Shown in pieces: positions 1 to 64,000 of a stretch of DNA of 64,000 nt (positions within the stretch are counted from its first letter, which is position 1; each line of letters starts with the position of its first letter). Below the pieces are notes generated by a model that did no database searches, had not been told where the DNA came from, and saw nothing but the letters and a program-made list of their open reading frames with translations. The DNA lies in IMG/VR virus record IMGVR_UViG_3300042465_006864, positions 1-64,000 of that record. The stretch is one strand, 5' to 3'. The position numbers were made by a program, and so were the translations under genes. Source of the stretch: a virus.

Positions 1-916
1 TAAATTCATCTATTCTATTTGTTAAACTATATGGTATAGTTGTTCTATTTATACCAATATAATAAGCTTGACTATTTGCTGTTGGTCCTCTAACAAGAAA
101 AATACCACGATGAGCGTATAAATCATTACCACTAAAAGAAACAACTCCTGCACTACTAGTAGTCCAAGTATCACCAAACACTGGACTCGCACCAAATGTT
201 GTTGCACCAGAAGCAGCGACCACGTTAAGATCTTGGTTATACTGATCATCAAAATCTAAAAATTGCTCCCATGTTGTTTGAACAAATGTGGTGTCGTCTG
301 TGATTCTTTCGTTTCTGCTAGTATACCTAGAATCAGCTAGTCCTTTTGTAATTATATCAGATGAGGTGACTGCTAATTGATTTGGTAATCTATTAGCTGT
401 TCCATTGCCAACAATATTATCAGAGAATGTCTTTAGACCAGCGATTGTTTGGTCTCCAGTTGTGTATACTAAATTGCTTGCAGTTACATTGCCGCTCGCG
501 CTAATGTTTCCAGTCACACTTAAATTGCCTGATACAGTTAACGCTTCCGTTGGATTTGTCGTTCCAATACCAACTTTATTATTTCGAACTACCAAAGCAT
601 TGGAACCGTATGTGCCTATTGTAACAACGTCATTAAGTCCAGTGTCAACACTAACAATAGGCAAGCCAGAAGCGTCATTAACAGTAAAGACTGTACCTGT
701 AACTGCATCTGTTACGGCAAATAATGATCCGTTTGCACCATTAATTTGTAAACGTGATAGTGAACTGGTATTGAGACTGCTAATCGTTAATCCCGCACTA
801 CCATTATGAGCCAATGAAACTGCATTGCCCGTAAGTGCTGGCGATGTACTAGCTCCTGCCGTATCTGACGAAAAGAATATTGTTGAGCTATTTGGTATGG
901 ATAATATGTTTGGCAT
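1..916 (-). CDS. Tail fibre-like protein, 3' end beyond the window edge
   Basis: Reading the minus strand from the ATG at 916 gives an open frame that runs off the left edge (about 305 codons present, no stop), so the C-terminus is missing. The protein begins MPNILSIPNSSTIFFSSDTA. It contains a KVGIGTTNPTEALTVSGNL segment, the VGIGTT(N/T)P...LTVSGN type of repeat common in phage fibres that end in a trimeric chaperone or endosialidase domain. The paralogue at 3782-4636 has the same segment three times. It is the most promoter-distal gene seen in the left fibre operon, 15 nt after the LamG gene. Virion fibre is inferred from repeat type and position; receptor specificity is unknown. Confidence 0.75.
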   Translation of the reverse strand, partial: MPNILSIPNSSTIFFSSDTAGASTSPALTGNAVSLAHNGSAGLTISSLNTSSLSRLQINGANGSLFAVTDAVTGTVFTVNDASGLPIVSVDTGLNDVVTIGTYGSNALVVRNNKVGIGTTNPTEALTVSGNLSVTGNISASGNVTASNLVYTTGDQTIAGLKTFSDNIVGNGTANRLPNQLAVTSSDIITKGLADSRYTSRNERITDDTTFVQTTWEQFLDFDDQYNQDLNVVAASGATTFGASPVFGDTWTTSSAGVVSFSGNDLYAHRGIFLVRGPTANSQAYYIGINRTTIPYSLTNRIDEF

Positions 917-931
917 CTGTTTATATTTATT

Positions 932-1615
932 TTAAATTCCGAATCGTGAACGTGTTGCGTTAAAGTTTTGTGCTATTTCTGAGGCACTAAGAGCGCGATT
1001 ATATACTAAATATTTTCCAATATTCCCAGCAATATAATTATCTAAGGTAGATCCATTGGTCTGAGAGGCTCCTATAGTTGCTATAGTTGGCGATGTATTA
1101 ATTATGCTAGATGTAAATGCTATACTACTTAAAAAATTACCATTAACATAAAGTTGTTTCTCTGAATCATTAACTTGCAATGTTAGATTTGTCCAGACAT
1201 TAAGAGTAGGCGCATAGCCTGTAGTCCATTGATTAGCAATATCACCAGTATCAAATCTAATTGTATTGCTTCCCGTCAATCCTAAAGCAAATATTGAAAT
1301 TCCATGACCCAGTATTGTGCGAGATGTATAAAAAGATTGATTCTTTACACCAGTAAGCTTCGCCCAAAATGATATACAAAACGGCTTAGCTGACAATATA
1401 CTGTTTAAAGAAATATAGTCATTCACACCATCAAAAACTAAACTACCCTTATTAGTACTGTCGTAACCAACATCATTCACAAGAGTACCGTTATTTCCTA
1501 AACCGCTACAATCAGTCCAAACTGTTCCAGAACCACTATATGAACTTGGATCACTAGCATCAAGTGCTAGTACGAGTCCTGCTTCTACAATATTTGGACC
1601 AACATCAGCACTCAT
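932..1615 (-). CDS. LamG/concanavalin A-like lectin protein
   Basis: 227 aa. A single beta-sandwich LamG-like domain fills the protein. It opens with GLVLALDASDPSSYSGSG, followed by an SLVFDGVNDYISL strand and a late IGKYLVYNRALSASEIAQNF segment, all typical of LamG_3 domains in phage fibres. It is about half identical in layout to the next gene upstream (1612-2298), so the two arose by duplication. The start ATG overlaps the stop of that gene (ATGA). Probable carbohydrate-binding virion surface protein; the ligand cannot be read from sequence. Confidence 0.85.
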   Translation of the reverse strand: MSADVGPNIVEAGLVLALDASDPSSYSGSGTVWTDCSGLGNNGTLVNDVGYDSTNKGSLVFDGVNDYISLNSILSAKPFCISFWAKLTGVKNQSFYTSRTILGHGISIFALGLTGSNTIRFDTGDIANQWTTGYAPTLNVWTNLTLQVNDSEKQLYVNGNFLSSIAFTSSIINTSPTIATIGASQTNGSTLDNYIAGNIGKYLVYNRALSASEIAQNFNATRSRFGI

Positions 1616-2298
1616 AAACCAAACCTCCCCTTTGTTACGTTAAAGTTTTGTGCTATTTCATCTACATTAAGAGCGCGGTTATATACTCTAAAACAAGAAC
1701 AATTCATGGGTATAGGATATGAAGTGTTAATCCTCCAACCTGAAATTCTTCCATTTCCGCTATTAAAATTTCGATAAGTTGAAGATTCGCCACTACCTAG
1801 TTGGGATAAGGTTTGAGAGACTGTGTTGATATATATTTTATTATTAGTATATGGTACATCGCTTCTCATTTCAAAAACATAATGCTTCCAATTATTTACC
1901 AATCCTAAAGAAGAAACAGTTGCAACAGGTATTCCAAGCATATCGCTAACACTTGTATTATAACCCAAACCACCATTGCCACAATAAACATCATACCTAT
2001 CCCACCCCATGATCATTTTATTTGCATAACTAGAACCAAGTTTACACCACATTTCAACTGTTGTGGTTGTTCCTAAGTTGGGAGCGGTAAAATCAACATA
2101 ATCATTGCTGCCATCAAATAGCAATGACCCTCGATTATCAGAGTTATAAGCAACGCCATTCACTAGAGTTGCGTTACTAGCATTCCCACTGCGATCAGCC
2201 CAAGTTGTCCCTGAGCCAGAGTATGACTTTGGATCGCTAGCGTCAAGTGCTAGCACGAGTCCATTTGTTACTATGTTGGGTGAATGATGAAGAGCCAT
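1612..2298 (-). CDS. LamG/concanavalin A-like lectin protein
   Basis: 228 aa, paralogue of 932-1615. It opens with GLVLALDASDPKSYSGSG, has SLLFDGSNDYVDF in the middle and FRVYNRALNVDEIAQNFN at the end. A late-type promoter motif (2305-2314) stops 6 nt before the ATG, so this gene starts its own late transcript that also covers the two downstream fibre genes. Likely displayed on the tail and binding surface glycans; inferred from domain type and neighbours. Confidence 0.85.
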   Translation of the reverse strand: MALHHSPNIVTNGLVLALDASDPKSYSGSGTTWADRSGNASNATLVNGVAYNSDNRGSLLFDGSNDYVDFTAPNLGTTTTVEMWCKLGSSYANKMIMGWDRYDVYCGNGGLGYNTSVSDMLGIPVATVSSLGLVNNWKHYVFEMRSDVPYTNNKIYINTVSQTLSQLGSGESSTYRNFNSGNGRISGWRINTSYPIPMNCSCFRVYNRALNVDEIAQNFNVTKGRFGL

Positions 2299-2304
2299 TT
2301 TAAT

Positions 2305-2314
2305 TATTTACACT
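2305..2314 (-). promoter_or_regulatory. Late promoter motif
   Basis: Minus strand AGTGTAAATA, 6 nt before the ATG at 2298. A perfect member of the RGTGTAADWW family found before structural and lysis genes in this window; no -35 box is apparent. Confidence 0.7.
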
Positions 2315-2316
2315 TG

Positions 2317-3780
2317 TTAGGGTATGATGTTCCATTTTTGAGCAAGGTATCTTTGAACCTCACGACGATCATTTGCTGTTAAAAGTTTTGTGAAATAGAT
2401 AATTTCAGCAATGTCGCAATTACAAGGTAAATTTCCTGTATTATATGCTCCTACACCAAAACTTTGTGCTAGCTTTGTAAATACTCCTGGATCTTGCGAA
2501 AACGAATTTGTAGTAGCATGTGCTGTTCCATTAACTCTTTGAATATGTCCAGCATTTGTACTGGTAAGTTCGACTTCAACAATTCTAAAAACATTATTTT
2601 GCAAATTTTGAGACGCTGCTAACTTTGATGTAAGTTTAGTTGTTCCTGATGCTCCGTTTTGAGCTGTTTCGAGTCTTGCTGCATTTACAGCAACATAATT
2701 TGCCCCAAGTGGAGGATTTTCATAGTTATTAGCATGTGCAGCAAATATTTTATATTGTGTTGAATTTTTTGATGCCGTTACTAAAAAGTATGTACAATCT
2801 TGTGTTCCACCAAAAGCTGGAGTAGCAAGAAAATCATTACTACCATCAAATGCTAAAACATCTTTACCGCCTTGTACACCAAGTGTTCGTAGCGGTCTAT
2901 TAGCTAATGTAGCTTGTGTTGCATGTCTAGCATTGCCACTCTTATCTTCCCATCTTGCTACTGCACCACCTGCGCCAACCAAAGATCCTCCAGTTGTAGC
3001 ATCATAAAGAGTGTTGCTATCACTTGCATCCAACCATAATGCAGGACCAAGACTAAGAGGATTAAAGCCAAGACCCCATTTTTTAGCGAGATAGTTTTCT
3101 ACTGATTTGCGATCAGATGTTGAGAGAGCAGTGGGGAATATGAGTATTTCAGATATGTCGCCACGAAGGTATGAAACAATCCTTCCTCCTGACGCAGTTG
3201 ATCCAATTCGTGATATAGATCCGCTCGCCGCTCCAACAGGTCCTGAGTTTGTAAGAGGAGTCGCTACTCCATTAGTCCAAAGAGAATAATTTGACGCTCC
3301 GTTCGTTGATCCACCTGACCAAATGGCAGATATAATTCTGCTGCTATTTTCAGCAAGCGACCCGCCTCTACCATATGCTGTTGAATTTCCGTCTGAACCA
3401 ACCACCAAAGGTCCATAAGCATTATCATTATTAATGCCAATTTCAACCGCAGTCCTTGTTGTAGATGCCTGTAACACCTGAAAAATCGTTTGATACGTAC
3501 CACCACCACTTGATCTTTGTGCAACAACGAAAACAGTGAATGCGCTCAAATCAAATCGGGCAAACGTCATAGTATCATTCACTCCATCAAATCTCCTCAC
3601 TTGCCGACCATTCAAAGCATTACTAACAATCGCAGGTTGAGCTGATGCAGTTGCTTGTGTAGCATTTCGTCCATTGCCACTGAGATCTTCCCACACAGCA
3701 GGATCACTGCCAGTATCACTAAGCCATAGTGCTGGACTTAGACTGAGTGGATCAAAACTGTTACCATATGCTGTTCCCAT
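2317..3780 (-). CDS. Double LamG-domain virion protein
   Basis: 487 aa with two tandem LamG-like domains, roughly residues 10-240 and 245-487. Each has a DSG...WEDLSGNGRNATQ or WEDKSGNARHATQ strand, an FDG(V/S)ND strand and an EI(L/I)(I/Y)F...LS/LT..DR..V..YLA.KW ending, so the gene is an internal duplication. It sits 2 nt after the fibre gene 3782-4636. With 932 and 1612 this makes four lectin modules in a row. Likely receptor- or debris-binding adhesin; ligand unknown. Confidence 0.82.
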   Translation of the reverse strand: MGTAYGNSFDPLSLSPALWLSDTGSDPAVWEDLSGNGRNATQATASAQPAIVSNALNGRQVRRFDGVNDTMTFARFDLSAFTVFVVAQRSSGGGTYQTIFQVLQASTTRTAVEIGINNDNAYGPLVVGSDGNSTAYGRGGSLAENSSRIISAIWSGGSTNGASNYSLWTNGVATPLTNSGPVGAASGSISRIGSTASGGRIVSYLRGDISEILIFPTALSTSDRKSVENYLAKKWGLGFNPLSLGPALWLDASDSNTLYDATTGGSLVGAGGAVARWEDKSGNARHATQATLANRPLRTLGVQGGKDVLAFDGSNDFLATPAFGGTQDCTYFLVTASKNSTQYKIFAAHANNYENPPLGANYVAVNAARLETAQNGASGTTKLTSKLAASQNLQNNVFRIVEVELTSTNAGHIQRVNGTAHATTNSFSQDPGVFTKLAQSFGVGAYNTGNLPCNCDIAEIIYFTKLLTANDRREVQRYLAQKWNIIP

Positions 3781-3781
3781 A

Positions 3782-4636
3782 TTATTCTGCTGTTTCTACG
3801 ACCAAAGCTTCAACATCTTTACGTGTGCCATATACAACATAATGATACTCTCCAGCTGCTCCGCCTACAACTACTTTTTTATTATCTGCGCTTATTATAT
3901 ATAATGGCTGATGTGAGCCGTATGGTGTTAATGTAACTGTTACGCTATCGGATTCAACAAGCCAGTCCCAGTGATCAGGTAGTATTATAGTATCATCGCT
4001 TGTTTTCCCACGAACATATACACCGTGTTCATTGCTTTCAACAACACCATATTGCAAATAACCAGCTTTAGTTTGATGTGGTATTTTAAAGCTTTTTGTT
4101 GCTGCTGCTAAATGTCCAGTGCATGTTATGTTACCAGTTGCGCTGATGTTTCCAGATACTGTCAGACGCTCAGATGGTGTCGTCGTGCCAATACCAACTC
4201 TATCATTTACACTATCAACAAACAGTGTATTTGTATCAACTGTTAAATTTCCAGTTGCACTTATATTACCAACAACTGTCAGTTTTTCGTTTGGTGTCGT
4301 AGTGCCAATGCCGACATTACCGCCATTAATCCAACTATCTCCAGTTTTAGAGAGTTTATAAGCATTCACACCAAACTCTCTTAAGCTACCATTTAGATAA
4401 TTATCACCTCTTATCACAACCTGACCGTTAACATCAAGCATGAAAGTACTTTGTGGTGTAGTCGTCCCGATACCTACTCTATTATTGACACTATCTACAA
4501 ACAATGTATTTGTATCAACCGTTAAATTACCTGATATGCTTACAGGTTTAGTGAATGCTATACTAGCACCAGCATTCAGATTATTGAGCGCTGCATTATC
4601 TGCTAAGACTGATGATGTTGCTTTGGTTATTGCCAT
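3782..4636 (-). CDS. Tail fibre protein with VGIGTTTP repeats
   Basis: 284 aa. The segment TNTLFVDSVNNRVGIGTTTP and variants occur three times between residues about 40 and 150, each followed by (L)TVSGN or LTVVGN and SATGN. This is the trimeric shaft pattern of many phage fibres. The C-terminal about 130 residues are not repetitive and contain HWDWLVESDSVTVTLTPYGS, also a common fibre ending. It shares the repeat type with the partial gene 1-916. Structural role is inferred; it lies immediately after the long fibre 4639-7533. Confidence 0.8.
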   Translation of the reverse strand: MAITKATSSVLADNAALNNLNAGASIAFTKPVSISGNLTVDTNTLFVDSVNNRVGIGTTTPQSTFMLDVNGQVVIRGDNYLNGSLREFGVNAYKLSKTGDSWINGGNVGIGTTTPNEKLTVVGNISATGNLTVDTNTLFVDSVNDRVGIGTTTPSERLTVSGNISATGNITCTGHLAAATKSFKIPHQTKAGYLQYGVVESNEHGVYVRGKTSDDTIILPDHWDWLVESDSVTVTLTPYGSHQPLYIISADNKKVVVGGAAGEYHYVVYGTRKDVEALVVETAE

Positions 4637-4638
4637 AT

Positions 4639-7533
4639 TTAATTTTTTCCTCCGTAGTTAAGTTCATAGAGATACATATTAGTCGTTCCCGTAGATGCGA
4701 CTAATGTTTTTGCCATTTGACCAAGACCTCCAAATCCTAAATTTGGTCTAGCTGGCGCACCGCTAGCAACATAAGTTACACTGCCAATTAGAATAGTATC
4801 ATTTAACCAAAAATTGAATACTCCATTTGATTTATGTATGTATATTCTTGCTAATTTTTCGGCAAATGCGTCTGTATTCAAAAGCACATTTGAAATATAA
4901 TGTGAGTTTCCACCGCTTGTCCAAGTGCCATTTCCGCTTGAGCTATTTAATGAATATGAATTACCATCAATCCGTGTTACTGTCCAAATTCCATTTGCTG
5001 CTGTATTACCTAAACAGCCATCAATTTCTATTTGATCATTCGTAACAAAACCATGATTATTTTGCGTAATGACAATAGGTGATGCATTTGTAGCCGCAGA
5101 TATTGTGGATCTAAAATAAGGTAGTCCAAACCCATGAAAAATACGAATATCATAATTCGTTGATGAAGATCCATTTGTGATATGAACTCCTAGTCCGCCA
5201 TATACTGATACTATTCCATCAGTATTAATATTACCTGCAAAAAGCTTAACGAGTTGATTTGTTCTTACATTTGCACTATTGATAGCATATGTAAAATTGA
5301 ACACCCAATCAAACCATATCTCTGACATATCCCACTGGATTGATGAGTAACCATTTGCTGTAACTATTCCTAGTGGACATAAGGATAATTGATTTGCTTG
5401 TGAAAATGATTTAGATCCTAATGTAGTAGTAGTATACGCATTCAAATAGGACGGAGTTGGAGAAGTGCCTCCACCACTCGCATGAGATGTGTTCCAAGTT
5501 CCGCCAACATTACATTTGCGATTAATGATATATCCATTTAGTCCTGCATTTACTCGCGTAGTTAATACACTATCAAGAGAAGAATATAATTGATTAGGTA
5601 ATGATAAACTATTAGAAACTTGTAATGAATCTGCAATAGTTAAATCTTGAACAGTTAAGTCTGCATCCAACTTAGCACTTGTCACGCTACCATCAGCAGG
5701 TATGTTTTGTGATACCTGTAAACTATTCGTCGGTGATATGACAACTGCTTTGCTTCCACTTGGTAATGGACTTGTGAATGTTATGTTTCCACTAGCTACA
5801 GTATAGTCAACAACAGGCTCTTGTAAGATACCATCAATAGCCACAATGAGTGCTGATGGATTTACTAACCCGCTTGCTCCCGATATTGCATATCCAGAAG
5901 TAGCGCCATTACCTGTTACAGTTGTTCTTACTGGATCGACAACTGTTGCATAGTTATTAGGATTGCTTGCAGCGTAGAACTGTCCCGTTTGAAACTGTGT
6001 AATAAATACTCCAGTTTCTGTTTTTAAAGCATAATTTCCTGTCGCACTGTTCAATGTGGAAATTTGGGTTTGCAAACTTCCACTAATGCCAGTCATCTCT
6101 TCAACAGAAGCTATCGTATATAAAACACTTAGATCGCTAGCTCTAGTTCCAATTCCAAACTTAAACTTATCTGAATGATCAAAACCAAGAATCGCACCAG
6201 AATCATTAATCCCAGTCAAACCAGAACCAGTAACAAAAAACAAACCACCATCAACTGCTCCACCAGTTAAGTTGAGCATGATGTAGTTACTTGCTACGTT
6301 TGTGTTTGTGGTATTTACGATTGTTTCAAGACCAGTTACATACAAATTGTTGATGTATACTTTATCATGAAAGGTTTTGTCTCCAAGTATTGTTTCTGTG
6401 CCAGTTGTATTAACGTATCTGGATTCAGATTCGTTTTTGGTATAATAGTTGCCAGAGAACGAAAGATCGACTCCTGTAATAAATCCAGAAGGATTGCTGG
6501 CAGCATAAAATGCCCCTGTCTCTGATGGTCTCACAACTTCTCCAGTGACATAGCCCGATAAAAGACCACTAACAGTATGATCAAAATCAATCAGCGTTCG
6601 CACTTGGCTTGCTGTCAAATCTTCAGGATCGCTTGTTCCAGCAGAAATACGACCTTTGATGCGCTGAGAAGCCATATCTGCCAATTTAGTATTGGTAACA
6701 GCGTTTGTGGCGATAATGTTAGTAGTGACAGAAAGACTCGACAACTTGTCAGTTGTGACGTTAAAGTTAGCGATTTTAGCAGTTGTCACTGCGCCATCGG
6801 CAATTTTGCTATTGGTAATTGCAGAGTTATCTATCGAAAAATTTAAATTGCTGGAGCTATTGCCAGTAATAGTAATATCACCACGATCACCTGTTAAAGA
6901 ATTAAAACTAATAAAATCACCAGTCTCACTTGGACGAACTACACTTCCTGTGACATAAGCAGAAAGGTCAACTCCCGTAATAAATCCCGAAGGATTACTC
7001 GTTGGATAAAATGCTCCTGTCTGCGATGGTCGCACAACTTCTCCAGTTACGTATGCAGATAAATCAACACCAGTAATAAATCCAGAAGGATTGTTGGCAG
7101 CGTAAAATGTTCCAGTTTGCGAAGCGGTGATGAAGCTGCCTGTTTCAGAGGGTCTTACCACATCTCCTGTAACATATGCTGACAAGTCAACGCCAGTAAT
7201 GAATCCAGATGGATTAGAAGCAGGATAAAAAGCTCCAGTTTGCGAAGCCGTAATGAAATTGCCCGTATCAGAAGGTCTAACAACTGCTCCAGTCACTAAA
7301 TTAGTATACTGTCCAGATGTTAAGTGATAATAGCTATTGACAGAACCACCTTGTAAGCCACCTAAAAGATTGTGAAGAAGTTCATCACTTCCGCCGCTTT
7401 GATGCGTTACTGAGTGATTAATAATGCCCTGATTTAACGTCAAAGGATTAATGTAAATATTTTCGCCAGTATCATTCACTGTGATACTAGTAGTTTCTGG
7501 AGAGATTACATTAACAACAACTGAGTCTGGCAT
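4639..7533 (-). CDS. Long repetitive tail fibre protein
   Basis: 964 aa. The N-terminal half is built of a recurring module of about 45 residues, SGFITGVDLSAYVTG followed by VVRPSETG and GxFY(A/P)(A/S)(N/S)NP; GFITGVDLS occurs four times and VVRPS.TG at least five. The C-terminal about 330 residues are unique and resemble a beta-rich head domain (WTSGGNSHYISN, LARIYIHKSNGVFNFWLND). The nucleotide copies differ mostly at synonymous positions, so the repeats are kept at protein level. It follows the BppU-like gene by 2 nt. Long virion fibre or side fibre by repeat architecture and context. Confidence 0.82.
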   Translation of the reverse strand: MPDSVVVNVISPETTSITVNDTGENIYINPLTLNQGIINHSVTHQSGGSDELLHNLLGGLQGGSVNSYYHLTSGQYTNLVTGAVVRPSDTGNFITASQTGAFYPASNPSGFITGVDLSAYVTGDVVRPSETGSFITASQTGTFYAANNPSGFITGVDLSAYVTGEVVRPSQTGAFYPTSNPSGFITGVDLSAYVTGSVVRPSETGDFISFNSLTGDRGDITITGNSSSNLNFSIDNSAITNSKIADGAVTTAKIANFNVTTDKLSSLSVTTNIIATNAVTNTKLADMASQRIKGRISAGTSDPEDLTASQVRTLIDFDHTVSGLLSGYVTGEVVRPSETGAFYAASNPSGFITGVDLSFSGNYYTKNESESRYVNTTGTETILGDKTFHDKVYINNLYVTGLETIVNTTNTNVASNYIMLNLTGGAVDGGLFFVTGSGLTGINDSGAILGFDHSDKFKFGIGTRASDLSVLYTIASVEEMTGISGSLQTQISTLNSATGNYALKTETGVFITQFQTGQFYAASNPNNYATVVDPVRTTVTGNGATSGYAISGASGLVNPSALIVAIDGILQEPVVDYTVASGNITFTSPLPSGSKAVVISPTNSLQVSQNIPADGSVTSAKLDADLTVQDLTIADSLQVSNSLSLPNQLYSSLDSVLTTRVNAGLNGYIINRKCNVGGTWNTSHASGGGTSPTPSYLNAYTTTTLGSKSFSQANQLSLCPLGIVTANGYSSIQWDMSEIWFDWVFNFTYAINSANVRTNQLVKLFAGNINTDGIVSVYGGLGVHITNGSSSTNYDIRIFHGFGLPYFRSTISAATNASPIVITQNNHGFVTNDQIEIDGCLGNTAANGIWTVTRIDGNSYSLNSSSGNGTWTSGGNSHYISNVLLNTDAFAEKLARIYIHKSNGVFNFWLNDTILIGSVTYVASGAPARPNLGFGGLGQMAKTLVASTGTTNMYLYELNYGGKN

Positions 7534-7535
7534 AA

Positions 7536-7868
7536 TTATCTAGTGGTACTTTTTTCTACATAAACAGGTCCATAGAGCAATTTGTCTGGACACTCCGACT
7601 CTTTATCGACATATAAATCCCAGCTACAAGGCGCAAGATCAATATTGGCAGTAGTTGAGCCATTTAAACTGATTTTTACTATACCACTTGGTATGCTGAG
7701 TATTTCAGTTTGCAAAACAGCTTGCAATTCATCATCAAAGTCACGACGAATTTGTCCAGTCACATTAGCTCCGCTGAGATTATAAACGCTGCCGTTTTTC
7801 TGTAACTGCACTGTTAAATTAAAACATGCCCTTTGCTCAATATGAATACCTGTCAATGATGCGCTCAT
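7536..7868 (-). CDS. Baseplate/tail-appendage protein (BppU N-domain-like)
   Basis: 110 aa. The pattern of an early F(N)LTVQLQKNGSVYNLSGA strand, then VTGQIR, then WDLYVD near residue 85 resembles the N-terminal baseplate-attachment domain of BppU-type proteins that anchor fibres. It directly precedes the long fibre in the operon, which fits an adaptor role. A late promoter motif lies 6 nt upstream of the ATG. Family assignment is by pattern only and is tentative. Confidence 0.55.
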   Translation of the reverse strand: MSASLTGIHIEQRACFNLTVQLQKNGSVYNLSGANVTGQIRRDFDDELQAVLQTEILSIPSGIVKISLNGSTTANIDLAPCSWDLYVDKESECPDKLLYGPVYVEKSTTR

Positions 7869-7874
7869 TAACCA

Positions 7875-7884
7875 TTATTACACC
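7875..7884 (-). promoter_or_regulatory. Late promoter motif overlapping the upstream stop codon
   Basis: Minus strand GGTGTAATAA, 6 nt before the ATG at 7868. It overlaps the last codons and stop of the SET-domain gene, so it is embedded in coding sequence. Confidence 0.55.
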
Positions 7885-8288
7885 CAATCAATCTCGTCTG
7901 GAGAATATTTACACGTAAGTTCTTCTCCAATTTGAATTTTTCTTGCGGCATAATAAATATCTCGCTCTTTGTCGTGAATTAAGTTTGGTTCATCAGAATG
8001 ATTGACGAAATAAGCTGCGCCAATATCGTTAATGTGGCAATCAATCCAAAAGCCGTATTCATTGTTATTGCAGACTTTTTTGATATGATCCAAGATGTTA
8101 TGCTCTACATTTTTAACTTCACCCCATCGAATGAAGCACAAGTCTTTTGGCGCAAAAACAACTTCGTTTTTATTAATTTCGGTAAGAGTAACAGCTCCAA
8201 CTCCTGCGCCAACGATAGAGCTTGGCACTAGCTTTACTAATATGCCATTGCATATTTGATTTGTTAATGCTTGTTTATTGAACGACAT
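7878..8288 (-). CDS. SET-domain protein (putative lysine methyltransferase)
   Basis: 136 aa, a minimal SET fold. Visible motifs in order: SSIVGAGVGAV (residues about 23-33, the SAM-side GxG strand), FVNHSDEPN (about 95-103, the NHS..PN SAM-binding motif) and GEELTCKY (about 122-129, the GEE(L/I)xxxY motif whose Tyr is catalytic). Length suits a stand-alone SET core without pre- or post-SET zinc modules. It overlaps the upstream gene by 14 nt and sits inside the late fibre operon. Probable protein lysine methylation; the target, whether virion or host protein, is unknown. Confidence 0.75.
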   Translation of the reverse strand: MSFNKQALTNQICNGILVKLVPSSIVGAGVGAVTLTEINKNEVVFAPKDLCFIRWGEVKNVEHNILDHIKKVCNNNEYGFWIDCHINDIGAAYFVNHSDEPNLIHDKERDIYYAARKIQIGEELTCKYSPDEIDWV

Positions 8289-8922
8289 TTTCTTCTTTTG
8301 GTTGAGTGGTGAATTCTGTCATGTAGCTATAATCAGTAAACAGTGTTCGTTTATTTTCGACGCTATACACTGTCAAGTCGATTTTATATCCAGGATTTTT
8401 GTCAATAGGTTTGTCAACCCATGCATTATCGTGCCACACAATGCGATTATTGGGGTAAGCATAAAAATTACCATTGTCCATTTTGAATACATGGGCGCAT
8501 TTATGTTCTGGTGTTTCAGAAAAATTAGTGTCTAAGATGCTCTTATTCTCCCATCCCCAATCAAGCGTGAACATATATTCTCCCGCTTCTCTGGTATTTT
8601 GCGGCGTAATAAGCAAAGCTCTAAGACCTTTCATTCGTGTGCGAACTTGAACATCAACATAAGGACTAAAACAATCCCAATACATTGCATGTTCCAATGG
8701 TACTGGATCGCAAGGCTTCCAACAGAATGCTGTAATAGGTCTGCGAGTCCAGTTAACTCCATTAGTTAAAAACGCTTCAAACAAAGGAACCCTCTTCTCA
8801 ATTGACGCTACAGAATGGACATCGCATGGAGTATATTCGCCATGCCCTTTTTCGTGATTAAAAAGATATTCATTGCGCAATAGGCAAGTAATCGTGGGAA
8901 TATTATGATTTAAATAAGACAC
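8275..8922 (-). CDS. Conserved phage protein of unknown function
   Basis: 215 aa. The start is GTG at 8922; the nearby ATG at 8924 is out of frame and hits a stop at once. A late promoter motif lies 5 nt upstream. No signal peptide or membrane segment. Rich in Trp and aromatic residues (WTRRPITAFCWKP, YWDCFSPYVDV, FTLDWGWEN), suggesting a compact beta-rich fold. First gene of the left late operon and coupled to the SET gene by a 14-nt overlap. Function not recognised. Confidence 0.7.
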   Translation of the reverse strand: MSYLNHNIPTITCLLRNEYLFNHEKGHGEYTPCDVHSVASIEKRVPLFEAFLTNGVNWTRRPITAFCWKPCDPVPLEHAMYWDCFSPYVDVQVRTRMKGLRALLITPQNTREAGEYMFTLDWGWENKSILDTNFSETPEHKCAHVFKMDNGNFYAYPNNRIVWHDNAWVDKPIDKNPGYKIDLTVYSVENKRTLFTDYSYMTEFTTQPKEENVVQ

Positions 8923-8927
8923 ATCTT

Positions 8928-8937
8928 ATCTTACACT
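8928..8937 (-). promoter_or_regulatory. Late promoter motif
   Basis: Minus strand AGTGTAAGAT, 5 nt before the GTG start at 8922. It opens the left fibre operon and supports the GTG start. Confidence 0.65.
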
Positions 8938-8941
8938 TTTA

Positions 8942-8956
8942 GTAGAAAATTTCTAC
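8942..8956. promoter_or_regulatory. Palindrome between divergent genes
   Basis: GTAGAAA-A-TTTCTAC, perfect 7-bp arms around one base, in the 53-nt gap between the divergent genes 8275-8922 and 8976-9458. Dimension and place fit an operator for a dimeric regulator; no T-run, so not a terminator. Confidence 0.4.
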
Positions 8957-8975
8957 GCACTATTTAAAATCAGGT

Positions 8976-9458
8976 ATGATTCAACTCTATAAACCTAATT
9001 CAAAGTCGAGTGGATGCGCTTTTGCTTTCCGTCTTGGCACTACTGGTAAATTCAAAGACCCTTGCCTTTATGTCAACGCTATTATGCAGCATTCATGGGA
9101 TGAAAAAACCAAAAACGGTTCCTTTGCTGAGAATGCAAAAAACCCAGAAAAAACAGTAGTCATCAAACTAAACGAATTTGAAGTCGGCGGCATCATCAAC
9201 GCTATTGAAAACTATTCTGAATACAAAGCGTTTCATAGCCACGAAACAAATAAGACAAGCATCTCGTTTAAGCCTTACCAGAAAAATGATGGCACTAAAG
9301 CATTCTCTTTTTCTATTACCAAAAACTCAGCTTTGAAATTTGGTATTGGCATCGAACCTGGAGAAGCTTATGCCATCCGCGAGTTCTGTAAAGTGATCTT
9401 GCAAAAACTTTACGAAACTCGTTCAAACGCCCAAATGCAAAACCGCTCCGATGACTAA
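8976..9458 (+). CDS. Putative ssDNA-binding protein
   Basis: 160 aa. The order FRLGTTGKFKDPCLYVNAIMQ, then VVIKLNEFEVGGIINAIENY, then KAFHSH..KTSISFKPY and AFSFSITKN suggests paired beta-sheets joined to helices as in Whirly/PUR-like single-strand nucleic-acid-binding proteins. This is a fold guess from pattern, with no diagnostic motif. The next genes (glycosyltransferases, a possible annealing protein at 12484) do not settle it. The 3' end overlaps the start of 9451 by 8 nt. Confidence 0.4.
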   Translation: MIQLYKPNSKSSGCAFAFRLGTTGKFKDPCLYVNAIMQHSWDEKTKNGSFAENAKNPEKTVVIKLNEFEVGGIINAIENYSEYKAFHSHETNKTSISFKPYQKNDGTKAFSFSITKNSALKFGIGIEPGEAYAIREFCKVILQKLYETRSNAQMQNRSDD

Positions 9459-11337
9459 AAAGAAAGTTCTCATACATAGTAATTTCTGCAAAGCTTTCAC
9501 AGGTTTTGGTAAGCACAAAAAGAATATCTTGCGCTATCTGTTTAATACAGGCAAGTATGAAATGTTTGAGTTAGCCAATGGCTTGATGAGACGCTGCCCC
9601 GAAACTGATAGCACTCCATGGACTACTTATGGCTCTTTGCCAGATGTCCAAAAGATGGCGGAAATCAATCAAGATCAACACAAGCAACGTCAAGCTGCGT
9701 ATGGTGCTTTTGGTATAGATGATGTTATCAATACAGTGCGTCCCGATGTGTATATTGGTATCGAGGATATTTGGGCATTTGATGGCTTTTACGAAAAGCC
9801 TTGGTGGAATAAAGTGAATTCCATGATTTGGACAACGCTTGATAGCTTGCCAATTCTACAATCAGCAATTGACGCTGCGCCTAAAATTAAACATTACTAT
9901 GTATGGTCTTCTTTCGCGGAAAAAGCATTCCAACGAATGGGTTATAATCATATTAAAACCCTCAGAGGAAGCTTGGACGTAAATCAATTCTATAGAATGG
10001 ACGATCATAGACGCGCTGCATTGCGTCAAAAGTTTAATTTGTCCAATGAATATATCGTGGGCTTTGTGTTTAGAAATCAGCTTAGAAAAAGCGTTCCTAA
10101 TTTGCTGGAAGGTTTTAAAAAGTTTAAACAACAAGTTCCTCATGCTAAACTGTTGTTGCATACTCATTGGTCAGAGGGATGGGACATTCCCACTCTTTTG
10201 CAAGAAAAAGGTATCGACAACAAAGACATTCTTACGACTTATTTCTGCAAACAATGCAAGAGCTATTTCATTGCGCCATTTATGGGGCAAGATCGCGACT
10301 GTCCAGCATGTGGCGGCAAAAAAACAGTAAGCACTACCAACATTAATCAAGGAGTAAGTGAAGCTCAACTGAATGAAATCTACAACCTTATGGACGTATA
10401 CTGCCATCCATTTACAAGTGGCGGTCAAGAGATTCCAATTCAAGAAGCTAAACTCACAGAGCTTATCACACTAGTCACAAATTATTCTTGCGGCGAAGAG
10501 TATTGTACAGAAGAAAGCGGTGGCTTGCCTCTTAATTGGGCAGAGTATAGAGAGCCTGGAACTCAATTTATTAAAGCGTCCACTGATCCTGATCACATTG
10601 CCGAACAGTTGCTTGCTGTTTATAACATGCCTTCGATTGAACGTGCAGCGATTGGTATTAAAGCTCGCAAATTTGTAGTGGACTACTGTTCTATCGAAGC
10701 AATTGGTAAAGAGCTTGAGTCTCTTATTGACTCTATGCCAGAAGTTGATTACGACTTTGATAATCCTCCTTCTCGATTCAATGCTGATCACAAGCCTAAT
10801 TTTGAAACAGATGAAAAAGAGTTCATCATCTCTCTGCATAAAGAAATGCTGGGCGAAGCGGTTGACGAAAATCACACTTCGTTCAAAATATGGAAAAACA
10901 AACTACAGCAAGAAATCAATCGCGAACAAATGCACAATCATTTTCGCAACGTCTGCTTGCAGCAACAGCAAAAGCCTGTAGAGTTTGAAAGTGTTCTTGA
11001 TAAAGATGACGAAGGACGAAGAATCTGTGTTCTTGCTCAAGGAACAGAATCTGATATTCTTTTGCTGAATGGTCTTATGGAAAATCTTCACAAACAATAT
11101 CCACAGCACAACATCTACTTCGCCACACGGCAAGAGTATTTCCCGCTGATTGAGGATAATCGTTTTGTTCATAAATGTATCTTATATTCTGAAATGTTGG
11201 AGAATTCATTTATTTTAGAAGGAGCTGGCGCTCATAAAGGTTATTTTGACCTAGCGTTTATGCCGACAACAACTACTCAAAAGAACATTTGTTACATTCA
11301 CAACGGCAAAGATAAAATTCAATTCGATTTACAATGA
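9451..11337 (+). CDS. Glycosyltransferase: GT4-like domain plus N-terminal half of a GT9-like domain
   Basis: 628 aa. Residues about 1-430 form a GT-B glycosyltransferase of GT4 type, with KKVLIHSNFCKAFTGFGKH at the N-terminus and a HPFTSGGQEIPIQEA donor-site motif at about 320-335. A CxxC...CxxC zinc ribbon (Cys about 265, 268, 284, 287) is inserted inside the C-terminal Rossmann half, which is unusual. Residues about 515-628 (RRICVLAQGTESDILLLNGL onward) look like the N-terminal half of a GT9 heptosyltransferase, and the fold continues in the next gene. Substrate unknown: host surface glycan or modified phage DNA are both possible. Confidence 0.7.
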   Translation: MTKKKVLIHSNFCKAFTGFGKHKKNILRYLFNTGKYEMFELANGLMRRCPETDSTPWTTYGSLPDVQKMAEINQDQHKQRQAAYGAFGIDDVINTVRPDVYIGIEDIWAFDGFYEKPWWNKVNSMIWTTLDSLPILQSAIDAAPKIKHYYVWSSFAEKAFQRMGYNHIKTLRGSLDVNQFYRMDDHRRAALRQKFNLSNEYIVGFVFRNQLRKSVPNLLEGFKKFKQQVPHAKLLLHTHWSEGWDIPTLLQEKGIDNKDILTTYFCKQCKSYFIAPFMGQDRDCPACGGKKTVSTTNINQGVSEAQLNEIYNLMDVYCHPFTSGGQEIPIQEAKLTELITLVTNYSCGEEYCTEESGGLPLNWAEYREPGTQFIKASTDPDHIAEQLLAVYNMPSIERAAIGIKARKFVVDYCSIEAIGKELESLIDSMPEVDYDFDNPPSRFNADHKPNFETDEKEFIISLHKEMLGEAVDENHTSFKIWKNKLQQEINREQMHNHFRNVCLQQQQKPVEFESVLDKDDEGRRICVLAQGTESDILLLNGLMENLHKQYPQHNIYFATRQEYFPLIEDNRFVHKCILYSEMLENSFILEGAGAHKGYFDLAFMPTTTTQKNICYIHNGKDKIQFDLQ

Positions 11338-12497
11338 GTCACCTAATAGAAGAATATGCCAAAAATCTTGGCGTGAAAATTGGCAAGCCTGTTTTGGCGG
11401 AACATTTCTTTCCAGTCATTCCAGAGAAGTATATTACTGTATCAGTAGAGCCGCAAGTTCAGTCGAAGCAGTATAAGTATTTTGATATTGTGTTTGATAC
11501 TGTGCGCTCATTTTTGAGCAAGCAGTCGATTAAGATTATTCAAATCGGTTCGTCAAAATCACAGAGACTATCGTCTGTAGATGAAATGATTTTTGATCTT
11601 GATTTTAAAAAACAGGCATATATCGTCAAGAATAGTCTGGCGCATATCGGCGGCAATGACGCTCTTATGCATTATGCTAGCGCCAATGATATTCCTATTG
11701 TCACATTGTTTGGCGATTCTTACGCCGCCTGTTCTGATGGCTATTGGAGTTCAAACAAAACAAATATCGAAGCACCTTGGGCTGTTAAGCCTAGTTTCAA
11801 CGCTGTAGATCAACAAGATTCAATCAATAAAATTTTACCAGAAGATATAGCCAATGCGATTATTAAAAAATTTACGCCCGAAAAATCTATTCCACTCAAA
11901 ACTCGTTTCCTTGGCGATTTTTACCATCATCCTGTTTTTGAGTTGGTTCCAGACTTTTTTGCGCAAATGCCAGGAATGCCAGAAAAACACTGGTTCATGA
12001 GACTCGATTATCTTGACTCTTTTTCGTATGTAGAGTCGTGGTGCGAGTATCTGCAATCATTCTCATTCTTCACAGAGAAGATGATCCCCCATCAATTCAT
12101 CCAGAAAATTCGCGGCAAGTTAAAGAATATTACTTTTCTAGTAAATGAGGAAAGTGTTATTTCTGTTGATTACCTCAACTATATTAGCGGTCTAGGAATT
12201 ACCATCAATCTTTTAGTTAAAGATGCGTCGATCCTTCCAACGATTCGTAATAAGTATTTCGATTCCAACGTGCAAGTTTATGCTACTGCTGATAAGTCTA
12301 TTTTAAAAGATAAAAAAATCACTTTTAATCAGTCATTTTTTCACTCTAATAAAACAATCATATCTCGCGGCAAAAAATACCCCAGCACCTATCATTGGAA
12401 AAAAGACAAAAATATTCTTGACAAGAACCTCGTCATAGAAGATAATGAGTTGCTCCTTAGCGAATTAAATCATTTCTATATTTATGACACAAAATAA
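11334..12497 (+). CDS. GT9-like glycosyltransferase, C-terminal half, with extra domain
   Basis: 387 aa. Residues about 95-130 contain SLAHIGGNDALMHYASANDI and IPIVTLFGDS, the donor-binding region of ADP-heptose:LPS heptosyltransferases (GT9), but the N-terminal Rossmann half is missing; it appears at the end of the previous protein. Start overlaps the previous stop (ATGA), so the two are translationally coupled and likely act together. Residues about 195-387 are an additional unrecognised domain. The split could be natural or an old frameshift. Confidence 0.65.
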   Translation: MSHLIEEYAKNLGVKIGKPVLAEHFFPVIPEKYITVSVEPQVQSKQYKYFDIVFDTVRSFLSKQSIKIIQIGSSKSQRLSSVDEMIFDLDFKKQAYIVKNSLAHIGGNDALMHYASANDIPIVTLFGDSYAACSDGYWSSNKTNIEAPWAVKPSFNAVDQQDSINKILPEDIANAIIKKFTPEKSIPLKTRFLGDFYHHPVFELVPDFFAQMPGMPEKHWFMRLDYLDSFSYVESWCEYLQSFSFFTEKMIPHQFIQKIRGKLKNITFLVNEESVISVDYLNYISGLGITINLLVKDASILPTIRNKYFDSNVQVYATADKSILKDKKITFNQSFFHSNKTIISRGKKYPSTYHWKKDKNILDKNLVIEDNELLLSELNHFYIYDTK

Positions 12498-13248
12498 AAT
12501 AACCAGAGGTCCAGACGGACTAATTGAAAACAAAGAATACAAGTTCACTCCAGATGGCTTCGTCGATTGGCGAGCCATGATTGATCCTCAGTTTCTTTAC
12601 CCGAACAAAGATTTCTTTGAGATTAGAAAATTGTCGATTCCTGCTTCTATTGAAGGCTTAGATGATAAACAATTGCTTATTATGCTCGGCGGCATCAAAG
12701 AGCTGGCTCGTTTGCGAGGCTTTAAGAGCGTTCGCTATAGCATCAAACACGAAGCGCCAAATTATGTTACAGCAATTTGTTGTATTGAATGGATTGGTAA
12801 TTTTGAAACAAGCGGTGAAGAGGTTATTTTTGAAGATGTCGCAAATGCCACAGAAGCAAATACCGACAACTTCTGTTTGAAGTTCCTCGAAACTATCGCG
12901 TGTAATCGTGCATTTGTTCGTTGCGTTCGCAATTTCCTCAATATTCATATTGTCGGAGCAGATGAAATCGACAAGTCTAAAAACAAAGCAGTTGACATTT
13001 CTGATCTTGTGCAATCCAGCGTTATTCCTATTACGCCACAGGGAGCTTTGGAAAAGAACGTCAATGATAAACTTAAAATCTTCTCGTTCGAAGACTTCAA
13101 AACATATCTCCGCAATATGTGGACTAGCGCTACAGAAGCGAATGACGCAACTACTCTTGATCTTTTGGCAGACGCTAAAAACTGGAGCGGTTTCACAGAT
13201 ATTCCTGCCAAGACTGCGCGTGTCTTGATTAAGAAAATCAATGATTAA
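12484..13248 (+). CDS. Possible single-strand annealing/recombination protein
   Basis: 254 aa. The central stretch NATEANTDNFCLKFLETIAC followed by NRAFVRCVRNFLNI resembles the A.T..N....A.TRA..RALR.(A)L motif of Rad52/ERF-type annealing proteins, preceded by a beta-hairpin (YVTAICCIEWIG) that would fit that fold. A flexible linker and a small C-terminal helical domain follow. It overlaps the glycosyltransferase by 14 nt and the acetyltransferase by 8 nt. Without a profile comparison this is a guess from one motif. Confidence 0.4.
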   Translation: MTQNKITRGPDGLIENKEYKFTPDGFVDWRAMIDPQFLYPNKDFFEIRKLSIPASIEGLDDKQLLIMLGGIKELARLRGFKSVRYSIKHEAPNYVTAICCIEWIGNFETSGEEVIFEDVANATEANTDNFCLKFLETIACNRAFVRCVRNFLNIHIVGADEIDKSKNKAVDISDLVQSSVIPITPQGALEKNVNDKLKIFSFEDFKTYLRNMWTSATEANDATTLDLLADAKNWSGFTDIPAKTARVLIKKIND

Positions 13249-13696
13249 GCGTATTACAAATCCTGTAGAATTTGAAAAGCTTATTGACGATATATATGAG
13301 CTTTTTAAACAACATGATTTGTATGAAGGTCACGCCTTGGTAGCTCACAGCCCAGAGACTATCAAGGCTAACTTTTCCCATCCATCTATTTTGGCGTGGG
13401 ATTTATTAGTGTGGGGAAATTTACAAGGCGATAAATTTGATGCAATGATCGCTTTTAACAAAGTTCGATGCCCAAAATTCAACGAAGAGATGATTCATGA
13501 ATTTCTGTGGTTATCTAAAAATCCGAAAGCTGGTTATAAGCTGTTTAAAACGGCAGCTGATGCTGCAAGACAAATGGGGTGCAAATACATCACAATGTCT
13601 ACAGCAGTCAACAATCCTTATCACCAAAAAGTAAAATCATTCTACCGTAAAATGGGATTCATTAAAGATACCGAAACATACATTAGCAAACTATGA
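13241..13696 (+). CDS. GNAT-family N-acetyltransferase
   Basis: 151 aa. The ending NPYHQKVKSFYRKMGFIKD is the GNAT motif B region (N..H.K...FY.KMGF), and AADAARQMGCKYITMSTAV supplies the preceding helix and strand. The N-terminal part is diverged. Acetyl-CoA dependent transfer to an amine is expected; the acceptor is unknown. It is coupled to neighbours on both sides (8-nt overlap before, ATGA after). Confidence 0.65.
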   Translation: MIKRITNPVEFEKLIDDIYELFKQHDLYEGHALVAHSPETIKANFSHPSILAWDLLVWGNLQGDKFDAMIAFNKVRCPKFNEEMIHEFLWLSKNPKAGYKLFKTAADAARQMGCKYITMSTAVNNPYHQKVKSFYRKMGFIKDTETYISKL

Positions 13697-13851
13697 ACAA
13701 TAAAAAAGCAAAAAAACTGAGACAAATACTACCCCCTGAAAACGCGATGTCAAAACGCGCATATCGTCGAGCAAAGAAATTTTACTCTCGTTTGCCAGAA
13801 CATGCGAAAGCAGACTTCTTAGCTGGACTAGAAGCAATGGCAAGCAATTAA
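13693..13851 (+). CDS. Small basic protein
   Basis: 52 aa, MNNKKAKKLRQILPPENAMS at the start, strongly basic with 16 Lys/Arg. The ATG overlaps the stop of the acetyltransferase gene (ATGA), and the TAA overlaps the 3' end of the convergent tail gene by 4 nt. Probably a nucleic-acid- or protein-binding peptide; no family recognised. Confidence 0.6.
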   Translation: MNNKKAKKLRQILPPENAMSKRAYRRAKKFYSRLPEHAKADFLAGLEAMASN

Positions 13852-15683
13852 AATATCGTTGCTTGTAGTTTGTAAGTCGCGCCAGTATAGCTACTGCCAC
13901 TCACATACAAACCGCATAACCCTCCCGCAAGACCCGTAAGCTGATATGTCGATGATGTATCGTTTACGGGTTCTTGTATTAAAGCAAGACCAGTAGTATT
14001 GACTACTCCTTTCAATTCAGAAAGTCGTCTGATATTTCCTGAGTCTTTAATTTCTACTAAGTATTTCACGCTAGTAAAAACTCCAGAATCAAACTCATGA
14101 ATAACACCTCTTCCATAGCAAAGTTTGCCTGTTTGATATATTGTTTGATTGAATCCAGTTCCATCGTAAATATTAACGGCATTTACGTCTGCGCTTGATA
14201 GCAATACATTTGTTTGTTTAGTTACAAACGTGGTCGGTCCAAATACAAAAGACTTACCAGATCCTAAAGCTCCGTATGGAACAACTGTGAAGTAGTATGG
14301 AATATTTTCTGTTAATTCTCCCTTGTTGATTGTCAAAGCGTAAGCATTAGATACGTTAACAACACTTTGCGAGAATAAATAACCCTCTTGAGCTGTAGGA
14401 TTAAGATACGTTAATTCGTTTACAGCAGAGCCAGCTCCAGTAGAAGCATAAACATCATAGCGATCCATTTGTATAAATCGCAAGTCATTCTGTAATACGA
14501 TTGAAGCATCAAATGATTCTGTCGCTTGTGACGCTCCACTAAATTCAGAATAATTCGGCACAATGTCCAAAATATTCGGAACATTACCATATGCCAAGAA
14601 TACGCCTGTGAAAATTGATCCATCAAATGAATTCGGCAGCTTGCATCTTACGCCGAAATCTTTTTTATAAGAGCCAAAAATATTTTCATTATCTAGCGCT
14701 GAAACAGTTACAGAGCGTGAATATTTTCCTGTGAAGAAATTCGCGGCGGCAGTTGTTCCATCTATATTTAAAATATCAAACACGCACCCACTAATTAACG
14801 GATTCTCCAAGAATTGTTGACTAGAAGAAATGGTGTTGAGCTGTTGGTCCAAAATATCGAAAAAGAAAGTAACATCTTTTTGCGAGTGAACGCCGCTGCC
14901 TGTGAAAATTTGGTTTAAGTTGCCAGTATCAACATTAAATGCTGGATCAAATTGAAACAAATTGATAGAACCTCCTGGAGTTGGATATGCCAAATCAAAA
15001 GATACACATAAATCTGCGCCAGTTGTTGGATTTATTTCGCCACTTCCACTTTCAACAATTGAAGGATTAACTAAATACGAACCACTTAATTCATACAAAC
15101 CAATTTCATAATATAACTTATTTGCAATGCCATTGTTTTGGTTGTTTATAAAACATAGTTGATTTGAACCCTCATTCAAAATCAATTCGCTAAAATAATA
15201 AGACTCTTCTGAAGTAGAATAGTCTTGATAAATAGATAATGAATAATCGCCATCATAATCGGTATACGATCCATAAGGACTGCCAGAACTATACAGCGTG
15301 CTTGTGACTTCAGTAGTTTCTCCTATTTTTAAAACCCATGGATTCGAGCCGCTCTTAACAAGAGAAAAGTTATAAATTGCTGCTTGTAGATCATAATAAA
15401 AGTTTCCTATTGGACCCTCTTTAAGAATAGAAGAACCTGTTGATTGAGTGCAATCATCATCAAAAGACCAATTTATTGCAATTGGGCATCCGCCACTTAG
15501 TATAGGACTAACACTGCTTAATTTTAATGAAGAATCAGCAGAACCAACAAGATAAGCTCCATCACCTTGACCAGATCCAGTAGTTGATCCTACATATCCA
15601 CTGTTAATTAAAATATCAAATAAATCAGAACCTGCCTGACCTGTTATTTTAATCCCAACGACCTTATTTTGATATGAAAACAT
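13848..15683 (-). CDS. Tail-tip/fibre protein downstream of J
   Basis: 611 aa, beta-rich with many Gly-Ser-Thr turns. Several segments resemble fibronectin type III or Ig-like modules (for example YALTINKGELTENIPYYFTV, residues about 430-490). It lies 3 nt after the J-like gene on the same strand, the usual place for a tail-tip accessory or receptor-binding protein. No enzyme motif seen. Converges on the small basic gene with a 4-nt overlap. Confidence 0.65.
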   Translation of the reverse strand: MFSYQNKVVGIKITGQAGSDLFDILINSGYVGSTTGSGQGDGAYLVGSADSSLKLSSVSPILSGGCPIAINWSFDDDCTQSTGSSILKEGPIGNFYYDLQAAIYNFSLVKSGSNPWVLKIGETTEVTSTLYSSGSPYGSYTDYDGDYSLSIYQDYSTSEESYYFSELILNEGSNQLCFINNQNNGIANKLYYEIGLYELSGSYLVNPSIVESGSGEINPTTGADLCVSFDLAYPTPGGSINLFQFDPAFNVDTGNLNQIFTGSGVHSQKDVTFFFDILDQQLNTISSSQQFLENPLISGCVFDILNIDGTTAAANFFTGKYSRSVTVSALDNENIFGSYKKDFGVRCKLPNSFDGSIFTGVFLAYGNVPNILDIVPNYSEFSGASQATESFDASIVLQNDLRFIQMDRYDVYASTGAGSAVNELTYLNPTAQEGYLFSQSVVNVSNAYALTINKGELTENIPYYFTVVPYGALGSGKSFVFGPTTFVTKQTNVLLSSADVNAVNIYDGTGFNQTIYQTGKLCYGRGVIHEFDSGVFTSVKYLVEIKDSGNIRRLSELKGVVNTTGLALIQEPVNDTSSTYQLTGLAGGLCGLYVSGSSYTGATYKLQATIF

Positions 15684-15686
15684 AAA

Positions 15687-18600
15687 TTATTGTAAAGAAA
15701 AGCCGACAATGGCTGGTTTAGTAATGCTTGTAGTGTTAGTTCCTGAGTAAGCAACAAATGTTCCTGTAGTAGCAGTAGATGAATTAATATTCGGAGATTC
15801 TGCCAATGCTGCAACAGATAGAGTCCAATTTCCGATATTAGTCAATCCAGTGAATTGTACACCAGTTTGATTAGTGATTGTTGATTCAAAATATCCAGCC
15901 AAAGAGTTGTCAATTGAAACACTATACCCTGTCGCACTTGCAACAGAAGCCCATTGTCCTGTAAGTTTGAAGTTGCTTGATGTCTGGTTGAATCCAGAGA
16001 ATGTTGCGATACTTGGCGTGGCTAATTGTTTAATCTGAGCATTACCAACATTAATTACTCCAGTGTAGTAAGTATTTTCTAGGAAGTCTTGAGTTATTGC
16101 TTTTTCAATTGTGTCAAATTTTCCTGTATCATAACGAGAAGCTGTAACGCCATATTCGTTTTGAGAATTTTCGCGGATTGAAATAATTTTGTATATTTGA
16201 TCAGATGCTGATGTTCGTTCAATTCTATATACACTTCCAGCTTTTACTGCTGGCAAGAAGCTGACATTGGGATCGTTTTTGTTAAGAGAAATAACGCTTC
16301 CATAATCAACAGTATTATCGTGACCAGTTAGTGATATTTTTGTGATCTGTGAAATATTGTAAGCATTGATTTCTCTATCTAAAATGCCATTTGTGACTGG
16401 ATATAAATCATCATCCCAGTTTATAGCGCCTGATATTTGACCAGTAGTTGCGCCACGTTTATTCGATGCTCCTGAGCTGTAAGCAAATCCAGTATAATTA
16501 CCGCTATCTCCTTTGGCTAGCGGGGAAATATCTGCACCATAAAATACGCCTGTATTGGTGATCACCTTATCGTATGTGTCGTTGTTTTGAAATGCCAATC
16601 CAGTAGCAAAAACAAAACCAGTAGCTCCTGTATTATAGTAGCAATATAATTTTTGACCAGCAGAACCAGTTCCTGTATATGCTGGAAATTGATATGGATA
16701 AATTGTAGAGTTGGCAAAACCATCAGTATAGCCCGAAAACTTATACAAACCACTCAAACTAGAATTACCTAACAACCCCGTAATAGAAAATTGTTCAACT
16801 CTTTGTCTTCCAGTTGTTGCTAATTGCTCTAATTCGGAAGATGTAGAATAGCCTGTTGGAGTATAAAGAGTAATGAATCCTGTATATTCTCCACTAATAA
16901 ATTGGTTATCAATTCGAAGTTTTTTGTTAACTAGGTCTACGTCTAATACTCTACCATAGTTAGTAGCACGGGTTTTCATTTCATCCTCAATGATAATCAA
17001 ATCTCCAGGTCTGCATAGAAGAGCTTCTAATCCAGCAGAAAAGTCTACGCTTTGATTTTCTTTTGTGGTTTGATAAATAATATGTTGACCAATGCGGCGA
17101 GCCATAGCTCTCGATGTAACACCCGATGTATTGATCGTTGTTTTGAAAACGCCTCTTTTACGAATGTCTTGTTCGTCTTGAATGTATTCTACTTTTGTTT
17201 TATAGTTATCGAAACGGTCTAAGTATACCACCTCAACAGTATTAAACTGCAAGTCTCTACGAACATTGCTATAGTTAAAGATTCCGTCTTTGGCATTTGC
17301 ATTATTAAACAAAGCAATTGGAGTTCTTGGTCTATCATCAAGAAAGTGAATTTCAGAGCCGCCAAAGAAAACTATGCCACGAAACAAGTTGGCAATTACA
17401 TTGATCGCGTCATAAACTTTTGTTTGTTCTTTGAATAGAATATTGCAAGAGAATCGCGGCTCCAATCCGCCAACGCCATCACTAACGCCAATAAAGTAAC
17501 CTTCATCATCTACTGCATCGCAGAATCTAGCGATTTTATAAAGCTCCCATTTATTGACTTGTGCTTCATCAATATAAGCTCCCAAGCCATAACGCTTACT
17601 CGTTAGTAGATCGTACAATATCCACGCTGGGTTGTCCGTCCAACCTTCGGTAAAAGAACCGTCCCAATCTCCTTCATAGATTTGTTTTGTAGTAGTGTAG
17701 TCTTTTGCGCTTTTGACATATCGAATATCTATTCTAGTTTCAGAATCTATGATTTTATAATTCGAGGGTATTTTAACTTTTTTTAATTTGCAGTCATAAC
17801 TACGCTCTGGAATCGCACCAAAAGCTCTAGCGTCTAATTTAATTCCAGCAATTGCTGAAAATGGATAAGAAAGTCTTTGGTCAATTATTTCAGTTACTTT
17901 GCCCAGTGAGATTTCTTTGTTGATAAGAGTTGAGTTTGTTTCGCAAGATAATTTAACAACTTTAATATATCGCTTGGTAGTAGATGGATCTTCGCCATCA
18001 TTAAGCGATGGAAGATCAAATGGACGAGTTAAGTTTGCGTCATTTAAATTTTCACCATCAATCAATTTAACAGAGTCTCTTAATAGATTCTCAGCTTCAC
18101 TATAATCTGCGCCGAAATCAATTATACAAGCACCTTCAATTAAGCCAACTATAGAATAAGAATACGATTTAACATCTTTTTTCTCTCCATTTGTTATCTT
18201 TCCAGTTTCAATTTTAATTGCTACGATTGAGGGGATTTTTGCACCAGCTTCTAACTTGCCAACATCTTTAACGCCTTCAGTAGTTACGTGTATTGTGTCT
18301 GATAGCGAATTAACAACAATTGAAAGTGATACCTTATCAACAAAAGGATTTTCGACAGTATGTGTTACAGCCAAAGAGTTATAATCTTTTTTCTCGTTGT
18401 CATTATTCCAATCGGAGTAATTGTTTTGAGCTTTTCCATAAGCTCTTTGATCATTCGATCCTTCTTGTCCAGCAATCAAATTAGTTTGAGATATGCTTAA
18501 ATTATTGCTATTTAAACCAGCAGCACCGAGTCTAAATTGAGTGTCTTTATTATTGACAACGATTCTTTGTATTGCTTGCGATTTAACAAACGGTCCAAGC

Positions 18601-19769
18601 AGCTTCGCCTCATAAGCATAATCATTGATAACTTTATCGAAACCGCTTAGACTGCTTTGAAATTCTTCGCCATTTTTAAATTGACACGATACATTAGAAA
18701 AATTAAATAATTCGTTAGCTCTATTAGATATTTGAGATGTCTTTTCTAACGCTTGCAACTGAATATCGTTTTTATTTAAAGCTTTTAATAAGCTTTTGGA
18801 AAAGTAATACCAATTACTGCTTGCATCTTTTGGATTTCTTAATTCTCTTAATGGAGCTGCAATAATAACAATACTCTTAACGTCTCCCGTGTACTGATTA
18901 TTGGAAATGACTGGTTGGGTTAATGTATATACATAATCGAACTTATCAGACAAACCTTTAATTGAAAAATCTATATCTTGACTGCTTTGAATTTGTTCAT
19001 TTAAATTTATTTTTTGATTACTCAAGTCAATGATAATAAAACAAGTATTAACAAGTCCAGGAATTCTTTTATTAGAAACGTAATTTGATTGACTCATTAG
19101 ACTTTTTATCTTATCTAATGTTTTGATATTTTCCTTGGCAATTGAGCGAACGATAGAGTCTTTATTGTTTTTCGACTCATTTAAAATATGATTTTGAAAA
19201 GAATTTAAAATCGCTGATTTTTGAACAATTGGAGATGCGTAATGAATTTCAATTTTATTATCTGCTAGACCCCAATACGCTGGCAGTGGATTTTTAACGC
19301 TTATATTTAGAAAGTTATTCCAACTTTTTTCATACAATGGAATCGTTGTGGCAAATCGCTCGATACCTAGCAATTTTGTTTTTGCAAAAAAAACTCCTTC
19401 AGTTGACAGCGGCTGCTTGACAATAGTTTTAAACTTTTCATTTTCAATGTAGATGCTACTAATCGCATTAGTTAAATTAGCAATCGACAAACTACCATAA
19501 CTTTTTGCAGGATTCAAGCTTTCAGTGTTTTGTATAGGTGTATTATCTAAATAAATACCTTTAAAAATACTTTCTTCTAATAAAGCTCCATTTTGATCTA
19601 CTAATCCGTCAATGGGTCCATCGGAAATTAAATCAATAATCTCTGCAACACTATATGAAGCAGTAGATTTAAATCCTCCTAGTTTTGGCGGATTTAGGAT
19701 AGCTGGTTCTGGCTTCGGCGCTCCTTTACCAGCACCTCTAATTAAAAGTTTTTTATTAACGTGTTTCAT
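15687..19769 (-). CDS. J: Lambda gpJ-like central tail fibre / tail tip protein
   Basis: 1360 aa, somewhat longer than lambda J (1132 aa). The N-terminus has the gpJ hallmark SVAEIIDLISDGPIDGLV (residues about 37-54) and KGIYLDNTPIQN. The middle has WILYDLLTSKRYGLG, then VVFFGGSEIHFLDDRPRTP and RAMARRIGQHIIYQ, the conserved hub domain; the C-terminal third has fibronectin-like repeats. About residues 90-560 hold a long insertion relative to lambda, which explains the size. Gene order L-K-I-J is as in lambda. Forms the tip that contacts the receptor. Confidence 0.9.
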   Translation of the reverse strand: MKHVNKKLLIRGAGKGAPKPEPAILNPPKLGGFKSTASYSVAEIIDLISDGPIDGLVDQNGALLEESIFKGIYLDNTPIQNTESLNPAKSYGSLSIANLTNAISSIYIENEKFKTIVKQPLSTEGVFFAKTKLLGIERFATTIPLYEKSWNNFLNISVKNPLPAYWGLADNKIEIHYASPIVQKSAILNSFQNHILNESKNNKDSIVRSIAKENIKTLDKIKSLMSQSNYVSNKRIPGLVNTCFIIIDLSNQKINLNEQIQSSQDIDFSIKGLSDKFDYVYTLTQPVISNNQYTGDVKSIVIIAAPLRELRNPKDASSNWYYFSKSLLKALNKNDIQLQALEKTSQISNRANELFNFSNVSCQFKNGEEFQSSLSGFDKVINDYAYEAKLLGPFVKSQAIQRIVVNNKDTQFRLGAAGLNSNNLSISQTNLIAGQEGSNDQRAYGKAQNNYSDWNNDNEKKDYNSLAVTHTVENPFVDKVSLSIVVNSLSDTIHVTTEGVKDVGKLEAGAKIPSIVAIKIETGKITNGEKKDVKSYSYSIVGLIEGACIIDFGADYSEAENLLRDSVKLIDGENLNDANLTRPFDLPSLNDGEDPSTTKRYIKVVKLSCETNSTLINKEISLGKVTEIIDQRLSYPFSAIAGIKLDARAFGAIPERSYDCKLKKVKIPSNYKIIDSETRIDIRYVKSAKDYTTTKQIYEGDWDGSFTEGWTDNPAWILYDLLTSKRYGLGAYIDEAQVNKWELYKIARFCDAVDDEGYFIGVSDGVGGLEPRFSCNILFKEQTKVYDAINVIANLFRGIVFFGGSEIHFLDDRPRTPIALFNNANAKDGIFNYSNVRRDLQFNTVEVVYLDRFDNYKTKVEYIQDEQDIRKRGVFKTTINTSGVTSRAMARRIGQHIIYQTTKENQSVDFSAGLEALLCRPGDLIIIEDEMKTRATNYGRVLDVDLVNKKLRIDNQFISGEYTGFITLYTPTGYSTSSELEQLATTGRQRVEQFSITGLLGNSSLSGLYKFSGYTDGFANSTIYPYQFPAYTGTGSAGQKLYCYYNTGATGFVFATGLAFQNNDTYDKVITNTGVFYGADISPLAKGDSGNYTGFAYSSGASNKRGATTGQISGAINWDDDLYPVTNGILDREINAYNISQITKISLTGHDNTVDYGSVISLNKNDPNVSFLPAVKAGSVYRIERTSASDQIYKIISIRENSQNEYGVTASRYDTGKFDTIEKAITQDFLENTYYTGVINVGNAQIKQLATPSIATFSGFNQTSSNFKLTGQWASVASATGYSVSIDNSLAGYFESTITNQTGVQFTGLTNIGNWTLSVAALAESPNINSSTATTGTFVAYSGTNTTSITKPAIVGFSLQ

Positions 19770-20443
19770 TATGAGGTTCTATCATTGTTAAGAGCTTGTC
19801 CATCTGAAAATAGAGAATTTTCTTTTTCAAATGCTTGTGGGTAAGATTTGATGGTTGATTGAATAACAGCAGAACCGACTCTAAGTCTGCCATAACCTAC
19901 AGGAACAGGAATGCCTTGTTCTGCGACATTAGCTTTAGAAGAAAACAAGAAAGATTGTTTTGCGGAATTAACATCCGCAGAAGGTCTATCCATTTTAGGT
20001 TTTGGGGCAAGCAGCATTTGAATACCCATCAAAGCAATTCCCACTCCAATGTTAGTTAAAGCGGTTCCCACTGTCCCCGCCGCAGCACCGAAGAAACTAG
20101 CGCCGAGTCCACCTGCAACAGCAAATCCAGCTCCAGCAGTCAATACACCCAAAGCAATAATAGCAATGATAGCGCCAGCTTTACCAGCACCACATACCAA
20201 AGGAACAATATCAATCTGTTGATTATCTGACACGATAGACAACTCTTCAATAGTAGTCATCTTTTTACCATCTACAAGCAAAGTAAAATAAATGCCTTGA
20301 TTAGCCAACTCCACTATTCGATGACGAAAATTATTATGAGTGCAAGAGATAGCATCAAAAACCTCTTTTGGGCGTTTGATTGCCAAGCTAAAAGTCTTTT
20401 TAAACTCTTTTGCTAATATACCATGTAGTGTTACTTGTGTCAT
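19769..20443 (-). CDS. I: Lambda gpI-like tail assembly protein
   Basis: 224 aa from the ATG at 20443, which overlaps the K stop (ATGA); an upstream in-frame ATG at 20491 would overlap K needlessly. The N-terminal ubiquitin-like part ends with VDGKKMTTIEELSIVSDNQQ, followed by a Gly/Ala-rich hydrophobic stretch (residues about 90-150, GAIIAIIALGVLTAGAGFAV) characteristic of gpI, then a polar tail with VGYGRLRVGSAVI. Acts in tail-tip assembly with K and J. It ends with the first base of the J start. Confidence 0.85.
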   Translation of the reverse strand: MTQVTLHGILAKEFKKTFSLAIKRPKEVFDAISCTHNNFRHRIVELANQGIYFTLLVDGKKMTTIEELSIVSDNQQIDIVPLVCGAGKAGAIIAIIALGVLTAGAGFAVAGGLGASFFGAAAGTVGTALTNIGVGIALMGIQMLLAPKPKMDRPSADVNSAKQSFLFSSKANVAEQGIPVPVGYGRLRVGSAVIQSTIKSYPQAFEKENSLFSDGQALNNDRTS

Positions 20444-20844
20444 TTGAAAGCTTCCTTTAACCTTGCAAATGCTTTTACATCCAATTCGCATTCGCTAGGC
20501 TCATAAATGTGGAATTTTTTAGTATTGAGAGAGTAAATAACAAAAGGAACGCAACACGCCTCTGCCATTTTAATATCAAACTCAGATGGATTCTCATCTC
20601 CTATAATGTGGCTATGAAAAATAGCCAACATATCATTATCGTTGGCAAACATCAGATACGATGCTGGATTAATTGCAAAAAAGTTTTTAGGATCAGCGGC
20701 ATCATTCCTTTCAACTGTAGCTACATATTCGGGACTATCCCATCCAATGAATCCACATACTTCTTGCATCACTTGTCCATTGCAAGCATTGACGACGAAA
20801 TCGCGTATTTTAGCGATTGATTTGCTTTGTATTTCTTTAACCAT
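20440..20844 (-). CDS. K: Lambda gpK-like JAMM metallopeptidase (no NlpC/P60 domain)
   Basis: 134 aa from the ATG at 20844, placed next to the L stop (a longer frame from 20871 exists). Contains the JAB/MPN motif: EVCGFIG, then AIFHSHIIGDENPSEFDIKM, giving the HxH-(x)-S..D zinc site and an upstream catalytic Glu. Lambda K also carries an NlpC/P60 peptidase domain; that half is missing here, so only the deubiquitinase-like part remains. It may process the ubiquitin-like N-domain of gpI, as inferred for the lambda pair. Confidence 0.85.
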   Translation of the reverse strand: MVKEIQSKSIAKIRDFVVNACNGQVMQEVCGFIGWDSPEYVATVERNDAADPKNFFAINPASYLMFANDNDMLAIFHSHIIGDENPSEFDIKMAEACCVPFVIYSLNTKKFHIYEPSECELDVKAFARLKEAFK

Positions 20845-23116
20845 ACTTTTCTGTTCCTGGGAATCCGCCAAATGGCAATTCTATGTTTTGTTTTTGAGTA
20901 TTGATAACTTGTGTAAGTGGTACTGAAGCAGTAACGCTAGTATTTAAACTAGATAGGTTATCACCTGATACGATTAGTTTTTTGCTAGAATTATTTTGTG
21001 CGTTAATTCCTGTAGTAGAATCATTGATTTGCATTTCCCACCATCCTATCAGGCTTTGTGTATTTGATTGTTTTCCAGAAAAATCACTATAGTCTCTATA
21101 CACCGATTGATTGTGATCGTCAATTCTCACGTTGATGCCGCTAGAGCCAGTCCAGAATGCTGTTGGTCCAAACTTAATTGGACTTACCAATTCCATATTG
21201 CTAACAATTTGATTTGATGCTTCGCGAGGACTTGGAACAAATTCGTTACCAGTTGGAAACTGCCAATCATTTAATCCAAACTTGAGGCGATATTGATTGC
21301 TTACAATGCCATTTTGATAATCATAATTTTTAAATTTAAAATATTCACCTACTGATCCAGATAAAGTAAAGCGACTTGTTTCAGATATTCCATCAGTCAA
21401 TTCAATATAGCCAGCAGTTGTTACAGTGGGCGATAGTCCAGTTGCATTTCCACCTGAACATATCAAATGCAATGGTCGCAATTCATCATTTTTCCATGGT
21501 AGAGTTAGAGTTCTATTTGTTTGTTGAGCGCCCGTGGTGCGTGTTGCAAAGTCTAATAAAAGATTTTGTCCAGAAAGGTATAAATTAATACCGCTATATC
21601 GACAGCCACCGCTGATATTGTGCAATACCGAATAAAGTTCATTCGGATATAAATCACGACCACTCAATCCAATCCATGTAGAGATTTGGAAAAAGTCGTT
21701 TCTATGCAAAGGGATTGTTTCTTGATCATAGTAAAGCAAATTTGGGGGATTGGTTTCAAATACAGCTACTTCACTTAACGATGGAACTGTTGTTACTCCA
21801 CTTCCTGAAATAATAATTTTTTTGACTAGCTGATTAGCAAATCCTGTAGTTGCTCGCGTTCCGTTCGTTGGCACACTAAGTGTTCCACTTTGAATTACCG
21901 AGTTAACATCATTAAATAAACGAATATAAGCATTATTAAAATGAAGCTTTTTAGATAGATTATCGTATAAATCAATTCGATTGATATTTTTAGCACTTGA
22001 CCATTCAAAAGTTAACATTGCTCCTGTTTTAGCTTTGCCGCTCGCTTGCCAAAAATCATTTGCTCCTGTTAATAAATTTACAACATTAGTTGCTGGCGAT
22101 CCAGGTATTGAAGAAGATCCAGATACGACAGCATCAGGAGCGATATTATTATAGCGTAGTGTTTTATTTCGCGATGTGAAATCAACAAAATTTGCTGTTC
22201 TTTGAATAGTTGATTCATTAAATTCAATTGCTCCTTTGCCAAAACGCAATTTGCAGCCATCTAGTTTTTTATTGCAGCCATCTCGCTTCCAGAGTGATGG
22301 ATTTTTATCGGGTATTGTAGAACTAGAACCGCTGTGTCCAGATTGACAAACATACCAAATTTTTGCAAATTGAGTTTGCGATGAATCGCTTGGATCAGCA
22401 ATGGTAATTTTTTGATTTTCAATATATGCAGCACTGCCCGAAGCATAGAACTGTTGCTCAGACCATTTTTTTTGAGCCTGATTAGTGAACCAGTCAACTG
22501 GATCTGCTACGTTCAACTTTTCTCCTTCTTCAGTAGCAACGGGAATGCCATTATAATTGCATCCATTGCCGCGATAATGCCAAGAACAATATCGAGACAT
22601 AATCAAACGATTGTTAATTTCAAAATTTTCTAAGTCTAATGGCGAAGTCAACTCTAGCTCAATAAATACTTTGTTCTCTGCTGTCTTTTGACCGATAACA
22701 AAAGTATCGTTAGAAAGTTCTGCTGATGCATCTGCTTGACTCCAAGGGTTTCCACCATCAAAGTTGACATCATCCAAATATTTTACAAAAGTTCTTTTGC
22801 GAACGATTTTAGCGAATTGCAGATCGTCATTATTAATCAACAAATCAGTGGCGAAATAATCCTTGTTGGAAATACGTATTTTGGGTCTAGCTAATTGACC
22901 GTTGGCATTTACTTCGAAGCCATCAGTTTCTACGGGAATAGGCAAATACTCAATACCTTGCCATACAATTCCTTTGTTATAGACAGATCCACCATGAAAT
23001 GCAATAAATGCATTTGGATTGTCAACAGTATTGAAATAGAGTAAAAAAAGCTCTATAATAGCTGTGGGTTGCAGCTCCAATAAACTGCTTGCTATCCGAT
23101 CTTGTCCTTGTGCCAT
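20837..23116 (-). CDS. L: Lambda gpL-like tail tip protein with long C-terminal extension
   Basis: 759 aa; lambda L is 232 aa. Residues about 1-300 match gpL: SSLLELQPTAIIELFLLYFN, GFEVNANGQLARPKIRISN, and four Cys including CSWHYRGNGCNYNG and DGCNKKLDGCKLRFG, which bind an Fe-S cluster in lambda. The rest (about 300-759) is a beta-rich extension with LamG/discoidin-like segments, absent in lambda. A late promoter motif 5 nt upstream fixes the start and opens the L-K-I-J operon. Confidence 0.85.
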   Translation of the reverse strand: MAQGQDRIASSLLELQPTAIIELFLLYFNTVDNPNAFIAFHGGSVYNKGIVWQGIEYLPIPVETDGFEVNANGQLARPKIRISNKDYFATDLLINNDDLQFAKIVRKRTFVKYLDDVNFDGGNPWSQADASAELSNDTFVIGQKTAENKVFIELELTSPLDLENFEINNRLIMSRYCSWHYRGNGCNYNGIPVATEEGEKLNVADPVDWFTNQAQKKWSEQQFYASGSAAYIENQKITIADPSDSSQTQFAKIWYVCQSGHSGSSSTIPDKNPSLWKRDGCNKKLDGCKLRFGKGAIEFNESTIQRTANFVDFTSRNKTLRYNNIAPDAVVSGSSSIPGSPATNVVNLLTGANDFWQASGKAKTGAMLTFEWSSAKNINRIDLYDNLSKKLHFNNAYIRLFNDVNSVIQSGTLSVPTNGTRATTGFANQLVKKIIISGSGVTTVPSLSEVAVFETNPPNLLYYDQETIPLHRNDFFQISTWIGLSGRDLYPNELYSVLHNISGGCRYSGINLYLSGQNLLLDFATRTTGAQQTNRTLTLPWKNDELRPLHLICSGGNATGLSPTVTTAGYIELTDGISETSRFTLSGSVGEYFKFKNYDYQNGIVSNQYRLKFGLNDWQFPTGNEFVPSPREASNQIVSNMELVSPIKFGPTAFWTGSSGINVRIDDHNQSVYRDYSDFSGKQSNTQSLIGWWEMQINDSTTGINAQNNSSKKLIVSGDNLSSLNTSVTASVPLTQVINTQKQNIELPFGGFPGTEKYG

Positions 23117-23121
23117 ACTCT

Positions 23122-23131
23122 AATTTACACT
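23122..23131 (-). promoter_or_regulatory. Late promoter motif of the tail-tip operon
   Basis: Minus strand AGTGTAAATT, 5 nt before the L start at 23116. Confidence 0.7.
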
Positions 23132-23147
23132 ATTATAAATTAAAAAA

Positions 23148-23606
23148 ATGAACTTTCAGCAGTTAAACAACAGCAATCCCATAGTTCAATCAGCATTTGA
23201 AAATTTTTGCATTCGCTCTAAGCCTTATGATTTTTGCTCAATTAAAAATCCATCAATTCGCACAACACAAATTAAAAAATACTACGAATATCTTGTAGAG
23301 ACAACTGACATTTTTTATCTCATGCAAAGAGATCATTTAAGATTCTTTGTTTCCATTAAGCGCGAAGAATCTCAAATAACAATAGAATTTATTTTTGGCG
23401 ATGCCGCGACAATGCTAAAAGATTTTTGCGTCTTTCGCGACTACTATTGGAATCGCAATAATTGCCATCTTCCATTTGCCACAGAAATTAAACGCAAGCA
23501 CAAATTAAAACCATTTTTAAATTTCATACAAAAAAAAGATCCCAGCGCAAAATTTTCGCTTGACAATGGCAAGATTTTGGTATCATATAGCAGAGATGGC
23601 TTATAA
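23148..23606 (+). CDS. Hypothetical protein
   Basis: 152 aa, basic, with FDN-rich aromatic content (YDFCSIKNPSIRTTQIKKYY). No motif recognised. Divergent from gene L with a 31-nt gap, first gene of a plus-strand run that leads into a nuclease-like gene; its 3' end overlaps that gene by 11 nt. Possibly a nucleic-acid-associated protein, but this rests only on charge and neighbour. Confidence 0.6.
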   Translation: MNFQQLNNSNPIVQSAFENFCIRSKPYDFCSIKNPSIRTTQIKKYYEYLVETTDIFYLMQRDHLRFFVSIKREESQITIEFIFGDAATMLKDFCVFRDYYWNRNNCHLPFATEIKRKHKLKPFLNFIQKKDPSAKFSLDNGKILVSYSRDGL

Positions 23607-24114
23607 AAACAGATACGACAAAACAGGCGAAGCATTCGAGAGCGGCGATAAAGCTGAGTCCTCGTTTGAAAGCTCTATGATAAAAGCAGGTTTATCTTGC
23701 GAGAAATCCTCTTTTCAAGAAGAGATTCGTCACATTGACTATTGGGTCGAAGGAGCGAAGCTTCCAAGAACAGCAGTGGATGTAAAATCGCGCAAGAAAG
23801 TAAAACGCGCAGATGACAAATATAACGATGACGTAGTTTGGATTGAGTTTGCAAACGTGCAAGGAAAAAGGGGTTGGCTTTATGGAGCTTCCAACATCAT
23901 TGCATTTGAGCGTGAACACGACTTCCTACTTGTAGATAGAAAGCTTTTGGCGCGGCTCTGTGAAAAGCTATGCGATCTTTCCCAACTCAACGTAGAGGTT
24001 CGTATGCCACTATATACTGGCTACCAAAGAAGAGGGCGTAAAGATCTTCTTTCTTTGATTAAAATGACAGACATCGTTGACGGAATCAAACACACAATAC
24101 TTAAAAAACAATGA
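23596..24114 (+). CDS. PD-(D/E)XK nuclease-like protein
   Basis: 172 aa from ATG 23596 (MAYKNRYDKTGEAFE); an in-frame ATG at 23560 would overlap the previous gene by 47 nt. HIDYWVEG followed by AVDVKSRKK gives the D...(x)VDVKxRK core of PD-(D/E)XK phosphodiesterases, with an upstream Glu-containing helix (KAESSFESSMIKAG). A small stand-alone nuclease or resolvase-like protein is likely. Linked to the next gene by an ATGA overlap. Confidence 0.6.
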   Translation: MAYKNRYDKTGEAFESGDKAESSFESSMIKAGLSCEKSSFQEEIRHIDYWVEGAKLPRTAVDVKSRKKVKRADDKYNDDVVWIEFANVQGKRGWLYGASNIIAFEREHDFLLVDRKLLARLCEKLCDLSQLNVEVRMPLYTGYQRRGRKDLLSLIKMTDIVDGIKHTILKKQ

Positions 24115-24356
24115 AAATGCCTAAAGTAACAATCATTGGTCAAAACCATCTCTTTCCATGGAAGCTTGGCGACGAGCCTATTTGTGAGGAATTTAAACCA
24201 ATGCCCGAAAAATTACACAAAATAGTTCTTGACAAAGTTCAATACATAATGCAAATTAACTCCACGCAAATTGACGGCAACGAAATATTCATCGACTGTT
24301 ACGTTACCAACAATTTCGACACTGGACGAGTTGCTTTCAAATTGACTTATGAATAA
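24111..24356 (+). CDS. Hypothetical protein
   Basis: 81 aa, soluble, no recognised domain. Starts inside the previous stop (ATGA). The C-terminus VTNNFDTGRVAFKLTYE suggests a beta-sheet ending. The 3' end overlaps a 20-codon membrane-peptide frame. Confidence 0.55.
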   Translation: MKMPKVTIIGQNHLFPWKLGDEPICEEFKPMPEKLHKIVLDKVQYIMQINSTQIDGNEIFIDCYVTNNFDTGRVAFKLTYE

Positions 24357-24411
24357 CTTTCAAACAATCTCAGCAATAATCATTCTAATTATCCTAGAAA
24401 CAATAAAATAA
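24349..24411 (+). CDS. Putative 20-aa membrane peptide
   Basis: MNNFQTISAIIILIILETIK, essentially one hydrophobic helix. The ATG overlaps the stop of the previous gene and fills the otherwise empty 60 nt before the next gene. Could be translated by coupling; too short to be certain. Confidence 0.3.
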   Translation: MNNFQTISAIIILIILETIK

Positions 24412-24415
24412 CAAT

Positions 24416-24622
24416 ATGGCATACAGCAAATACAGAGTATTCGACAAAAAAAATAACTTCCATCAATCGTATGATGGAGCATTAAAAGGCGCAGAGCAAT
24501 GGGCAAGAGATTGCGCAAAGAAAATCGGCGGCTATGTTTTTCAATATAGCGAGTTCGATTTTGCCAATGGCACGAACCCATTCAAGCTTTACGATTTCGT
24601 AGATCAAGGCAAATCAAAATGA
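24416..24622 (+). CDS. Hypothetical protein
   Basis: 68 aa, MAYSKYRVFDKKNNFHQSYD at the start. Small alpha/beta protein with AEQWARDCAKKIGGYVFQYS, resembling single-domain phage accessory proteins of unknown role. The stop overlaps the phosphoesterase start (ATGA). Confidence 0.55.
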   Translation: MAYSKYRVFDKKNNFHQSYDGALKGAEQWARDCAKKIGGYVFQYSEFDFANGTNPFKLYDFVDQGKSK

Positions 24623-25149
24623 GCGTATATTTCGTAGGCGATCCACACTTGGGTCACAAGAACATCCCTAAATATCGACCATGGGTAAAATCTGTGGAAG
24701 AAAATACGACGATGTTTTGTAGTTATTGGCAGCGCACTATCCGCAAAAATGACACTGTTTACGTCATGGGCGATGCTGCATTTTCTGATGAGGCTTTGGA
24801 GGTTTACAAAAAACTGTGTGGTCGCAAAATCCTTGTAAAAGGAAATCACGATGACTATGTTTCAACAAAACTCCAAGCAGAAGTATTTGATGAAATCTAT
24901 GGCATGTTGTCATACAAGCGAACGTGGCTAACGCACTGTCCTATTCACCCGCTTGAAATGCGAGGTCGAGTAGCAAACATTCACGGACACGTTCACTCCA
25001 AAAGCATTCAAAAGAAAACTTGGTATGGCGCTTGGAAAGATGATCCTCAATACATCAATACGTGCGTCGATCATGTTTACGAAAAAACTGGAGGATATAC
25101 GATCTTTACCCCTCTTGAAGAAATCAAAGCAAAACTAAATATCAAGTGA
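24619..25149 (+). CDS. Calcineurin-like metallophosphoesterase
   Basis: 176 aa, full-length small metallophosphoesterase. Metal-site motifs in order: GDPHLGH (residues about 7-13), VMGDAAF, VKGNHDD, THCPIH and HGHVHS, matching the D-H, D, NH, H, H-x-H pattern. Substrate (phosphodiester in nucleic acid, cyclic nucleotide or protein) is not readable from sequence. It is coupled by ATGA/GTGA overlaps to both neighbours, so it is in an operon with a P-loop kinase. One of three phosphoesterases in the window. Confidence 0.85.
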   Translation: MSVYFVGDPHLGHKNIPKYRPWVKSVEENTTMFCSYWQRTIRKNDTVYVMGDAAFSDEALEVYKKLCGRKILVKGNHDDYVSTKLQAEVFDEIYGMLSYKRTWLTHCPIHPLEMRGRVANIHGHVHSKSIQKKTWYGAWKDDPQYINTCVDHVYEKTGGYTIFTPLEEIKAKLNIK

Positions 25150-25556
25150 AAAATAAAAATGTAATTATTCTGCGCGGAGTAAGTGGATCTGGCAAATCCA
25201 CTGCTGCGACATTGTTTGGCGGCAATGTAAAAATTTGCTGCGCCGATGATTTCTTTACTTCTGATGAAGGCGTATATCAATTCGAAGCATGGCGCACTCC
25301 AGAGGCTCACGAACACTGTCGCAACGCTTTTGTTGCGGCATTGCAAGACGAACAGATTGATACTATCGTGGTAGCAAATACTAATAGTCGAGAGCAAGAA
25401 TTTGCTTTTTACGATGAAAAGGCAAAAGAAATCGGGGCGAATGTATTTTATTTTGTGATTGAAAATCGTCATGGAAACACTGATATTCACAATGTTCCCA
25501 TTGATGCAAAATCGCGTCAACTCAACAATATCATCAACTCTTTGAAACTTATTTAA
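25146..25556 (+). CDS. P-loop kinase (polynucleotide kinase-like)
   Basis: 136 aa, start GTG at 25146 overlapping the previous TGA. Walker A GVSGSGKST at residues 11-19. A DDFFTSDEGVYQF segment and VVANTNS strand follow, as in AAA_33/PNK-type small kinases acting on polynucleotide or small-molecule hydroxyls. The fold has about the size of the kinase half of T4 PNK without the phosphatase half. An RNA ligase (31538) and an HAD phosphatase (52178) elsewhere in the window would complete an RNA end-repair set; this link is inference. Confidence 0.6.
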   Translation: MKNKNVIILRGVSGSGKSTAATLFGGNVKICCADDFFTSDEGVYQFEAWRTPEAHEHCRNAFVAALQDEQIDTIVVANTNSREQEFAFYDEKAKEIGANVFYFVIENRHGNTDIHNVPIDAKSRQLNNIINSLKLI

Positions 25557-25909
25557 TGAAAACAATTATCGCTGGAAGCAGAGATAAAGTTTCCTATCAA
25601 GATGTAGTCGATGCCATCAAAACATGTCCATGGACAGTCACAGAAGTCGTCTGTGGTAAAGCGAGGGGCGCAGATACATTTGGAGAGACTTTTGCCTATA
25701 ACGCTAACATACCTGTAAAAGAATTTCCCGCTGATTGGAAAGCTCTTGGCAAGTCTGCTGGAATTATTAGAAATAAACAAATGGGCGACTATGCAGATGC
25801 ATTGATCGCAGTCTGGGATGGAGTAAGCAGAGGCACTAAGCACATGATTGATTACTCCACAAATAAAGGATTAAAAATACACGTTCATATTATTAAAGAT
25901 GACAAATAA
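25556..25909 (+). CDS. SLOG-family DUF2493 protein (YspA-like)
   Basis: 117 aa. GSRDKVSYQDV near the N-terminus, CGKARGADTFGE, then FPADWKALGKSAGIIRNKQM and ALIAVWDGVSRGTKHMID are the conserved blocks of the DUF2493 SLOG fold, a Rossmann-like nucleotide-derived-ligand binder common in phages. Role unknown; members are thought to sense or process nucleotide signals. Start follows the kinase stop by overlap; the 3' end overlaps thyX by 11 nt. Confidence 0.85.
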   Translation: MKTIIAGSRDKVSYQDVVDAIKTCPWTVTEVVCGKARGADTFGETFAYNANIPVKEFPADWKALGKSAGIIRNKQMGDYADALIAVWDGVSRGTKHMIDYSTNKGLKIHVHIIKDDK

Positions 25910-26573
25910 AGTAACCCTACTAGGGCATTATGGAAGCGACGAAATTATCGCTTGTAGCGCATGGACTTCAACAAGTCGCAATTTAACAGAGGATAAGAAA
26001 TCTCGTATCCCGAAATTGATAGACATGCTGTGGAGCAATGGACACGAAACGCCATTTGAAAAGGGGGTGGTTCACTTTCTAGTTGATACGGAAATTGCGA
26101 GTCACATTCATTTGCTTAAACATCGCATAGCATCCATCAATGCAGAATCCGCTCGATACAAAGAGCTAAAGGAAGACAAGTTTTATATTCCCAAGGATTG
26201 GGAGGGTATTCCTGCTTCATTTATTTCGGACAGATTTGGAACAACTATTGATGTCCATGGCGAAGATTGGACAACTGTCTTGGCAGAATATACCGAACTA
26301 GGCAATGAACTTTATCATAAATGCTTGGAACAACTTGAGCCTACTCTTGGGCGCAAACGATCAAAAGAAAGCGCTCGTTTCTTCAAGACTTACAATAGTC
26401 AAATTGAAGGAGATATAATGTTCAACATGCGATCTTTTGCTAACTTCATCAAGCTTCGTCGTAGCGAACATGCTCAAAAAGAAATTCGCGATATTGCTGA
26501 TGAAATGCTACAGCTTGTTAAACAAATAGATGGAAATCCTTTTGAACACACACTAAAAGCCTGGGGTTACTAA
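25899..26573 (+). CDS. thyX: Flavin-dependent thymidylate synthase ThyX
   Basis: 224 aa, normal length. The ThyX signature is present at residues about 72-86 as KHRIASINAESARY; the usual first residue is Arg (RHRxxSxNexSxRY). The C-terminal RSFANFIKLR with SEHAQKEIRDIA follows the family pattern for dUMP binding. Makes dTMP from dUMP with methylenetetrahydrofolate, FAD and NADPH, supplying thymidylate for phage DNA. Last recognised enzyme of the 24.6-26.6 kb operon. Confidence 0.9.
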   Translation: MTNKVTLLGHYGSDEIIACSAWTSTSRNLTEDKKSRIPKLIDMLWSNGHETPFEKGVVHFLVDTEIASHIHLLKHRIASINAESARYKELKEDKFYIPKDWEGIPASFISDRFGTTIDVHGEDWTTVLAEYTELGNELYHKCLEQLEPTLGRKRSKESARFFKTYNSQIEGDIMFNMRSFANFIKLRRSEHAQKEIRDIADEMLQLVKQIDGNPFEHTLKAWGY

Positions 26574-26574
26574 T

Positions 26575-26859
26575 ATGAAAATCAATATTAAATACCACGA
26601 CATTGTTAATTATGTTCTGGGATTTTGCAGCTATCATCCACTGGAGCTAGTCATTGATCCTCTTCGATATAAAATCGGGGATGATTACATCAGCGATTCA
26701 AAAACTGGTTATTTGTTTTATCAAAACGATGACTATAGCAAATTTATGCAAAAAATCTCGACACTCAAAATGGCGGTAAAAAACTTTGATACCCTACAAG
26801 TTCAAGGTTTTTGCCGAGAAATCGAACAATTTGCTCCATTGGAGGTTAGACTATCATGA
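26575..26859 (+). CDS. Hypothetical protein
   Basis: 94 aa, starts 1 nt after the thyX stop. MKINIKYHDIVNYVLGFCSY at the N-terminus; mixed charge, no membrane segment or known motif. Overlaps the next start (ATGA). Confidence 0.55.
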   Translation: MKINIKYHDIVNYVLGFCSYHPLELVIDPLRYKIGDDYISDSKTGYLFYQNDDYSKFMQKISTLKMAVKNFDTLQVQGFCREIEQFAPLEVRLS

Positions 26860-27122
26860 TTTCAGCCAAAGTATCGCAGATAATTAGCGTCGATCTTTCA
26901 CCTTCCGAGGCAAAAGAGGTTGCGATCAAGTATATCTGTGCTGTTTTTGATTGGAAAGCATCTTATTCGATACGTGCAGATGGCGATAGCAGTGAAGATT
27001 GGGTGTTTCATAAAACGACTGTTTATTCTTCTCATTCCTTTGAGACTGAATTCAGAGTTCGAAAAGCAACCGAGCGAGACAAAATGATCTGTCAATTTAT
27101 TGAAGAAATGAAGAATACTTAA
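26856..27122 (+). CDS. Hypothetical protein
   Basis: 88 aa. LSPSEAKEVAIKYICAVFDW in the N-terminal half, then a beta hairpin and a C-terminal helix. Not recognised. Ends 26 nt before the amidase; the late promoter motif for the lysis genes lies between. Confidence 0.55.
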   Translation: MISAKVSQIISVDLSPSEAKEVAIKYICAVFDWKASYSIRADGDSSEDWVFHKTTVYSSHSFETEFRVRKATERDKMICQFIEEMKNT

Positions 27123-27130
27123 AAAAATAC

Positions 27131-27140
27131 GGTGTAAATA
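27131..27140 (+). promoter_or_regulatory. Late promoter motif of the amidase gene
   Basis: GGTGTAAATA, 7 nt before the GTG start at 27148. Confidence 0.65.
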
Positions 27141-27147
27141 TAGGGAA

Positions 27148-27750
27148 GTGAAAAACCTTTTCTCAAAACTTACAAGTTTACTTGGGGCGAAATCTTCGAC
27201 CCCAAGTTTGCCGCTTTCTAGCCCCAAGACACCAAATAAAATGCCTAATAAATATCCTGAAACAGTTGCTTTGTCACCTCAAACAAACGGACCACGCGCA
27301 CGTAAAATTGCTCCAAAAGCTATTGTTATGCATGATACCGAAGGCAATTACAACGGCTCTATTGATTGGACTAGCAAAATCAATAATCCATCGACTGGCG
27401 AAAGACTTTATGCTAGCTATCATTGCATTATTGCGCGTGACGGCAGACGCACAATCACGAATCGCGATGATAATAGAGCGTATCACGCTGGCGTAAGCTC
27501 GTTTAAAGGCATGACTAGCCTCAATAATTGCTCTATTGGTGTAGCATTTGAGCGTAGTTCATACACAGAACCACTACAAACTGCCGCAATTGAGTCTGCA
27601 ATTGAATATATCGTGCCGCTCATGAAGAAGTGGAATATCACTCTCGACATGGTTACTGACCACAGAACCATTGCTCCAAATCGCAAAAAAGATCTCAATC
27701 CAAAAGAATTTGCTAAATTTTACGAAGCGTTAAAAAAGCATTTTAAATAA
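27148..27750 (+). CDS. N-acetylmuramoyl-L-alanine amidase (endolysin)
   Basis: 200 aa, start GTG. After a basic about 45-residue N-terminus comes an Amidase_2 domain. VMHDTEGNYNG (His at about 60), RAYHAGVSSFKG, CSIGVAFERSS and VTDHRTIAPNRKKDLNP (about 170-187) supply the zinc His pair and the catalytic Tyr/Lys region of T7 lysozyme-like amidases. Cleaves the peptidoglycan stem peptide at lysis. Own late promoter upstream; the holin gene follows, also with a late promoter. Confidence 0.9.
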   Translation: MKNLFSKLTSLLGAKSSTPSLPLSSPKTPNKMPNKYPETVALSPQTNGPRARKIAPKAIVMHDTEGNYNGSIDWTSKINNPSTGERLYASYHCIIARDGRRTITNRDDNRAYHAGVSSFKGMTSLNNCSIGVAFERSSYTEPLQTAAIESAIEYIVPLMKKWNITLDMVTDHRTIAPNRKKDLNPKEFAKFYEALKKHFK

Positions 27751-27758
27751 AAAAATCT

Positions 27759-27768
27759 AGTGTAAATA
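27759..27768 (+). promoter_or_regulatory. Late promoter motif of the holin gene
   Basis: AGTGTAAATA, 7 nt before the ATG at 27776, with only 8 nt between the amidase stop and the motif. Confidence 0.7.
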
Positions 27769-27775
27769 GCTGCAA

Positions 27776-28093
27776 ATGGAGCCAGAAAAATCAATAATCA
27801 AGGAGTTTTTGGAGGGTGGTTGGGTCATTCCTCTGATCGGTGCGGCAGCAATGTTAGCTCGCTTATTGTCGGCTCAGAAAAAAATTGGTATGATTGAATA
27901 CGCAAAAAAGATCACCGCAGCGGCGATCTCTTCTTCTATTGCGTGGTTTATTTTGGAGCAGACAGATATTTCGTCGCTCTATAAAGCTATTTGTTATGGT
28001 ATTATCGGTGTCATTAGTCCAGAAATAATCAATGGAATCATCAAACTTGGCAAACGATTCCAAGAAGACCCCGAAAAATACATCAAAAAGTAA
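27776..28093 (+). CDS. Putative holin (LydA-like)
   Basis: 105 aa. Three predicted membrane segments: about 17-32 (VIPLIGAAAMLARLL), 46-62 (ITAAAISSSIAWFIL) and 68-92 (AICYGIIGVISPEIINGIIK), with a charged C-terminus. Size, topology and position directly after the endolysin fit a P1 LydA-type holin. Expected to permeabilise the inner membrane and release the amidase. Confidence 0.7.
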   Translation: MEPEKSIIKEFLEGGWVIPLIGAAAMLARLLSAQKKIGMIEYAKKITAAAISSSIAWFILEQTDISSLYKAICYGIIGVISPEIINGIIKLGKRFQEDPEKYIKK

Positions 28094-28696
28094 TTATCTT
28101 TTATAGTAATCAAAAAAACAAGTCATTACTTCCATATTGATATTACTGAAATGACTAGCAGGAAGTAGATTCTCTGGCACTAGATCATGCAGTTTCTCGC
28201 ATTCATACAAGCTTTTGCGGCGTGACCACCGTTTAGTCAGAAACACATACTGATAATAATACAAATAAGTATTCGCATTACGAGCATAGATTTCGGGGCT
28301 GGTGATATTAAATTTCTTGATTAAATTCAGCGCTCTGCGCTCACAATCCCTCTCTACGGCAATTACTTTGACAAACTCGTCCCATTGCCGCAATGACACC
28401 TTGCCCTTATCTAAGGCGCTCCAAATGTCTCCAGACTCATACCATGCTGGAATACGCTCAACTGCCTGTGTCAGATGAGCAAATTCGTGAATAAATATAG
28501 TATGAAAATTAGGATTCTTGGTAGCTACAACCATTTCATCTCCATCGCAAAAACCGCCGCACTTAAAATCTTTAAATGCTTCTTGTGATACGGTTTTGCG
28601 TGGAACTAACGTAATTGTTTTTTCGTGCTTTTGGCAATATTCATGCACATATTCTTTGAACTTTTCAAAGTTTTTGAGATTAATTTTCGCCCTCAT
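28094..28696 (-). CDS. Zinc metallopeptidase-like protein (HExxH)
   Basis: 200 aa. IFIHEFAHLTQAVE places HEFAH at residues 70-74, with a following ERDCERRALNLIKKF helix that could supply the third ligand. Resembles phage putative metallopeptidases annotated as SprT/ImmA-like; no signal peptide. Substrate unknown. Overlaps the next gene by 17 nt. Converges with the holin, both stops adjacent. Confidence 0.65.
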   Translation of the reverse strand: MRAKINLKNFEKFKEYVHEYCQKHEKTITLVPRKTVSQEAFKDFKCGGFCDGDEMVVATKNPNFHTIFIHEFAHLTQAVERIPAWYESGDIWSALDKGKVSLRQWDEFVKVIAVERDCERRALNLIKKFNITSPEIYARNANTYLYYYQYVFLTKRWSRRKSLYECEKLHDLVPENLLPASHFSNINMEVMTCFFDYYKR

Positions 28697-28964
28697 AAGT
28701 CACTATACCCAAAGCTTGAAATAAGTCTTTATCGCTTTTTGTCATCAGAGTCACGAAACATGGCGTAGAATCGCCAACGTAAGCGCCAATTTGATTGTAT
28801 TCAAAAAACTCTTCAGCTTCATCATACGACATTCCATCGTCTATTAGCTTTGCTAGAATTTTTCTTTTATCATAGCAAAGAATAGGGGGTCTGCCGAATT
28901 GCTCGACAACCCCCACAATGCATTTTTCATATCCGTCCATTTTCATAAATGGTTCTTCTGTCAT
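28680..28964 (-). CDS. Conserved phage protein of unknown function
   Basis: 94 aa. YEKCIVGVVEQFGRPPILCY, then DGMSYDEAEEFFEYNQIGAY and GDSTPCFV. The whole-protein pattern matches a widespread small phage family without known role. No promoter motif immediately upstream; tRNA loci lie just beyond. Confidence 0.6.
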   Translation of the reverse strand: MTEEPFMKMDGYEKCIVGVVEQFGRPPILCYDKRKILAKLIDDGMSYDEAEEFFEYNQIGAYVGDSTPCFVTLMTKSDKDLFQALGIVTYEGEN

Positions 28965-28994
28965 AAGCGTGTTTTGTTTTGTTATTGAAGTTGG

Positions 28995-29086
28995 CTAGCT
29001 GTGTAGGATTTGAACCCACATACTCCATTGAAGAGGAGATCTTAGTCCACGCAAGCATTAACGCCAGCATTTTAGATCAACAGCTA
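28995..29086 (-). tRNA. Atypical tRNA-like gene, anticodon not assignable
   Basis: Minus strand. A 7-bp acceptor stem (TAGCTGT with ACAGCTA), a T arm GTGGG-TTCAAAT-CCTAC and a G at the discriminator position are clear. A CTCC/GGAG hairpin at about 29015-29030 looks like a class II variable arm. The D arm and anticodon arm do not fold canonically; about 40 nt lie where 33 are expected. G73 and a long arm would suit tRNA-Ser, but no serine anticodon sits in a proper loop. May be degenerate or carry an insertion. Confidence 0.5.
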
Positions 29087-29097
29087 ATAGAAAATTA

Positions 29098-29168
29098 TTG
29101 CGGGAACGGGGGTCGAACCCGTAGCTCTAGCTTATGAGACTCGCATGTTACCATTACACTATCCCGCG
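29098..29168 (-). tRNA. tRNA-Met (CAT), initiator-like acceptor
   Basis: 71 nt. Acceptor CGCGGGA/TCCCGCA has a C1-A72 mismatch, the mark of bacterial initiator tRNA, and the same CGCGGG start as E. coli tRNA-fMet. T arm ACGGG-TTCGACC-CCCGT; anticodon loop CTCATAA. The anticodon stem lacks the three G-C pairs of true initiators and has one mismatch. CCA not encoded. Could be initiator, elongator or, if modified, Ile(ATA) decoder. Confidence 0.75.
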
Positions 29169-29197
29169 ATTTATTATAAGTTTTTTTGTGGTTGTTT

Positions 29198-29719
29198 TCA
29201 GTTGAATCTTCCCCTACCCATGTTTTCTTTTGCGGGTAAAGGTCTGATGTTCGAGTAATGCATTAGAGTTTTTAGCTCTTCAATATCATTTGCGGAAATT
29301 AAACATTTAATATGGTCAAAATGCCAAGTATCTCTACCTCTGTTTTCCCAAGTCATGTGATCTGTTAATTGATTTTGTATATAAGATTTAAATCCAGCAA
29401 AATCAATGCCAAAATATTGCTTCATACTTTGAGACATGTGACCATGTTTTGCCAATTTGTTTAAATCGTTTCTGATTTTAATAATCATTTTAACGAAGTC
29501 GCTCGAATGATAATGCAATTTGTCTTTTTGTCTTTTTGTTTCGCGATATTTTCTACGAAGTTCTTTTCTCGCAATTTCGTTTTCTTTATTGTATTGTAAA
29601 TATCTTTTGCGACAGCATTCTTTGCAAGGACTAGAAAGATAGCTATTTCCATTCTTAATAGAAATTAAACGGAATTCACTTTCGTTTTTCAATTGATCAC
29701 ATTTTTTACAGAGTTTCAT
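29198..29719 (-). CDS. HNH-like endonuclease with N-terminal zinc ribbon
   Basis: 173 aa. CKKCDQLK and CKECC near the N-terminus form a CxxC...CxxC finger (residues 4-35). The C-terminal WHFDHIKCLISAND and LMHYSNIRPLPAKENM resemble the HNH core of phage homing-type endonucleases (DH...N..PL...N). Located beside two tRNA loci, like the two other HNH genes of this window, which suggests an invasive intron-less homing gene. Confidence 0.75.
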   Translation of the reverse strand: MKLCKKCDQLKNESEFRLISIKNGNSYLSSPCKECCRKRYLQYNKENEIARKELRRKYRETKRQKDKLHYHSSDFVKMIIKIRNDLNKLAKHGHMSQSMKQYFGIDFAGFKSYIQNQLTDHMTWENRGRDTWHFDHIKCLISANDIEELKTLMHYSNIRPLPAKENMGRGRFN

Positions 29720-29723
29720 AATG

Positions 29724-29924
29724 TTAGCTACAATATTTGTCTCGCATGTTCATGAGTGAAAGTCTATCATCTAGTAGTTGATTGATTGTTGCCATCCACT
29801 TTGATTTTTTATCTACAGGAGCGTCATCCCATCCTTCTTTTGCCATAGACAGTTTATCGTCAATGGATTTGATAGATGCCAAAACGTCACCAGTTGTAAC
29901 ATTGTAGTCTTCGTTAATCTTCAT
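29724..29924 (-). CDS. Hypothetical protein
   Basis: 66 aa, alpha-helical, with a clear amphipathic central part (ASIKSIDDKLSMAKEGWDDA). No recognised family. Overlaps the preceding gene by 11 nt and ends 4 nt before the HNH gene. Confidence 0.5.
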   Translation of the reverse strand: MKINEDYNVTTGDVLASIKSIDDKLSMAKEGWDDAPVDKKSKWMATINQLLDDRLSLMNMRDKYCS

Positions 29925-30123
29925 TGTTTTGCGGTAGAGAGTTGTAGAAATATTCTGTTGCTGATTTTAAGGCGGGAAGAGAATGTATTTTTTGATTATA
30001 GTCGCGCAAGTGCAACTCCATCAAATAAGTAAATGCAATATCGCTTTTAGACATTCGTTGTAGTGATCGCCTTGCTTTCCAATACATCCACCAGTCCCAT
30101 TTATTGATTATCCAGTTTTTCAT
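29914..30123 (-). CDS. Hypothetical protein
   Basis: 69 aa from ATG 30123 (MKNWIINKWDWWMYWKARRS); the frame is open further upstream to 30186, but the ATG overlaps the stop of a tiny gene (ATGA), the usual junction here. Very Trp-rich basic N-terminus, then helices. Function unknown. Confidence 0.5.
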   Translation of the reverse strand: MKNWIINKWDWWMYWKARRSLQRMSKSDIAFTYLMELHLRDYNQKIHSLPALKSATEYFYNSLPQNNED

Positions 30124-30215
30124 GGTGTTGAAAGAAATAAGATAGCAATAACTCCAAACATAACACACGTAATAAGTGCGTCCCATCCATTAGTTGTTGA
30201 AAGTAGTATGTCCAT
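30120..30215 (-). CDS. Putative 31-aa membrane peptide
   Basis: MDILLSTTNGWDALITCVMF then GVIAILFLSTP: one hydrophobic helix from about residue 12 to 29. It is directly downstream of a good early promoter and its TGA overlaps the next ATG, which supports translation. Confidence 0.45.
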   Translation of the reverse strand: MDILLSTTNGWDALITCVMFGVIAILFLSTP

Positions 30216-30231
30216 AATCTTGTGCGGGGCT

Positions 30232-30260
30232 ATTTAAACAGATAGATTAACACTTGTCAA
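30232..30260 (-). promoter_or_regulatory. Early sigma-70-type promoter
   Basis: Minus strand TTGACA (30255-30260), 17 bp, TTAAAT (30232-30237), 16 nt before the ATG at 30215; GC-rich AGCCCCGC follows the -10. Confidence 0.65.
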
Positions 30261-30261
30261 G

Positions 30262-30606
30262 TTATTTTTGCACCTTTTCTACTTTGACTCTTGTAATGCC
30301 TTTGTGTTTGAAGTCGAGAGATGTTGCTGCGGCGAGAGAAACGTCAATTACTCTGCCCGAAATAAATGGTCCTCTGTCATTTATCCTTACAATAACAGAT
30401 CGACCATTTGATAAGTTTGTTACTTTCGCGATTGCGCCGAAAGGTAATGTTCTATGTGCAGCGGTTAGCTTTGTATCATTGAGTCTTTCGCCGCTCGCAG
30501 TAATTGATCCCCTGTTTGTTTTCACAGAGTAAAAAGAAGCTTTTCCATACTCCAAAGCATTCGCTAACATTGTCGTGGCTAATAGTGCCAATAGTGTTTT
30601 TTTCAT
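30262..30606 (-). CDS. RlpA-like double-psi beta-barrel protein, secreted
   Basis: 114 aa. Signal peptide at residues 1-17 ([17 protein letters not shown]). The mature part is one double-psi beta-barrel: [61 protein letters not shown] and NDRG with the conserved Asp suggest the lytic transglycosylase core of RlpA; there is no SPOR domain. Likely acts on peptidoglycan in the periplasm, in lysis or cell-wall remodelling. Linked by ATGA to the thioredoxin-like gene. Confidence 0.85.
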
Positions 30607-30839
30607 TGTTTTAAATTGTTGTAAATATCTTCTACGCCTGTAATTCGCTCGATCTCATTTCCCTGATCATCTTCGATAATAAGCATCGGAACATTTCTAA
30701 TGCTTTTTTCACGAAACCAAGGAATGTTTTCGGGTTCATTCATGCTTTTTATATTCACGGATATTGCAGATTTTTCCAGTCTTGCTTTGAGCAAGTGACA
30801 TGGACCGCAAGTTGCGCTCGTTGCTAGTGTTTTTTTCAT
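30603..30839 (-). CDS. Thioredoxin/glutaredoxin-like protein
   Basis: 78 aa. The redox-active CGPC is at residues 11-14 of [17 protein letters not shown], and [20 protein letters not shown] provides the cis-Pro strand and following hairpin. A minimal thioredoxin fold. May reduce ribonucleotide reductase or another phage enzyme; cytosolic, as the short N-terminus is a beta strand rather than a signal peptide. Overlaps the RlpA-like gene start. Confidence 0.75.
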
Positions 30840-30851
30840 TTTTTATTTATT

Positions 30852-31067
30852 TTATTGTTCTCGACTCCATTCACAGCAAGGTAAATGTCTTCCATTTTCA
30901 TCCATTGCATACTCCCAATTGTTATCATCTGTGCTTTCCCAATCGCCATCTATCGGCTCCATATTACAGGAACACTTTCGTGGCACACAGTCGTCACAGG
31001 CGCATTCTCCATTAGGCATATAAACCCATGTAGCTTCTACCTTTTGACAGTATGAACATTTAGCCAT
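30852..31067 (-). CDS. Cys-rich putative zinc-binding protein
   Basis: 71 aa with ten Cys in CxxC-type pairs: CSYCQK, CACDDC, CSCN and CCEW. Two treble-clef-like zinc sites are plausible. An acidic segment (GDWESTDDNNWEYAM) separates them. Role unknown. Confidence 0.55.
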   Translation of the reverse strand: MAKCSYCQKVEATWVYMPNGECACDDCVPRKCSCNMEPIDGDWESTDDNNWEYAMDENGRHLPCCEWSREQ

Positions 31068-31068
31068 A

Positions 31069-31347
31069 TTACTCGTATACGATAATTGTTTTTTCTACAG
31101 GGAATACTTCGGGGATAGAGACTTCATCTTCCCATTCATAAGGCGATTCATCTTGCATTTCGGTTGCGCCAACTCGATAATTGAGCTTGAAAAATTTACC
31201 ATCAGAAATCCGCTTGGCAATTTTTTCATAACAAATTGACCATCGGGTTGTGTCTGTAATCTCTAATGTTACAGTTTCGAATAATTCGTGGTCGCCATAA
31301 GCAATTAGTCTTGCTTCTTTTGCTTTTAGTGTTAATGTTTCTTTCAT
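31069..31347 (-). CDS. Hypothetical protein
   Basis: 92 aa, beta-strand rich, acidic C-terminus. MKETLTLKAKEARLIAYGDH at the start. No family recognised. Next gene downstream starts 1 nt after its stop. Confidence 0.5.
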   Translation of the reverse strand: MKETLTLKAKEARLIAYGDHELFETVTLEITDTTRWSICYEKIAKRISDGKFFKLNYRVGATEMQDESPYEWEDEVSIPEVFPVEKTIIVYE

Positions 31348-31349
31348 AT

Positions 31350-31541
31350 TTATTTTGTTTTTAGTTTTTGTTTTAATTGTTTTTTAAGTTCTTTGTTTTC
31401 TTTTCTCAACTTTGCAATTTCATCCGCTGCGCGGGGAATATTTTGACGAATTGTTTCTAACTCATTTTCAATGATTCGAATTGATTGCGACAATTTGTTG
31501 TAATGACGTAAAATATCAAGAATATCAAGGTCTTTTTTCAT
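31350..31541 (-). CDS. Small coiled-coil protein
   Basis: 63 aa, almost wholly helical with heptad Leu/Ile pattern (LRHYNKLSQSIRIIENELET, IAKLRKENKELKKQLKQKL). Likely an oligomeric coiled coil. ATG overlaps the RNA ligase stop (ATGA). Confidence 0.55.
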   Translation of the reverse strand: MKKDLDILDILRHYNKLSQSIRIIENELETIRQNIPRAADEIAKLRKENKELKKQLKQKLKTK

Positions 31542-32629
31542 AATTCTAAAATCTTCTCCATTGCTTTGCGCACGATTTTATCATCAATGTCACGCTTGTC
31601 AAGCAAAATAAATGCAATCGCAGTCTTCCAATCGCGGAACTCTTCTTGAATTGCCATTGCTTGTTCTTTGCGATTGGAATAATCACGAATAAATAACATC
31701 CTCTGGTTGATATTGTCTACGCACTTTACGAATTTGGCATAGGCATCAGTGATTTCTTGGATAAACGGCTTGCACTTCTCTGCGATTTCATAATCCAAAA
31801 GCGTTTCGATATATTTATAAAAGTCCTTATAATTTGTGAACTTTGGTGATTGCATAAATACATCTAAAACATTATTAATGGTTTTAATTCCCGTTGCTAA
31901 TTTATGAAGTTCACAATATTCGTCTGCCTTAATTTTTTTGAGGATTTGACCATTTGGAGAATATAGAACGACACCCTCCTTACCTTTCCAAGCAGAAACA
32001 TCCATGATACATTCTTCAACAGAATCGTATTGGTATCTATCTGGACGATCAAATTGATATTGAGAAGCGCATATATCTAAATATTTTTGACTATAGTAAC
32101 AGCCTTCTTCATTTGACACTATACCAACTAAAGTTAATTTATACTCATCAGATTCTCTCAATACGATGATATTCGAGGGAGTAGTCCATTCAAAGAGCCA
32201 CGATTGTTCTAGCGCTGATATGCCGTCGAAAGCATCGTTGTTTTTAAAAAATTGCTTATACTTCTCCACCAGCAAATCTATTTCATAACCATTGGGCAGT
32301 AAACGAGCATTCACAGTGCCGCGAGTTCTAATTATCCACTGACCTTTGTATCGAGAAACGATTAAAAGACTACCATCCAACTTGTGTCTCGCTTCAAATT
32401 TCCAACAATCTTTCCATGGTTCAAATGCTGGTTGCTCTCCAAAGTTAGTGAATTTGCGAAATCCTTGGCTGATTACGAAATTATCAAATTTACGCACCAC
32501 ACAAGAACGGAAACGAGCATTTTCATCGTTCCATTTAACACTCATGTCTTTCGGCGTAATGAGCCAACATTCGTCACCAGCGATGACGCAATCTTTGTAA
32601 TTAAATTCTTCTTTGTTTGGTAGTTTCAT
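31538..32629 (-). CDS. RNA ligase (T4 Rnl1/RNA_ligase-like)
   Basis: 363 aa from ATG 32629, which follows the previous stop closely; an in-frame ATG at 32650 would overlap that gene. Nucleotidyltransferase motifs: I = ARHKLDGS with nucleophile Lys83, Ia/III = IIRTRGT and SWLFEWTTPSNIIVL, IV = GKEGVVLY, V = LKKIKAD. Joins RNA 5'-phosphate to 3'-OH using ATP. A likely role is repair of tRNAs cut by host anticodon nucleases, since the phage carries kinase-like and HAD-phosphatase genes and its own tRNAs; that role is inferred. Confidence 0.85.
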   Translation of the reverse strand: MKLPNKEEFNYKDCVIAGDECWLITPKDMSVKWNDENARFRSCVVRKFDNFVISQGFRKFTNFGEQPAFEPWKDCWKFEARHKLDGSLLIVSRYKGQWIIRTRGTVNARLLPNGYEIDLLVEKYKQFFKNNDAFDGISALEQSWLFEWTTPSNIIVLRESDEYKLTLVGIVSNEEGCYYSQKYLDICASQYQFDRPDRYQYDSVEECIMDVSAWKGKEGVVLYSPNGQILKKIKADEYCELHKLATGIKTINNVLDVFMQSPKFTNYKDFYKYIETLLDYEIAEKCKPFIQEITDAYAKFVKCVDNINQRMLFIRDYSNRKEQAMAIQEEFRDWKTAIAFILLDKRDIDDKIVRKAMEKILEL

Positions 32630-32630
32630 A

Positions 32631-33020
32631 TTAATAACTGATTTCTCCAAGTCGATCGTATACGCTTTTATTTCTTTTCGTCGATTCGATGATCACGACC
32701 TTTTTTCTGTTCTTACCATACCATTCTTTTTCTCCCTTTTCATCTAGGTATCGGTTTGGGAATTCCCACTCTTCCGTTTTAATTTGCTCTTTGATGATCT
32801 GATCAAGATGCTGTTGAACATCAGCGGGGATTTCCCAAGATTTGTATTGTTGTTTCCACTCCATTTCAATACAGAAACGAATATGTTCTGCGCATCGTTT
32901 CACCAATTCACATTCCACAATTCCAATGTTCATCCAATCTTCAACAAGACCATTCCACATTTTGATTTCGGGATTGCCTTTGATTTTTTGCAACTGTTCG
33001 ATTAATTGATTTTTTCTCAC
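32631..33020 (-). CDS. Hypothetical protein with leaderless GTG start
   Basis: 129 aa. The start GTG at 33020 is only 6 nt after the -10 box of a consensus early promoter. Mostly helical: an N-terminal MRKNQLIEQLQKIKGNPEIK that resembles the beginning of many small phage proteins binding nucleotide-related partners, then a basic C-terminus. Function not recognised. Confidence 0.6.
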   Translation of the reverse strand: MRKNQLIEQLQKIKGNPEIKMWNGLVEDWMNIGIVECELVKRCAEHIRFCIEMEWKQQYKSWEIPADVQQHLDQIIKEQIKTEEWEFPNRYLDEKGEKEWYGKNRKKVVIIESTKRNKSVYDRLGEISY

Positions 33021-33026
33021 GCGCCA

Positions 33027-33055
33027 AAAGTATATTAATACCGATGACTTGTCAA
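33027..33055 (-). promoter_or_regulatory. Early promoter, leaderless GTG start
   Basis: Minus strand TTGACA (33050-33055), 17 bp, TACTTT (33027-33032), then TGGCGC and the GTG at 33020. Confidence 0.75.
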
Positions 33056-33063
33056 CAAAAAAA

Positions 33064-33110
33064 ACTGAGCCAGAGTATTTTATTTCTCTAGCTCAGTGGG
33101 ATTTTTTAAT
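33064..33110. terminator. Bidirectional rho-independent terminator
   Basis: ACTGAGC (33064-33070) pairs with GCTCAGT (33091-33097), extended by AGAG/CTCT inside. A-run upstream and T-run downstream let it work on both strands; it ends the late unit of 33123-33320 on the minus strand. Confidence 0.75.
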
Positions 33111-33122
33111 CTATTTTAATGA

Positions 33123-33320
33123 TTATTTTTGCTTAGCTTTACCAAAGTTCAAAGCGACAATATCGACTACTTTGTAGACTTTGGACCAAGTGCTTCCAGC
33201 TTTAGGTGTCGGAGTCACAGCAGCCACAGCAGAAGCTAGTGCGACAGCGCTTGTTACCACTGGAAACCATGGGTAAGCTTTAACAATATCCAAGACGATA
33301 GGAATAAGTACTTCTGTCAT
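33123..33320 (-). CDS. Putative small holin-like membrane protein
   Basis: 65 aa. One hydrophobic segment about 16-36 (PWFPVVTSAVALASAVAAV), then TPTPKAGSTWSKVYKVVD and a basic tail (FGKAKQK). Such one-helix proteins are common in phages near lysis genes, and a late promoter motif lies 5 nt upstream. Pinholin, antiholin or minor virion membrane protein are possible; family not certain. Confidence 0.55.
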   Translation of the reverse strand: MTEVLIPIVLDIVKAYPWFPVVTSAVALASAVAAVTPTPKAGSTWSKVYKVVDIVALNFGKAKQK

Positions 33321-33325
33321 GTCTA

Positions 33326-33335
33326 TTTTTACACT
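33326..33335 (-). promoter_or_regulatory. Late promoter motif
   Basis: Minus strand AGTGTAAAAA, 5 nt before the ATG at 33320. Confidence 0.65.
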
Positions 33336-33345
33336 TAAAAATTGA

Positions 33346-33600
33346 TTAAATGGGATTTTTTTTCATCATGACGGTTGCATGACAAATGCGCCTATTATAT
33401 TCAGCATAAGAAATTGGCGTTTCAATTGTAACACCATCGTTATCTCTGAACCCATCAGGATCTAAAATAATGATTTCATCAAGCTGCGCCCATTCGATTG
33501 CTGTCTTTTTTGCAAAAGCTTTATCCCAATTTTCGCGACCTTGTTTTGAAAGAATTTTGCTCTTTATCTCGTCGCCTGTAATGTTATTTTTTGTAGCCAT
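33346..33600 (-). CDS. Hypothetical protein
   Basis: 84 aa from ATG 33600 (MATKNNITGDEIKSK). A longer in-frame start at 33633 lies inside the rIIB terminator hairpin and is rejected. Contains AQLDEIIILDPDGFRDNDGV, a beta-hairpin acidic loop. Unrecognised; lies between the rIIB terminator and a late promoter. Confidence 0.55.
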   Translation of the reverse strand: MATKNNITGDEIKSKILSKQGRENWDKAFAKKTAIEWAQLDEIIILDPDGFRDNDGVTIETPISYAEYNRRICHATVMMKKNPI

Positions 33601-33609
33601 AAGTAATTT

Positions 33610-33636
33610 ATGAGGGGGCTTTCGCCCCCTCATTTT
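33610..33636 (-). terminator. Terminator-like hairpin after rIIB
   Basis: Perfect 10-bp stem ATGAGGGGGC/GCCCCCTCAT with a GAAA loop on the minus strand, 3 nt after the rIIB stop. The T-run is better on the plus side; on the minus strand only AAATT follows, so it may act as a stabilising 3' end or weak terminator. Confidence 0.6.
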
Positions 33637-33638
33637 AG

Positions 33639-34652
33639 TTAACGCAAATCAACAAATTTCTTACCATTGTCAGAATACCAAGTAAAGCCTAAAGCGTTCA
33701 CGGCATCAGCAATTTCAGCCATGCTAGGGCAGTCAGGAGAGAAGCAGCTTTGAATTGCTCTGAAAGCAACATCCTCAATACCATCATCAAGTTTACGATT
33801 CAGGTATTTTTCCACTCTATCAATTACCTTGTTACGATTTCCAACTTCTTCTTTAAAAGATTGATCTTCCAAAGCTTCGCCATCGTTATCTGTGGCAGAA
33901 GCAAGGATTTCGCCTTGAACTTCTGACACGACAGTATAAGCGCAGCAACGCAATTTCTGACATTCGCAATCAGCAGGAACACTCACAACGTCTTTTGGAT
34001 TAATCTTTACGACTACCATTTTGCCGCGAGACCAGCCGCGAGCATAGTCCCACGAACCTGCATGAATACCGAACGAGCAATGGTTATTGCGATCATCGTC
34101 AACGCAATTGCGCTGCACTTCAATATGCTCACCTACACCATTGTAGATTCGTCCTTGGCTGTTTACAACACCTTGCAGCACTTTTGTTTTTGTATTGCCA
34201 GAGACAGAATAGAAGTCGTCGAGAAGACCACGATACGCCAAGAAACAACCGTCCTCTGTGATCGGAAGCTCTTTGTAAGACAAAAAGTCATACAGTTCGC
34301 GAACAGAATTATACGATGGATTCTGCTTGAGGTTTTCCCAGAACTTCTCTAGTAGAGTAACTGGCAGATTTTGCTCAATCAAAGAAAACACTTTCTGCGC
34401 CAATGGTGCTGGAAGGAGTTCTCCATAATACGAGACTTCTTTTGTTGCATTATTAACACTAAAACCTTTTTGTTCAATGTTAAGATTCACATCTGCTTCT
34501 TGCAGAGCTTTGTTAATTGCCTCCTCTTGTTTGTCGGATGGCAAGCGTAATGCCGCGATAATCGCTGCATATTTAGGGTCTGAGCTAACAAACTTTTGCG
34601 GTTTGTTGTTCATGAATAGGACGATTCCAGTTTGATTGATGATATACTTCAT
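33639..34652 (-). CDS. rIIB: rIIB-like protein
   Basis: 337 aa (T4 rIIB 312). N-terminal MKYIINQTGIVLFMNNKPQK with SSDPKYAAIIAALRLPSDKQ is the rIIB opening. The C-terminal part has DGCFLAYRGLLDDFYSV, HCSFGIHAGSWDYARGWSRG and VVVKINPKDVVSVPADCECQ KLRCCAYTV, the NTP/prophage-antirepressor-like (DUF, RIIB-associated) Cys-rich core. Expressed with, but also independently of, rIIA: its own promoter lies in the 40-nt gap and the ATG is 8 nt after the -10. Acts with rIIA at the membrane or nucleoid in superinfection and exclusion phenotypes in T4. Confidence 0.8.
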   Translation of the reverse strand: MKYIINQTGIVLFMNNKPQKFVSSDPKYAAIIAALRLPSDKQEEAINKALQEADVNLNIEQKGFSVNNATKEVSYYGELLPAPLAQKVFSLIEQNLPVTLLEKFWENLKQNPSYNSVRELYDFLSYKELPITEDGCFLAYRGLLDDFYSVSGNTKTKVLQGVVNSQGRIYNGVGEHIEVQRNCVDDDRNNHCSFGIHAGSWDYARGWSRGKMVVVKINPKDVVSVPADCECQKLRCCAYTVVSEVQGEILASATDNDGEALEDQSFKEEVGNRNKVIDRVEKYLNRKLDDGIEDVAFRAIQSCFSPDCPSMAEIADAVNALGFTWYSDNGKKFVDLR

Positions 34653-34660
34653 GCGGAGTT

Positions 34661-34689
34661 AATGTATTGTTATTTTGAGTGTTTGTCAA
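34661..34689 (-). promoter_or_regulatory. Early promoter of rIIB
   Basis: Minus strand TTGACA (34684-34689), 17 bp, TACATT (34661-34666), then AACTCCGC and the ATG at 34652: near-leaderless. Confidence 0.75.
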
Positions 34690-34692
34690 GGA

Positions 34693-36630
34693 TTATTTTG
34701 AGGCTTTGATGAATTTTCTCACATCAGAGCGACAAGGTTGGAAGTAGTAACTTTTGAGTGCCAAGTTCGTAAAGGTTGATACTAATTCATTTTTATTGTT
34801 TTTTAATTCCTCAACGATCTTTTCAATGCAGTCCATTGTTTTTGAAAGTTTTGGATTATAAACATCTTGGTTGATTCTGTGCAGCAAAATGTTTCGTGTT
34901 TTATCTGTCAATAGATTTTTACACGCAGTAAATCGACTATGCAATGCAGATCGAGCAGACTGTGCTTTTCCGCTAATTTCATACAATTTGTTCAACGTGT
35001 CTTTCGTAGCGCTATCATCATATTTCAAATATCCAAGAGTAGCCAAATCTTTTTTCAAGGAAACAGACGAAAACGAATAAGAATTTTCAAATCCATTAGC
35101 ATACATAACGATTTTTTTGAACTGTGAAAGAGAATCGCTTTGAGCTAATTCCGCCAGAAAATCTTTTGCATCGTCAACAGAATGATCAACACCCCAATAA
35201 CGATTATGAAGTTCTAGTGCCGAAGCGCGGAAAGACGAACCGTAACCACGACGATAAACTGAAAACTTTCCATCAGTATAACCACCGCCCTTTTGTTTTG
35301 GGTAAAGTGAAGAAACTGGTCGGAATACCAAATCAGAATCAACTTGGTGATGCGCAATCGCCGCGCAAATATGCTCCATGTAATCTTTCGTTACGAAGAA
35401 AGCTGTTTTAGAATTGTCGGCACACCATTTTTTAAGCTTTTCAACTTGATCGCAGCGATGATAGTGGGAGTTGGAAACGATAGCAACAAACTTGCGACCT
35501 TTATGATCTAAAGCTGGGTGAGACACATCGCCCGATACACCAACTTTTACAAGAGACATCGCGACTTTAGCATGAACGAATGCTGAATTTTTAAATTTAA
35601 AAAATTGCGATTGATTCTTTTTGTTGAAGCACAATTCCGACAGTGGCAAGTCTCCAAGAGATTGTTTCTGTTGATTAATAAAATCCCCAAGAATTGCTTC
35701 ACACTTGGCGATGCCGTTGGTGAACTTTGCAGTCTCACGGAAAAACTCTCGCGAAATAGGAACTTCAAAAAATCCGACAGGAACATCAATCTGAATGGAT
35801 GTTTGCGGAGAGCAGTTTTTTTCAAATGCGAACTCGCTAAAGCTATCAGGAGTATTGTATTTAACTCCACCCATGGTGATGACGTAATGTTTACCAAAAA
35901 ACTCATCTGGTTTATCTTCAAACGAATAGAATCGAATGCCGTCTTTTTCCAAGATCAGGGTTTTTTTGATTTCTTTAATTACATGCGAGTGTCCACTATC
36001 GTCCACTACTTCTACTTTAGCCAACGTAGCAGTAGCAGCCATCGTTTGAGCGTAAACTAAAAACGTGCCAGTATCGCCATGATTCGAGCGATCTTCTTTG
36101 ATGTCGATTTCTACCAACAAACCGCTTTCAGCGGTTGGCTCTTGCGACATTTCAACCACCTGACCAATAGATGCGCCAGATTCGTCGCCGCCAAGAACAC
36201 ACGAATACACTGTCTTTGTGCCATTATAGAAAGAAGTAACGTAAAAAACATCTTGATAACAGTGACCTGCTTTTGCACCTACGCCGAAACCACCGATAGG
36301 TTGATCGCTGTTTGATTTTGTGGAGCGGAAGTATTTACCAAACACGTTGCGAATGCCGTTGTCATCCAAACCGTTAGCGAAGTCACGAACAAAGAAGCGA
36401 CCTTCTTTTACGCCAGTTTGAACAGGATTCTCGATGCCGTGTTTCAAGTGTTCATCGACAGCGTTGCTTACCCATTCACGCACAACGGCGAGAATTTTAT
36501 CGGTGTAGATATTGTCGCGGAAGATTTGACAAGCTTGTTTCATGCCTTCCAAATCCATATCCATGTTGGACACTTGCGAAGATTCAATTCCTTGAGTGAA
36601 GATAGGTGATGTGTTGAGTTGCGTTTTCAT
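34693..36630 (-). CDS. rIIA: rIIA-like protein
   Basis: 645 aa (T4 rIIA 725). Start chosen at ATG 36630 (MKTQLNTSPIFTQG), 10 nt after a promoter -10; the frame is open to 36672 but that part overlaps the promoter. The N-terminal 250 residues form a GHKL ATPase fold: VREWVSNAVDEHLKHG (N box), FVRDFANGLD (DxGxG-like), KSNSDQPIGGFGVGAKAG (G box). Followed by a long divergent C-terminus. Pairs with rIIB downstream. Confidence 0.82.
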   Translation of the reverse strand: MKTQLNTSPIFTQGIESSQVSNMDMDLEGMKQACQIFRDNIYTDKILAVVREWVSNAVDEHLKHGIENPVQTGVKEGRFFVRDFANGLDDNGIRNVFGKYFRSTKSNSDQPIGGFGVGAKAGHCYQDVFYVTSFYNGTKTVYSCVLGGDESGASIGQVVEMSQEPTAESGLLVEIDIKEDRSNHGDTGTFLVYAQTMAATATLAKVEVVDDSGHSHVIKEIKKTLILEKDGIRFYSFEDKPDEFFGKHYVITMGGVKYNTPDSFSEFAFEKNCSPQTSIQIDVPVGFFEVPISREFFRETAKFTNGIAKCEAILGDFINQQKQSLGDLPLSELCFNKKNQSQFFKFKNSAFVHAKVAMSLVKVGVSGDVSHPALDHKGRKFVAIVSNSHYHRCDQVEKLKKWCADNSKTAFFVTKDYMEHICAAIAHHQVDSDLVFRPVSSLYPKQKGGGYTDGKFSVYRRGYGSSFRASALELHNRYWGVDHSVDDAKDFLAELAQSDSLSQFKKIVMYANGFENSYSFSSVSLKKDLATLGYLKYDDSATKDTLNKLYEISGKAQSARSALHSRFTACKNLLTDKTRNILLHRINQDVYNPKLSKTMDCIEKIVEELKNNKNELVSTFTNLALKSYYFQPCRSDVRKFIKASK

Positions 36631-36640
36631 GTCGGGGGCA

Positions 36641-36669
36641 ATAGTAATCAGAAATAGTGGACATGTCAA
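36641..36669 (-). promoter_or_regulatory. Early promoter of rIIA
   Basis: Minus strand TTGACA (36664-36669), 17 bp, TACTAT (36641-36646), GC-rich TGCCCCCGAC, then the ATG. Divergent to the UV endonuclease promoter. Confidence 0.75.
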
Positions 36670-36706
36670 CAAGTTTTTTGAAAAAATTTTCGCGGCAAGA
36701 TTTTTG

Positions 36707-36734
36707 TTGACAAGCTGCTACGAAATGTTACTCT
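36707..36734 (+). promoter_or_regulatory. Early promoter of the UV endonuclease gene
   Basis: TTGACA (36707-36712), 16 bp, TACTCT (36729-36734), then GTGCGCCAC and the ATG at 36744. Confidence 0.75.
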
Positions 36735-36743
36735 GTGCGCCAC

Positions 36744-37649
36744 ATGAAATTAGGACTCGTATGCATCAGTGAAATCCTCAAGAAGAAAGACAAGTCTCTT
36801 GCCTTTAAAACCATGACACGCAAACGCTTTTTGGAGCTGGGTCGAGATGTTGCGCTTGTAGAGCTTTCGTCACGCATTCTACACAACTGCCGACTAACCA
36901 AACAAATTGTTTTGCATTGTGCCGCAAACGGTATTTCTCATTACCGTGTCTCTAGCTGTTTAGCTCCGCTCGTTACAGACAGCACTCTCAATATCTCCTA
37001 TAGCGATTTACCAGACATGTCGGCGATTGAGTCTGCATTGGCAGATGTTGGCGCAACAGCACAACACTGCGGCGTTTCTGTTTCTTCTCATCCTGATCAA
37101 TTCAATGTGCTTACATCATACAGTGCAGACGTTGTTGATCGTAGTATCAAAGAACTCAATCACCAAGCTTACATGTTGGATTTGATGGGACTACCACAAA
37201 ACTATTCCGCGCCAATGTGCCTTCACCTCAATCTCTCGCCTGACTTCAAGCGAGAAACTCTCGCCAGTTACATTGATCGCTTTGTGTCAGCATTGTTCTC
37301 TTGCTCGCCATCAGTTCAGAATCGCTTAGTATTGGAGAACGAGCATGGCGGCTATTGGAATTGCAAGAATCTATATAAATCATTTGGCGAGCTTGTTCCT
37401 TTGGTGTTTGACAACCTTCATGATGCAGTTAATCCTTCTGATTTTTGTCATTTTAAATTGTTCAAAAACACATGGCGCAATTACACTCCCGTCATGCACT
37501 GGAGCGAGGGTTTGCCTGATAAGCCTCGTAGTCATGCTGAGTTTGCATCTCACGTTCCTGCTGTAGTATCTATGAACAACGATTGTGTCTGGGAATTCGA
37601 ACTCAAAGGCAAAGACTTAGCAATCCTACAAGTTTTGAGTAATCAATAA
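36744..37649 (+). CDS. uvsE: UV damage endonuclease (UvdE/UVDE)
   Basis: 301 aa from ATG 36744, 9 nt after the -10 box; a GTG at 36735 would touch the -10. KLGLVCISEILKKKDKSLAF, GISHYRVSSCLAPLV, HCGVSVSSHPDQFNVLTS, RLVLENEH and PLVFDNLHDAVNPS are the TIM-barrel metal-site blocks of UVDE. Nicks DNA 5' of UV photoproducts and some other lesions, giving phage DNA an alternative excision repair. Divergent from rIIA and first in its transcription unit. Confidence 0.9.
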   Translation: MKLGLVCISEILKKKDKSLAFKTMTRKRFLELGRDVALVELSSRILHNCRLTKQIVLHCAANGISHYRVSSCLAPLVTDSTLNISYSDLPDMSAIESALADVGATAQHCGVSVSSHPDQFNVLTSYSADVVDRSIKELNHQAYMLDLMGLPQNYSAPMCLHLNLSPDFKRETLASYIDRFVSALFSCSPSVQNRLVLENEHGGYWNCKNLYKSFGELVPLVFDNLHDAVNPSDFCHFKLFKNTWRNYTPVMHWSEGLPDKPRSHAEFASHVPAVVSMNNDCVWEFELKGKDLAILQVLSNQ

Positions 37650-37656
37650 AAATATC

Positions 37657-37685
37657 TTGACAACATCCACAAAATACCATACATT
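37657..37685 (+). promoter_or_regulatory. Early promoter
   Basis: TTGACA (37657-37662), 17 bp, TACATT (37680-37685), CCTCCGCAGCG, then the ATG at 37697. Confidence 0.75.
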
Positions 37686-37696
37686 CCTCCGCAGCG

Positions 37697-38062
37697 ATGA
37701 AACTTGACGATTACATTTTACAATTTGCTAAACAAGATGAATGCACTTTAGGCGAATCTCTTTTGGAATATGCTTTTCCTAGCGAGGGCAGAGGTTGTTA
37801 TTCGAACTTCAAACTGCGCGATTCATTCGTTCCTTTTCCCGAAGGTTTTGATAAATACGCCCCTATGTTGCTAGGTGAACATTTATACATCGAAGAATGC
37901 ACCGACGAAGAAAGAGACAGTATTCATTGTTTTATTGATTCAGAAACAAATCTCAAAGTCGCATGGGCTTGGGATGGTGATGGTCATCTGATTTTTGAAA
38001 GCGATGACTTTTGTATTGAAAACCCCGATATTAAAAAATCCTCAAGATGGCGCAAAGCATGA
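37697..38062 (+). CDS. Hypothetical protein
   Basis: 121 aa, acidic. DGDGHLIFESDDF near the C-terminus and an aromatic-rich middle (CYSNFKLRDSFVPFPEGFD). No known motif. First gene of a tightly overlapping early operon that runs to about 44.6 kb. Confidence 0.6.
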   Translation: MKLDDYILQFAKQDECTLGESLLEYAFPSEGRGCYSNFKLRDSFVPFPEGFDKYAPMLLGEHLYIEECTDEERDSIHCFIDSETNLKVAWAWDGDGHLIFESDDFCIENPDIKKSSRWRKA

Positions 38063-38304
38063 AAAATGGAGTTGACGATTCGATGGTAAGAATGCCTGAA
38101 GGCTTTAGCTTAGGCATGACAGCATGGCACGAAAGATCAAAGCGAACTGTAAAGCTCATTGAGCGTCAGCTAGGAGATGGATGGTTATGCGAACCGATAG
38201 ATGGTGGTAGGGTATTCTACGAGCATAGTGAATTTCTTCTGCCGAACGCCTCTGTGATGGCATCGCTGCCGACATCGAACTCTGATAACTCAACCAAACA
38301 ATAA
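38059..38304 (+). CDS. Hypothetical protein
   Basis: 81 aa from ATG 38059, which overlaps the previous TGA (ATGA); an alternative ATG at 38047 is in frame. FSLGMTAWHERSKRTVKLIE then GDGWLCEPIDGGRVFYEHSE suggest a small SH3/Tudor-like beta barrel. Unknown role. Confidence 0.5.
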   Translation: MKNGVDDSMVRMPEGFSLGMTAWHERSKRTVKLIERQLGDGWLCEPIDGGRVFYEHSEFLLPNASVMASLPTSNSDNSTKQ

Positions 38305-38305
38305 A

Positions 38306-38569
38306 ATGACAAACAACACCGAAAACACAACTCACGAAGAAGCTGTTCGACTTCTCAATGAAAGGGCATCGAAAGAAGTAGATTTATACAATACAATTTC
38401 CAGTTATCAAAAAAGGGAAAGCTTTTTAATCCGAGATAAAGCTGCTGCCAATCGCTTATTATATGATTTATATCATGATGTCATACAAGGAGAGATCGCT
38501 AAGCAATTGAGGCAAAATCCTTTTTCCTTTCCTTCTGTTAAGGCAGTTAGCAAATTTATTGATCAATGA
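38306..38569 (+). CDS. Hypothetical protein
   Basis: 87 aa, helical and soluble; HEEAVRLLNERASKEVDLYN at the start. No family recognised. Ends in an ATGA overlap. Confidence 0.5.
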   Translation: MTNNTENTTHEEAVRLLNERASKEVDLYNTISSYQKRESFLIRDKAAANRLLYDLYHDVIQGEIAKQLRQNPFSFPSVKAVSKFIDQ

Positions 38570-38826
38570 AAACATATACCTTCGAACAATTAGCAGAATA
38601 CATTCGCGGCTGGTCATATTCAGAGTCTGACATGAAAGCATTGACACTAAACGAAGTTCACTCTATGCTTGCGAATGCTGTCAGTCAATTCGAGTGCGAT
38701 CAAGACGGTTTTGAAATTGCCGTGAAAGTCGCCGAAGAAAAAAGACAGGAGCAACAAAAACAAATAAACGAAGCATGGCGCTCCGCAATACAAGGTGCTT
38801 CTGCAATAAAAAATAATAAAATATGA
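38566..38826 (+). CDS. Hypothetical protein
   Basis: 86 aa, helical, with a basic Gln-rich end (EEKRQEQQKQINEAWRSAIQ). ATGA overlaps on both sides. Confidence 0.5.
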   Translation: MKTYTFEQLAEYIRGWSYSESDMKALTLNEVHSMLANAVSQFECDQDGFEIAVKVAEEKRQEQQKQINEAWRSAIQGASAIKNNKI

Positions 38827-39278
38827 AATACCATTTAGAAAAAATACGAAAACACAAAACCGCTAAACCTGAAGACAAAATAGTCATCAAAAACATCAAT
38901 GTGACTCAAAACGAAAGAGGTCAATGGTTAGTGGATTTCGCTAGTAAAAATCATAAGTATCTTCAAGTGCGATATATAATGTCGTCTACACATATTGATC
39001 GTAAACCTCAATACTTGGATGATGGCTCTTTGGCAACATGCGAAGCTTTTGTAATAGACACACACGAAGAAGCTCAAGAAGACGGTTTCACGCTGCCTCT
39101 AAGCAGCACAGTCTTGTGGCTTATTCCCGAAACAAGGGAAGAGTCTGATGCCATTAATGGAGTAGCTGCTATCATGGCGACAAAGTGGTGCTATTGTTGC
39201 TGTATTGTTCCCTATAATGATTTTGCTCCTGACGACAATAACAAAAATATTGGAAAGCGTTTTAAACAAAAAAAATAA
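38823..39278 (+). CDS. Hypothetical protein
   Basis: 151 aa, with a cluster CYCCCI near residue 129 preceded by AAIMATKW. Beta-rich N-terminus. Unrecognised. The stop and next start share one base (TAATG). Confidence 0.5.
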   Translation: MKYHLEKIRKHKTAKPEDKIVIKNINVTQNERGQWLVDFASKNHKYLQVRYIMSSTHIDRKPQYLDDGSLATCEAFVIDTHEEAQEDGFTLPLSSTVLWLIPETREESDAINGVAAIMATKWCYCCCIVPYNDFAPDDNNKNIGKRFKQKK

Positions 39279-39562
39279 TGAACAAAAGACAACAATACGC
39301 AATAGGACAGCACGATCTATGCTGCGAGTTTCTAATCATTGGCAAGAATCATCTCGATAGCGGCAAAACTCTTTTTGAAGAAGTAGTTTCCTTAAAGGAT
39401 CGTTTGCAAAAGGCGACAGATGAGCTTGATGAATGGCATGATGCCGCGAAACATGTGGATGCAGATTATGCTGATGAAGTTCATTGTAGCTGTGTGCCTA
39501 TTTTGCGCAAACAATTGCAGGATGCTCGAAAAGAAATTGAACAGCTTAAAGCAAAACAATAA
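39278..39562 (+). CDS. Coiled-coil hypothetical protein
   Basis: 94 aa. Two helical coiled-coil regions (TLFEEVVSLKDRLQKATDEL and LRKQLQDARKEIEQLKAKQ) around a DADYADEVHCSC turn. Pattern common in phage ead/Ea22-like accessory proteins. Role unknown. Confidence 0.5.
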   Translation: MNKRQQYAIGQHDLCCEFLIIGKNHLDSGKTLFEEVVSLKDRLQKATDELDEWHDAAKHVDADYADEVHCSCVPILRKQLQDARKEIEQLKAKQ

Positions 39563-39563
39563 C

Positions 39564-39746
39564 ATGGAAGAAGTTAAACAAGCCAGAGTGCTTTATTTTT
39601 TGACTGGCGTGTTTATTGCGCTTAAATTAACCGAGCAGATTCACTGGTCGTGGTGGTGGGTTTTTAGTCCACTTTGGATTCCAGCGGTATTACTGATCGT
39701 TATGTTGGCGATTTTTACGATACTGGAGCGATTTTTAATCAAATGA
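39564..39746 (+). CDS. Small transmembrane protein (Fragile-X-F-like)
   Basis: 60 aa from ATG 39564 (MEEVKQARVLYFL). Two membrane helices flank IHWSWWWVFSPLWIPAVLL, the signature of the phage transmembrane Fragile-X-F-like family. Topology: short N-tail, hairpin, basic C-end. Function unknown. A longer frame upstream overlaps the coiled-coil gene and is not used. Confidence 0.65.
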   Translation: MEEVKQARVLYFLTGVFIALKLTEQIHWSWWWVFSPLWIPAVLLIVMLAIFTILERFLIK

Positions 39747-39770
39747 ATCAAAAAACATTATACACAAAAA

Positions 39771-40451
39771 ATGAGCAAAACAATAGCTATCGGAGACATT
39801 CATGGTGAACTCGATCACCTTAAAAATCTTTTCAAAAAACTATCTTTTACTAAAGATGATACCATCGTCTTTCTTGGTGATTACATTGATCGCGGCAAAG
39901 ATAGTAAAGGTGTAATTGATTTTGTTTTGTCTCTTGAGGATAAGTGCAATTTGGTTACTCTGCTGGGGAATCATGAGAGAATGGCTTTGGAATCTATGAA
40001 ATGGTCTAGCGGTCAAATATCTAGCGCACAAATGCAAAAGTCATGGATGATGCATGGAGGCTATGAATGCTTGGAATCTTATGATTGCAAAGCTGTTCGA
40101 GACGGCTATCTCACTAGAGCGTTACATAAAATGCTTGAACTTCATGGTCAATTTTTAAATAATTTAAAACTCACTTACGAAACCGAAAACCACATTTTTG
40201 TTCATGGATTTTTGGCTCACGAACAAGATGTAGAAGATCAGGAAGAGTGGCGATGCATTTGGGACTCATTCAGAGAAATTTATCCACACAAATCTGGCAA
40301 AACTGTTGTTTGTGGTCACTCTATCCAAAGAGGTGGAGTTGTTGATGATGGATTTAGAATTTGTATTGACACGGGATCGTTTTTGCCTGATGGTTACATT
40401 ACAGCAATGGTAATCGACGGACCAAAATATTCTTTCGTCAGCAGCAATTAG
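39771..40451 (+). CDS. PPP-family serine/threonine phosphatase
   Basis: 226 aa. GDIHGE (residues 8-13), FLGDYIDRGKDS and LLGNHERM are the three PPP motifs; HG(F) and VCGHSIQRGG supply later His ligands. Similar in size to lambda NinI-type protein phosphatases. Dephosphorylates proteins, possibly host regulators; could also act on nucleotides (ApaH-like). Starts 24 nt after the membrane gene. Confidence 0.88.
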   Translation: MSKTIAIGDIHGELDHLKNLFKKLSFTKDDTIVFLGDYIDRGKDSKGVIDFVLSLEDKCNLVTLLGNHERMALESMKWSSGQISSAQMQKSWMMHGGYECLESYDCKAVRDGYLTRALHKMLELHGQFLNNLKLTYETENHIFVHGFLAHEQDVEDQEEWRCIWDSFREIYPHKSGKTVVCGHSIQRGGVVDDGFRICIDTGSFLPDGYITAMVIDGPKYSFVSSN

Positions 40452-40453
40452 TT

Positions 40454-40482
40454 CTTGACAAGAAGCTCAATAAACAATAAAA
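40454..40482 (+). promoter_or_regulatory. Possible early promoter
   Basis: TTGACA (40454-40459), 17 bp, TAAAAA (40477-40482); -10 is weak. It starts 2 nt after the phosphatase stop and lies 22 nt before the ATG at 40505. Confidence 0.4.
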
Positions 40483-40504
40483 AAGGGAAACAAAACACAA
40501 AACA

Positions 40505-40792
40505 ATGGGAAAAAAAATAATCAAAACAGCGCAATTTATCACAGTAGCTGCATTCGCAGTCGTAATCGTAACATTCATTCCGAAAGCTTGCACACGACCA
40601 GATAATGCTACAAAATTGCTAAATCAACAAGGATATACTGACATCAAAATCACAGGATGGCGACCAATGATGGCAGGTAAAGATGATTCGGTATCGACTG
40701 GATTTGAAGCAACATCGCCCAGTGGTCAGCGAGTAAGTGGAGCGGTAACAAGTGGATTGTTATTTAAAGGCTCGACCATCAGATTTGATTAA
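40505..40792 (+). CDS. Conserved phage membrane-anchored/exported protein
   Basis: 95 aa. N-terminal hydrophobic segment about 10-28 (AQFITVAAFAVVIVTFI) then a Cys. NATKLLNQQGYTDIKITGWR and STGFEATSPSGQRVSGAV with KGSTIRFD are the blocks of a widespread phage family of unknown role. Likely inner-membrane anchored with a periplasmic domain or a lipoprotein-like Cys. Confidence 0.65.
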   Translation: MGKKIIKTAQFITVAAFAVVIVTFIPKACTRPDNATKLLNQQGYTDIKITGWRPMMAGKDDSVSTGFEATSPSGQRVSGAVTSGLLFKGSTIRFD

Positions 40793-40810
40793 TCACTGAC
40801 AAACAAAAAA

Positions 40811-41113
40811 ATGAACACGCGATATACAACAATCGGAACTGATCAAGTGCCGCATATCAAAAAACTAATCAATTGGTTGATTGCGGAAGTAATTTCTGCT
40901 GGTGGAGATGGTGATGCCTTATGGTATTCACGATTTTATTCTGTTGATGAAATCTTTTCTATTCTAAAAGAATGTGATCTTTATGATTTTACTATTGACA
41001 AACAAGATAATCGTATTACATTTGGCACGGGGCAAGAGCAGATAGCATCATTCAAATTGCAGTGTAAACCAAAACCAAAACCTTTATATCCAGCATGGGT
41101 GGACAAATTTTAA
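40811..41113 (+). CDS. Hypothetical protein
   Basis: 100 aa, soluble; IKKLINWLIAEVISAGGDGD in the N-terminal half, Lys-Pro repeat (CKPKPKPLYP) near the end. Not recognised. Confidence 0.5.
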   Translation: MNTRYTTIGTDQVPHIKKLINWLIAEVISAGGDGDALWYSRFYSVDEIFSILKECDLYDFTIDKQDNRITFGTGQEQIASFKLQCKPKPKPLYPAWVDKF

Positions 41114-41117
41114 AATT

Positions 41118-41591
41118 ATGGAATTCATTAAAGAACACGTAAACAAAGACTGGCTACCAGTCGTCGAAAAATTTCCTAAGATTTTCTTAGAACCATCAGA
41201 GTATGTTATTGATATTTGGGAAAAATACTACAAAGATTTCGTCAAGAAAGAAGATATGGTGAATCTACGCTATGGTTTTGAACATGGTATCGGTTGGAAA
41301 GATATTGTAATCGGCTTTTGTGAAGATTTACAGAAGCTTGCTGAAAAAGCTGCCGCAGAAGGTCACACCTTTCAATACAAAGGATGCATTATTAAAGAAA
41401 AATTTGGCAAATTCACTCCCCAAGGTGATTTGGAAAAAAGTGAGGGTGCATGGGAAATCTATCGCGATGAATATTATGGTATTTGTCGCAAATGGGAAGA
41501 AAAATCCTTGACAGTCTGCGAAGTCTGTGGTAAAGATGGTGAGTTGCGCAGCACAGGATGGTGGAAAACGCGCTGCGATGAACATAACTAA
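41118..41591 (+). CDS. Hypothetical protein with C-terminal zinc-finger-like Cys
   Basis: 157 aa. C-terminal CEVCGKDGELRSTGWWKTRC with DEH provides a likely CxxC...C..H zinc site. The helical N-terminus is unrecognised. In the same operon as YopX genes. Confidence 0.55.
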   Translation: MEFIKEHVNKDWLPVVEKFPKIFLEPSEYVIDIWEKYYKDFVKKEDMVNLRYGFEHGIGWKDIVIGFCEDLQKLAEKAAAEGHTFQYKGCIIKEKFGKFTPQGDLEKSEGAWEIYRDEYYGICRKWEEKSLTVCEVCGKDGELRSTGWWKTRCDEHN

Positions 41592-41595
41592 TAAC

Positions 41596-42024
41596 ATGAG
41601 AGAATTAAAATTCCGCATCTGGGACAGACAAGCAAAAGCATGGGCTGAGAACGATTGCTCGCTGCATTGTTTCAGTAATTGGCAGATTGATCCATTCACT
41701 GGCAAACTGACTGATTTTGTTGGTGCAATTGACGGTGATCGTGAAACGCGCTATAATGCAAATCCTGCTCCCGATTATTATTTTCGTGGCAGTGAGATTG
41801 TGAATGAGCCGAGATATGTTCTTGTTCAATTTACTGGCATGAAAGACAAAAATGGAGTAGAGATTTATGAGGGAGACTTTATTTGTTTTAATAGAACAGA
41901 AGGTCTTTATAGTGATCAAAAGTATCCAATTGTTGCGGCAACTCATCCTTATGTTCAAAACCGTTCTCATTTAGGCGAAGTAATTGGCAACAGCTTTGAA
42001 AACCCTGAACTATTAGAAGCATGA
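41596..42024 (+). CDS. YopX-family protein
   Basis: 142 aa from ATG 41596 (MRELKFRIWDRQAKAW). The YopX signature is MRE(L/I)KFR(I/A)WD at the N-terminus, LVQFTGMKDKNGVEIYEGDF in the middle and GEVIGNSFENPELLE at the end. Function of YopX proteins is unknown; they are frequent in phages. First of three tandem paralogues, with an ATGA link to the next. Confidence 0.9.
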   Translation: MRELKFRIWDRQAKAWAENDCSLHCFSNWQIDPFTGKLTDFVGAIDGDRETRYNANPAPDYYFRGSEIVNEPRYVLVQFTGMKDKNGVEIYEGDFICFNRTEGLYSDQKYPIVAATHPYVQNRSHLGEVIGNSFENPELLEA

Positions 42025-42374
42025 ACAGAGAAATTAAATTTAGAGCTTGGCGCGAAAATAAAATGCATTATAACATTACAACCGCTCATTATGAGCATAA
42101 TGCAATGAGCGGAAGCGGGGGAGATTTGTGGGATTTTGCAGAATGGATGAAATGGAGCAAAGTCATGCAATACACTGGTCTTAAAGACAAGAATGGTGTA
42201 GAGATTTACGAAGGTGATATTCTCAAACACAATCATAAAGTCCAACAGGTTGAATCTAAGTTAGATTGGAACTGCGGATGTTGCGGATTTGTTTATGGAT
42301 ATAACATTGAAGATCCCAATGATATTGAAGTCATCGGCAACATCTTCGAGAACCCTGAACTTTTAAAACATTGA
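42021..42374 (+). CDS. YopX-family protein
   Basis: 117 aa, shorter paralogue. REIKFRAWRENKM, QYTGLKDKNGVEIYEGDILK and IEVIGNIFENPELLKH. The middle variable loop carries a WNCGCCG Cys cluster not present in the others. Its stop is shared with the TTG start of the next gene. Confidence 0.9.
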   Translation: MNREIKFRAWRENKMHYNITTAHYEHNAMSGSGGDLWDFAEWMKWSKVMQYTGLKDKNGVEIYEGDILKHNHKVQQVESKLDWNCGCCGFVYGYNIEDPNDIEVIGNIFENPELLKH

Positions 42375-42799
42375 GAGAAATAAAATTCAGAATTTGGGAT
42401 AATCTAAAAAAAGAGTGGGTGACTAACAAATACATCTGGAGAATGAAAACCGATGTAAACGGTATCGGTGAAATTCATCCACATACATTCTATTGGAAGC
42501 AACATCCACATGGATTGAATTATCAACAATACACTGGTCTGAAAGACAAAAATGGGAAAGACATTTACGAGGGAGATATTGTAAACATTTTAAAAGAGAA
42601 TAAATGTTATCCTGTGAATTTCGGCAATTGTTATGCTTCTGCTGATGACAACTATTGCGGCACAGAGTGTTTTGGATACCATATAGACGGGCAAATTATG
42701 GGATCGCGTGCAAGAAATTGGGGAAATGGAGCATTAATCAGTGAAAATATGGAAGTCATCGGCAACATCTTCGAGAATAGTGAACTTTTAAAACAATGA
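42371..42799 (+). CDS. YopX-family protein, TTG start
   Basis: 142 aa. The start is TTG at 42371, whose TGA overlap with the previous stop keeps the pattern of coupled starts. REIKFRIWDNLKKEWV, QYTGLKDKNGKDIYEGDI and EVIGNIFENSELLKQ. Third paralogue in tandem. Confidence 0.88.
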   Translation: MREIKFRIWDNLKKEWVTNKYIWRMKTDVNGIGEIHPHTFYWKQHPHGLNYQQYTGLKDKNGKDIYEGDIVNILKENKCYPVNFGNCYASADDNYCGTECFGYHIDGQIMGSRARNWGNGALISENMEVIGNIFENSELLKQ

Positions 42800-42993
42800 C
42801 AGGCAACGAAACAATCACAATTACAATAGAAGACTCCGATAGAAATATTCGCCTATCCACTCGTTATTCATTTTTGAAAGCAGATGGAGCGGTCATCACA
42901 AAAGGAAAATATCACAATTTAGAACTTGACAATCTGATTGAAAGATTTGATAATTATCGAAGACAAAATAGTCAGAAAAATGAGACCCTCTAA
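42796..42993 (+). CDS. Hypothetical protein
   Basis: 65 aa, beta N-terminus (ETITITIEDSDRNIRLST) and a helical end (LDNLIERFDNYRRQNSQK). Unrecognised. Overlaps the next gene by 14 nt. Confidence 0.5.
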   Translation: MTGNETITITIEDSDRNIRLSTRYSFLKADGAVITKGKYHNLELDNLIERFDNYRRQNSQKNETL

Positions 42994-43213
42994 ACAAAGA
43001 CAAAAAGAAGATTTGGAATTAGTCATCGCTGCGATGCGCAAAAACAACTTCCAACCTTACGAAGAAAAACTAAATCCATTTACTGAAGGAGTTCGCAAAG
43101 AAAGATTCGAGCGATACTATCACCGCGAACATAGAAGCTTTATCATTGCAGACAATAACTGGAAAGATTTATGCGAAGTATATGGATACCCTTACGAAAC
43201 ACCAAAACTATGA
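42980..43213 (+). CDS. Hypothetical basic protein
   Basis: 77 aa from ATG 42980 (MRPSKQRQKEDLEL); a TTG-started longer frame from 42938 would overlap the previous gene more. Very basic and aromatic (RKERFERYYHREHRSFI). Possibly nucleic-acid binding by charge. ATGA overlap with the next gene. Confidence 0.5.
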   Translation: MRPSKQRQKEDLELVIAAMRKNNFQPYEEKLNPFTEGVRKERFERYYHREHRSFIIADNNWKDLCEVYGYPYETPKL

Positions 43214-43338
43214 AATGGCAAGAATACAAAGAACATATGCGCGAAGAGTGGGAATTCCACAAACGCAATCCTGAACTGTTTTTTGTTTGGGCGGCATACG
43301 CAACAGCGATAATCATCGCTCTTTTCTCTGACAATTAA
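43210..43338 (+). CDS. Small single-span membrane protein
   Basis: 42 aa, MKWQEYKEHMREEWEFHKRN then a hydrophobic helix about 23-38 (FFVWAAYATAIIIALF). Its ATG is coupled to the previous stop (ATGA). No longer ORF exists here. Confidence 0.5.
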   Translation: MKWQEYKEHMREEWEFHKRNPELFFVWAAYATAIIIALFSDN

Positions 43339-43346
43339 TCAACAAA

Positions 43347-43595
43347 ATGAAGCATAAATTTTATTATTACGAATACTCCGACGATGGTGGGCAAACTTGG
43401 ACAATGGGCGACTATCGCCGCTATTTGATGCCCATCATGGAGTTGGTAAGAGAGTGTCCTTATCCATCTCGCGTACTTAATCAAGATGATGAACAAATCA
43501 GTGAAGAAGAAATCCGCGAAACGCTCGAACATATGAAAACAATGGAAACAATTTTTGAAAAAGATATAATTCGCTGGGAGGAAAATATGAAATGA
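43347..43595 (+). CDS. Hypothetical protein
   Basis: 82 aa; YYYEYSDDGGQTWTMGDYRR is a beta region and the rest is acidic helix. Unrecognised. Overlaps the next start (ATGA). Confidence 0.5.
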   Translation: MKHKFYYYEYSDDGGQTWTMGDYRRYLMPIMELVRECPYPSRVLNQDDEQISEEEIRETLEHMKTMETIFEKDIIRWEENMK

Positions 43596-43897
43596 AACAG
43601 CTAACACAATATCGAAAACACGGCAATGATTTTTTATTGATTAAAAGATCAGGCAACGTAGGACTTTTCCAAGAAAAGAAATACAACAGCTATGAAGTAA
43701 TCACCATTCAATCACACAATGGGCGCGAAATCATGGGCAACGTAATTCCTCCAGCAGAATTTGCTCCTAGCGATGAATCTTGGGGATCAAAAGGATGGAC
43801 ATACACAATCGAAGCTGACGCTTTGAAAAAATTTGACGAATTGTGTGAAATTTACTTGACACCTAAGCAAGCAAAACCTACAATACCTGAGACATGA
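43592..43897 (+). CDS. Hypothetical protein
   Basis: 101 aa. Beta-rich (DFLLIKRSGNVGLFQEKKYN, YEVITIQSHNGREIMGNVIP) with a C-terminal helix. Contains in its end the early promoter of the next gene. Not recognised. Confidence 0.5.
   Translation: MKQLTQYRKHGNDFLLIKRSGNVGLFQEKKYNSYEVITIQSHNGREIMGNVIPPAEFAPSDESWGSKGWTYTIEADALKKFDELCEIYLTPKQAKPTIPET
43856..43884 (+). promoter_or_regulatory. Early promoter inside the preceding gene
   Basis: TTGACA (43856-43861), 17 bp, TACAAT (43879-43884), 9 nt before the ATG at 43894; a near-leaderless start in addition to the ATGA coupling. Confidence 0.7.
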
Positions 43898-44580
43898 AAG
43901 AAATTACTACAAACTTATTAATCGCGATGGGTGATACTCATGGAAATTGGGGAGCTTGCATCGAAACTCTACAAGAGTATTATATTCGTGATGCTGTCGT
44001 CCTACACGTAGGAGACGTAGGCATCGGCTTTCTCCCTAAAGAAACACAAGAAGACATTTTAAAATCACTCAACTATGAGCTAGCAGAAAGAAATGTTAGA
44101 ATGTTTTGCATCAGAGGAAATCATGATGACCCACAATACTTTTCGGGCGAGTATGAATACTCCAACATTGTTCTTCTTGCTGATTACTCAAAAATGCTAA
44201 TTAACGGCAAAAAGTTTTTGTTTGTTGGTGGGGCGATTAGCATTGATCGCATCATGCGAACTCCTAATAAGTCGTGGTGGTCAGACGAAGTATTTGTTTT
44301 GGATGAGTCTCGCGCCGAAAAGTGTGACGTTCTTATCTCTCATACCGCTCCAAATTGGATTGGTCCAATCGACAAAATTGGAATTGGTTGGTATACAGAG
44401 CGTGATCCCAATTTGTGGGAAGAGTGTTGCGCAGAAAGATTAGCGATGAATCGTTTGATTGAAATCACAGAACCAGATCAACATTTTTGCGGTCATTTCC
44501 ATCGCAGTCAATCAGCAGTAAACGACAAATGCATTAGTCGTATTTTAAATGAGAATGAAATTTGCGAAATAATTTTGTAA
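43894..44580 (+). CDS. Calcineurin-like metallophosphoesterase
   Basis: 228 aa. MGDTHGNW (residues 11-18), HVGDVGIGF, IRGNHDDP, ISHTAPN and FCGHFHRS give the full metal site. Larger than the 24619 enzyme and closer to bacterial YfcE/phage MPE proteins. Substrate not predictable. Last gene of the 37.7-44.6 kb operon. Confidence 0.85.
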   Translation: MKEITTNLLIAMGDTHGNWGACIETLQEYYIRDAVVLHVGDVGIGFLPKETQEDILKSLNYELAERNVRMFCIRGNHDDPQYFSGEYEYSNIVLLADYSKMLINGKKFLFVGGAISIDRIMRTPNKSWWSDEVFVLDESRAEKCDVLISHTAPNWIGPIDKIGIGWYTERDPNLWEECCAERLAMNRLIEITEPDQHFCGHFHRSQSAVNDKCISRILNENEICEIIL

Positions 44581-44609
44581 AAAATAAAAATGGAAAACCT
44601 TCCAAAAAA

Positions 44610-44622
44610 AGTGTATTATAAT
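44610..44622 (+). promoter_or_regulatory. Promoter-like element before the tRNA array
   Basis: AGTGTATTATAAT combines a late-type AGTGTA with a perfect TATAAT -10 (44617-44622). It would start a short transcript ending at the terminator at 44719-44747; within it only an 18-codon frame (ATG 44627) is present. Confidence 0.4.
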
Positions 44623-44718
44623 TCAGATGAACTATTATCCGACAAATGAACAACCACAAAACACATCCATTCGGGTGCGGTAAAGGTTTTTATTTGATAG
44701 CTTATCTTATATAACTCA

Positions 44719-44747
44719 CCTCATCCTAACAAGATGGGGTTTTTTAT
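44719..44747 (+). terminator. Rho-independent terminator before the tRNA array
   Basis: ACCTCATC-CTAACAA-GATGGGGT, 8 bp with one G-T pair, followed by six T. Confidence 0.8.
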
Positions 44748-44764
44748 TGCTTAAAATTCCAAAT

Positions 44765-44836
44765 GTTCGCATAGTGAAGCGGTTATCACTCTGAGCTTTC
44801 TACTCAGCATCACGGGTTCGAGTCCCGTTGCGAATA
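44765..44836 (+). tRNA. tRNA-Glu (TTC)
   Basis: 72 nt. Acceptor GTTCGCA/TGCGAAT (G1-T72 wobble), anticodon stem CTGAG/CTCAG with loop CTTTCTA, T arm ACGGG-TTCGAGT-CCCGT. T at position 37 is unusual. CCA not encoded. Confidence 0.88.
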
Positions 44837-44842
44837 CTTTTT

Positions 44843-44926
44843 GCCGCGATCCCTTAGTGGTCGATAGGACTTGCCTTGTAAGCAAGATGCTTATGCACAT
44901 CGTCAGTTCGAATCTGACTCGCGGCT
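44843..44926 (+). tRNA. tRNA-Thr (TGT) with long variable arm
   Basis: 84 nt. Acceptor GCCGCGA/TCGCGGC, anticodon stem CTTGC/GCAAG with loop CTTGTAA, T arm GTCAG-TTCGAAT-CTGAC. The variable region is 15 nt and can form a hairpin, a class II feature not expected for threonine. Discriminator is T; CCA not encoded. Confidence 0.8.
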
Positions 44927-44977
44927 CATTTTGAAAAATATAGAGTTGAAATAAAGCGAAAAAAAATAAATATTAAC

Positions 44978-45412
44978 ATGAAGCAAAATCATATCAATAA
45001 AATAACTGATGAAGAGTTAATATCTGAATATAATAAAAATCCACATCTTGGTAAAATGTCACATAATTTACGATTACCTATAATTACAATTTGGAGGAGG
45101 CTTAGTAAATTGGGTTATAATTGTTCTTCTCCTAAAAACATTAATAAAATTATACCATTAAATGAAATATTACAAGGTCTGCATCCATATTATCAAACAT
45201 TTAAATTAAATAAACGAATTTTAAAAGAAAAAATACTGGAAAATATATGTGATGTTTGTAAAACATCCGAATGGAATAATAAACCAATCTCTTTGCATTT
45301 GGATCATATAAATGGCATTTCAACTGATCATAGGTTAAAAAATTTAAGATTTTTATGTCCAAATTGTCACTCACAAACAGAAACATATTGCGGAAAAAAT
45401 AAAAAGTGTTAG
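44978..45412 (+). CDS. HNH homing-type endonuclease
   Basis: 144 aa, more AT-rich than its surroundings. N-terminal HTH-like region (ITDEELISEYNKNPHLGKMS, then ITIWRRLSKLGYNC). C-terminal HNH: CDVCKTSEW, LHLDHINGISTDHRLKNLRF, LCPNCHSQTETYCG, with two zinc CxxC pairs. Sits inside the tRNA array; the last 7 nt of the gene are the first 7 nt of tRNA-Tyr. Typical of a free-standing homing endonuclease that spreads with tRNA loci. Confidence 0.85.
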   Translation: MKQNHINKITDEELISEYNKNPHLGKMSHNLRLPIITIWRRLSKLGYNCSSPKNINKIIPLNEILQGLHPYYQTFKLNKRILKEKILENICDVCKTSEWNNKPISLHLDHINGISTDHRLKNLRFLCPNCHSQTETYCGKNKKC

Positions 45413-45492
45413 CTCCAATGACGGTGAATTGGGGCGGGCTGTAAACCCGTTGCCTTCGGGCTGAGTAGGTTCGAATCCTATCTGACACACCA
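45406..45492 (+). tRNA. tRNA-Tyr (GTA)
   Basis: 87 nt including CCA. Acceptor GTGTTAG/CTGACAC, anticodon loop CTGTAAA on a CGGG/CCCG stem, class II variable arm with TTGCCTTCGGGCTGA, T arm GTAGG-TTCGAAT-CCTAT. 5' end shared with the HNH stop region. Confidence 0.92.
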
Positions 45493-45497
45493 TATAT

Positions 45498-45575
45498 CTA
45501 GTCGTGGTGGAGCGGTCTAACACACCTGCTTTGGAAGCAGGAACAACGCAGGTTCAAATCCTGCCGACTAGACCA
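45498..45575 (+). tRNA. tRNA-Pro (TGG)
   Basis: 78 nt including CCA. Acceptor CTAGTCG/CGACTAG, anticodon stem CCTGC/GCAGG with loop TTTGGAA, T arm GCAGG-TTCAAAT-CCTGC. Confidence 0.92.
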
Positions 45576-45578
45576 AAT

Positions 45579-45652
45579 TGGACATTAGTGTAATGGTAAC
45601 ACCCAACTCTTTGAAAGTTGTATTGCTGGTTCGAGTCCAGCATGTCCTACCA
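45579..45652 (+). tRNA. tRNA-Gln (TTG)
   Basis: 74 nt including CCA. Acceptor GGACAT/ATGTCC with an unpaired T1-T72, as suits glutamine tRNA; anticodon stem CAACT/AGTTG with loop CTTTGAA; T arm GCTGG-TTCGAGT-CCAGC. Confidence 0.9.
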
Positions 45653-45670
45653 ATTTTTTAATCAAATAAA

Positions 45671-47017
45671 TTATCTACTAACTTCTTCCCAATCTAACGA
45701 AGCGAGAATTTTAGCTGGACTTCCACCAGTAGCAGTGCCAGCAGATACGACTAATGACAGTTCGAAAGGCGAGTTAGTTAATCCATTTCTTTCTAATTGG
45801 AATTTAAAAAGAGCCTCCTTTAAAATATCTAAAGATGGACTTGATTGATTTGTTTGGTTAATGAATCCAGCGGCGAGTATTCTACCTCCAGAAATACTTG
45901 TTGCATCTTGTTTATATTCTACCGCAGAATTCGCACCAGCAGAAATCCAATTACCAGTTCCTCCGCTTGTAGTTCCACTTGCAATTATTTTCCATTTAAA
46001 ATTGCCAGTTGTTGTTGGAAGCAGCGAAAGCGCAGTTAAGATGACAATAGCGTCTAATCTTGTTGATTTCAATTTAATGGTGATAACTGGATAGTCAGTA
46101 TTAGTAGTTGTGATTAAATCATAAGGAACTGTAACATCGGTGCTTATAGCTTGTTGAAGACCTCTGAGTTCATAACCACCTTCTGAAATTACAGAAGAGC
46201 ATATTTGTTTTAGCTTACTAGCGCCAGAAGTTGCGGCAGTATTTGCTATTTCATATCTAAGCGGCAAACAAGCGGTGGTAATGTAAGTCGATTCGATGAT
46301 GTTGGCGTGGTGAAAAGTGTGGCATAAAATAAATTTGCCGTCGATAACAAATCCCATCCTCACCGAACCAAGACCCAACCATTCTACATCCATCCACAAA
46401 ATTTGCGCTTTGCTTATGTCTAAAGTAATTCCAGATGCGCCAGTTCCATCTAGTTTATCTCCGTTCCAAGATGATTGTGACACTCTTGTTTCTGTTGCTG
46501 GACTGCCATTAACCAATGAGCGTTCAACAAAATTCAATGTCGAATCCACAAGCTCCAAATACATTCCATTGTCAGCACCAAAATAACCTACTCTTTGTCT
46601 AAGATTAGTTTTCGCGGGAGACATTACAAAAGTGTTTAAGTTAAGTAAACTTTTTCCTGGCTGATAAGCGAAAACTTTTGTTGTTTCTCTAGTAACGAAT
46701 GAACCAGAAGCGTTTGTTACATTCATTTCAATTAGTCCTTGATTTTGATTGAATGAGCCGCTGCCGCTAACTCCACTTGCCATTGACCAAAGATTGTTGT
46801 CGGCGTATCTGTGGCTTGAATCAAATAGCGTAAGTGGAGAAGAGGTTCTCATGCGACCAAACGCATCAAAAGCGGTCGAGCTGGCAGAATTAGAAAAACT
46901 CAAGTCTTGTTGTTCTAAAGGTCTATAATTATCATTTGTTCTGTCATATATGAATGCAATATTTCCAGCAGTATGTGATAATTGAGCAAGGTTTTGAAAA
47001 GTGTATTGATCCGCCAT
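45671..47017 (-). CDS. Putative virion structural protein
   Basis: 448 aa. SASSTAFDAFGRMRTSSPLTLFDSSH in the N-terminus and LWMDVEWLGLGSVRMGFVID followed by FHHANI in the middle match a family of large virion-associated proteins found in many tailed phages. Beta-rich, no membrane or enzyme motifs. Late promoter motif 5 nt upstream of the ATG supports late expression. Isolated on the minus strand among early plus-strand genes. Exact place in the virion unknown. Confidence 0.75.
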   Translation of the reverse strand: MADQYTFQNLAQLSHTAGNIAFIYDRTNDNYRPLEQQDLSFSNSASSTAFDAFGRMRTSSPLTLFDSSHRYADNNLWSMASGVSGSGSFNQNQGLIEMNVTNASGSFVTRETTKVFAYQPGKSLLNLNTFVMSPAKTNLRQRVGYFGADNGMYLELVDSTLNFVERSLVNGSPATETRVSQSSWNGDKLDGTGASGITLDISKAQILWMDVEWLGLGSVRMGFVIDGKFILCHTFHHANIIESTYITTACLPLRYEIANTAATSGASKLKQICSSVISEGGYELRGLQQAISTDVTVPYDLITTTNTDYPVITIKLKSTRLDAIVILTALSLLPTTTGNFKWKIIASGTTSGGTGNWISAGANSAVEYKQDATSISGGRILAAGFINQTNQSSPSLDILKEALFKFQLERNGLTNSPFELSLVVSAGTATGGSPAKILASLDWEEVSR

Positions 47018-47022
47018 GTATT

Positions 47023-47032
47023 TAGTTACACT
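47023..47032 (-). promoter_or_regulatory. Late promoter motif
   Basis: Minus strand AGTGTAACTA, 5 nt before the ATG at 47017. Confidence 0.65.
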
Positions 47033-47095
47033 TTTAATTGTGGGAGTTTTTTAGAATTTTTTGTATTCTAAAAGTAAACAATCGTAAAAAAAAAG

Positions 47096-47124
47096 TTGAC
47101 AAACCATTCCACAAACGCTATTCT
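47096..47124 (+). promoter_or_regulatory. Early promoter, leaderless start
   Basis: TTGACA (47096-47101), 17 bp, TATTCT (47119-47124), then TCTCGCGC and the ATG at 47133. Confidence 0.8.
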
Positions 47125-47132
47125 TCTCGCGC

Positions 47133-47537
47133 ATGAAAGCTTATCAACAAATTTTGGAAAAATCTAATCGCGACCGCTACAAGAAAGTCGGCAAGAAATA
47201 TGTTCTCTGCAACGACTTCGATGCCTACGAAGGATTAGAAAAAGGCTTCTGGTTGGTGAATGTGCGTGAAGGTTGCACTTCTATCAAGAAAATGGTTTAT
47301 CCTGCGAACGCAGAAATCGCCGCCGCCGCAAAACGAAAAGAAGAAAAACTTCTTGATATTATTCGTGAGGCTTCTGAGGCTCGACCAAGTAAACTTCCTA
47401 TTTCTCCAGAGGCTCTCGCTGATTGGAACACATTTATCGCAAAACATGGAGAAGAGTTTTCAATGCTGCAATATCCTTCGTGGCAGGAGAATGCTGAAAA
47501 AATCGTCAAAATACTTCTTGACAAAGAAGATTATTAA
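47133..47537 (+). CDS. Hypothetical protein
   Basis: 134 aa, basic N-terminus (KSNRDRYKKVGKKYVLCNDF), middle KKMVYPANAEIAAAAKRKEE, acidic-helical C-terminus. Not recognised. ATG is 8 nt after the -10, so the mRNA is predicted to be leaderless. Confidence 0.6.
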   Translation: MKAYQQILEKSNRDRYKKVGKKYVLCNDFDAYEGLEKGFWLVNVREGCTSIKKMVYPANAEIAAAAKRKEEKLLDIIREASEARPSKLPISPEALADWNTFIAKHGEEFSMLQYPSWQENAEKIVKILLDKEDY

Positions 47538-47569
47538 TGGCAATCTTTCCCCGCAACAATAACTGACAT

Positions 47570-47905
47570 ATGACAGAAGAACAAATCGAATTCATTAAAA
47601 AATATTTCTTCAAAAACGAAGAATACGCTGGTTGGGACAATATCGCAACAAGACTTCTTCAAGAAGGTTCGTGTATTGTAGCTGGCAGTAGTAAACTTTG
47701 GCATGGTGGTATTGGAAACTTTATCAAATGCGTCCCTGCTGAAAATGCCATCGGTTGTTCTCTACTAACATTCGATAAAGATTCATTTTTACAATCGGTA
47801 TGGTTCAAAGAGCAAGCAGGTTCTCATATCAAAGCATTAGGACATCAAATCGGCGCTTTAAAGGTTCAGCAATATGCAATTGAACGCTTAGTAGAAAAAA
47901 AATAA
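47570..47905 (+). CDS. Hypothetical protein
   Basis: 111 aa; FIKKYFFKNEEYAGWDNIAT then GSCIVAGSSKLWHGGIGNFI. No family recognised. Lies 32 nt after the previous gene without an obvious new promoter. Confidence 0.55.
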   Translation: MTEEQIEFIKKYFFKNEEYAGWDNIATRLLQEGSCIVAGSSKLWHGGIGNFIKCVPAENAIGCSLLTFDKDSFLQSVWFKEQAGSHIKALGHQIGALKVQQYAIERLVEKK

Positions 47906-47944
47906 CTTTTTAAAAGCAAACAAAAATACAAAAACACCCAAAAC

Positions 47945-48178
47945 ATGAACATTGACTTCGACAACATAAAACCTATCGACGAAATGAGCGATTGGCAGCG
48001 CGAAAGCGCAATACATTCTGCTCGTTACATTCTGGAAGATGTGAGCATGGAGAAATTGGCAGAAATTACTGGTCTTCCCATGGGTGTGATTTCAGCAGCA
48101 TTCAAAATTATTTTCGTATCGAAAGATGCGGTGGATGAACCGAAGAGAACGACAAGACCAATTAGAATTAAAAAATAA
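47945..48178 (+). CDS. Hypothetical protein (HTH-like)
   Basis: 77 aa. VSMEKLAEITGLPMGVISAAF (split here only by context) looks like a helix-turn-helix with a basic end (KRTTRPIRIKK). Possible small DNA-binding regulator; weakly supported. Confidence 0.45.
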   Translation: MNIDFDNIKPIDEMSDWQRESAIHSARYILEDVSMEKLAEITGLPMGVISAAFKIIFVSKDAVDEPKRTTRPIRIKK

Positions 48179-48186
48179 AAACAAAC

Positions 48187-48348
48187 ATGAATAAAAACAC
48201 TCGTCAAAGTAGAAACGCTGGCTTCGCTAGCAAAAAAGACCAAAACAACAACGGCACAAAAGTATTCAAAGGTAGTTGTTGCGATACAGCATGGGACGCT
48301 CCTGCTAGCAAACATCGCAGCCGCAAAGTTTACAAGAAGCCACAGTAA
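48187..48348 (+). CDS. Small basic protein
   Basis: 53 aa, MNKNTRQSRNAGFASKKDQN at the start, KGSCCDTAWDAPASKHRSRK near the end. Highly polar and basic, probably disordered. Directly followed by the late-like promoter of the structured RNA region. Function unknown. Confidence 0.5.
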   Translation: MNKNTRQSRNAGFASKKDQNNNGTKVFKGSCCDTAWDAPASKHRSRKVYKKPQ

Positions 48349-48365
48349 AAAGCTTTCGCTTCGGC

Positions 48366-48375
48366 AGTATAAATA
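48366..48375 (+). promoter_or_regulatory. Late-like promoter variant (T4-type TATAAATA)
   Basis: AGTATAAATA differs from the late motif AGTGTAAATA at one base and contains the T4 late consensus TATAAATA. It precedes a structured non-coding stretch. Confidence 0.5.
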
Positions 48376-48381
48376 AATGAC

Positions 48382-48546
48382 CAGAGCCTCCCTCTACTAT
48401 TCACTTAGCACGGAGACTGGTGGGATCGAGAAATAGAGCCTTCGGGTGCGCGGATAAAGTCAGTAATGACAGGCAGTAATTCTATTCTCCCTAAAACTCG
48501 TATATTGAAAAGGTAGTGCGCAGACCGTTCCGAAGCGGATTTTTAA
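48382..48546 (+). ncRNA. Structured RNA of unknown class
   Basis: About 165 nt between two genes with no coding frame. Visible structure: a CC-TTCG-GG tetraloop hairpin (48450-48457), a GTCA-GTAA-TGAC hairpin with GNRA loop (48460s), a long-range helix GGGAnnGAGAAATAG with CTATTCTCCC, and a 3' hairpin CCGTT/AAGCGG followed by ATTTTT that looks like a terminator. GAGACT upstream and AAAGTC downstream of the TTCG hairpin recall the P7 pairing of group I introns, but no interrupted gene is seen. Transcript ends predicted from promoter and terminator only. Confidence 0.5.
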
Positions 48547-48573
48547 TCAATAAATTATAAATATAATTTCATC

Positions 48574-48948
48574 ATGAACGAACAACAAAAAGAAAACCTC
48601 AAATTGGGAATCAAAGCTTTACGCGAAAATCCCTTAAAAGCAAAAGATCAAATGCGCGACTCATTTGGGGGACGATGCTGTCTCTGTGTCTTGTCAGAAG
48701 TGGCAGAAGATATTCAGGGTGTTCCTCGCGGAACTTTCACGTATCGCGAACCTTATGGACAATATGATATAACACCAACAAGCGATCTTGCCGAAATCTT
48801 CGGATTGCATAATGAATCTAGTTCAGGACAATTCAACTTTGTGATTAATAATAAGATGGCATCTATGTGGAATGATGGTTGCGGTTATACAAATGCAGTA
48901 TCTCATGCGGAAATTGCTGATATGATCGAAAAAGAATTTCTAAGCTAA
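48574..48948 (+). CDS. Hypothetical protein
   Basis: 124 aa. FGGRCCLCVLSEVAEDIQGV and a C-terminal NDGCGYTNAVSHAEIADMIE. It recalls the C-terminal half of 62091 (SCRYLMEDGRKCAVGRCL), a Cys-containing module that is frequent in phages, but the match is short. Follows the structured RNA, which could be its 5' leader. Confidence 0.55.
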   Translation: MNEQQKENLKLGIKALRENPLKAKDQMRDSFGGRCCLCVLSEVAEDIQGVPRGTFTYREPYGQYDITPTSDLAEIFGLHNESSSGQFNFVINNKMASMWNDGCGYTNAVSHAEIADMIEKEFLS

Positions 48949-48952
48949 AAAA

Positions 48953-49519
48953 TTATGTATTTAAAAGAACAGTAATTGCTATATTATCAGAACTTGTTAT
49001 CTCATCATAAACAATTGTAAAGCTAAAAGGACTTGTTTTTGTTCCATTGTTAAAAGTTATATTTGATATTTTTAATTCACTACCCGAAGACGCTTGCATA
49101 TCATCTATATCTGATGTGGTTGATGTTAATGTTCCACTGATGGTAGCATTACTCGATAAAACAAGTTGTGGTATTTCTGAAAATGAAAATGTAGCACCTG
49201 CTGATATATTTTTTGATATGCCATTGATAGTTACTGTAACTCCAGCAGTTGGGCAAGAAAATGATAAATTGACGCTTTTGGCTGCTGCAATAGAATTACC
49301 TGTAAATCTTCTACCTCCATCAAATGGGCTTACATATAAACCAGTTGGTTGATTTAGTCTTTCAATTTTTTTATTGTATTCTCTGATTAGGTGATCGTTG
49401 AAATCTTCTTTAGAAGTTGCGGCATCATACAGTGATTTAATTTCTCCTCTATATCCAGACCAAATAGCTAGTCCAGTAGTGTAATCAGAATGTATTTCAG
49501 CTTGAAGATTTCTCGGCAT
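48953..49519 (-). CDS. Putative virion protein
   Basis: 188 aa from ATG 49519 (MPRNLQAEIHSDYTTG); the frame is open to 49597 but that part covers a late promoter motif, so the shorter start is right. N-terminal helical region (YDAATSKEDFNDHLIREYNK), then a beta-rich Ser/Thr domain. Single gene in its own late transcript, convergent to 48574. Likely a small tail or capsid decoration protein. Confidence 0.6.
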   Translation of the reverse strand: MPRNLQAEIHSDYTTGLAIWSGYRGEIKSLYDAATSKEDFNDHLIREYNKKIERLNQPTGLYVSPFDGGRRFTGNSIAAAKSVNLSFSCPTAGVTVTINGISKNISAGATFSFSEIPQLVLSSNATISGTLTSTTSDIDDMQASSGSELKISNITFNNGTKTSPFSFTIVYDEITSSDNIAITVLLNT

Positions 49520-49524
49520 GTTAC

Positions 49525-49534
49525 TTTTTACACC
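49525..49534 (-). promoter_or_regulatory. Late promoter motif
   Basis: Minus strand GGTGTAAAAA, 5 nt before the ATG at 49519; decides that start. Confidence 0.65.
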
Positions 49535-49543
49535 CAAAAAACC

Positions 49544-49572
49544 TTGACAATCATTCCCAAAAACAATAAAAA
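49544..49572 (+). promoter_or_regulatory. Early promoter
   Basis: TTGACA (49544-49549), 17 bp, TAAAAA (49567-49572), 12 nt before the ATG at 49585. Weak -10. It lies 10 nt from the oppositely directed late promoter. Confidence 0.5.
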
Positions 49573-49584
49573 TCTTAACACGAA

Positions 49585-49977
49585 ATGAAACGATCAATCC
49601 TATTAAAAAAGTATAAAAAATCCCTACATCGTCAAGTAGTTATTAGAAAAGCTTTTGATAATGCGTGGGATAACGCACAAAACACGACTCTTTTGTCTGT
49701 TTTATCAATCATTACGCCGCTTTATCCACTCTTCAAGAGTGAGTTGAGCTATCTCAAACTTCTCAACAAAATCAACAAAGAAACATGTGATGACCGATCA
49801 GGCGAAGAAACTTATGGATATGAATCGGAGCAATCTGTTTTGTATGATTTGAGCTACATTAGTGATCGGTGGATTTGTGAGTTTCGCTTGCAGTGGTTGA
49901 TTGATCTGATTGATAAACACAATGATGGAACTCTTGTGCCAAACTTTATCCCAGAAACTAATTCATCTGATGATTAA
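49585..49977 (+). CDS. Hypothetical protein
   Basis: 130 aa; basic N-terminal helix (MKRSILLKKYKKSLHRQVVI), then acidic helical part (SYISDRWICEFRLQWLIDLI). No family seen. Ends overlapping the macro-like gene by 8 nt. Confidence 0.55.
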   Translation: MKRSILLKKYKKSLHRQVVIRKAFDNAWDNAQNTTLLSVLSIITPLYPLFKSELSYLKLLNKINKETCDDRSGEETYGYESEQSVLYDLSYISDRWICEFRLQWLIDLIDKHNDGTLVPNFIPETNSSDD

Positions 49978-50455
49978 AACATACACAGCGCCAATCACTC
50001 ATCTTGAAGACGATGAGGTGTTTGCATTTGGAGCAAACGAACAGGGCTTCCATGGCGGCGGAGCGGCAGGATATGCATCTTTTGGCGGAACGGGCAACCT
50101 TTGGCGCTCCTACAACTATCATGAACTGCCTGATGGCTGGAAAGGAAAGTGGAACGTCAAAGGCAAAATTGGTCCACAGCAAGGCACAGAGGGCAAATCA
50201 TTCGCACTTGTCACTGTAACAAGACCTGGGGCAAGAAAAAGTATCAAAGTTGACTTTAAACCACTTTTTGAATGTTGTCATCGCAATCCACAGTGGAAAT
50301 TCTACTACGCGCAATCAGGAGAAAAAGGATTAAACGGTTGGACTCCACATGAAATGGCGCAATTCGTAGTAGATAGTGGCGCGATACCTGATAATTTGTA
50401 TTTTGATGCCACTTTCGCGCCATTTATAATCGACAAACTTAAAAAAAATGAATAA
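49970..50455 (+). CDS. Macro-domain-like protein (FGxNxxGxHGxGAA family)
   Basis: 161 aa from ATG 49970. EVFAFGANEQGFHGGGAAGY (residues about 16-35) is the glycine-rich phosphate-binding signature of a phage family related to macro domains (FGSN..G.HG.GAA). GEKGLNGWTPHEMAQFVVDS and NLYFDATFAPFI follow the family end. Might bind ADP-ribose or another nucleotide and counter host signalling; that role is inference. Confidence 0.65.
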   Translation: MIKTYTAPITHLEDDEVFAFGANEQGFHGGGAAGYASFGGTGNLWRSYNYHELPDGWKGKWNVKGKIGPQQGTEGKSFALVTVTRPGARKSIKVDFKPLFECCHRNPQWKFYYAQSGEKGLNGWTPHEMAQFVVDSGAIPDNLYFDATFAPFIIDKLKKNE

Positions 50456-50771
50456 AAAAGAAATAATCCAAGAAGAACTGGCAAAAATGGTAGAAACCAA
50501 GTCAAAAAAACCGTGCCGAATCAAGTATAAAGATCAATTTTTGATTACCAGCACAAAAAAGACTGTTTGGAAGACGCTAGGTGCGGCAAAAAATGCGTTA
50601 CGGCATCATTTTGGCAATAGAGCAACAGCTTATTCCCGTGGCTATAACAGCTATCAAGAATATTATAAAAGCGTTGGCAAAACACAACCTTATAGCTACA
50701 GCGAAGTCAAGCAAAGAGAAAAAGAATTCTTTGATGCTTTATATGAAGAGGTGGAATTTGTTTTTGTGTGA
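50448..50771 (+). CDS. Hypothetical basic protein
   Basis: 107 aa, strongly basic (about 22 Lys/Arg). KKTVWKTLGAAKNALRHHFG and YKSVGKTQPYSYSEVKQREK. Likely nucleic-acid interacting by charge; unrecognised. Overlaps the macro-like gene by 8 nt. Confidence 0.5.
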   Translation: MNKKEIIQEELAKMVETKSKKPCRIKYKDQFLITSTKKTVWKTLGAAKNALRHHFGNRATAYSRGYNSYQEYYKSVGKTQPYSYSEVKQREKEFFDALYEEVEFVFV

Positions 50772-50779
50772 AAAATAAC

Positions 50780-50808
50780 TTGACAACCCGCAAAAAATCT
50801 CGTAAATT
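50780..50808 (+). promoter_or_regulatory. Early promoter
   Basis: TTGACA (50780-50785), 17 bp, TAAATT (50803-50808), then GTCGCCGC and the ATG at 50823. Confidence 0.7.
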
Positions 50809-50822
50809 GTCGCCGCAATAAT

Positions 50823-51017
50823 ATGAAACCAATCAAAGGAAAAACATATCGCCTAAAAGATGGAGATCGGATTTTAAGAGGCATTTATTCTGGTGAGGAA
50901 GATGGTTCTCCCACTATTTATAAATTTTTTATTTTCGATGATACTGATGATCGTAAATGGTTTTCAGAATCTGAAATCATCGAAGAAATACTTGAATTGC
51001 AAAAAATTATAAAATAA
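50823..51017 (+). CDS. Hypothetical protein
   Basis: 64 aa, small beta-barrel-like (YRLKDGDRILRGIYSGEEDG) with an acidic end. Near-leaderless start. Role unknown. Confidence 0.5.
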   Translation: MKPIKGKTYRLKDGDRILRGIYSGEEDGSPTIYKFFIFDDTDDRKWFSESEIIEEILELQKIIK

Positions 51018-51022
51018 AAAAT

Positions 51023-51340
51023 ATGAGAACAAAACAATTTGAATTAAACAACAGCAGCATTGCTTATGGCGAGTCAATTGAAGGGTTGATTAAGACTCTT
51101 GAGAGCCTTAACGAACGAGCAAAGGAGCAAGGAGCAATTAGCACATCTATTTATTTCTTTCCAGGAAGCGATGGGTATATAGATATTTACGGCACTCGAT
51201 ACATGACACCTGAAGAGATTGCAAAAGCTGAAGCAGACGATGCAGTCAGAAACCAAAAACAACTTGACTACGAGCGCAGACAATACGAAGCTCTTAGAGC
51301 AAAATTCGAAACAACAAAAAACGCAGACAATCAAAAATAA
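51023..51340 (+). CDS. Hypothetical protein
   Basis: 105 aa; N-terminal alpha/beta (LKTLESLNERAKEQGAIST) and C-terminal charged helix (RKQLDYERRQYEALRAKF-like). Not recognised. Confidence 0.5.
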   Translation: MRTKQFELNNSSIAYGESIEGLIKTLESLNERAKEQGAISTSIYFFPGSDGYIDIYGTRYMTPEEIAKAEADDAVRNQKQLDYERRQYEALRAKFETTKNADNQK

Positions 51341-51343
51341 ATA

Positions 51344-51371
51344 TTGACAAACTTCACAGTTTAGATACAGT
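51344..51371 (+). promoter_or_regulatory. Early promoter
   Basis: TTGACA (51344-51349), 16 bp, TACAGT (51366-51371), 14 nt before the ATG at 51386. Confidence 0.65.
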
Positions 51372-51385
51372 TCGTTTAGCACATT

Positions 51386-51766
51386 ATGACAATCACACAA
51401 CAACTTAAAGTAAAGGAATTCCCATTCATCATCAGAAATTCAAAAGGTCAAGAGGTTTACTGGGAGAACTCCGATGGATTTTGGGTAAAACGTGAATACG
51501 ATTCCAATGGTAATGAGATTTACTTCGAGAACTCTTATGGAAGTTGGGAGAAGCGTGAATACGATTCCGATAGTAATCGGATTTACTTCGAGAAATCTAA
51601 TGGATTTTGGGCAAAAAGTGAATATGATTCTAATGGTAAAGAGATTTACTGGGAGAATTCCGATAGAGAAATCATTGATAATCGTCCCAAGACAGAAATC
51701 CAAAAAGCCATTGAACTTCTCACGAAAGAAGGATTGATCGTAGATGGTAAGATTTTAAAAAACTAA
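51386..51766 (+). CDS. YD-like repeat protein, copy 1
   Basis: 126 aa. Four copies of a 20-21-residue repeat, xxYWENSDGFWVKREYDSNG with IY(F/W)E(N/K)S, span residues about 20-95; an N-terminal KVKEFPFIIRNSKGQE and a C-terminal helix RPKTEIQKAIELLTKEGLIV frame them. Repeats recall YD repeats of Rhs/toxin proteins but are shorter. Tandem paralogue follows at 51786. Role unknown; possibly a protein- or sugar-binding adaptor. Confidence 0.6.
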   Translation: MTITQQLKVKEFPFIIRNSKGQEVYWENSDGFWVKREYDSNGNEIYFENSYGSWEKREYDSDSNRIYFEKSNGFWAKSEYDSNGKEIYWENSDREIIDNRPKTEIQKAIELLTKEGLIVDGKILKN

Positions 51767-51785
51767 GATACAATCATAACATAAT

Positions 51786-52169
51786 ATGAAAACAATAGCA
51801 CAACAACTTAATGTAAAGGAATTCCCATTCATCATCAGAAATTCAAAAGGTCAAGAGATTTACTGGGAGAACTCAGATGGACGTTGGCATAAACGTGAAT
51901 ACGATTCCAAAGGTAATCAGATTTACTACGAGAACTCTTATGGAAGTTGGGAGAAGCGTGAATACGATTCTAAGGGTAATCAGATTTACTTCGAGAACTC
52001 TAATGGATACTGGGCAAAAAGTGAATACGATTCCAAAGGTAAAGATATTTACTACGAGAACTCTAATGGAACAGTCATTGATAATCGCCCGAAAACAGAA
52101 ATCCAAAAGGCAATCGAACTTTTGACAAAAGAAGGATTGCTGGTAGATGGAAAGATTTTAAAACAATAA
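51786..52169 (+). CDS. YD-like repeat protein, copy 2
   Basis: 127 aa, about 80% identical at DNA level to 51386-51766 and same architecture: four repeats of (Y/F)(W/Y)ENS(D/Y/N)G..KREYDSKGNQIY, same N- and C-terminal segments. Recent tandem duplication. Separated by 19 nt, without a clear own promoter. Confidence 0.6.
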   Translation: MKTIAQQLNVKEFPFIIRNSKGQEIYWENSDGRWHKREYDSKGNQIYYENSYGSWEKREYDSKGNQIYFENSNGYWAKSEYDSKGKDIYYENSNGTVIDNRPKTEIQKAIELLTKEGLLVDGKILKQ

Positions 52170-52177
52170 AAACAAGC

Positions 52178-52735
52178 ATGAAACTATTCTGGGACATTGA
52201 TGAAACGCTGATTCACTCTCGCGCTTACATTCACGAAAAATACAAACACACATTCATTGTTGATGTTTACGACGAACTCTACTATACTTGTGTAAGACCC
52301 TGCGCGAAACAAGTGATTGAATACAGCCGCGAAGTATTCGGGGCAGATAATGTATATATCCTCACCGCTGCCGCAGAGCTTTACGCTCAACGCATCAATA
52401 AACTAGCGAAATGGAACTTCCCCGAAGATCATATCATTGGGCGCGAAACAACTGAGCGTTACTGCATCAATATACCAAGCCTGTATGGTAGCGACACTTT
52501 CGTAAGCGAACATCCTTTGGCTAATAAAAACAACCTTTTAATTGATAATTTATTTCCGCCATTTAATCATGAAAAGACATCATTAATGTTGATTAATCAA
52601 AAAAATTACTTGACAGTCGAAGACTATATTGGTAATAATCTTGACGACGACATCTTCAGAGATAAAGTGAAACATTTTATGGATGATGCGCTGAACCGTT
52701 ACGCTGACAATTTAATAGAACAACAAAAACAATGA
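52178..52735 (+). CDS. HAD-like phosphatase (NIF/FCP-type)
   Basis: 185 aa. MKLFWDIDETLIHSRAYI has the DxDxT motif at Asp6/Asp8; VYILTAAAELYAQRINKLA is motif II (ILTA.... with Thr) and NNLLIDNLFP is motif III/IV with Asp. Fits an NLI-interacting-factor-like or PNK-phosphatase-like HAD. A role in removing RNA 3'-phosphates together with the RNA ligase and P-loop kinase is a possible inference, not shown. ATGA overlap with the next gene. Confidence 0.7.
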   Translation: MKLFWDIDETLIHSRAYIHEKYKHTFIVDVYDELYYTCVRPCAKQVIEYSREVFGADNVYILTAAAELYAQRINKLAKWNFPEDHIIGRETTERYCINIPSLYGSDTFVSEHPLANKNNLLIDNLFPPFNHEKTSLMLINQKNYLTVEDYIGNNLDDDIFRDKVKHFMDDALNRYADNLIEQQKQ

Positions 52736-53088
52736 AAATCGGAGACACAATAACATGCATAGACACTTGCTATGCGCAAGAACTTATAGATGGTGGTGAG
52801 TATCGTATTGTCGATATTAACGAACGTGGCAACCTTCAAATCCAAACGATTGAAGATTATCAAACTTTATCCTATTACTACGATCCTGATAGATTTGAAC
52901 TAATCGTTGATGACGAGACGACTATCTCTAATGAGATTGTAGTTGATTTTGGCGGCATCAAGATTAGGCTTTATGATGATCGTTCTGTTTTATTTGGTGG
53001 CTCAGTGCCAACTATCGGATGTTCCGATAAAGAGATTGATAACCTCATTCGCGCTCTTCTCGCTTTTCGCAACGGTGAAACTTATTAA
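52732..53088 (+). CDS. Hypothetical protein
   Basis: 118 aa. First 60 residues resemble a small beta-barrel of the kind in phage SH3-like proteins (GDTITCIDTCYAQELIDGGE, YRIVDINERG); acidic C-terminus. Unrecognised. Confidence 0.55.
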   Translation: MKIGDTITCIDTCYAQELIDGGEYRIVDINERGNLQIQTIEDYQTLSYYYDPDRFELIVDDETTISNEIVVDFGGIKIRLYDDRSVLFGGSVPTIGCSDKEIDNLIRALLAFRNGETY

Positions 53089-53108
53089 ACAATAAATAAA
53101 TAAATAAA

Positions 53109-53393
53109 ATGAATTATACAAACGAACAAATTAAAAAACCATCTCCTAATAGCAACATTAAAGACGTAATGGAAGAGTTGCATCACAACATTATGATAAA
53201 TCGAGAACTTATAGCTATTCTGGAAGACCGAACGCTTCCGATTCGCCTTGAGAGTCCGACAGTAGCTACAACAACTTCTGATAAACCGTACCCTCCTCTT
53301 TCCGCAATCGAAGCATCTATTTGGGATTATAAAGAAACAGTTCAGCGAAACAATAACGCGATAAATCACATTCTTGAAACTTTGCGACTTTAA
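53109..53393 (+). CDS. Hypothetical protein
   Basis: 94 aa, helical, with a central Thr/Ser-rich hinge (SPTVATTTSDKPYPPLSAIE). Two coiled-coil-like helices flank it. Unknown role. Confidence 0.5.
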   Translation: MNYTNEQIKKPSPNSNIKDVMEELHHNIMINRELIAILEDRTLPIRLESPTVATTTSDKPYPPLSAIEASIWDYKETVQRNNNAINHILETLRL

Positions 53394-53396
53394 TAC

Positions 53397-53675
53397 ATGA
53401 AATTACAAACAGTCGCAGAAGTAGCTGCCATTGAAGGCAGTTGGGACACAAAAGCTTTGCGTATGACAGATCACGCGCAAAAACTCGAAAGTAAATCTCT
53501 TTTGGCGTTGGCGACTCTCAACTTATTAGTGGATGCAGTTGAACAGGCTATTGAGTTTGGCGATTGGAAAGTTGATGGGCGTTGTGATCCTGATATGGTG
53601 CTATCGTGCGCAAGAGACTTACTATTTGACAATGGATATGAAAAAAGTCTTGACACGCTAGCACAAGAAGTGTAA
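53397..53675 (+). CDS. Hypothetical protein
   Basis: 92 aa, all-helical, soluble, two Cys (GRCDPDMVLSCARDLLF). Its last codon and stop (GTG TAA) are part of the late-like motif before the structured RNA. Not recognised. Confidence 0.5.
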   Translation: MKLQTVAEVAAIEGSWDTKALRMTDHAQKLESKSLLALATLNLLVDAVEQAIEFGDWKVDGRCDPDMVLSCARDLLFDNGYEKSLDTLAQEV

Positions 53676-53678
53676 TAA
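53669..53678 (+). promoter_or_regulatory. Late-type promoter motif at the end of a coding gene
   Basis: AGTGTAATAA overlaps the last codon and stop of 53397-53675 and would start RNA at about 53684. Same motif as before virion genes; because it is also coding, chance is possible. Confidence 0.4.
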
Positions 53679-53681
53679 TCT

Positions 53682-53985
53682 TCTGGCGCTGACATACCGC
53701 TTAGTATGTCCCTACACTCGCGTTCATTGCATTGAGGGCTAAGATGCACTCCCAGAGGGGTGCATTGACGAAGGCAGCACCAGACTAGGCATAGTTTAAG
53801 AGCCTTACGAACTTGAGCGACCTGAACAGTGGATGCGAGTGTGGGAAACCATAAAAGAACTAGCGCTAACATCAGATAAGCGTACTATGAGCTTACGAAG
53901 GCTAGCTTAAAAATTCGTGGCAAGTAAATGTAGGGAAATTGTCTGGTTGACTGTCGTGAACAGAGCGACTTAAACTTTCTAATAA
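53682..53985 (+). ncRNA. Large structured RNA of unknown class (or long leader of the glycosyltransferase gene)
   Basis: About 300 nt with no plus-strand coding frame. Strong helices: GACATAC/GTATGTC (53691-53697 with 53704-53710, 6-nt loop); an 11-bp long-range helix CCTACACTCGC/GCGAGTGTGGG (53711-53721 with 53835-53845); a 9-bp hairpin ATGCACTCC/GGGGTGCAT (53744-53752 with 53757-53765); AGGC/GCCT (53787-53790 with 53802-53805); CTAGC/GCTAG further 3'. GC content is clearly above the surroundings. Either an independent ncRNA or a 5' leader of the gene at 53988. Not recognised as a known family. Confidence 0.55.
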
Positions 53986-53987
53986 AT

Positions 53988-55826
53988 ATGATTAAAAATA
54001 TATTAGTATATTCTTCCGTTGGAGACATTTGCACATTCTTTCCGATGTGGAAACACGATAAAATTCAATACGCTTTCAATTACTACGGCAACAATACAGA
54101 GCGAAAAGAGCATATTAAATCATGCTGCGACTACTTTAGCCACATAAAAGGCACGAAGTTTAATTTGTTTTCAAAATTATTTGGGACACTGCCTCTATTT
54201 GATTACTATGTATTGCTCGACGACGATCTTAATCTCACAGGCGCAGATATTATGCAAATGGTTGAGAAAATGGACGCTTTAGGCTACGGTGTAGGATCGC
54301 CATCACATTCTCCAGAGGGAAGCATGTCGTGGTCTATCATGAAGACTCAAGACAGCAGCGAATACCGAAGCGTCGATTTTGTTGAAATGACTGGCGTTAT
54401 TTTTAATCAACAAGAAATGAAAAGATTTTTGGATGCTTATACTCCTTACGCCGATCAAATGGTTGGTTTTGGCGTGGATTATATCATTCATAGCGTTTGC
54501 AATAAGCCGTTTGTTATTTTTGACAACGTATCAGTGGTAAATCCAACCAATGAACAAAAGGGAATCAAACAACAAGAAATAGAAACATATTTATCGGGGC
54601 AAAGTGATAGAGATATGTGGGAAAAAGTTCTTGCCGATCCTAACAATAGTTTTGTAGCTTATTCGCCGAAAACAATTAGCCTCAAAAAGAGAAAGACTGT
54701 CCCGAAAGTCAACATTGACAGCTTTTTAAAATCATTAAAAAAGAAAAAAGTACACGCCTTTCAATCTTTAGCGTCAGCTACTAAAAAGCGACTAGAGCAG
54801 CATGGATTGATTGTTGATTATATCAGTAACCAAAGCGGTCATCGCAAACCTGATTCTGATGTTTTAGTTATAGATTTCAATACAGCGTCTTTTGGAAAAG
54901 ATTGCGAGAGCGTTAATCAACACAAATACAAATACAAAAAAATTCTTTTAATAGGTTTTTTGGTTACGGATTACAACGGTCATGATTATAGTGATGACTT
55001 GGCTAAATTACCCCAACACACAATAGTCGAGGCGTTGGATGATTATAGCGATAGATTTTATAGCAAATTTCTATTAGGTCAATTTGTTGGCACACCAGAT
55101 GATGTCACGAATAAAGTCAGTGTTGTTTGCGCTTGCATGAATCGTAACGATGTTTTGCGAGTCAACATAACTTCTTGGCTGCATTTTTCGGAAGTTGGAG
55201 AGATTGTTGTTGTTGATTGGAGCAGCGATCAGCCTTTAGACTATCTAACAACACTAGACCCAAGAATCAAAGTAATAAGAGTAGACGGTCAAAAGCAATT
55301 TAATATATCACAGGCATTTAACTTAGCGATAGATAATGCAAGCTTAGAATACGTATTGAAATTAGACACTGATTACTTTTTAAATCCGTATTATAATTTT
55401 TTTAAACATCATCCAATGAATTCTGAGGTATTTTACGCAGGAAATTGGAATATCGACTCAGAGCTTCCCGCACCTATATTTCAACATTTGGCTGGATTGT
55501 GCTACGTTCAGAGAGATGTGCTAGCGTCAATCAACGGATATAACGAACATTTTTCGGGCTATGGTTATGATGATGCTGATTTACGCATTCGATTACAAAG
55601 TGTTCATGTTGGTAAATTGCTTCCAATTAAATACGATTACAGTATTATGCACATACCTCACGCAAGCTCGCTGAGAATAGCTCACTACATCGACAGTCAA
55701 TACAACGTATCAAACAACAAAGAAACTGCAAAAAACATGGGCATCGCTCCAAACAGAGTAAGATCGTGGACGATAAAAAATACACAAAACCCCAATTATT
55801 TTCTTGCACACGATCCAACTCTGTGA
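53988..55826 (+). CDS. Two-domain glycosyltransferase
   Basis: 612 aa. Residues about 1-230 hold a first GT-A domain with a DDD metal motif in YYVLLDDDLNLTGADIMQ (about 73-90). Residues about 375-600 form a second GT2-type domain: VVCACMNRNDVLRVNITSWL, VVDWSSDQP, AFNLAIDNASLEYVLKLDTD with DTD, and NGYNEHFSGYGYDDADLRIR, the ending of GT27-like galactosyltransferases. Substrate unknown, possibly the same glycan as the GT4/GT9 proteins. Directly follows the structured RNA. Confidence 0.75.
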   Translation: MIKNILVYSSVGDICTFFPMWKHDKIQYAFNYYGNNTERKEHIKSCCDYFSHIKGTKFNLFSKLFGTLPLFDYYVLLDDDLNLTGADIMQMVEKMDALGYGVGSPSHSPEGSMSWSIMKTQDSSEYRSVDFVEMTGVIFNQQEMKRFLDAYTPYADQMVGFGVDYIIHSVCNKPFVIFDNVSVVNPTNEQKGIKQQEIETYLSGQSDRDMWEKVLADPNNSFVAYSPKTISLKKRKTVPKVNIDSFLKSLKKKKVHAFQSLASATKKRLEQHGLIVDYISNQSGHRKPDSDVLVIDFNTASFGKDCESVNQHKYKYKKILLIGFLVTDYNGHDYSDDLAKLPQHTIVEALDDYSDRFYSKFLLGQFVGTPDDVTNKVSVVCACMNRNDVLRVNITSWLHFSEVGEIVVVDWSSDQPLDYLTTLDPRIKVIRVDGQKQFNISQAFNLAIDNASLEYVLKLDTDYFLNPYYNFFKHHPMNSEVFYAGNWNIDSELPAPIFQHLAGLCYVQRDVLASINGYNEHFSGYGYDDADLRIRLQSVHVGKLLPIKYDYSIMHIPHASSLRIAHYIDSQYNVSNNKETAKNMGIAPNRVRSWTIKNTQNPNYFLAHDPTL

Positions 55827-55832
55827 TATAGT
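55804..55832 (+). promoter_or_regulatory. Early promoter
   Basis: TTGCAC (55804-55809), 17 bp, TATAGT (55827-55832), 23 nt before the ATG at 55856; lies over the end of the glycosyltransferase gene. Confidence 0.55.
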
Positions 55833-55855
55833 CAGCACACGAACATATAAACACA

Positions 55856-56146
55856 ATGATTAAAAACATTACAGCAGAAGAAATTAAAACAACATACCGC
55901 GACAATCATGGATTCGCATTTGTTTCGGCGCAACCAGTTTCTGACGATGCAATCTATCGACTGGCAGATTCATTGATTCAATTCAACATTGCGACTAAAC
56001 ATCCTATTGTCGTGACACGTTATCAACAAGGCGTGGTTTTTATTTACGATGATTTCGACGCTCCTAAGTTTTTCGCTAAGGCGCAATTTGCAGAGCAGGT
56101 GCTTGGTATTTGCAAAATAGTTCCATTTTTGGAGTATGTGAAGTAA
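55856..56146 (+). CDS. Hypothetical protein
   Basis: 96 aa, alpha/beta, CKIVPFLEYVK end. IKTTYRDNHGFAFVSAQPVS and DFDAPKFFAKAQFAEQVLGI. No family recognised. Followed by the tRNA-like element. Confidence 0.55.
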   Translation: MIKNITAEEIKTTYRDNHGFAFVSAQPVSDDAIYRLADSLIQFNIATKHPIVVTRYQQGVVFIYDDFDAPKFFAKAQFAEQVLGICKIVPFLEYVK

Positions 56147-56153
56147 CAATTTT

Positions 56154-56308
56154 GAGCGTGTGGCGGAATTAGACGCAGTGGGTTCGACTCCCACCTCCTC
56201 CATTCTTGGAGAGACGAGAAACGGACGAGACTAACAGGTGAGAGTCCAGTGCTTCCATTTCGGGGGCAGCGTTAGTCATGCAGGTAATCAATCCTGCCAC
56301 GCTCGCCA
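56154..56308 (+). tRNA. Large tRNA-like element with serine features
   Basis: 155 nt. Acceptor GAGCGTG (56154-56160) pairs perfectly with CACGCTC (56298-56304), followed by G and an encoded CCA. Next comes a Leu/Ser-type D arm (GGCGGAATTAGACGC) and GTGGG-TTCGACT-CCCAC, which can be read as an anticodon arm with CGA (Ser). A stem GCAGG/CCTGC abuts the 3' acceptor as the T arm, with an atypical loop TAATCAAT. About 83 nt lie between, ten times a normal variable loop. G73 and a long variable region are serine marks. Could instead be a rearranged or intron-bearing tRNA, or a tmRNA-like molecule. Confidence 0.45.
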
Positions 56309-56339
56309 ATTAAAAATAATAAAAACAATAAAAAAACAA

Positions 56340-56528
56340 ATGAAGTCAATTGATCTTGCGATGGCGTTTATCTCTTTAGCTCTAATAGCTATATTTGGGA
56401 CTTGTATGGCAATGTTTGGAGCTGATGAAGTGGCAAGTCTACGAAAGCAAGCTATAGAACGTGGACATGCTGAATACGTGGTAGACTCAAATGGAAAAAT
56501 AACTTGGCAATGGAAGGATGCAAAATGA
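56340..56528 (+). CDS. Small membrane protein
   Basis: 62 aa from ATG 56340; one helix about 5-25 (DLAMAFISLALIAIFGTCMA) then a charged tail (YVVDSNGKITWQWKDAK). Coupled to the next membrane gene by ATGA. Unknown role. Confidence 0.5.
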   Translation: MKSIDLAMAFISLALIAIFGTCMAMFGADEVASLRKQAIERGHAEYVVDSNGKITWQWKDAK

Positions 56529-56746
56529 TGAATGTTAGTGTAATTGATGTTTTTTATAGCATTGTGATTCTTGCGCTATTTATTATAATTTTTAGGAACG
56601 CAATAGATAAAACGCATCAACTTTCGCATGATTTCAAAAAATTAACAGAGCTTGAAAAAGAATTAGAGACGCGAGATCTGAATCAAGCTGAGCGTGAGGA
56701 ATTAAAAAAAGAACTGGCCGCATTTGGCATAAAAAGCTATGACTGA
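56525..56746 (+). CDS. Membrane-anchored coiled-coil protein
   Basis: 73 aa. N-terminal helix about 7-24 (DVFYSIVILALFIIIF), then a charged coiled coil (LTELEKELETRDLNQAEREE). Architecture resembles phage Rz-type spanins only loosely; no partner with a lipoprotein signal is adjacent, so it is left unassigned. Overlaps the next gene by 8 nt. Confidence 0.5.
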   Translation: MMNVSVIDVFYSIVILALFIIIFRNAIDKTHQLSHDFKKLTELEKELETRDLNQAEREELKKELAAFGIKSYD

Positions 56747-57107
56747 CCTAGAAATCAACGCCGCAATTGCAGAATCATTAGGCTACATGGACATTTACCG
56801 TTGTGGACAAAGTGGTAAACGCACTGAGCAGGGACTGTTGCACGGCAAACTGCTTTGCGGCACTCTGGATCAGCCGTCAATAAACTATGGGCGCGAGTAT
56901 GAGTTTATCAAACGATACACGCATTGTCTCAACGCGATGCACGAAGCTATGCTTGCGCACCCTCGCAAAGACCTGCTAAGAAAATTCCTATACTTGGAAG
57001 TATTAGAAGACCCAACAAACACAACAAACGAACCAGCATGGGCAACAGCTAAACAGTGGGCAACGGCTTACGTAAAATCATTAGGAAAGTGGAGCTACAA
57101 TGACTAA
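56739..57107 (+). CDS. Phage ABA-sandwich domain protein
   Basis: 122 aa. DLEINAAIAESLGYMDIYRC at the N-terminus and YTHCLNAMHEAMLAHPRKDL in the middle are the blocks of the Phage_ABA_S family (alpha-beta-alpha sandwich), frequent in tailed phages. Function unknown. Confidence 0.7.
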   Translation: MTDLEINAAIAESLGYMDIYRCGQSGKRTEQGLLHGKLLCGTLDQPSINYGREYEFIKRYTHCLNAMHEAMLAHPRKDLLRKFLYLEVLEDPTNTTNEPAWATAKQWATAYVKSLGKWSYND

Positions 57108-57128
57108 TAAACAAAAAAGAAATAAACT

Positions 57129-57395
57129 ATGAACTACCCATTTTACGAACCTGTAACTATTAGCATCCCAGAGCAAGACCTAAGAAACATTCTTGATTGC
57201 TTAGAGTCGGGGTTAGAAAGCTCACAAGAACTACTGATACAACACGATGTCAATTTCGGGCGCACAACCAAAAAAAATAAAATGCTCGCCAACATTCTGG
57301 AATCAGAAATCGAGCGTACAAAATCATCAATCACATTACTAAAAAATTCAATTGGAGCAGCGGAACAAATAATTAAAAATTACAAAAAACAATGA
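57129..57395 (+). CDS. Hypothetical helical protein
   Basis: 88 aa, helical; LRNILDCLESGLESSQELLI and ESEIERTKSSITLLKNSIG form a likely coiled-coil hairpin. Overlaps the next start (ATGA). Role unknown. Confidence 0.5.
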   Translation: MNYPFYEPVTISIPEQDLRNILDCLESGLESSQELLIQHDVNFGRTTKKNKMLANILESEIERTKSSITLLKNSIGAAEQIIKNYKKQ

Positions 57396-57817
57396 GCGAA
57401 ACACCAAGAACAGACGTTGGAGTAGATTATTGGATTAATACTGGCGAACTCACAGAACTAAGAGACATTTCAGAAGAAATGGAACATGAACTTTTTCGCG
57501 CCAATAATTTAATCAAAGATTGTTTGGCGGCAATGCCAGTTGGTTATATTCCAACTCATACCCGCGAAAACCTGCCATCTATGATCGCTGATTTGGCGAG
57601 AGAACTAGCAGAAGAAACTCAAAACAGCGAAAAGCTAGAGAAAGAACTCGCCTCAATGACCCAACAAAGAGACGCTTTGATTATGTTCCTAGAATGCGAA
57701 ATGAACTGGATGTTCTTTCGGGCAGAGTATCAATTAGGTGAGAATCCCACACAACACGAACTCAATGGCAACAAAGTGCGTGAATACTTACAAAGCAAAG
57801 GATGGGAGGCAAAATGA
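57392..57817 (+). CDS. Hypothetical phage protein (Ea8.5/ead-like helical)
   Basis: 141 aa. Opens with SETPRTD, very common at the start of phage helical proteins, and contains EMEHELFRANNLIKDCLAAM and ELEKELASMTQQRDALIMFL-like coiled coil. No enzymatic motif. Last gene before the 548-nt non-coding control region. Confidence 0.55.
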   Translation: MSETPRTDVGVDYWINTGELTELRDISEEMEHELFRANNLIKDCLAAMPVGYIPTHTRENLPSMIADLARELAEETQNSEKLEKELASMTQQRDALIMFLECEMNWMFFRAEYQLGENPTQHELNGNKVREYLQSKGWEAK

Positions 57818-57960
57818 CCATTATTTTCGGGGCAAGTAGTAATTTCAAATAATTTTACAACGAAACGCTTTAAAACAAATGCTTTGCTAATTATGAATAA
57901 GCGTTTGAACAGTATGTTTTTATTGTTTATGGGACATTTTGACGCAGTAGTTTGAACAAG

Positions 57961-57977
57961 TGCGACATTTTGTCACA
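57961..57977. promoter_or_regulatory. Operator-like palindrome, copy 1
   Basis: TGCGACA-TTT-TGTCACA. Same element as at 58449 and 59252; arms pair with one mismatch. Confidence 0.55.
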
Positions 57978-58029
57978 GCGTATTCTGAGCATACTTTTCT
58001 ATGATAAAAACGTAGGAGAAAAAGAAGCC

Positions 58030-58057
58030 AAATTACGAACGACAAACAGCTAAATAC
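58030..58057 (+). repeat. 29-bp interrupted repeat R1
   Basis: AATTACGAACGACAAACAGC then TAAATAC; first member of the array whose consensus is AATTACGAACGA-N6/7-C(C/G)(G/T)AAATAAAC. Confidence 0.8.
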
Positions 58058-58090
58058 GGAGACACCGACTCGCGAAGCCAAAACGCTGGA

Positions 58091-58116
58091 ACCATTGAGT
58101 ATCAATGGTTTTTTGC
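58091..58116 (+). terminator. Rho-independent terminator
   Basis: Perfect 9-bp hairpin AACCATTGA-GTA-TCAATGGTT followed by a T-run. Confidence 0.88.
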
Positions 58117-58328
58117 TCCTACCACTCCCCTTTTTACCACTTTCCATACAGTATAACATAGGGGGGAATATACAGTAACGTATAGGGTAAATACAACAGA
58201 AGAAACAGCGTATGGGAACAATATGAGGAAAGAGGGTAGGGTGGGGATGGATTCACTGACTTTAAACTCTTTTTTATTCAATTTTCCTTGATTTATCAAC
58301 GTTTTTCCACAATATATTGATTTTTCTC

Positions 58329-58357
58329 TTGACACTCTACTATATATGGTATATATT
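58329..58357 (+). promoter_or_regulatory. Early promoter
   Basis: TTGACA (58329-58334), 17 bp, TATATT (58352-58357), then TTCCCCCT and the ATG at 58366. Confidence 0.8.
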
Positions 58358-58365
58358 TTCCCCCT

Positions 58366-58638
58366 ATGAAGAAAACGCTTATGTTTTTGTTGGTGGCGCT
58401 CCCGCTGGGAGCAGTATTGAGTATCGTTTTGTCCATTATCCTAGCAGGTGTGACATTTTGTCGCAGTTTCGCTGACTACTGGGCATACATCATCGTGCAG
58501 TTCTTTCCCCTATATGGAGAAAAAGAACCAGAACAGCAACCAGAACAACAACCAGAACAAATTAAAACAAACGTTTGGGACCGACACATCGCTCGCATGG
58601 AAGCATTGCAGCAAGAAGAAGAAAACAAAAAAAACTAA
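58366..58638 (+). CDS. Membrane protein with PEQQ repeats
   Basis: 90 aa. N-terminal about 5-30 is a long hydrophobic helix or signal anchor (LMFLLVALPLGAVLSIVLSI), a second short hydrophobic stretch follows (WAYIIVQFFPLY), then EPEQQPEQQPEQ and a charged tail. Leaderless early start, 8 nt after the -10. An operator-like palindrome (58449) lies inside the coding sequence. Function unknown. Confidence 0.6.
   Translation: MKKTLMFLLVALPLGAVLSIVLSIILAGVTFCRSFADYWAYIIVQFFPLYGEKEPEQQPEQQPEQIKTNVWDRHIARMEALQQEEENKKN
58449..58465. promoter_or_regulatory. Operator-like palindrome, copy 2 (inside a gene)
   Basis: TGTGACA-TTT-TGTCGCA, within the coding sequence of 58366-58638. Confidence 0.5.
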
Positions 58639-58736
58639 ATTACGAACGACAAACGGCGAAATAAACGAAAACAAATTACGAACGATTTTCGGCTAAATAA
58701 ACAATTAAATTACGAACGAAAATGAGCCAAATAAAC
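58637..58736 (+). repeat. 29-bp interrupted repeats R2-R4
   Basis: Three copies in a row: about 58637-58666, 58673-58702 and 58707-58736, all with AATTACGAACG and AAATAAAC ends and different centres. R4 contains the start codon of the next gene (ATG at 58722) in its variable centre. Confidence 0.85.
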
Positions 58737-58952
58737 AAAGAAAAAATAGAACTAACAAAAAGATTCATTCGAAGCCTCGCGGAACTACAAGACGAGCATT
58801 ACACAATCTTGTTACAAGAGACAGACATATCTCCAAACGCAGAAGGCTTTTTGTTTGATTACGTATACAACAGCAATTGGACCACTTTCGAAGCGTACCT
58901 TGAGGCGTATGGTTACGATAGTCCAATTTACGAATCAGAAAGCGACAAATAA
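58722..58952 (+). CDS. Small acidic protein
   Basis: 76 aa, acidic helical protein (KRFIRSLAELQDEHYTILLQ). The ATG lies within repeat R4, and a degenerate repeat copy overlaps the last codons and stop (58923-58953). Unrecognised. Confidence 0.55.
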   Translation: MSQINKEKIELTKRFIRSLAELQDEHYTILLQETDISPNAEGFLFDYVYNSNWTTFEAYLEAYGYDSPIYESESDK

Positions 58953-58960
58953 ACTGCCCC

Positions 58961-59049
58961 AAATTACGAACGATTTAACCCGAAATAATATATGAAAGAA
59001 ACAGCACCAGCAAATAATGAAATTACGAACGATATTCTCCTAAATAAAG
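58961..59049 (+). repeat. 29-bp interrupted repeats R5 and R6
   Basis: R5 about 58961-58989, R6 about 59020-59049, same consensus. R6 is directly followed by an AAGGAG ribosome-binding site and the ATG at 59061. Confidence 0.8.
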
Positions 59050-59060
59050 AAGGAGTTAAA

Positions 59061-59210
59061 ATGAGCCTAGAAGAAATCATGTGGGAAGCTCGCCGCAGAA
59101 AGAATAGAAAACTTTATACTATGGCGCGGAACGAACTGGGTCTAGGTAAACATTGGCTACAGCAGAAGCGATTGCCCAAGTCGCGGCAGTGGGGCGGCGG
59201 CATTAAATAG
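59061..59210 (+). CDS. Small basic protein
   Basis: 49 aa from ATG 59061, MSLEEIMWEARRRKNRKLYT at the start; basic, ends QWGGGIK. This start has a clear AAGGAG 6 nt upstream. An in-frame ATG at 58992 would translate repeat R6, which is non-coding elsewhere, so it is not used. Possible nucleic-acid-binding peptide. Confidence 0.5.
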   Translation: MSLEEIMWEARRRKNRKLYTMARNELGLGKHWLQQKRLPKSRQWGGGIK

Positions 59211-59216
59211 TATTTA

Positions 59217-59328
59217 AAATTACGAACGATATTGCCCGAAATAAACGGGGGTGTGGCATTTTGTCGCACCTCCAATTACGAACGATTTTTTTCTAAATAA
59301 ATTACGAACCTCTTTGCCCGAAATAAAC
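59217..59328 (+). repeat. 29-bp interrupted repeats R7-R9
   Basis: R7 about 59217-59246, R8 about 59272-59301, R9 about 59299-59328. R8 and R9 abut. R9 ends 2 nt before the ATG at 59331. An operator-like palindrome lies between R7 and R8. Confidence 0.8.
59252..59268. promoter_or_regulatory. Operator-like palindrome, copy 3
   Basis: TGTGGCA-TTT-TGTCGCA, between repeats R7 and R8; one mismatch in the arms. Confidence 0.5.
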
Positions 59329-59330
59329 AA

Positions 59331-59564
59331 ATGAAACCATACTATTACGTAGCGATGAAGCTCACTAACGGATTGAAGGACATCTCAATCCTCTCCAGAC
59401 ACGACACTTTAGAATCTGCGGTTAAAGCTTCGGAGACGTATGCGGAACAGCGCCCGACTACAACATTCGAAGTGCTACAGTGTGTGGCGATCAGTAGCAC
59501 CCCAAAACCACTTGCCACAACCTTCTACTTAGATAAAGCCCTCAATAATATTCCTACTGATTAA
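59331..59564 (+). CDS. Hypothetical protein
   Basis: 77 aa, small alpha/beta protein; YYYVAMKLTNGLKDISILSR and SAVKASETYAEQRPTTTFEV. Start is 2 nt after repeat R9 with no Shine-Dalgarno. Role unknown. Confidence 0.55.
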   Translation: MKPYYYVAMKLTNGLKDISILSRHDTLESAVKASETYAEQRPTTTFEVLQCVAISSTPKPLATTFYLDKALNNIPTD

Positions 59565-59583
59565 AAAATATTTAAAAAAGATC

Positions 59584-59612
59584 TTGACACATCGGTAGTT
59601 GGTATGGTAATT
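59584..59612 (+). promoter_or_regulatory. Early promoter
   Basis: TTGACA (59584-59589), 17 bp, GTAATT (59607-59612), then TCGCGGCGAC and the ATG at 59623. Confidence 0.65.
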
Positions 59613-59622
59613 TCGCGGCGAC

Positions 59623-59877
59623 ATGAACTCAGACAATACAAAACGTGGTAAGGGCAGACCTGCTGGGAGCAATAGCTTCGTAAGAGTGCGCCTATGTGAT
59701 CTAGTAAATTTGATTGGAGCAAACGCTACTGTTCCTGTATCTAAGGTGTGGCTTCGCGAGAATGGATTTGAGGAAGCGGTAAATGCTCCGCTACCAACGA
59801 TTTCTTTTCGTGCTGTTGAACCAGAAGCAGAACCAGAAGAAAAAATCGAATTCTCTATCACTACATTTGAAGACTAA
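59623..59877 (+). CDS. AT-hook-containing protein
   Basis: 84 aa. KRGKGRPAGSNSF at residues about 7-19 is an AT-hook-like GRP core with basic flanks. Then a helical VRVRLCDLVNLIGANATVPV segment and VSKVWLRENGF, and an acidic C-tail (EPEAEPEEKIEF). Likely a small DNA-binding protein; target unknown. Near-leaderless start. Confidence 0.55.
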   Translation: MNSDNTKRGKGRPAGSNSFVRVRLCDLVNLIGANATVPVSKVWLRENGFEEAVNAPLPTISFRAVEPEAEPEEKIEFSITTFED

Positions 59878-59878
59878 T

Positions 59879-60145
59879 ATGAAAGCACAATCAGCATACT
59901 TCTCACTGTCTAATGACACTGGCTACGATGCCTTGGAAGTGCATACCGTTCAAATCTTTTTAGACGATTATGCAGATCAGCTGTCGGCAGGAGAAGAGAT
60001 TTGGGAAGGCGCATCAATAATCTGGAGCCTATACGGTCACACTCCAAACGAAGGATTAGAATGCATCGGTGATTTTAATTCTTTTGAAGCAGCATGTGAG
60101 ATTGCCGAGAAGTTGGGCGGAAAATTATTTCCAAAAACATCTTGA
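59879..60145 (+). CDS. Hypothetical protein
   Basis: 88 aa from ATG 59879 (MKAQSAYFSLSNDTGY). Acidic alpha/beta protein, FEAACEIAEKLGGKLFPKTS end. A longer out-of-place frame upstream overlaps the AT-hook gene. Its stop overlaps the RuvB-like promoter. Confidence 0.5.
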   Translation: MKAQSAYFSLSNDTGYDALEVHTVQIFLDDYADQLSAGEEIWEGASIIWSLYGHTPNEGLECIGDFNSFEAACEIAEKLGGKLFPKTS

Positions 60146-60170
60146 CATCACCACGAAAATAAACCATACT
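60142..60170 (+). promoter_or_regulatory. Early promoter of the RuvB-like gene
   Basis: TTGACA (60142-60147), 17 bp, CATACT (60165-60170), then CCTCCCCCCCC; ATG at 60205, so a 5' leader of about 25-30 nt. Confidence 0.65.
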
Positions 60171-60204
60171 CCTCCCCCCCACTAACAACCACAACTACAC
60201 TACT

Positions 60205-61110
60205 ATGTTTGACACACTCATTGGACAAGACCACATCAAAAAAAGCTTTGGCTTCTACATCGACGGCTCAGCGAACGGCGGCATCGTGCCTCCACTTCTT
60301 CTCACTGGTGCGCGAGGTTTGGGCAAGACAGAATACGCTCGCCAGATGGCAAAGAATCTCAAGAAGCCTCTGCTCGAACTCAACTGTTCTACCATTCGCA
60401 ACAATCGCCAGTTCTTTGAACAGATTTTCATTCCTGTGATTATGAACAACGACATTACAATCCTCTTCGACGAGTGCCATGCGCTACCAAAGGATTTACA
60501 AAATGCGTTCCTGACTGTGTTCAACGTAGAGAAAGGTTTCCGCAAGAACTTCGAGTGGGACGGCAGTTCGATGGAGTTCGACTTCTCCCGCCAAACTTAT
60601 CTGTTCGCTACAACCGAACCAGACAAAATCTTCGCTCCTCTTAAAGATCGCTTCGAAGAGATTGACTTTCGCCCCTACTCTGATGATGAGATGGCAAAGA
60701 TTCTCCAGAGTCGTGCTGATTGGGTAGAGTTTCAAGATGACGTTATGAATGAGATCGTTCCAACACTTCGCGGCAATGCTCGATCCGCAGTTAAACGCGC
60801 AAAACAAATCTGTCTCTACTGCGAGGGCAAAAACAATTATCAGTTCGGCGACAGTCAATGGAAAGATATGTGCGACAAGCTTGGTATCACTGCTGATGGT
60901 TTGTCAAACTCAGAGATTCAAATTCTTTCTGTGCTTAAACAGCGAGGTCCATGCACTCTGGCTATGCTGTCAGCTGCAACTGGATTCTCTCGCACCGCAT
61001 TGCAACGCGACATTGAGATGCACCTTCTCCGCAAAAACCTGATGCGTATCGACGGTAAACGCGAAATCACAGGTGCTGGTGTCAAAGCCCTAGAAAAACT
61101 TTCTGTGTAG
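60205..61110 (+). CDS. RuvB-like AAA+ ATPase
   Basis: 301 aa (RuvB about 336). Walker A GARGLGKT at residues 35-42, Walker B ILFDECH at about 86-92, sensor 1 YLFATTEPDKI, Arg finger region LKDRFEEIDF. A C-terminal winged helix (GPCTLAMLSAATGFSRTALQ) as in RuvB follows the lid. Drives branch migration in bacteria; here probably phage recombination or replication restart. Terminator follows. TAG stop. Confidence 0.82.
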   Translation: MFDTLIGQDHIKKSFGFYIDGSANGGIVPPLLLTGARGLGKTEYARQMAKNLKKPLLELNCSTIRNNRQFFEQIFIPVIMNNDITILFDECHALPKDLQNAFLTVFNVEKGFRKNFEWDGSSMEFDFSRQTYLFATTEPDKIFAPLKDRFEEIDFRPYSDDEMAKILQSRADWVEFQDDVMNEIVPTLRGNARSAVKRAKQICLYCEGKNNYQFGDSQWKDMCDKLGITADGLSNSEIQILSVLKQRGPCTLAMLSAATGFSRTALQRDIEMHLLRKNLMRIDGKREITGAGVKALEKLSV

Positions 61111-61118
61111 TTAGTAAC

Positions 61119-61147
61119 CGAGGGGGCGGAGTGGTGTCCGTCCCCTC
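61119..61147 (+). terminator. Hairpin terminator after the RuvB-like gene
   Basis: GAGGGGGCGGA-GTGGTG-TCCGTCCCCTC, 11 bp with one G-T pair, very stable; T-rich run only 15 nt later, so it may act as an mRNA 3' stabiliser. Confidence 0.6.
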
Positions 61148-61180
61148 AAATACCAAATTCTTTTTAGACAAATAAACAAT

Positions 61181-61369
61181 ATGGAAATACACATTCCCCA
61201 ACACATCCAAGAGGCACTAGACAAAAGCCCGAACGCTAGCGCAGCGAATACAATCATCGTTAGCCAACTAAGCGAAAAACTTTTTTCCGCACGGTGGAAC
61301 CTGCAACAGCACAAGATGGAACTTGATCAACTGTGGGAAGTGAATTGCGAAACACAACTCGCGAAATAA
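61181..61369 (+). CDS. Hypothetical protein
   Basis: 62 aa, helical; HIPQHIQEALDKSPNASAAN, Trp/Gln-rich end (NLQQHKMELDQLWEVN). Followed by three CGAAATA copies (61358-61400) that echo the 29-bp repeat ends. Unrecognised. Confidence 0.5.
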   Translation: MEIHIPQHIQEALDKSPNASAANTIIVSQLSEKLFSARWNLQQHKMELDQLWEVNCETQLAK

Positions 61370-61406
61370 CCAATTGCGAAATACTATTCGCGAAATAACA
61401 AATAAA

Positions 61407-61482
61407 GCGCTTGTAGCTCAGTGGTCAGAGCAGGGGTCTCATAAACCTTTGGTCATAGGTTCAATCCCTATCAGGCGCACCA
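61407..61482 (+). tRNA. tRNA-Met (CAT)
   Basis: 76 nt including CCA. Acceptor GCGCTTG/CAGGCGC, D arm GCTCAGTGGTCAGAGC, anticodon loop CTCATAA, T arm ATAGG-TTCAATC-CCTAT. Regular 1-72 pair, so an elongator Met or lysidine-Ile tRNA. Confidence 0.9.
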
Positions 61483-61494
61483 AATCAAACAAAA

Positions 61495-61525
61495 GCTTCC
61501 GTAGCTCAATTGGATAGAGCAATAA
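61495..61525 (+). pseudogene. 5' half of a degraded tRNA
   Basis: GCTTCCG-TA-GCTCAATTGGATAGAGC looks like an intact acceptor 5' strand and D arm, but no CGGAAGC partner follows; tRNA-Arg begins at once. Confidence 0.55.
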
Positions 61526-61597
61526 GACCTCATAGTTAAAAGGATATAACCAATCTCTTCTAAAGATTAATTCCAAGTTCGATTCTTGGTGGGGTCA
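61526..61597 (+). tRNA. tRNA-Arg (TCT)
   Basis: 72 nt. Acceptor GACCTCA/TGGGGTC, D arm GTTA/TAAC, anticodon stem AATCT/AGATT with loop CTTCTAA, T arm CCAAG-TTCGATT-CTTGG. CCA not encoded. The last 3 nt overlap the stop of the convergent HNH gene. Confidence 0.88.
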
Positions 61598-61957
61598 CTC
61601 TTCAGCGTGTCGTATTCTGTGGCAATTTGCGCACAACATTACACACTTATCTAATTCGTGCGTTATCTTATCCCAAGAGCGTAGGCGCAATTTTGCCCAA
61701 TCCGCATCTTTTTTACTTGGCTCTATGTGATGAAATTCAAACACTCCAGCAGGAAAGTTGGGGTAGCGAATACCACAATCAATACACAAGCTACCTTTAT
61801 AATTAATAGCTTCTATTTTTCTTTTTTTCCACCGATTTATGCAATATAGATCGAAGCATTTGCGGCAGTGGGATGAACCATTTTTTCTGTTTTTTTGTTG
61901 ATAAAAATCGCTGATCAATTTCTTTTCTTTGCAAGAGGTGCAGGTTTTAGTTTCCAT
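61595..61957 (-). CDS. HNH endonuclease
   Basis: 120 aa from ATG 61957 (METKTCTSCKEKK), supported by a late promoter motif 5 nt upstream; the frame is open to 62125 but only by chance. N-terminal zinc finger CTSCKEKK...CRKC, then CIDCGIRYPN and FEFHHIEPSKKDADWAKLRL, MLCANCHRIRHAEE: a complete HNH with two CxxC pairs. Third HNH gene adjacent to tRNA genes here; probably a free-standing homing endonuclease. Confidence 0.85.
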   Translation of the reverse strand: METKTCTSCKEKKLISDFYQQKNRKNGSSHCRKCFDLYCINRWKKRKIEAINYKGSLCIDCGIRYPNFPAGVFEFHHIEPSKKDADWAKLRLRSWDKITHELDKCVMLCANCHRIRHAEE

Positions 61958-61962
61958 ACTAA

Positions 61963-61972
61963 TATATACACT
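61963..61972 (-). promoter_or_regulatory. Late promoter motif
   Basis: Minus strand AGTGTATATA, 5 nt before the ATG at 61957. Confidence 0.6.
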
Positions 61973-62040
61973 TAGAATTAAAAAATCTATGCAAAGATTA
62001 AAATTATCATTCCCTCGCCATTTTTTAATCAAAATAAATG

Positions 62041-62068
62041 TTGACAAACTGCCGCGATTTGCTACATT
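62041..62068 (+). promoter_or_regulatory. Early promoter
   Basis: TTGACA (62041-62046), 16 bp, TACATT (62063-62068), then TCTCCCGCACCC; ATG at 62091. Confidence 0.7.
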
Positions 62069-62090
62069 TCTCCCGCACCCAATTACTACT

Positions 62091-62654
62091 ATGCAGACAC
62101 AAGAAACAATACAAGAAATCGGCAACTACGAAAGCTCACTCGACACCATCGCCTGTGAACTCCTCCAATACGTCACACCCGAGACGAAAGAACTTTATTA
62201 TGCTTTTAGCAAGGCATTGCAGTTTGACCTCAGAGAAAAATTCGGAAACGTGTTCGAAAACTTCCTCGTCACGCAGAAAACAAAAAAAGAAATTCTTAAA
62301 GAAGCTTTTGAATACTATGCCGCCGATCCTTCTCGCAGAGCAACTAACGCAGAAGGCAGTTGCAGATACCTTATGGAAGACGGTCGCAAATGTGCCGTTG
62401 GTCGCTGCTTAATCGAAGGAAAGAAAATTTGCTTTAGCGGTATGCAAAAAGACGCTATCTTTGCAGAGATCCAAGCGAATCAAATCGACAATCTCGACTC
62501 TCATTTGTTGCCAGAGTATCGGGGGCATGATGTTGGTTTTTGGCAGGAGCTTCAATACTGGCACGATAGCTGTTTGAACTTTACAGAGACAGGTTTGTCT
62601 GAAAAAGGGCAGCAGCAAGCTGAGTTTCTTTTGACAAACTATGCCGACAAATAA
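62091..62654 (+). CDS. Conserved phage protein of unknown function
   Basis: 187 aa from ATG 62091 (MQTQETIQEIGNYESS). C-terminal EGSCRYLMEDGRKCAVGRCL and an RGHDVGFW(Q)ELQYWHDSCLN segment; the Cys-containing module also occurs in shorter form at 48574. Helical N-terminus. Likely a small enzyme-like or binding fold of unknown use; no catalytic motif identified. Confidence 0.6.
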   Translation: MQTQETIQEIGNYESSLDTIACELLQYVTPETKELYYAFSKALQFDLREKFGNVFENFLVTQKTKKEILKEAFEYYAADPSRRATNAEGSCRYLMEDGRKCAVGRCLIEGKKICFSGMQKDAIFAEIQANQIDNLDSHLLPEYRGHDVGFWQELQYWHDSCLNFTETGLSEKGQQQAEFLLTNYADK

Positions 62655-62655
62655 C

Positions 62656-62684
62656 TTGACACAATCCCTAAAATCTATTACTTT
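62656..62684 (+). promoter_or_regulatory. Early promoter, near-leaderless start
   Basis: TTGACA (62656-62661), 17 bp, TACTTT (62679-62684), then TGCGCCCGAT and the ATG at 62695. Confidence 0.75.
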
Positions 62685-62694
62685 TGCGCCCGAT

Positions 62695-62883
62695 ATGAAA
62701 GACTACCTTGGACAAGAATTGCAAGTTGGAGACCTAGTGATTTACTATGTAGGCAAATATAGAGAATTTGCGACGAACAAAATTGTTAAAATAACAAACC
62801 ATTTTGTATTTATTGATGAAGGCGATCCTCGGAGCAGACCTTTTAAGCAGAGAGGTGAACAAGTGATTAAAGCCCCCAAGTAA
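62695..62883 (+). CDS. Small SH3-like protein
   Basis: 62 aa from ATG 62695; MKDYLGQELQVGDLVIYYVG is a small beta-barrel opening seen in many short phage proteins. An ATG at 62641 in frame lies upstream of the promoter -35 and is not used. Unknown role. Confidence 0.55.
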   Translation: MKDYLGQELQVGDLVIYYVGKYREFATNKIVKITNHFVFIDEGDPRSRPFKQRGEQVIKAPK

Positions 62884-62894
62884 TAAAAATTAAC

Positions 62895-62923
62895 TTGACA
62901 CAACCCACAAAATAAACAACAAT
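62895..62923 (+). promoter_or_regulatory. Early promoter
   Basis: TTGACA (62895-62900), 17 bp, AACAAT (62918-62923), 13 nt before the ATG at 62937; weak -10. Confidence 0.6.
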
Positions 62924-62936
62924 CCCTTCTCACCTT

Positions 62937-63194
62937 ATGATTACATCAGAACAACTACTAGAAAATCGCAGCATCACAGAACCAACGGTCGCAACCCTAA
63001 TCTTAGATGTGCCGTGGAACGAAACAAATTACGGAAACATTCTGCGAAATTTTTTCGATAACGTAACAGAGGAAGTCTTTGATAATACAGAGATTCTCGA
63101 ATACGAGCCAGTCTCATACGATAGCGAAAAGCAAACCTTTCAAATCAAATATACTCTTGGGGTCGTTGACCTACTGGAACCAATCGAAGCATAA
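62937..63194 (+). CDS. Acidic hypothetical protein
   Basis: 85 aa, strongly acidic (about 19 Asp/Glu) and with ATLILDVPWNETNYGNILRN and VTEEVFDNTEILEYEPVSYD. A DNA-mimic-like charge pattern is possible but unproven. No family recognised. Confidence 0.5.
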   Translation: MITSEQLLENRSITEPTVATLILDVPWNETNYGNILRNFFDNVTEEVFDNTEILEYEPVSYDSEKQTFQIKYTLGVVDLLEPIEA

Positions 63195-63212
63195 TTCTAA
63201 CACCAAAACAAA

Positions 63213-63353
63213 ATGAAACAAATAAAACAATTCTTTTGCCGCCTATTCAATCGCCGCCAGCCTACCTACGGCGCACAGATTTTCCAACAGCGCAGCTGGC
63301 TCACCAAGCAGGTCGATGATGCACTCTGGAAAAAATACCAAGGATTAAATTAA
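63213..63353 (+). CDS. Small basic protein
   Basis: 46 aa, MKQIKQFFCRLFNRRQPTYG at the start; basic and amphipathic. Lies in the 231-nt gap between 62937 and 63426. No family recognised. Confidence 0.45.
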   Translation: MKQIKQFFCRLFNRRQPTYGAQIFQQRSWLTKQVDDALWKKYQGLN

Positions 63354-63357
63354 GTTC

Positions 63358-63386
63358 TTGACAAATTGCCCCGAAACAGCTACATT
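63358..63386 (+). promoter_or_regulatory. Early promoter
   Basis: TTGACA (63358-63363), 17 bp, TACATT (63381-63386), then TCTCGCGCCCCCCG; ATG at 63426. Confidence 0.75.
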
Positions 63387-63425
63387 TCTCGCGCCCCCCG
63401 AAACAACTACTAAACTACTAATACT

Positions 63426-63959
63426 ATGCCTAATTGGACTCACAACAAACTAACCATAACAAACTCCACTCCAAAGCTCGAAGAGTTCCTCAAGGAACAC
63501 GGCTTGTCTTTTGAGGCTATCGTAAAACCAGAGCGTCCTGAGAATTACGGAGATGGTTGTTCTACTATCGCCGCCCAAACTGATGCTTGGGGAACTAAGT
63601 GGGACTTGGATGAAACCGAAGCAAAAGAAACCGCCGCTTCTCTTTTAGAGAATGACGAATGTATTTTCGATACAGCATGGTCGCCACCATCGGAAGCGAT
63701 TCGCGCACTGAGCGAGTTGACTGGTGCGTCTTTTCTTCTTGCTTACTATGAGCCAGGATGTTGGTTCTGGGGAGTGGAAGACATCTCCGAAGGTTTCATC
63801 TACCCCGAGTTAGATAGCAATGAAACACAAGAGCAGCTCCACGAATTTCTTGTCCAATACATGGACTACAGCACCGAAGAGGCTACTGAAGCTGTAGGCT
63901 GGGACGAAGAGGACGAAGAGGAAGAAGAAGAGAAGGAGGAAGAAGAATCCAAGGCGTAA
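63426..63959 (+). CDS. Ferredoxin-fold DUF1281/Api92-like protein with acidic tail
   Basis: 177 aa. MPNWTHNKLTITNSTPKLEE, NAWGTKWDLDE (here DAWGTKWDLDE) and FDTAWSPPSEAIRAL are the blocks of the phage and plasmid YubB/Api92 family with a ferredoxin-like fold. FLLAYYEPGCWFWG follows. The last about 25 residues are almost pure Asp/Glu (GWDEEDEEEEEEKEEEE), an acidic tail often involved in binding basic partners. Function unknown. Confidence 0.75.
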   Translation: MPNWTHNKLTITNSTPKLEEFLKEHGLSFEAIVKPERPENYGDGCSTIAAQTDAWGTKWDLDETEAKETAASLLENDECIFDTAWSPPSEAIRALSELTGASFLLAYYEPGCWFWGVEDISEGFIYPELDSNETQEQLHEFLVQYMDYSTEEATEAVGWDEEDEEEEEEKEEEESKA

Positions 63960-64000
63960 ATGCCAAACGCCAAATAAGCAAATAACAAATAAGCGCACTG

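Follow-up and report, generated by a model that had tools for sequence, protein, structure and literature searches.

Few families of structured RNA are known from phages, and they are mostly of unclear function. GOLLD is an ornate phage-borne RNA, often located near tRNA genes, that combines a conserved with a less conserved region, and ROOL is a phage and prophage RNA with pseudoknots that lies near tRNA islands (both PMC12286853). PreS, 24B_1, and VpdS are phage-encoded RNAs that act on host or phage development; they are short (20 to about 88 nt), and PreS and 24B_1 are linked to Hfq (PMC12197685). No extended conserved scaffold is described for these three. The packaging RNA of phi29 is a small structured phage RNA tied to the packaging ATPase and the genome end.

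Here we describe an RNA encoded in a 64,000-nucleotide stretch of DNA from an uncultured phage (hereafter "the window") and the family to which it belongs. The window RNA resembles GOLLD in being phage-borne, obscure in function, and built from a conserved and a variable region, and its family resembles ROOL in combining phage location, pseudoknots, and tRNA proximity (PMC12286853). It differs from both in that many GOLLD members exceed 800 nt, ROOL is much larger and forms nanocages, and neither model matches the window RNA. For GOLLD, we know of no case in which whole heads are exchanged on a rod that stays constant. The family also differs from PreS, 24B_1, and VpdS, as it shows no excess of antisense matches to the phage stretches compared. 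The phi29 packaging RNA falls in a comparable size range, but many members of the new family lie among replication genes, and no Rfam match to the window RNA was found.

A structured RNA in an intergenic gap of the window

The RNA lies in a gap of exactly 312 nt (53676-53987) between the stop of the ORF at 53397-53675 and the start of the ORF at 53988-55826, a two-domain glycosyltransferase that is directly downstream of the RNA in both the window and locus L002. A preliminary description of the window had noted this gap as free of coding frames, richer in GC than its flanks, and strongly folded, and all of this was borne out. No plausible gene is present in 53676-53987, where the sole ORFs are antisense; GC content is 0.44-0.475, compared with 0.31-0.42 in most neighbouring 160-nt bins; and the plus strand folds at -100.4 kcal/mol (z = -3.65), which is equalled by none of 100 shuffles and by none of 1,192 size-matched segments sampled across both strands of the window, while the minus strand of the gap reaches z = -0.65. 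The gap holds a real structured RNA. One minus-strand ORF, 53471-53872(-), was dismissed as a gene because its second half runs through the head (below), in place of which close relatives have unrelated sequence; its first half lies opposite the ORF at 53397-53675.

From 5' to 3', a pseudoknot strand is followed by the hairpin P1, the rod P2, and a CA bulge; then come two pairs, of which the first covaries, and a G.G mismatch; and next are AGG/CCU, the asymmetric loop G/AGCGA, the helix P3, and the head. All features are on the plus strand. The pseudoknot (53685-53701) joins GGCG (53685-53688) to CGCU (53698-53701) in the P1 loop and has four pairs in the window, one of them G-U. P1 (53691-53710) is the hairpin GACAUAC-CGCUUA-GUAUGUC, with 53691-53697 paired to 53704-53710, and is the 7-bp hairpin noticed earlier; the 11-bp long-range helix noticed with it proved to be part of the longer rod P2, whose 5' strand (53711-53729) pairs with its 3' strand (53827-53845), with covariation on the 31 sequences of the model R1 described below. 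G-U pairs are frequent in P2, and pairing as RNA is therefore favoured. Two conserved strands follow: CA-UU-G-AGG-G-C at 53730-53739, with the CA bulge, the pair 53732-53826, the G.G mismatch 53734/53824, and the G of the asymmetric loop, and GAGCGACCUGAA at 53815-53826, which closes P3 and contributes the AGCGA loop strand, CCU, the G.G mismatch, and the covarying pair. Between them, P3 carries a head domain of 75 nt (53740-53814), in place of which L002 and L008 have unrelated heads (116 and 82 nt, respectively). A 3' tail (53848-53987) is kept in the window's clade and is about 95% identical to that of L002; no equivalent was recognised in members outside this clade, and no terminator was found after the window RNA.

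Two smaller features were noted in the same region. A direct repeat, CTnGCGCTrACAT, is present in the window's clade (53683-53695 and 53862-53874 in the window), and in L008 both copies have changed together (CTCGCGC), for which pairing offers no explanation. L126 and L168 have an extra stem upstream of P2 (UCAAUCCAGCUUUGG / CCAAAGUUGGAUUGA in L126) that is like the lower half of P2.

A sigma70-type promoter precedes the RNA at 53650-53679 (plus strand), with TTGACA from 53650, an 18-nt spacer, and AATAAT to 53679 (TTGACA-N18-AATAAT; 11/12 matches, with TG before the -10), and it is kept in the two closest homologous loci, L002 and L008 (p=0.01 each). The motif AGTGTAATAA, earlier read as a late-type promoter, is indeed present at 53669, but it contains part of the -10 of this sigma70-like promoter and is not a T4-late TATAAATA box. 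The predicted RNA start is at about 53685-53687, the first G of the pseudoknot strand. No own promoter or terminator is evident among members outside the window's clade, and we rejected an own promoter as a general feature of the family. In L008, a promoter-like TTGACA...TGTAATAAT sequence (5690-5730 and 6116-6143) is found also at the end of the preceding gene, and this element may be repeated ahead of separate gene modules within this group of phages.

Comparison of the window RNA with Rfam 15 covariance models, a check that the preliminary description had proposed, gave no match at the gathering score, including for tmRNA, permuted tmRNA, RNase P, 6S, group I/II introns, GOLLD, ROOL, HEARO, and YrlA. 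Even at E<=10 nothing meaningful was found over the window RNA, L002, or L126, the sole weak match to the window RNA being a human lncRNA model at chance level (E 1.2). Elsewhere in the members tested, Rfam matches are to tRNA and tmRNA only, none of them over the RNA, and ARAGORN reports no tRNA or tmRNA at 53676-53987. At the level of Rfam models, these results agree with the earlier judgement by eye, which saw no match to tmRNA, RNase P, or 6S.

Related RNAs across uncultured phages

Homologues were reached by several routes: L002 via a relative of the glycosyltransferase, L008 and L012 via two exact-pattern scans, and L126, a more divergent copy, via a relative of the ORF at 52178-52735. 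The ends of the RNA are highly identical in L002, L008, and L012 (88-95% in L002), and the middle is unrelated in each; L126 shows compensatory changes in the long helix and has GAGGGC and GAGCGACCTGA as conserved motifs. Scanning for GAGCGACCTGANCNGNGG gave a large set that includes 33 distinct loci with a GAGGG arm and a complementary rod, 31 of which form alignment A1 (two loci were left out). With a tighter pattern, 38 stretches were retrieved from 2.9 million viral contigs. In total, related sequences occur in about 40 uncultured phage contigs, sometimes with two copies per record, and the same core is present in contigs of 37 to 63% GC (0.37 to 0.63). This core consists of a rod P2 of about 19 bp, the internal loops CAnUGAGGG / AGCGACCUGA, the short helix P3, and a head of 22 nt (L157) to 116 nt (L002). 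The window copy has the P2 rod, the two loops, P3, and the compensatory changes that define membership; with eight others, it also has the 5' P1 hairpin and pseudoknot, which some members do not evidently share. Several members instead have a hairpin of another kind in the place of P1, and by eye some of these hairpins look capable of forming a similar pseudoknot.

Covariation argues strongly for this structure. In the alignment of 31 sequences, in which the two arms are joined and most of the head is omitted, 96.1% of cells are paired (shuffles, 81.7%), with a covariation score of 0.473 (shuffles, 0.176; 0/500 as high). Three pairs that were not used for selection change compensatorily: pair 23-53 (A-U 13, G-C 9, U-A 8, G-U 1; 31/31 paired), pair 32-40 (U-A 12, C-G 10, A-U 4, U-G 3, G-C 2; 31/31 paired), and pair 33-39 (28/31 paired). 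For the 5' elements, a second alignment of nine sequences (A2) has P1 100% paired, with 3/7 pairs changed on both sides, and the pseudoknot helix 88.9% paired, its pair 4-18 being A-U in five sequences and G-C in four. The "invariant" core is in part imposed by the search pattern and the row filter: the pattern included the letters GAGCGACCUGA..G.GG of the 3' strand, and rows were kept only if they had GAGGG and at least 11 of 18 P2 pairs. The same applies to GAGCGACCUGAA, which belonged to the search pattern and is invariant partly by construction; it is also intact in the second copy of G091, described next. The near-invariant positions C21 (30/31), A22 (31/31), U24 (30/31), C30, and A31 lie outside the selection criteria.

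A covariance model built from the 31 sequences (R1), as the preliminary description had suggested for homologous loci, scores the window copy, itself among the 31, at 52.1 bits (E 8.9e-13). It also found the second copy in G091 (L306:3025-2905), where the core motifs are intact and the whole pattern is not fitted. We considered whether the internal loop could be a K-turn, which has three unpaired bulge nucleotides adjoining tandem sheared G.A pairs. The window RNA lacks this arrangement, and the K-turn was rejected because the would-be bulge position forms covarying Watson-Crick pairs (pair 23-53; A-U, G-C, U-A).

No true member was found by exact pattern in bacterial and archaeal genomes (84,980 species), in which the first pattern gave 0 matches, and because of this the family looks confined to viruses; 16 matches to a looser pattern in the same species have no matching arm and look like chance. 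Named phages (50,697 records, BLAST) gave chance-level matches only, with no model match in the fetched regions that were checked, and plasmids gave one chance-level match. A weak match in Ruegeria phage RpAliso adjoins a permuted tmRNA, has no 3' strand, and was rejected; that permuted tmRNA (L268, 2602-2823; Rfam RF04321, 129.5 bits) lies beside a tRNA array and is unannotated in the record. The suggestion of a novel phage ncRNA is thus upheld by the lack of an Rfam match, the compensatory changes in a family of many phages, and the score of the window copy: an uncatalogued family of structured RNAs in many unrelated uncultured phages is well supported. No description of this family was found in the open-access papers searched, and it may have been described elsewhere in the literature.

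Head exchange and genomic context

In at least four comparisons of sister phages, the scaffold is 82-100% identical and the head is swapped for an unrelated one. L160 and L174 are 98% identical upstream, 100% downstream, and 100% in P1 and the 5' core; L194 and L220 are 92% identical upstream, 99% downstream, and 100% in both P1 and the 5' core; the window and L002 are 85% identical upstream, 90% downstream, 93% in P1, and 82% in the core; and L002 and L008 are 75% identical downstream, 97% in P1, and 100% in the core; the heads are unrelated within each pair. Heads also differ between L218 and L246 (upstream identity 88%). Particular heads recur in other surroundings: head class A is found in L002, L126, L154, L168, L177, L194, and L236, between flanks that are mostly unrelated; class B is found in L153, L174, and L220; and L164 and L190 have a 98% identical head in common between different flanks. 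Heads of classes A and B show compensatory changes of their own, and heads in general have a modest folding advantage over shuffles (mean z -1.5; window head z = -3.16). Beyond the P3 ends, no motif common to the heads rises above shuffles. An antisense-guide reading of the heads was rejected, with no excess complementarity to the own-phage stretches compared.

The RNA itself appears to move between phages, because the window and L160 are nearly identical in P1/P2 (53/54 nt in common) and have just one ORF (30% identity) in common in the stretches compared; the head appears to move separately. Head exchange suggests selection on the head, and it could instead reflect relaxed constraint on a spacer and not arms-race selection.

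The RNA is independent of its neighbouring genes, with no neighbouring gene family conserved across member loci. It is usually on the same strand as its neighbours, which, where recognisable, are often genes for replication, recombination, or nucleotide metabolism (primase-helicase, DNA polymerase A, helicase, Sak4, RecT, Erf, exonucleases, and thymidylate synthase). The RNA can be regarded as accessory, because the relatives L118 and L119 are without the whole stretch 53097-55854. Besides the RNA and the glycosyltransferase, this island holds two small ORFs, and a short stretch takes its place in L118 and L119.

A few members (L160, L174, L157/L201, L175, and L267), not including the window, have tRNA genes near the RNA. 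The window has eight tRNA genes (29097-29169, 44765-45652, and 61407-61598), none adjoining the RNA, with HNH endonuclease-like ORFs (by eye) beside the first and last groups. In L158 and L192, an orphan T-arm-like GGAGGTTCGAATCCTCC, not called as tRNA, lies no more than about 110 nt downstream of the RNA.

Candidate roles of the RNA

The best explanation as a whole, to which we give about even chances, is a trans-acting RNA in which a constant scaffold carries interchangeable structured heads that confer host-directed specificity. In the window's clade, the RNA would probably be made from its own sigma70-type promoter, beginning at the pseudoknot strand, and in most other phages it would probably be released from early or replication-gene transcripts. 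We infer expression, action in trans, a partner of the scaffold, and head specificity under arms-race selection as follows. The scaffold of pseudoknotted P1, rod P2 with its two conserved internal loops, and closing helix P3 would display one of several interchangeable, independently structured heads; the internal loops would bind a widely conserved partner, the simplest candidates being a host RNA-binding protein and the ribosome, and the 5' pseudoknot would protect the 5' end. The head would supply the specificity, and recombination through the conserved arms would exchange heads quickly, as might be expected if the head meets variable host factors, for example, defence components. Any target of the heads would be a guess, because they have neither a shared motif beyond the P3 ends nor unusual complementarity to the phage stretches compared. 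More tentatively, and with some doubt, we propose that the family is a virus-only RNA chassis, its rod and pseudoknot kept and its structured heads swapped by recombination to match changing host factors. If so, it would be an RNA counterpart of modular viral specificity proteins, with swapping like that of anti-defence genes or tail fibres. Model R1, the sister phages that differ in their heads, and the start site predicted above provide handles on what the heads recognise.

The chief competing reading is that the RNA acts in cis within early or other phage transcripts, as an element between genes for RNase III-like processing, stability, or antitermination; P2 would be the duplex that is recognised and the head a tolerant loop. 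Such roles have precedents: in T7, early transcripts are processed by cleavage at hairpins between genes, and antitermination in phage HK022 works through RNA elements. In most members, the RNA sits between genes of the same direction and has no promoter or terminator of its own, which would also fit a cis-acting element, and the length of P2 is about two helical turns. We nevertheless consider this role rather unlikely, since the letters of the internal loops are strongly conserved across phages of very different GC, the heads are structured and have covariation of their own, and the window's clade has a dedicated promoter with its predicted start at the pseudoknot strand.

Improbable, in our view, is a GOLLD- or ROOL-like RNA that self-assembles or forms a cage and whose internal region varies. 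The RNA is phage-borne, pseudoknotted, and near tRNA genes in several members, and one part of it is conserved and another variable, as has been reported for GOLLD (PMC12286853), but it is several times smaller, and no Rfam model, GOLLD and ROOL included, matches it even at E<=10. We judge similarly improbable that it belongs to a small mobile element, intron-like or transposon-associated, that spreads for its own sake: near identity in unrelated phages, absence from a close relative at the same place, and two copies in some records are as expected of such an element, but no transposase, endonuclease, or reverse transcriptase is seen as a conserved neighbour, group I/II introns, HEARO, and other Rfam models do not match, and the RNA is not inside genes. 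A DNA-level palindrome such as a replication origin, which the frequent location in replication-gene clusters might suggest, is very improbable given the many G-U pairs in P2 (18/31 at one pair, 12/31 at another), the common strand with neighbouring genes in most loci, the pseudoknot, and the far better fold of the plus strand.

Finally, we give hardly any credence to the RNA being a 5' leader or riboswitch of the two-domain glycosyltransferase, as had been proposed from its position directly upstream of that gene (a position also seen in L002), because the close relative L008 carries the same RNA and promoter before a homologue of the ORF at 55856, with no glycosyltransferase at that place, and neighbours vary from phage to phage, without the conserved downstream gene that marks a cis-regulatory riboswitch. 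A general leader role is already contradicted; in the window, the RNA may act locally on that gene. Elsewhere, the window contains two adjacent, near-identical ORFs (51386-51766 and 51786-52169) made of short repeats (EIYWENSDG.W.KREYDS..) that align in several registers with a relative.

Follow-up and report, generated by a model that had tools for sequence, protein, structure and literature searches.

A tRNA-like element with an enlarged interior in a virus genome, a very probable member of a widespread family of putatively non-decoding phage RNAs

The window analyzed here is the whole stretch of DNA comprising positions 1 to 64,000 of the IMG/VR virus record IMGVR_UViG_3300042465_006864. 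It carries a tRNA-like element of 155 bases on the plus strand (56154–56308), whose presence at these coordinates was confirmed (Table 1). The nearest upstream gene stops 7 bases 5′ of the element, and a search of the plus strand between the two revealed no promoter-like site that could serve as the element's own. Thus, the element is probably contained in an operon transcript and, as judged from this arrangement, the upstream 96-residue ORF is probably co-transcribed with it. A second, GTG-initiated ORF of 96 residues (56238–56528) overlaps the element and is probably spurious; the real downstream gene starts at ATG 56341.

Table 1. Features at the locus and parts of the element, in window coordinates.
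Feature	Position	Strand	Basis
Upstream 96-aa ORF	55856–56146	+	Neighbor conserved in L004, L007 and L040
Acceptor helix, 5′ strand GAGCGTG	56154–56160	+	Perfect 7 bp with 56298–56304; covariation in 46 family members
U8-G9 and D-type arm GCG-GAATTAGA-CGC (tRNA-Leu D arm without G18G19)	56161–56176	+	Sequence; comparison with tRNA-Leu
Anticodon-position arm GTGGG-TTCGACT-CCCAC, 5 bp	56178–56194	+	MFE; two-sequence consensus fold; match in position to L142
Insert hairpin CTCCTCC-ATTCTT-GGAGAGA	56195–56214	+	L004 counterpart ATCCTCT-ATTT-AGGGGAT
Conserved insert stretch CGAGAAACGGACGA	56215–56228	+	Identical in L004/L005
Variable-arm-position helix GACTAAC...GTTAGTC	56229–56277	+	Window MFE
Hairpin GCTTCC-ATTTC-GGGGGC inside variable-arm-position helix	56251–56267	+	Window MFE
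T-like arm GCAGG-TAATCAAT-CCTGC, preceded by AT; noncanonical T loop	56280–56297	+	T stem covaries in family
Acceptor helix, 3′ strand CACGCTC	56298–56304	+	Pairs with 56154–56160
G73 discriminator and encoded CCA (GCCA)	56305–56308	+	Sequence

The unconstrained MFE fold of the element includes every main arm (−59.4 kcal/mol, z = −2.85), with 1 of 200 shuffled sequences folding as well. The perfect 7-bp acceptor, the G discriminator, the encoded CCA and the TTCGACT-loop arm described in the first-pass annotation were all found, and the distance of about 83 nt that it gave between this arm and the T-like arm is 85 nt by coordinates (56195–56279). Its Leu/Ser-type D arm is indeed of the Leu type, with the correction that G18G19 is missing from the D loop; the T-like loop that it called nonstandard is so and, moreover, TAATCAAT is typical of the family described below. 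The description of a giant variable region was also largely right: a single A separates the D-type arm from the anticodon-position arm, and the variable-arm-position helix stops two bases short of the T arm, an arrangement shared with an 82-nt relative (L142). The TTCGACT loop, a T-loop look-alike, occupies the anticodon position, and the element is an enlarged version of the family plan. ARAGORN, and Rfam at gathering thresholds, missed the element while calling other tRNAs of the window. The ARAGORN check that had been proposed, tmRNA included, made no call here, neither a tRNA with an anticodon nor a tmRNA, and the program does not call relatives of the element either.

Two virus contigs, identical to each other over 4.5 kb (L004 and L005), carry the same element in the same place. 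The element and its flanks are 91% identical between the window and these contigs, compared with 68% in DNA for the adjacent 96-residue gene. Every difference but one between the elements of the window and L004 sits in one hairpin whose stem is preserved; the stem at 56195–56214 is maintained by one two-sided and two one-sided changes. Changes confined in this manner, beside a gene that is just 68% identical, argue that the element is more than a product of chance. The window's own interior is supported only by this single homologous insert, and in L004 the variable-arm helix competes with a fold of almost the same energy, which the two-sequence consensus fold prefers. The elements of L040 and L041 at the same locus are 86 nt long and match that of the window in acceptor and flanks, but they have another interior and an ordinary T loop; at the level of sequence, one locus therefore holds the same shell with different interiors. 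L007 has a large upstream gene with a product that is 93% identical, but here the element has been lost except for its 3′ edge, which indicates that it is dispensable there.

The 16-base D-arm sequence of the window element, TGGCGGAATTAGACGC, was scanned through IMG/VR as a seed and occurs in 76 distinct viral contexts. Most matches show a common frame: a 7-mer is followed by the seed, an interior that differs in length, a GCAGGTA...AATCCTGC-like arm, and the complement of the 7-mer. For a fair test, seed matches were picked by the T-like motif alone, within 300 nt, and acceptor pairing was not a criterion. A T-like arm follows the seed in 48 of the 76 contexts, compared with 3 of 93 in a comparable upstream stretch (Fisher p 1e-18). 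The acceptor strands of these 48 form all seven pairs in 42 cases and six of seven in 3, for a total of 45/48. Counted over distinct acceptors, 31 of 34 have at least six pairs, while 2000 shuffles of the partners averaged 2.7 and never exceeded 9. Covariation was measured on 46 aligned shells that, in contrast to the motif-only set, were selected partly by acceptor pairing: 99.6% of cells are paired, and the covariation is 0.671, compared with 0.168 for shuffled and 0.08–0.12 for slid alignments. Every acceptor pair in these shells varies on both sides, the T stem covaries across the family, and the T preceding the T arm is invariant (46/46). Because the seed fixed the D arm, the conservation of this arm among members is built in, and the counts under-represent members that have a different D loop.

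The window element has the 7-bp acceptor that varies in sequence while pairing is maintained, and it combines the D loop GAATTAGA with the noncanonical T loop, as do 44 of 45 elements of the seed set. The family model R1, whose alignment (A4) contained neither the window nor the L004 sequence, scores the window element at 63.6 bits versus 36–42 for cyanophage tRNA-Leu, a score that is not fully independent because the seed was taken from the window. Taken together with the seed, T-arm and acceptor counts, this element is very probably one member of a phage family of tRNA-like RNAs. The family appears, from the sequences, to comprise previously uncatalogued, widespread phage RNAs of class-II (Leu-type) tRNA-like form, and what had been called unusual for a phage proves to be recurrent. 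A clear member (58 bits), reached by BLAST of two family members against a phage collection, is located at 7524–7689 of vir555 (BK063671), the host of which is given as Methanomicrobiales. A search of genome contigs with GAAACGGACGAGACTAAC gave one Bacillus match, and the seed 16-mer is absent from 299 genomes of the phylum of this Bacillus, which provides no evidence for a cellular source in that phylum. BLAST of the whole element against phage records returned short fragments only, with tRNA-Leu among the best. A pattern, GGTTCGANTCCN{12,42}GAAACGGAC, was discarded, as the 30 stretches that it found beyond L004/L005 were mostly tRNA-array coincidences. Searches of the open-access literature revealed no description of the family, the novelty of which is therefore provisional.

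Members of the family share with class-II tRNA (tRNA-Leu) the 7-bp acceptor, U8G9, the Leu-type D-arm sequence, a helix at the variable-arm position (terminating two bases 5′ of the T arm in many members), the T stem and sometimes CCA. In contrast to tRNA-Leu, they lack G18G19 and the T-loop UUC, and have a degenerate anticodon arm and a long structured insert. The family D arm equals that of tRNA-Leu minus the GGT that carries G18G19; phage tRNA-Leu genes have TGGCGGAATTGGTAGACGC. In tRNA, the elbow contact is formed by G18-Ψ55 and G19-C56 (PMC4810234). A canonical T loop (UUC) is present in 1 of 45 members without GG and in 12 of 12 elements that keep GG (p 2e-11). These 12 have the same flanks as the members; eight of them are tRNA-Leu-type genes of 81–84 nt, and the other four are elements with long interiors found in phages that also carry the family. 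As the losses of the D-loop GG and the T-loop UUC coincide, both sides of the elbow contact are gone together. The anticodon-position arm is short or irregular, with a GTTGAA loop in L142 and GACAA-type loops in several 65–69-nt forms, and by sequence it is degenerate across the family. Decoding is unlikely in view of this arm, and the proposed Ser/CGA identity is not supported, as the D arm is of the tRNA-Leu type and the anticodon arm degenerate.

The interiors themselves are constrained, structured and lineage-specific. Four pairs of sister phages (window/L004, L132/L143, L094/L158 and L090/L122) show two-sided compensatory changes in insert helices, and two of these pairs show them in the shell as well. 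L090 and L132 have identical acceptors and different inserts; likewise, members of the AGCAAGG and GAGCGCG groups share an acceptor and differ in insert.

The 3′ ends provide modest evidence for a fit with tRNA-type maturation. An encoded CCA follows the element in 3 of 6 contigs whose phage tRNAs encode CCA and in 0 of 11 where they do not (p 0.03). The count covers the 17 contigs with both an element and recognizable tRNAs; it treats the window, which has mixed tRNAs, as CCA-encoding and omits the doubtful element L115. About one-fifth of the members lie near tRNA genes, some inside or beside tRNA arrays. Several phages have tandem copies, often an elbow-less element beside an elbow-bearing one and sometimes only 6–7 nt apart. 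The tandem partners in L213, L214, L215, L218 and L186 are tRNA-Leu-like genes of 93–130 nt with normal D and T loops and odd interiors, and L217 has a related element with a hairpin insertion in its D loop and a canonical T loop.

The comparisons above reveal a class-II tRNA shell under strong covariation, an elbow absent on both sides, a degenerate anticodon arm, and a lineage-specific insert in the middle. We favor, on balance, the reading that the element encodes a free tRNA-like RNA that does not decode and that belongs to a phage family not described before. From the sequences, we infer excision by tRNA enzymes, exclusion from translation and a payload function. The enzymes that mature tRNA ends would release the RNA from the operon transcript, with RNase P acting at the 5′ end, and 3′ processing and CCA repair would finish its 3′ end. 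The shell would then serve as a stable scaffold presenting the insert, which would be the working part and bind a protein or another RNA of host or phage, and the loss of elbow and anticodon would exclude the RNA from the ribosome. This scaffold-with-payload mechanism is plausible but tentative. RNase P and RNase Z both clamp the tRNA elbow (PMC4810234), so its loss could impair the proposed processing.

The strongest functional rival, which we nonetheless consider unlikely, is an anti-defense decoy: the RNA would mimic a host tRNA and occupy or absorb a host immune nuclease that cuts tRNA, with an arms race driving the variation of the interior. Interiors do vary even at one locus, copies are found in tRNA arrays, and phage tRNAs counteract tRNA-targeting defenses, according to two reports (PMC11555353, PMC12409363). 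However, a decoy for the known anticodon nucleases would be expected to have a proper anticodon loop, whereas that of the family is degenerate; additionally, interiors are structurally conserved between sister phages, and no defense gene was tied to the element. A working tRNA-Ser(CGA) or tRNA-Leu, in which the extra sequence is a removed intron or a tolerated giant variable arm, would account for U33 and CGA in frame in a 7-nt loop and for G73 with CCA, but C37 and the absent elbow contacts are unlike decoding tRNAs, and the irregular anticodon-position loops of relatives, which ARAGORN does not call, make it highly improbable. Decay of a tRNA-Leu/Ser gene, or of two tandem tRNAs wrecked by deletion and insertion, is already largely refuted and is the least credible of these readings. 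Although the acceptor, D and T arms look tRNA-Leu-derived and the L007 phage has lost its copy, decay would not leave the acceptor paired in 31 of 34 distinct cases or maintain one unusual T loop across dozens of phages, and the element with its flanks is 91% identical next to a gene at 68%. The TTCGACT hairpin could also be taken as a T arm, with a closed acceptor and then a D loop containing GG after it, in a circularly permuted tRNA or Y-RNA-like domain. The order of a T-arm-like hairpin, a 6–7 bp hairpin with a compensatory change, and AGAAACGGA does look permuted, and circular permutation of a tRNA is seen in bacterial Y RNA (PMC11472068). We favored this reading at first and dropped it, since the interiors of other members are unrelated. 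The permuted order is absent from them, the D stem would be limited to two pairs, the virus record has no TROVE/Ro60 gene (the host may hold a copy of this Y RNA partner), and no YrlA match was obtained even at E 10. The flanking acceptor strands of 46 members covary as one outer helix, with unrelated inserts sharing the same position, which contradicts the permuted or fused tRNAs of the first-pass annotation; unlike bacterial Y RNA, the element is not circularly permuted, and we regard such readings as very unlikely. Similarity to tmRNA and permuted tmRNA consists of tRNA-like ends flanking non-tRNA sequence and a short local similarity at the T-arm-like hairpin; in contrast to these RNAs, the element scores far below the gathering score of 47 and is not called as a tmRNA.

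The element could alternatively be a divergent manA RNA (RF01745), a proposed cis-regulator and riboswitch candidate of cyanophages, an identity that we consider improbable. The manA model matches over its full length with 23.2 bits (E 3e-4) in the window and with 25.8 bits (E 5e-5) in L004; four loci, most of them tRNA-rich (10 kb of tRNA arrays), gave no match. Both RNAs are phage-borne and have the same succession of parts: an outer stem, a D-like arm, central hairpins, and a helix immediately 5′ of a T-like GGUA..AAUCC arm. CMCompare has linked manA and tRNA, and manA has been described as a frequent neighbor of tRNAs (PMC3692125); in S-CREM1 it is flanked by tRNA-Leu and tRNA-Asn, and in S-SSM7 it immediately precedes tRNA-Gly. 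However, the scores of the window and L004 are less than half of the gathering score of 55.2 bits, both lack the manA closing stem and the GGUGGUG/ACCA kissing loops, R1 misses five genuine manA RNAs, and whole-record searches failed to recover the manA match. Furthermore, manA has no 7-bp acceptor or CCA, contains a different central domain, and is annotated as cis-regulatory. Membership in manA was thus rejected, as the matches are below threshold and not reciprocal; common descent is possible, with manA as a weak, possible distant relative. Among the manA RNAs at L008 616–830 and in L072–L076, those of P-SSM2, P-HM2 and S-SSM5 begin shortly after a TATAAT-like box, and the S-CREM1 and S-SSM7 copies abut tRNA genes; these manA RNAs appear more like free RNAs than 5′ UTR switches. 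The annotated CDSs PHM2_011/012, SSSM5_127 and SSSM7_180 overlap manA RNAs and may be spurious.

Mimicry of tRNA by noncoding RNA is already known from tmRNA, Y RNA and the 3′ ends of plant viruses, and bacterial Y RNA (YrlA) is a noncoding tRNA mimic that has been reported from phages too. In biotechnology, tRNA scaffolds carry foreign RNA in the anticodon or variable region of a tRNA shell; they resemble the family in this respect, and differ in being artificial and in retaining the elbow. Apparently new here is a recurrent phage family that keeps tRNA ends, sheds both halves of the elbow in step and swaps its middle. Its existence suggests a role outside translation for tRNA-shaped RNAs made by phages. 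A broader and still more tentative proposal is that phages of bacteria, and possibly archaea, possess a broad natural class of tRNA scaffolds, with a Leu-type shell, a dismantled elbow, tRNA-like processing away from the ribosome, and interchangeable payloads at fixed loci, sometimes with tandem elbow-bearing partners, of which manA could be an old branch. If transcribed, the family raises the question of which tRNA functions (end processing, charging, stability or ribosome entry) need the elbow. It also allows orphan phage RNAs such as manA, which have long been put forward as riboswitches, to be interpreted anew, and implies that counts of phage tRNA genes overlook a whole class of tRNA-like genes.

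Other structured RNAs were noted among the contigs. An unannotated tRNA-like element in the tRNA array of Phapecoctaviruses of E. coli (L166 1151–1226, equivalent to phAPEC8 60020–60095) is found in 85 records, mostly Phapecoctavirus, at an identity of at least 95%. Its T loop, TATCGAAT, is 8 nt long, a usable anticodon loop is missing, and by BLAST of two members against a phage collection it shares only the T arm with the family; as its D loop has GG and its score of 23 bits is like that of ordinary tRNAs, it is just a lead. On the minus strand of L009 (about 1900–2050), a conserved ATTAGGTTCTCTTGAAACGGACTCTTGGGGGAGATCTAATGC...TTGAACCTATCTGGGAG stretch lies directly 3′ of a tRNA of the tRNA-Lys type, whose anticodon loop is TTTTAA, and occurs also in L010, L012, L013, L014, L018, L019, L025, L026, L027, L031, L036 and L038. 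Rfam gave no match to this stretch in L009, L014 and L036, and it looks like another structured, unannotated RNA. Finally, a 167-kb virus contig (L023) contains a tmRNA gene on the minus strand at 6669–6934, which scores 127 bits as permuted tmRNA and 100 bits as beta tmRNA.
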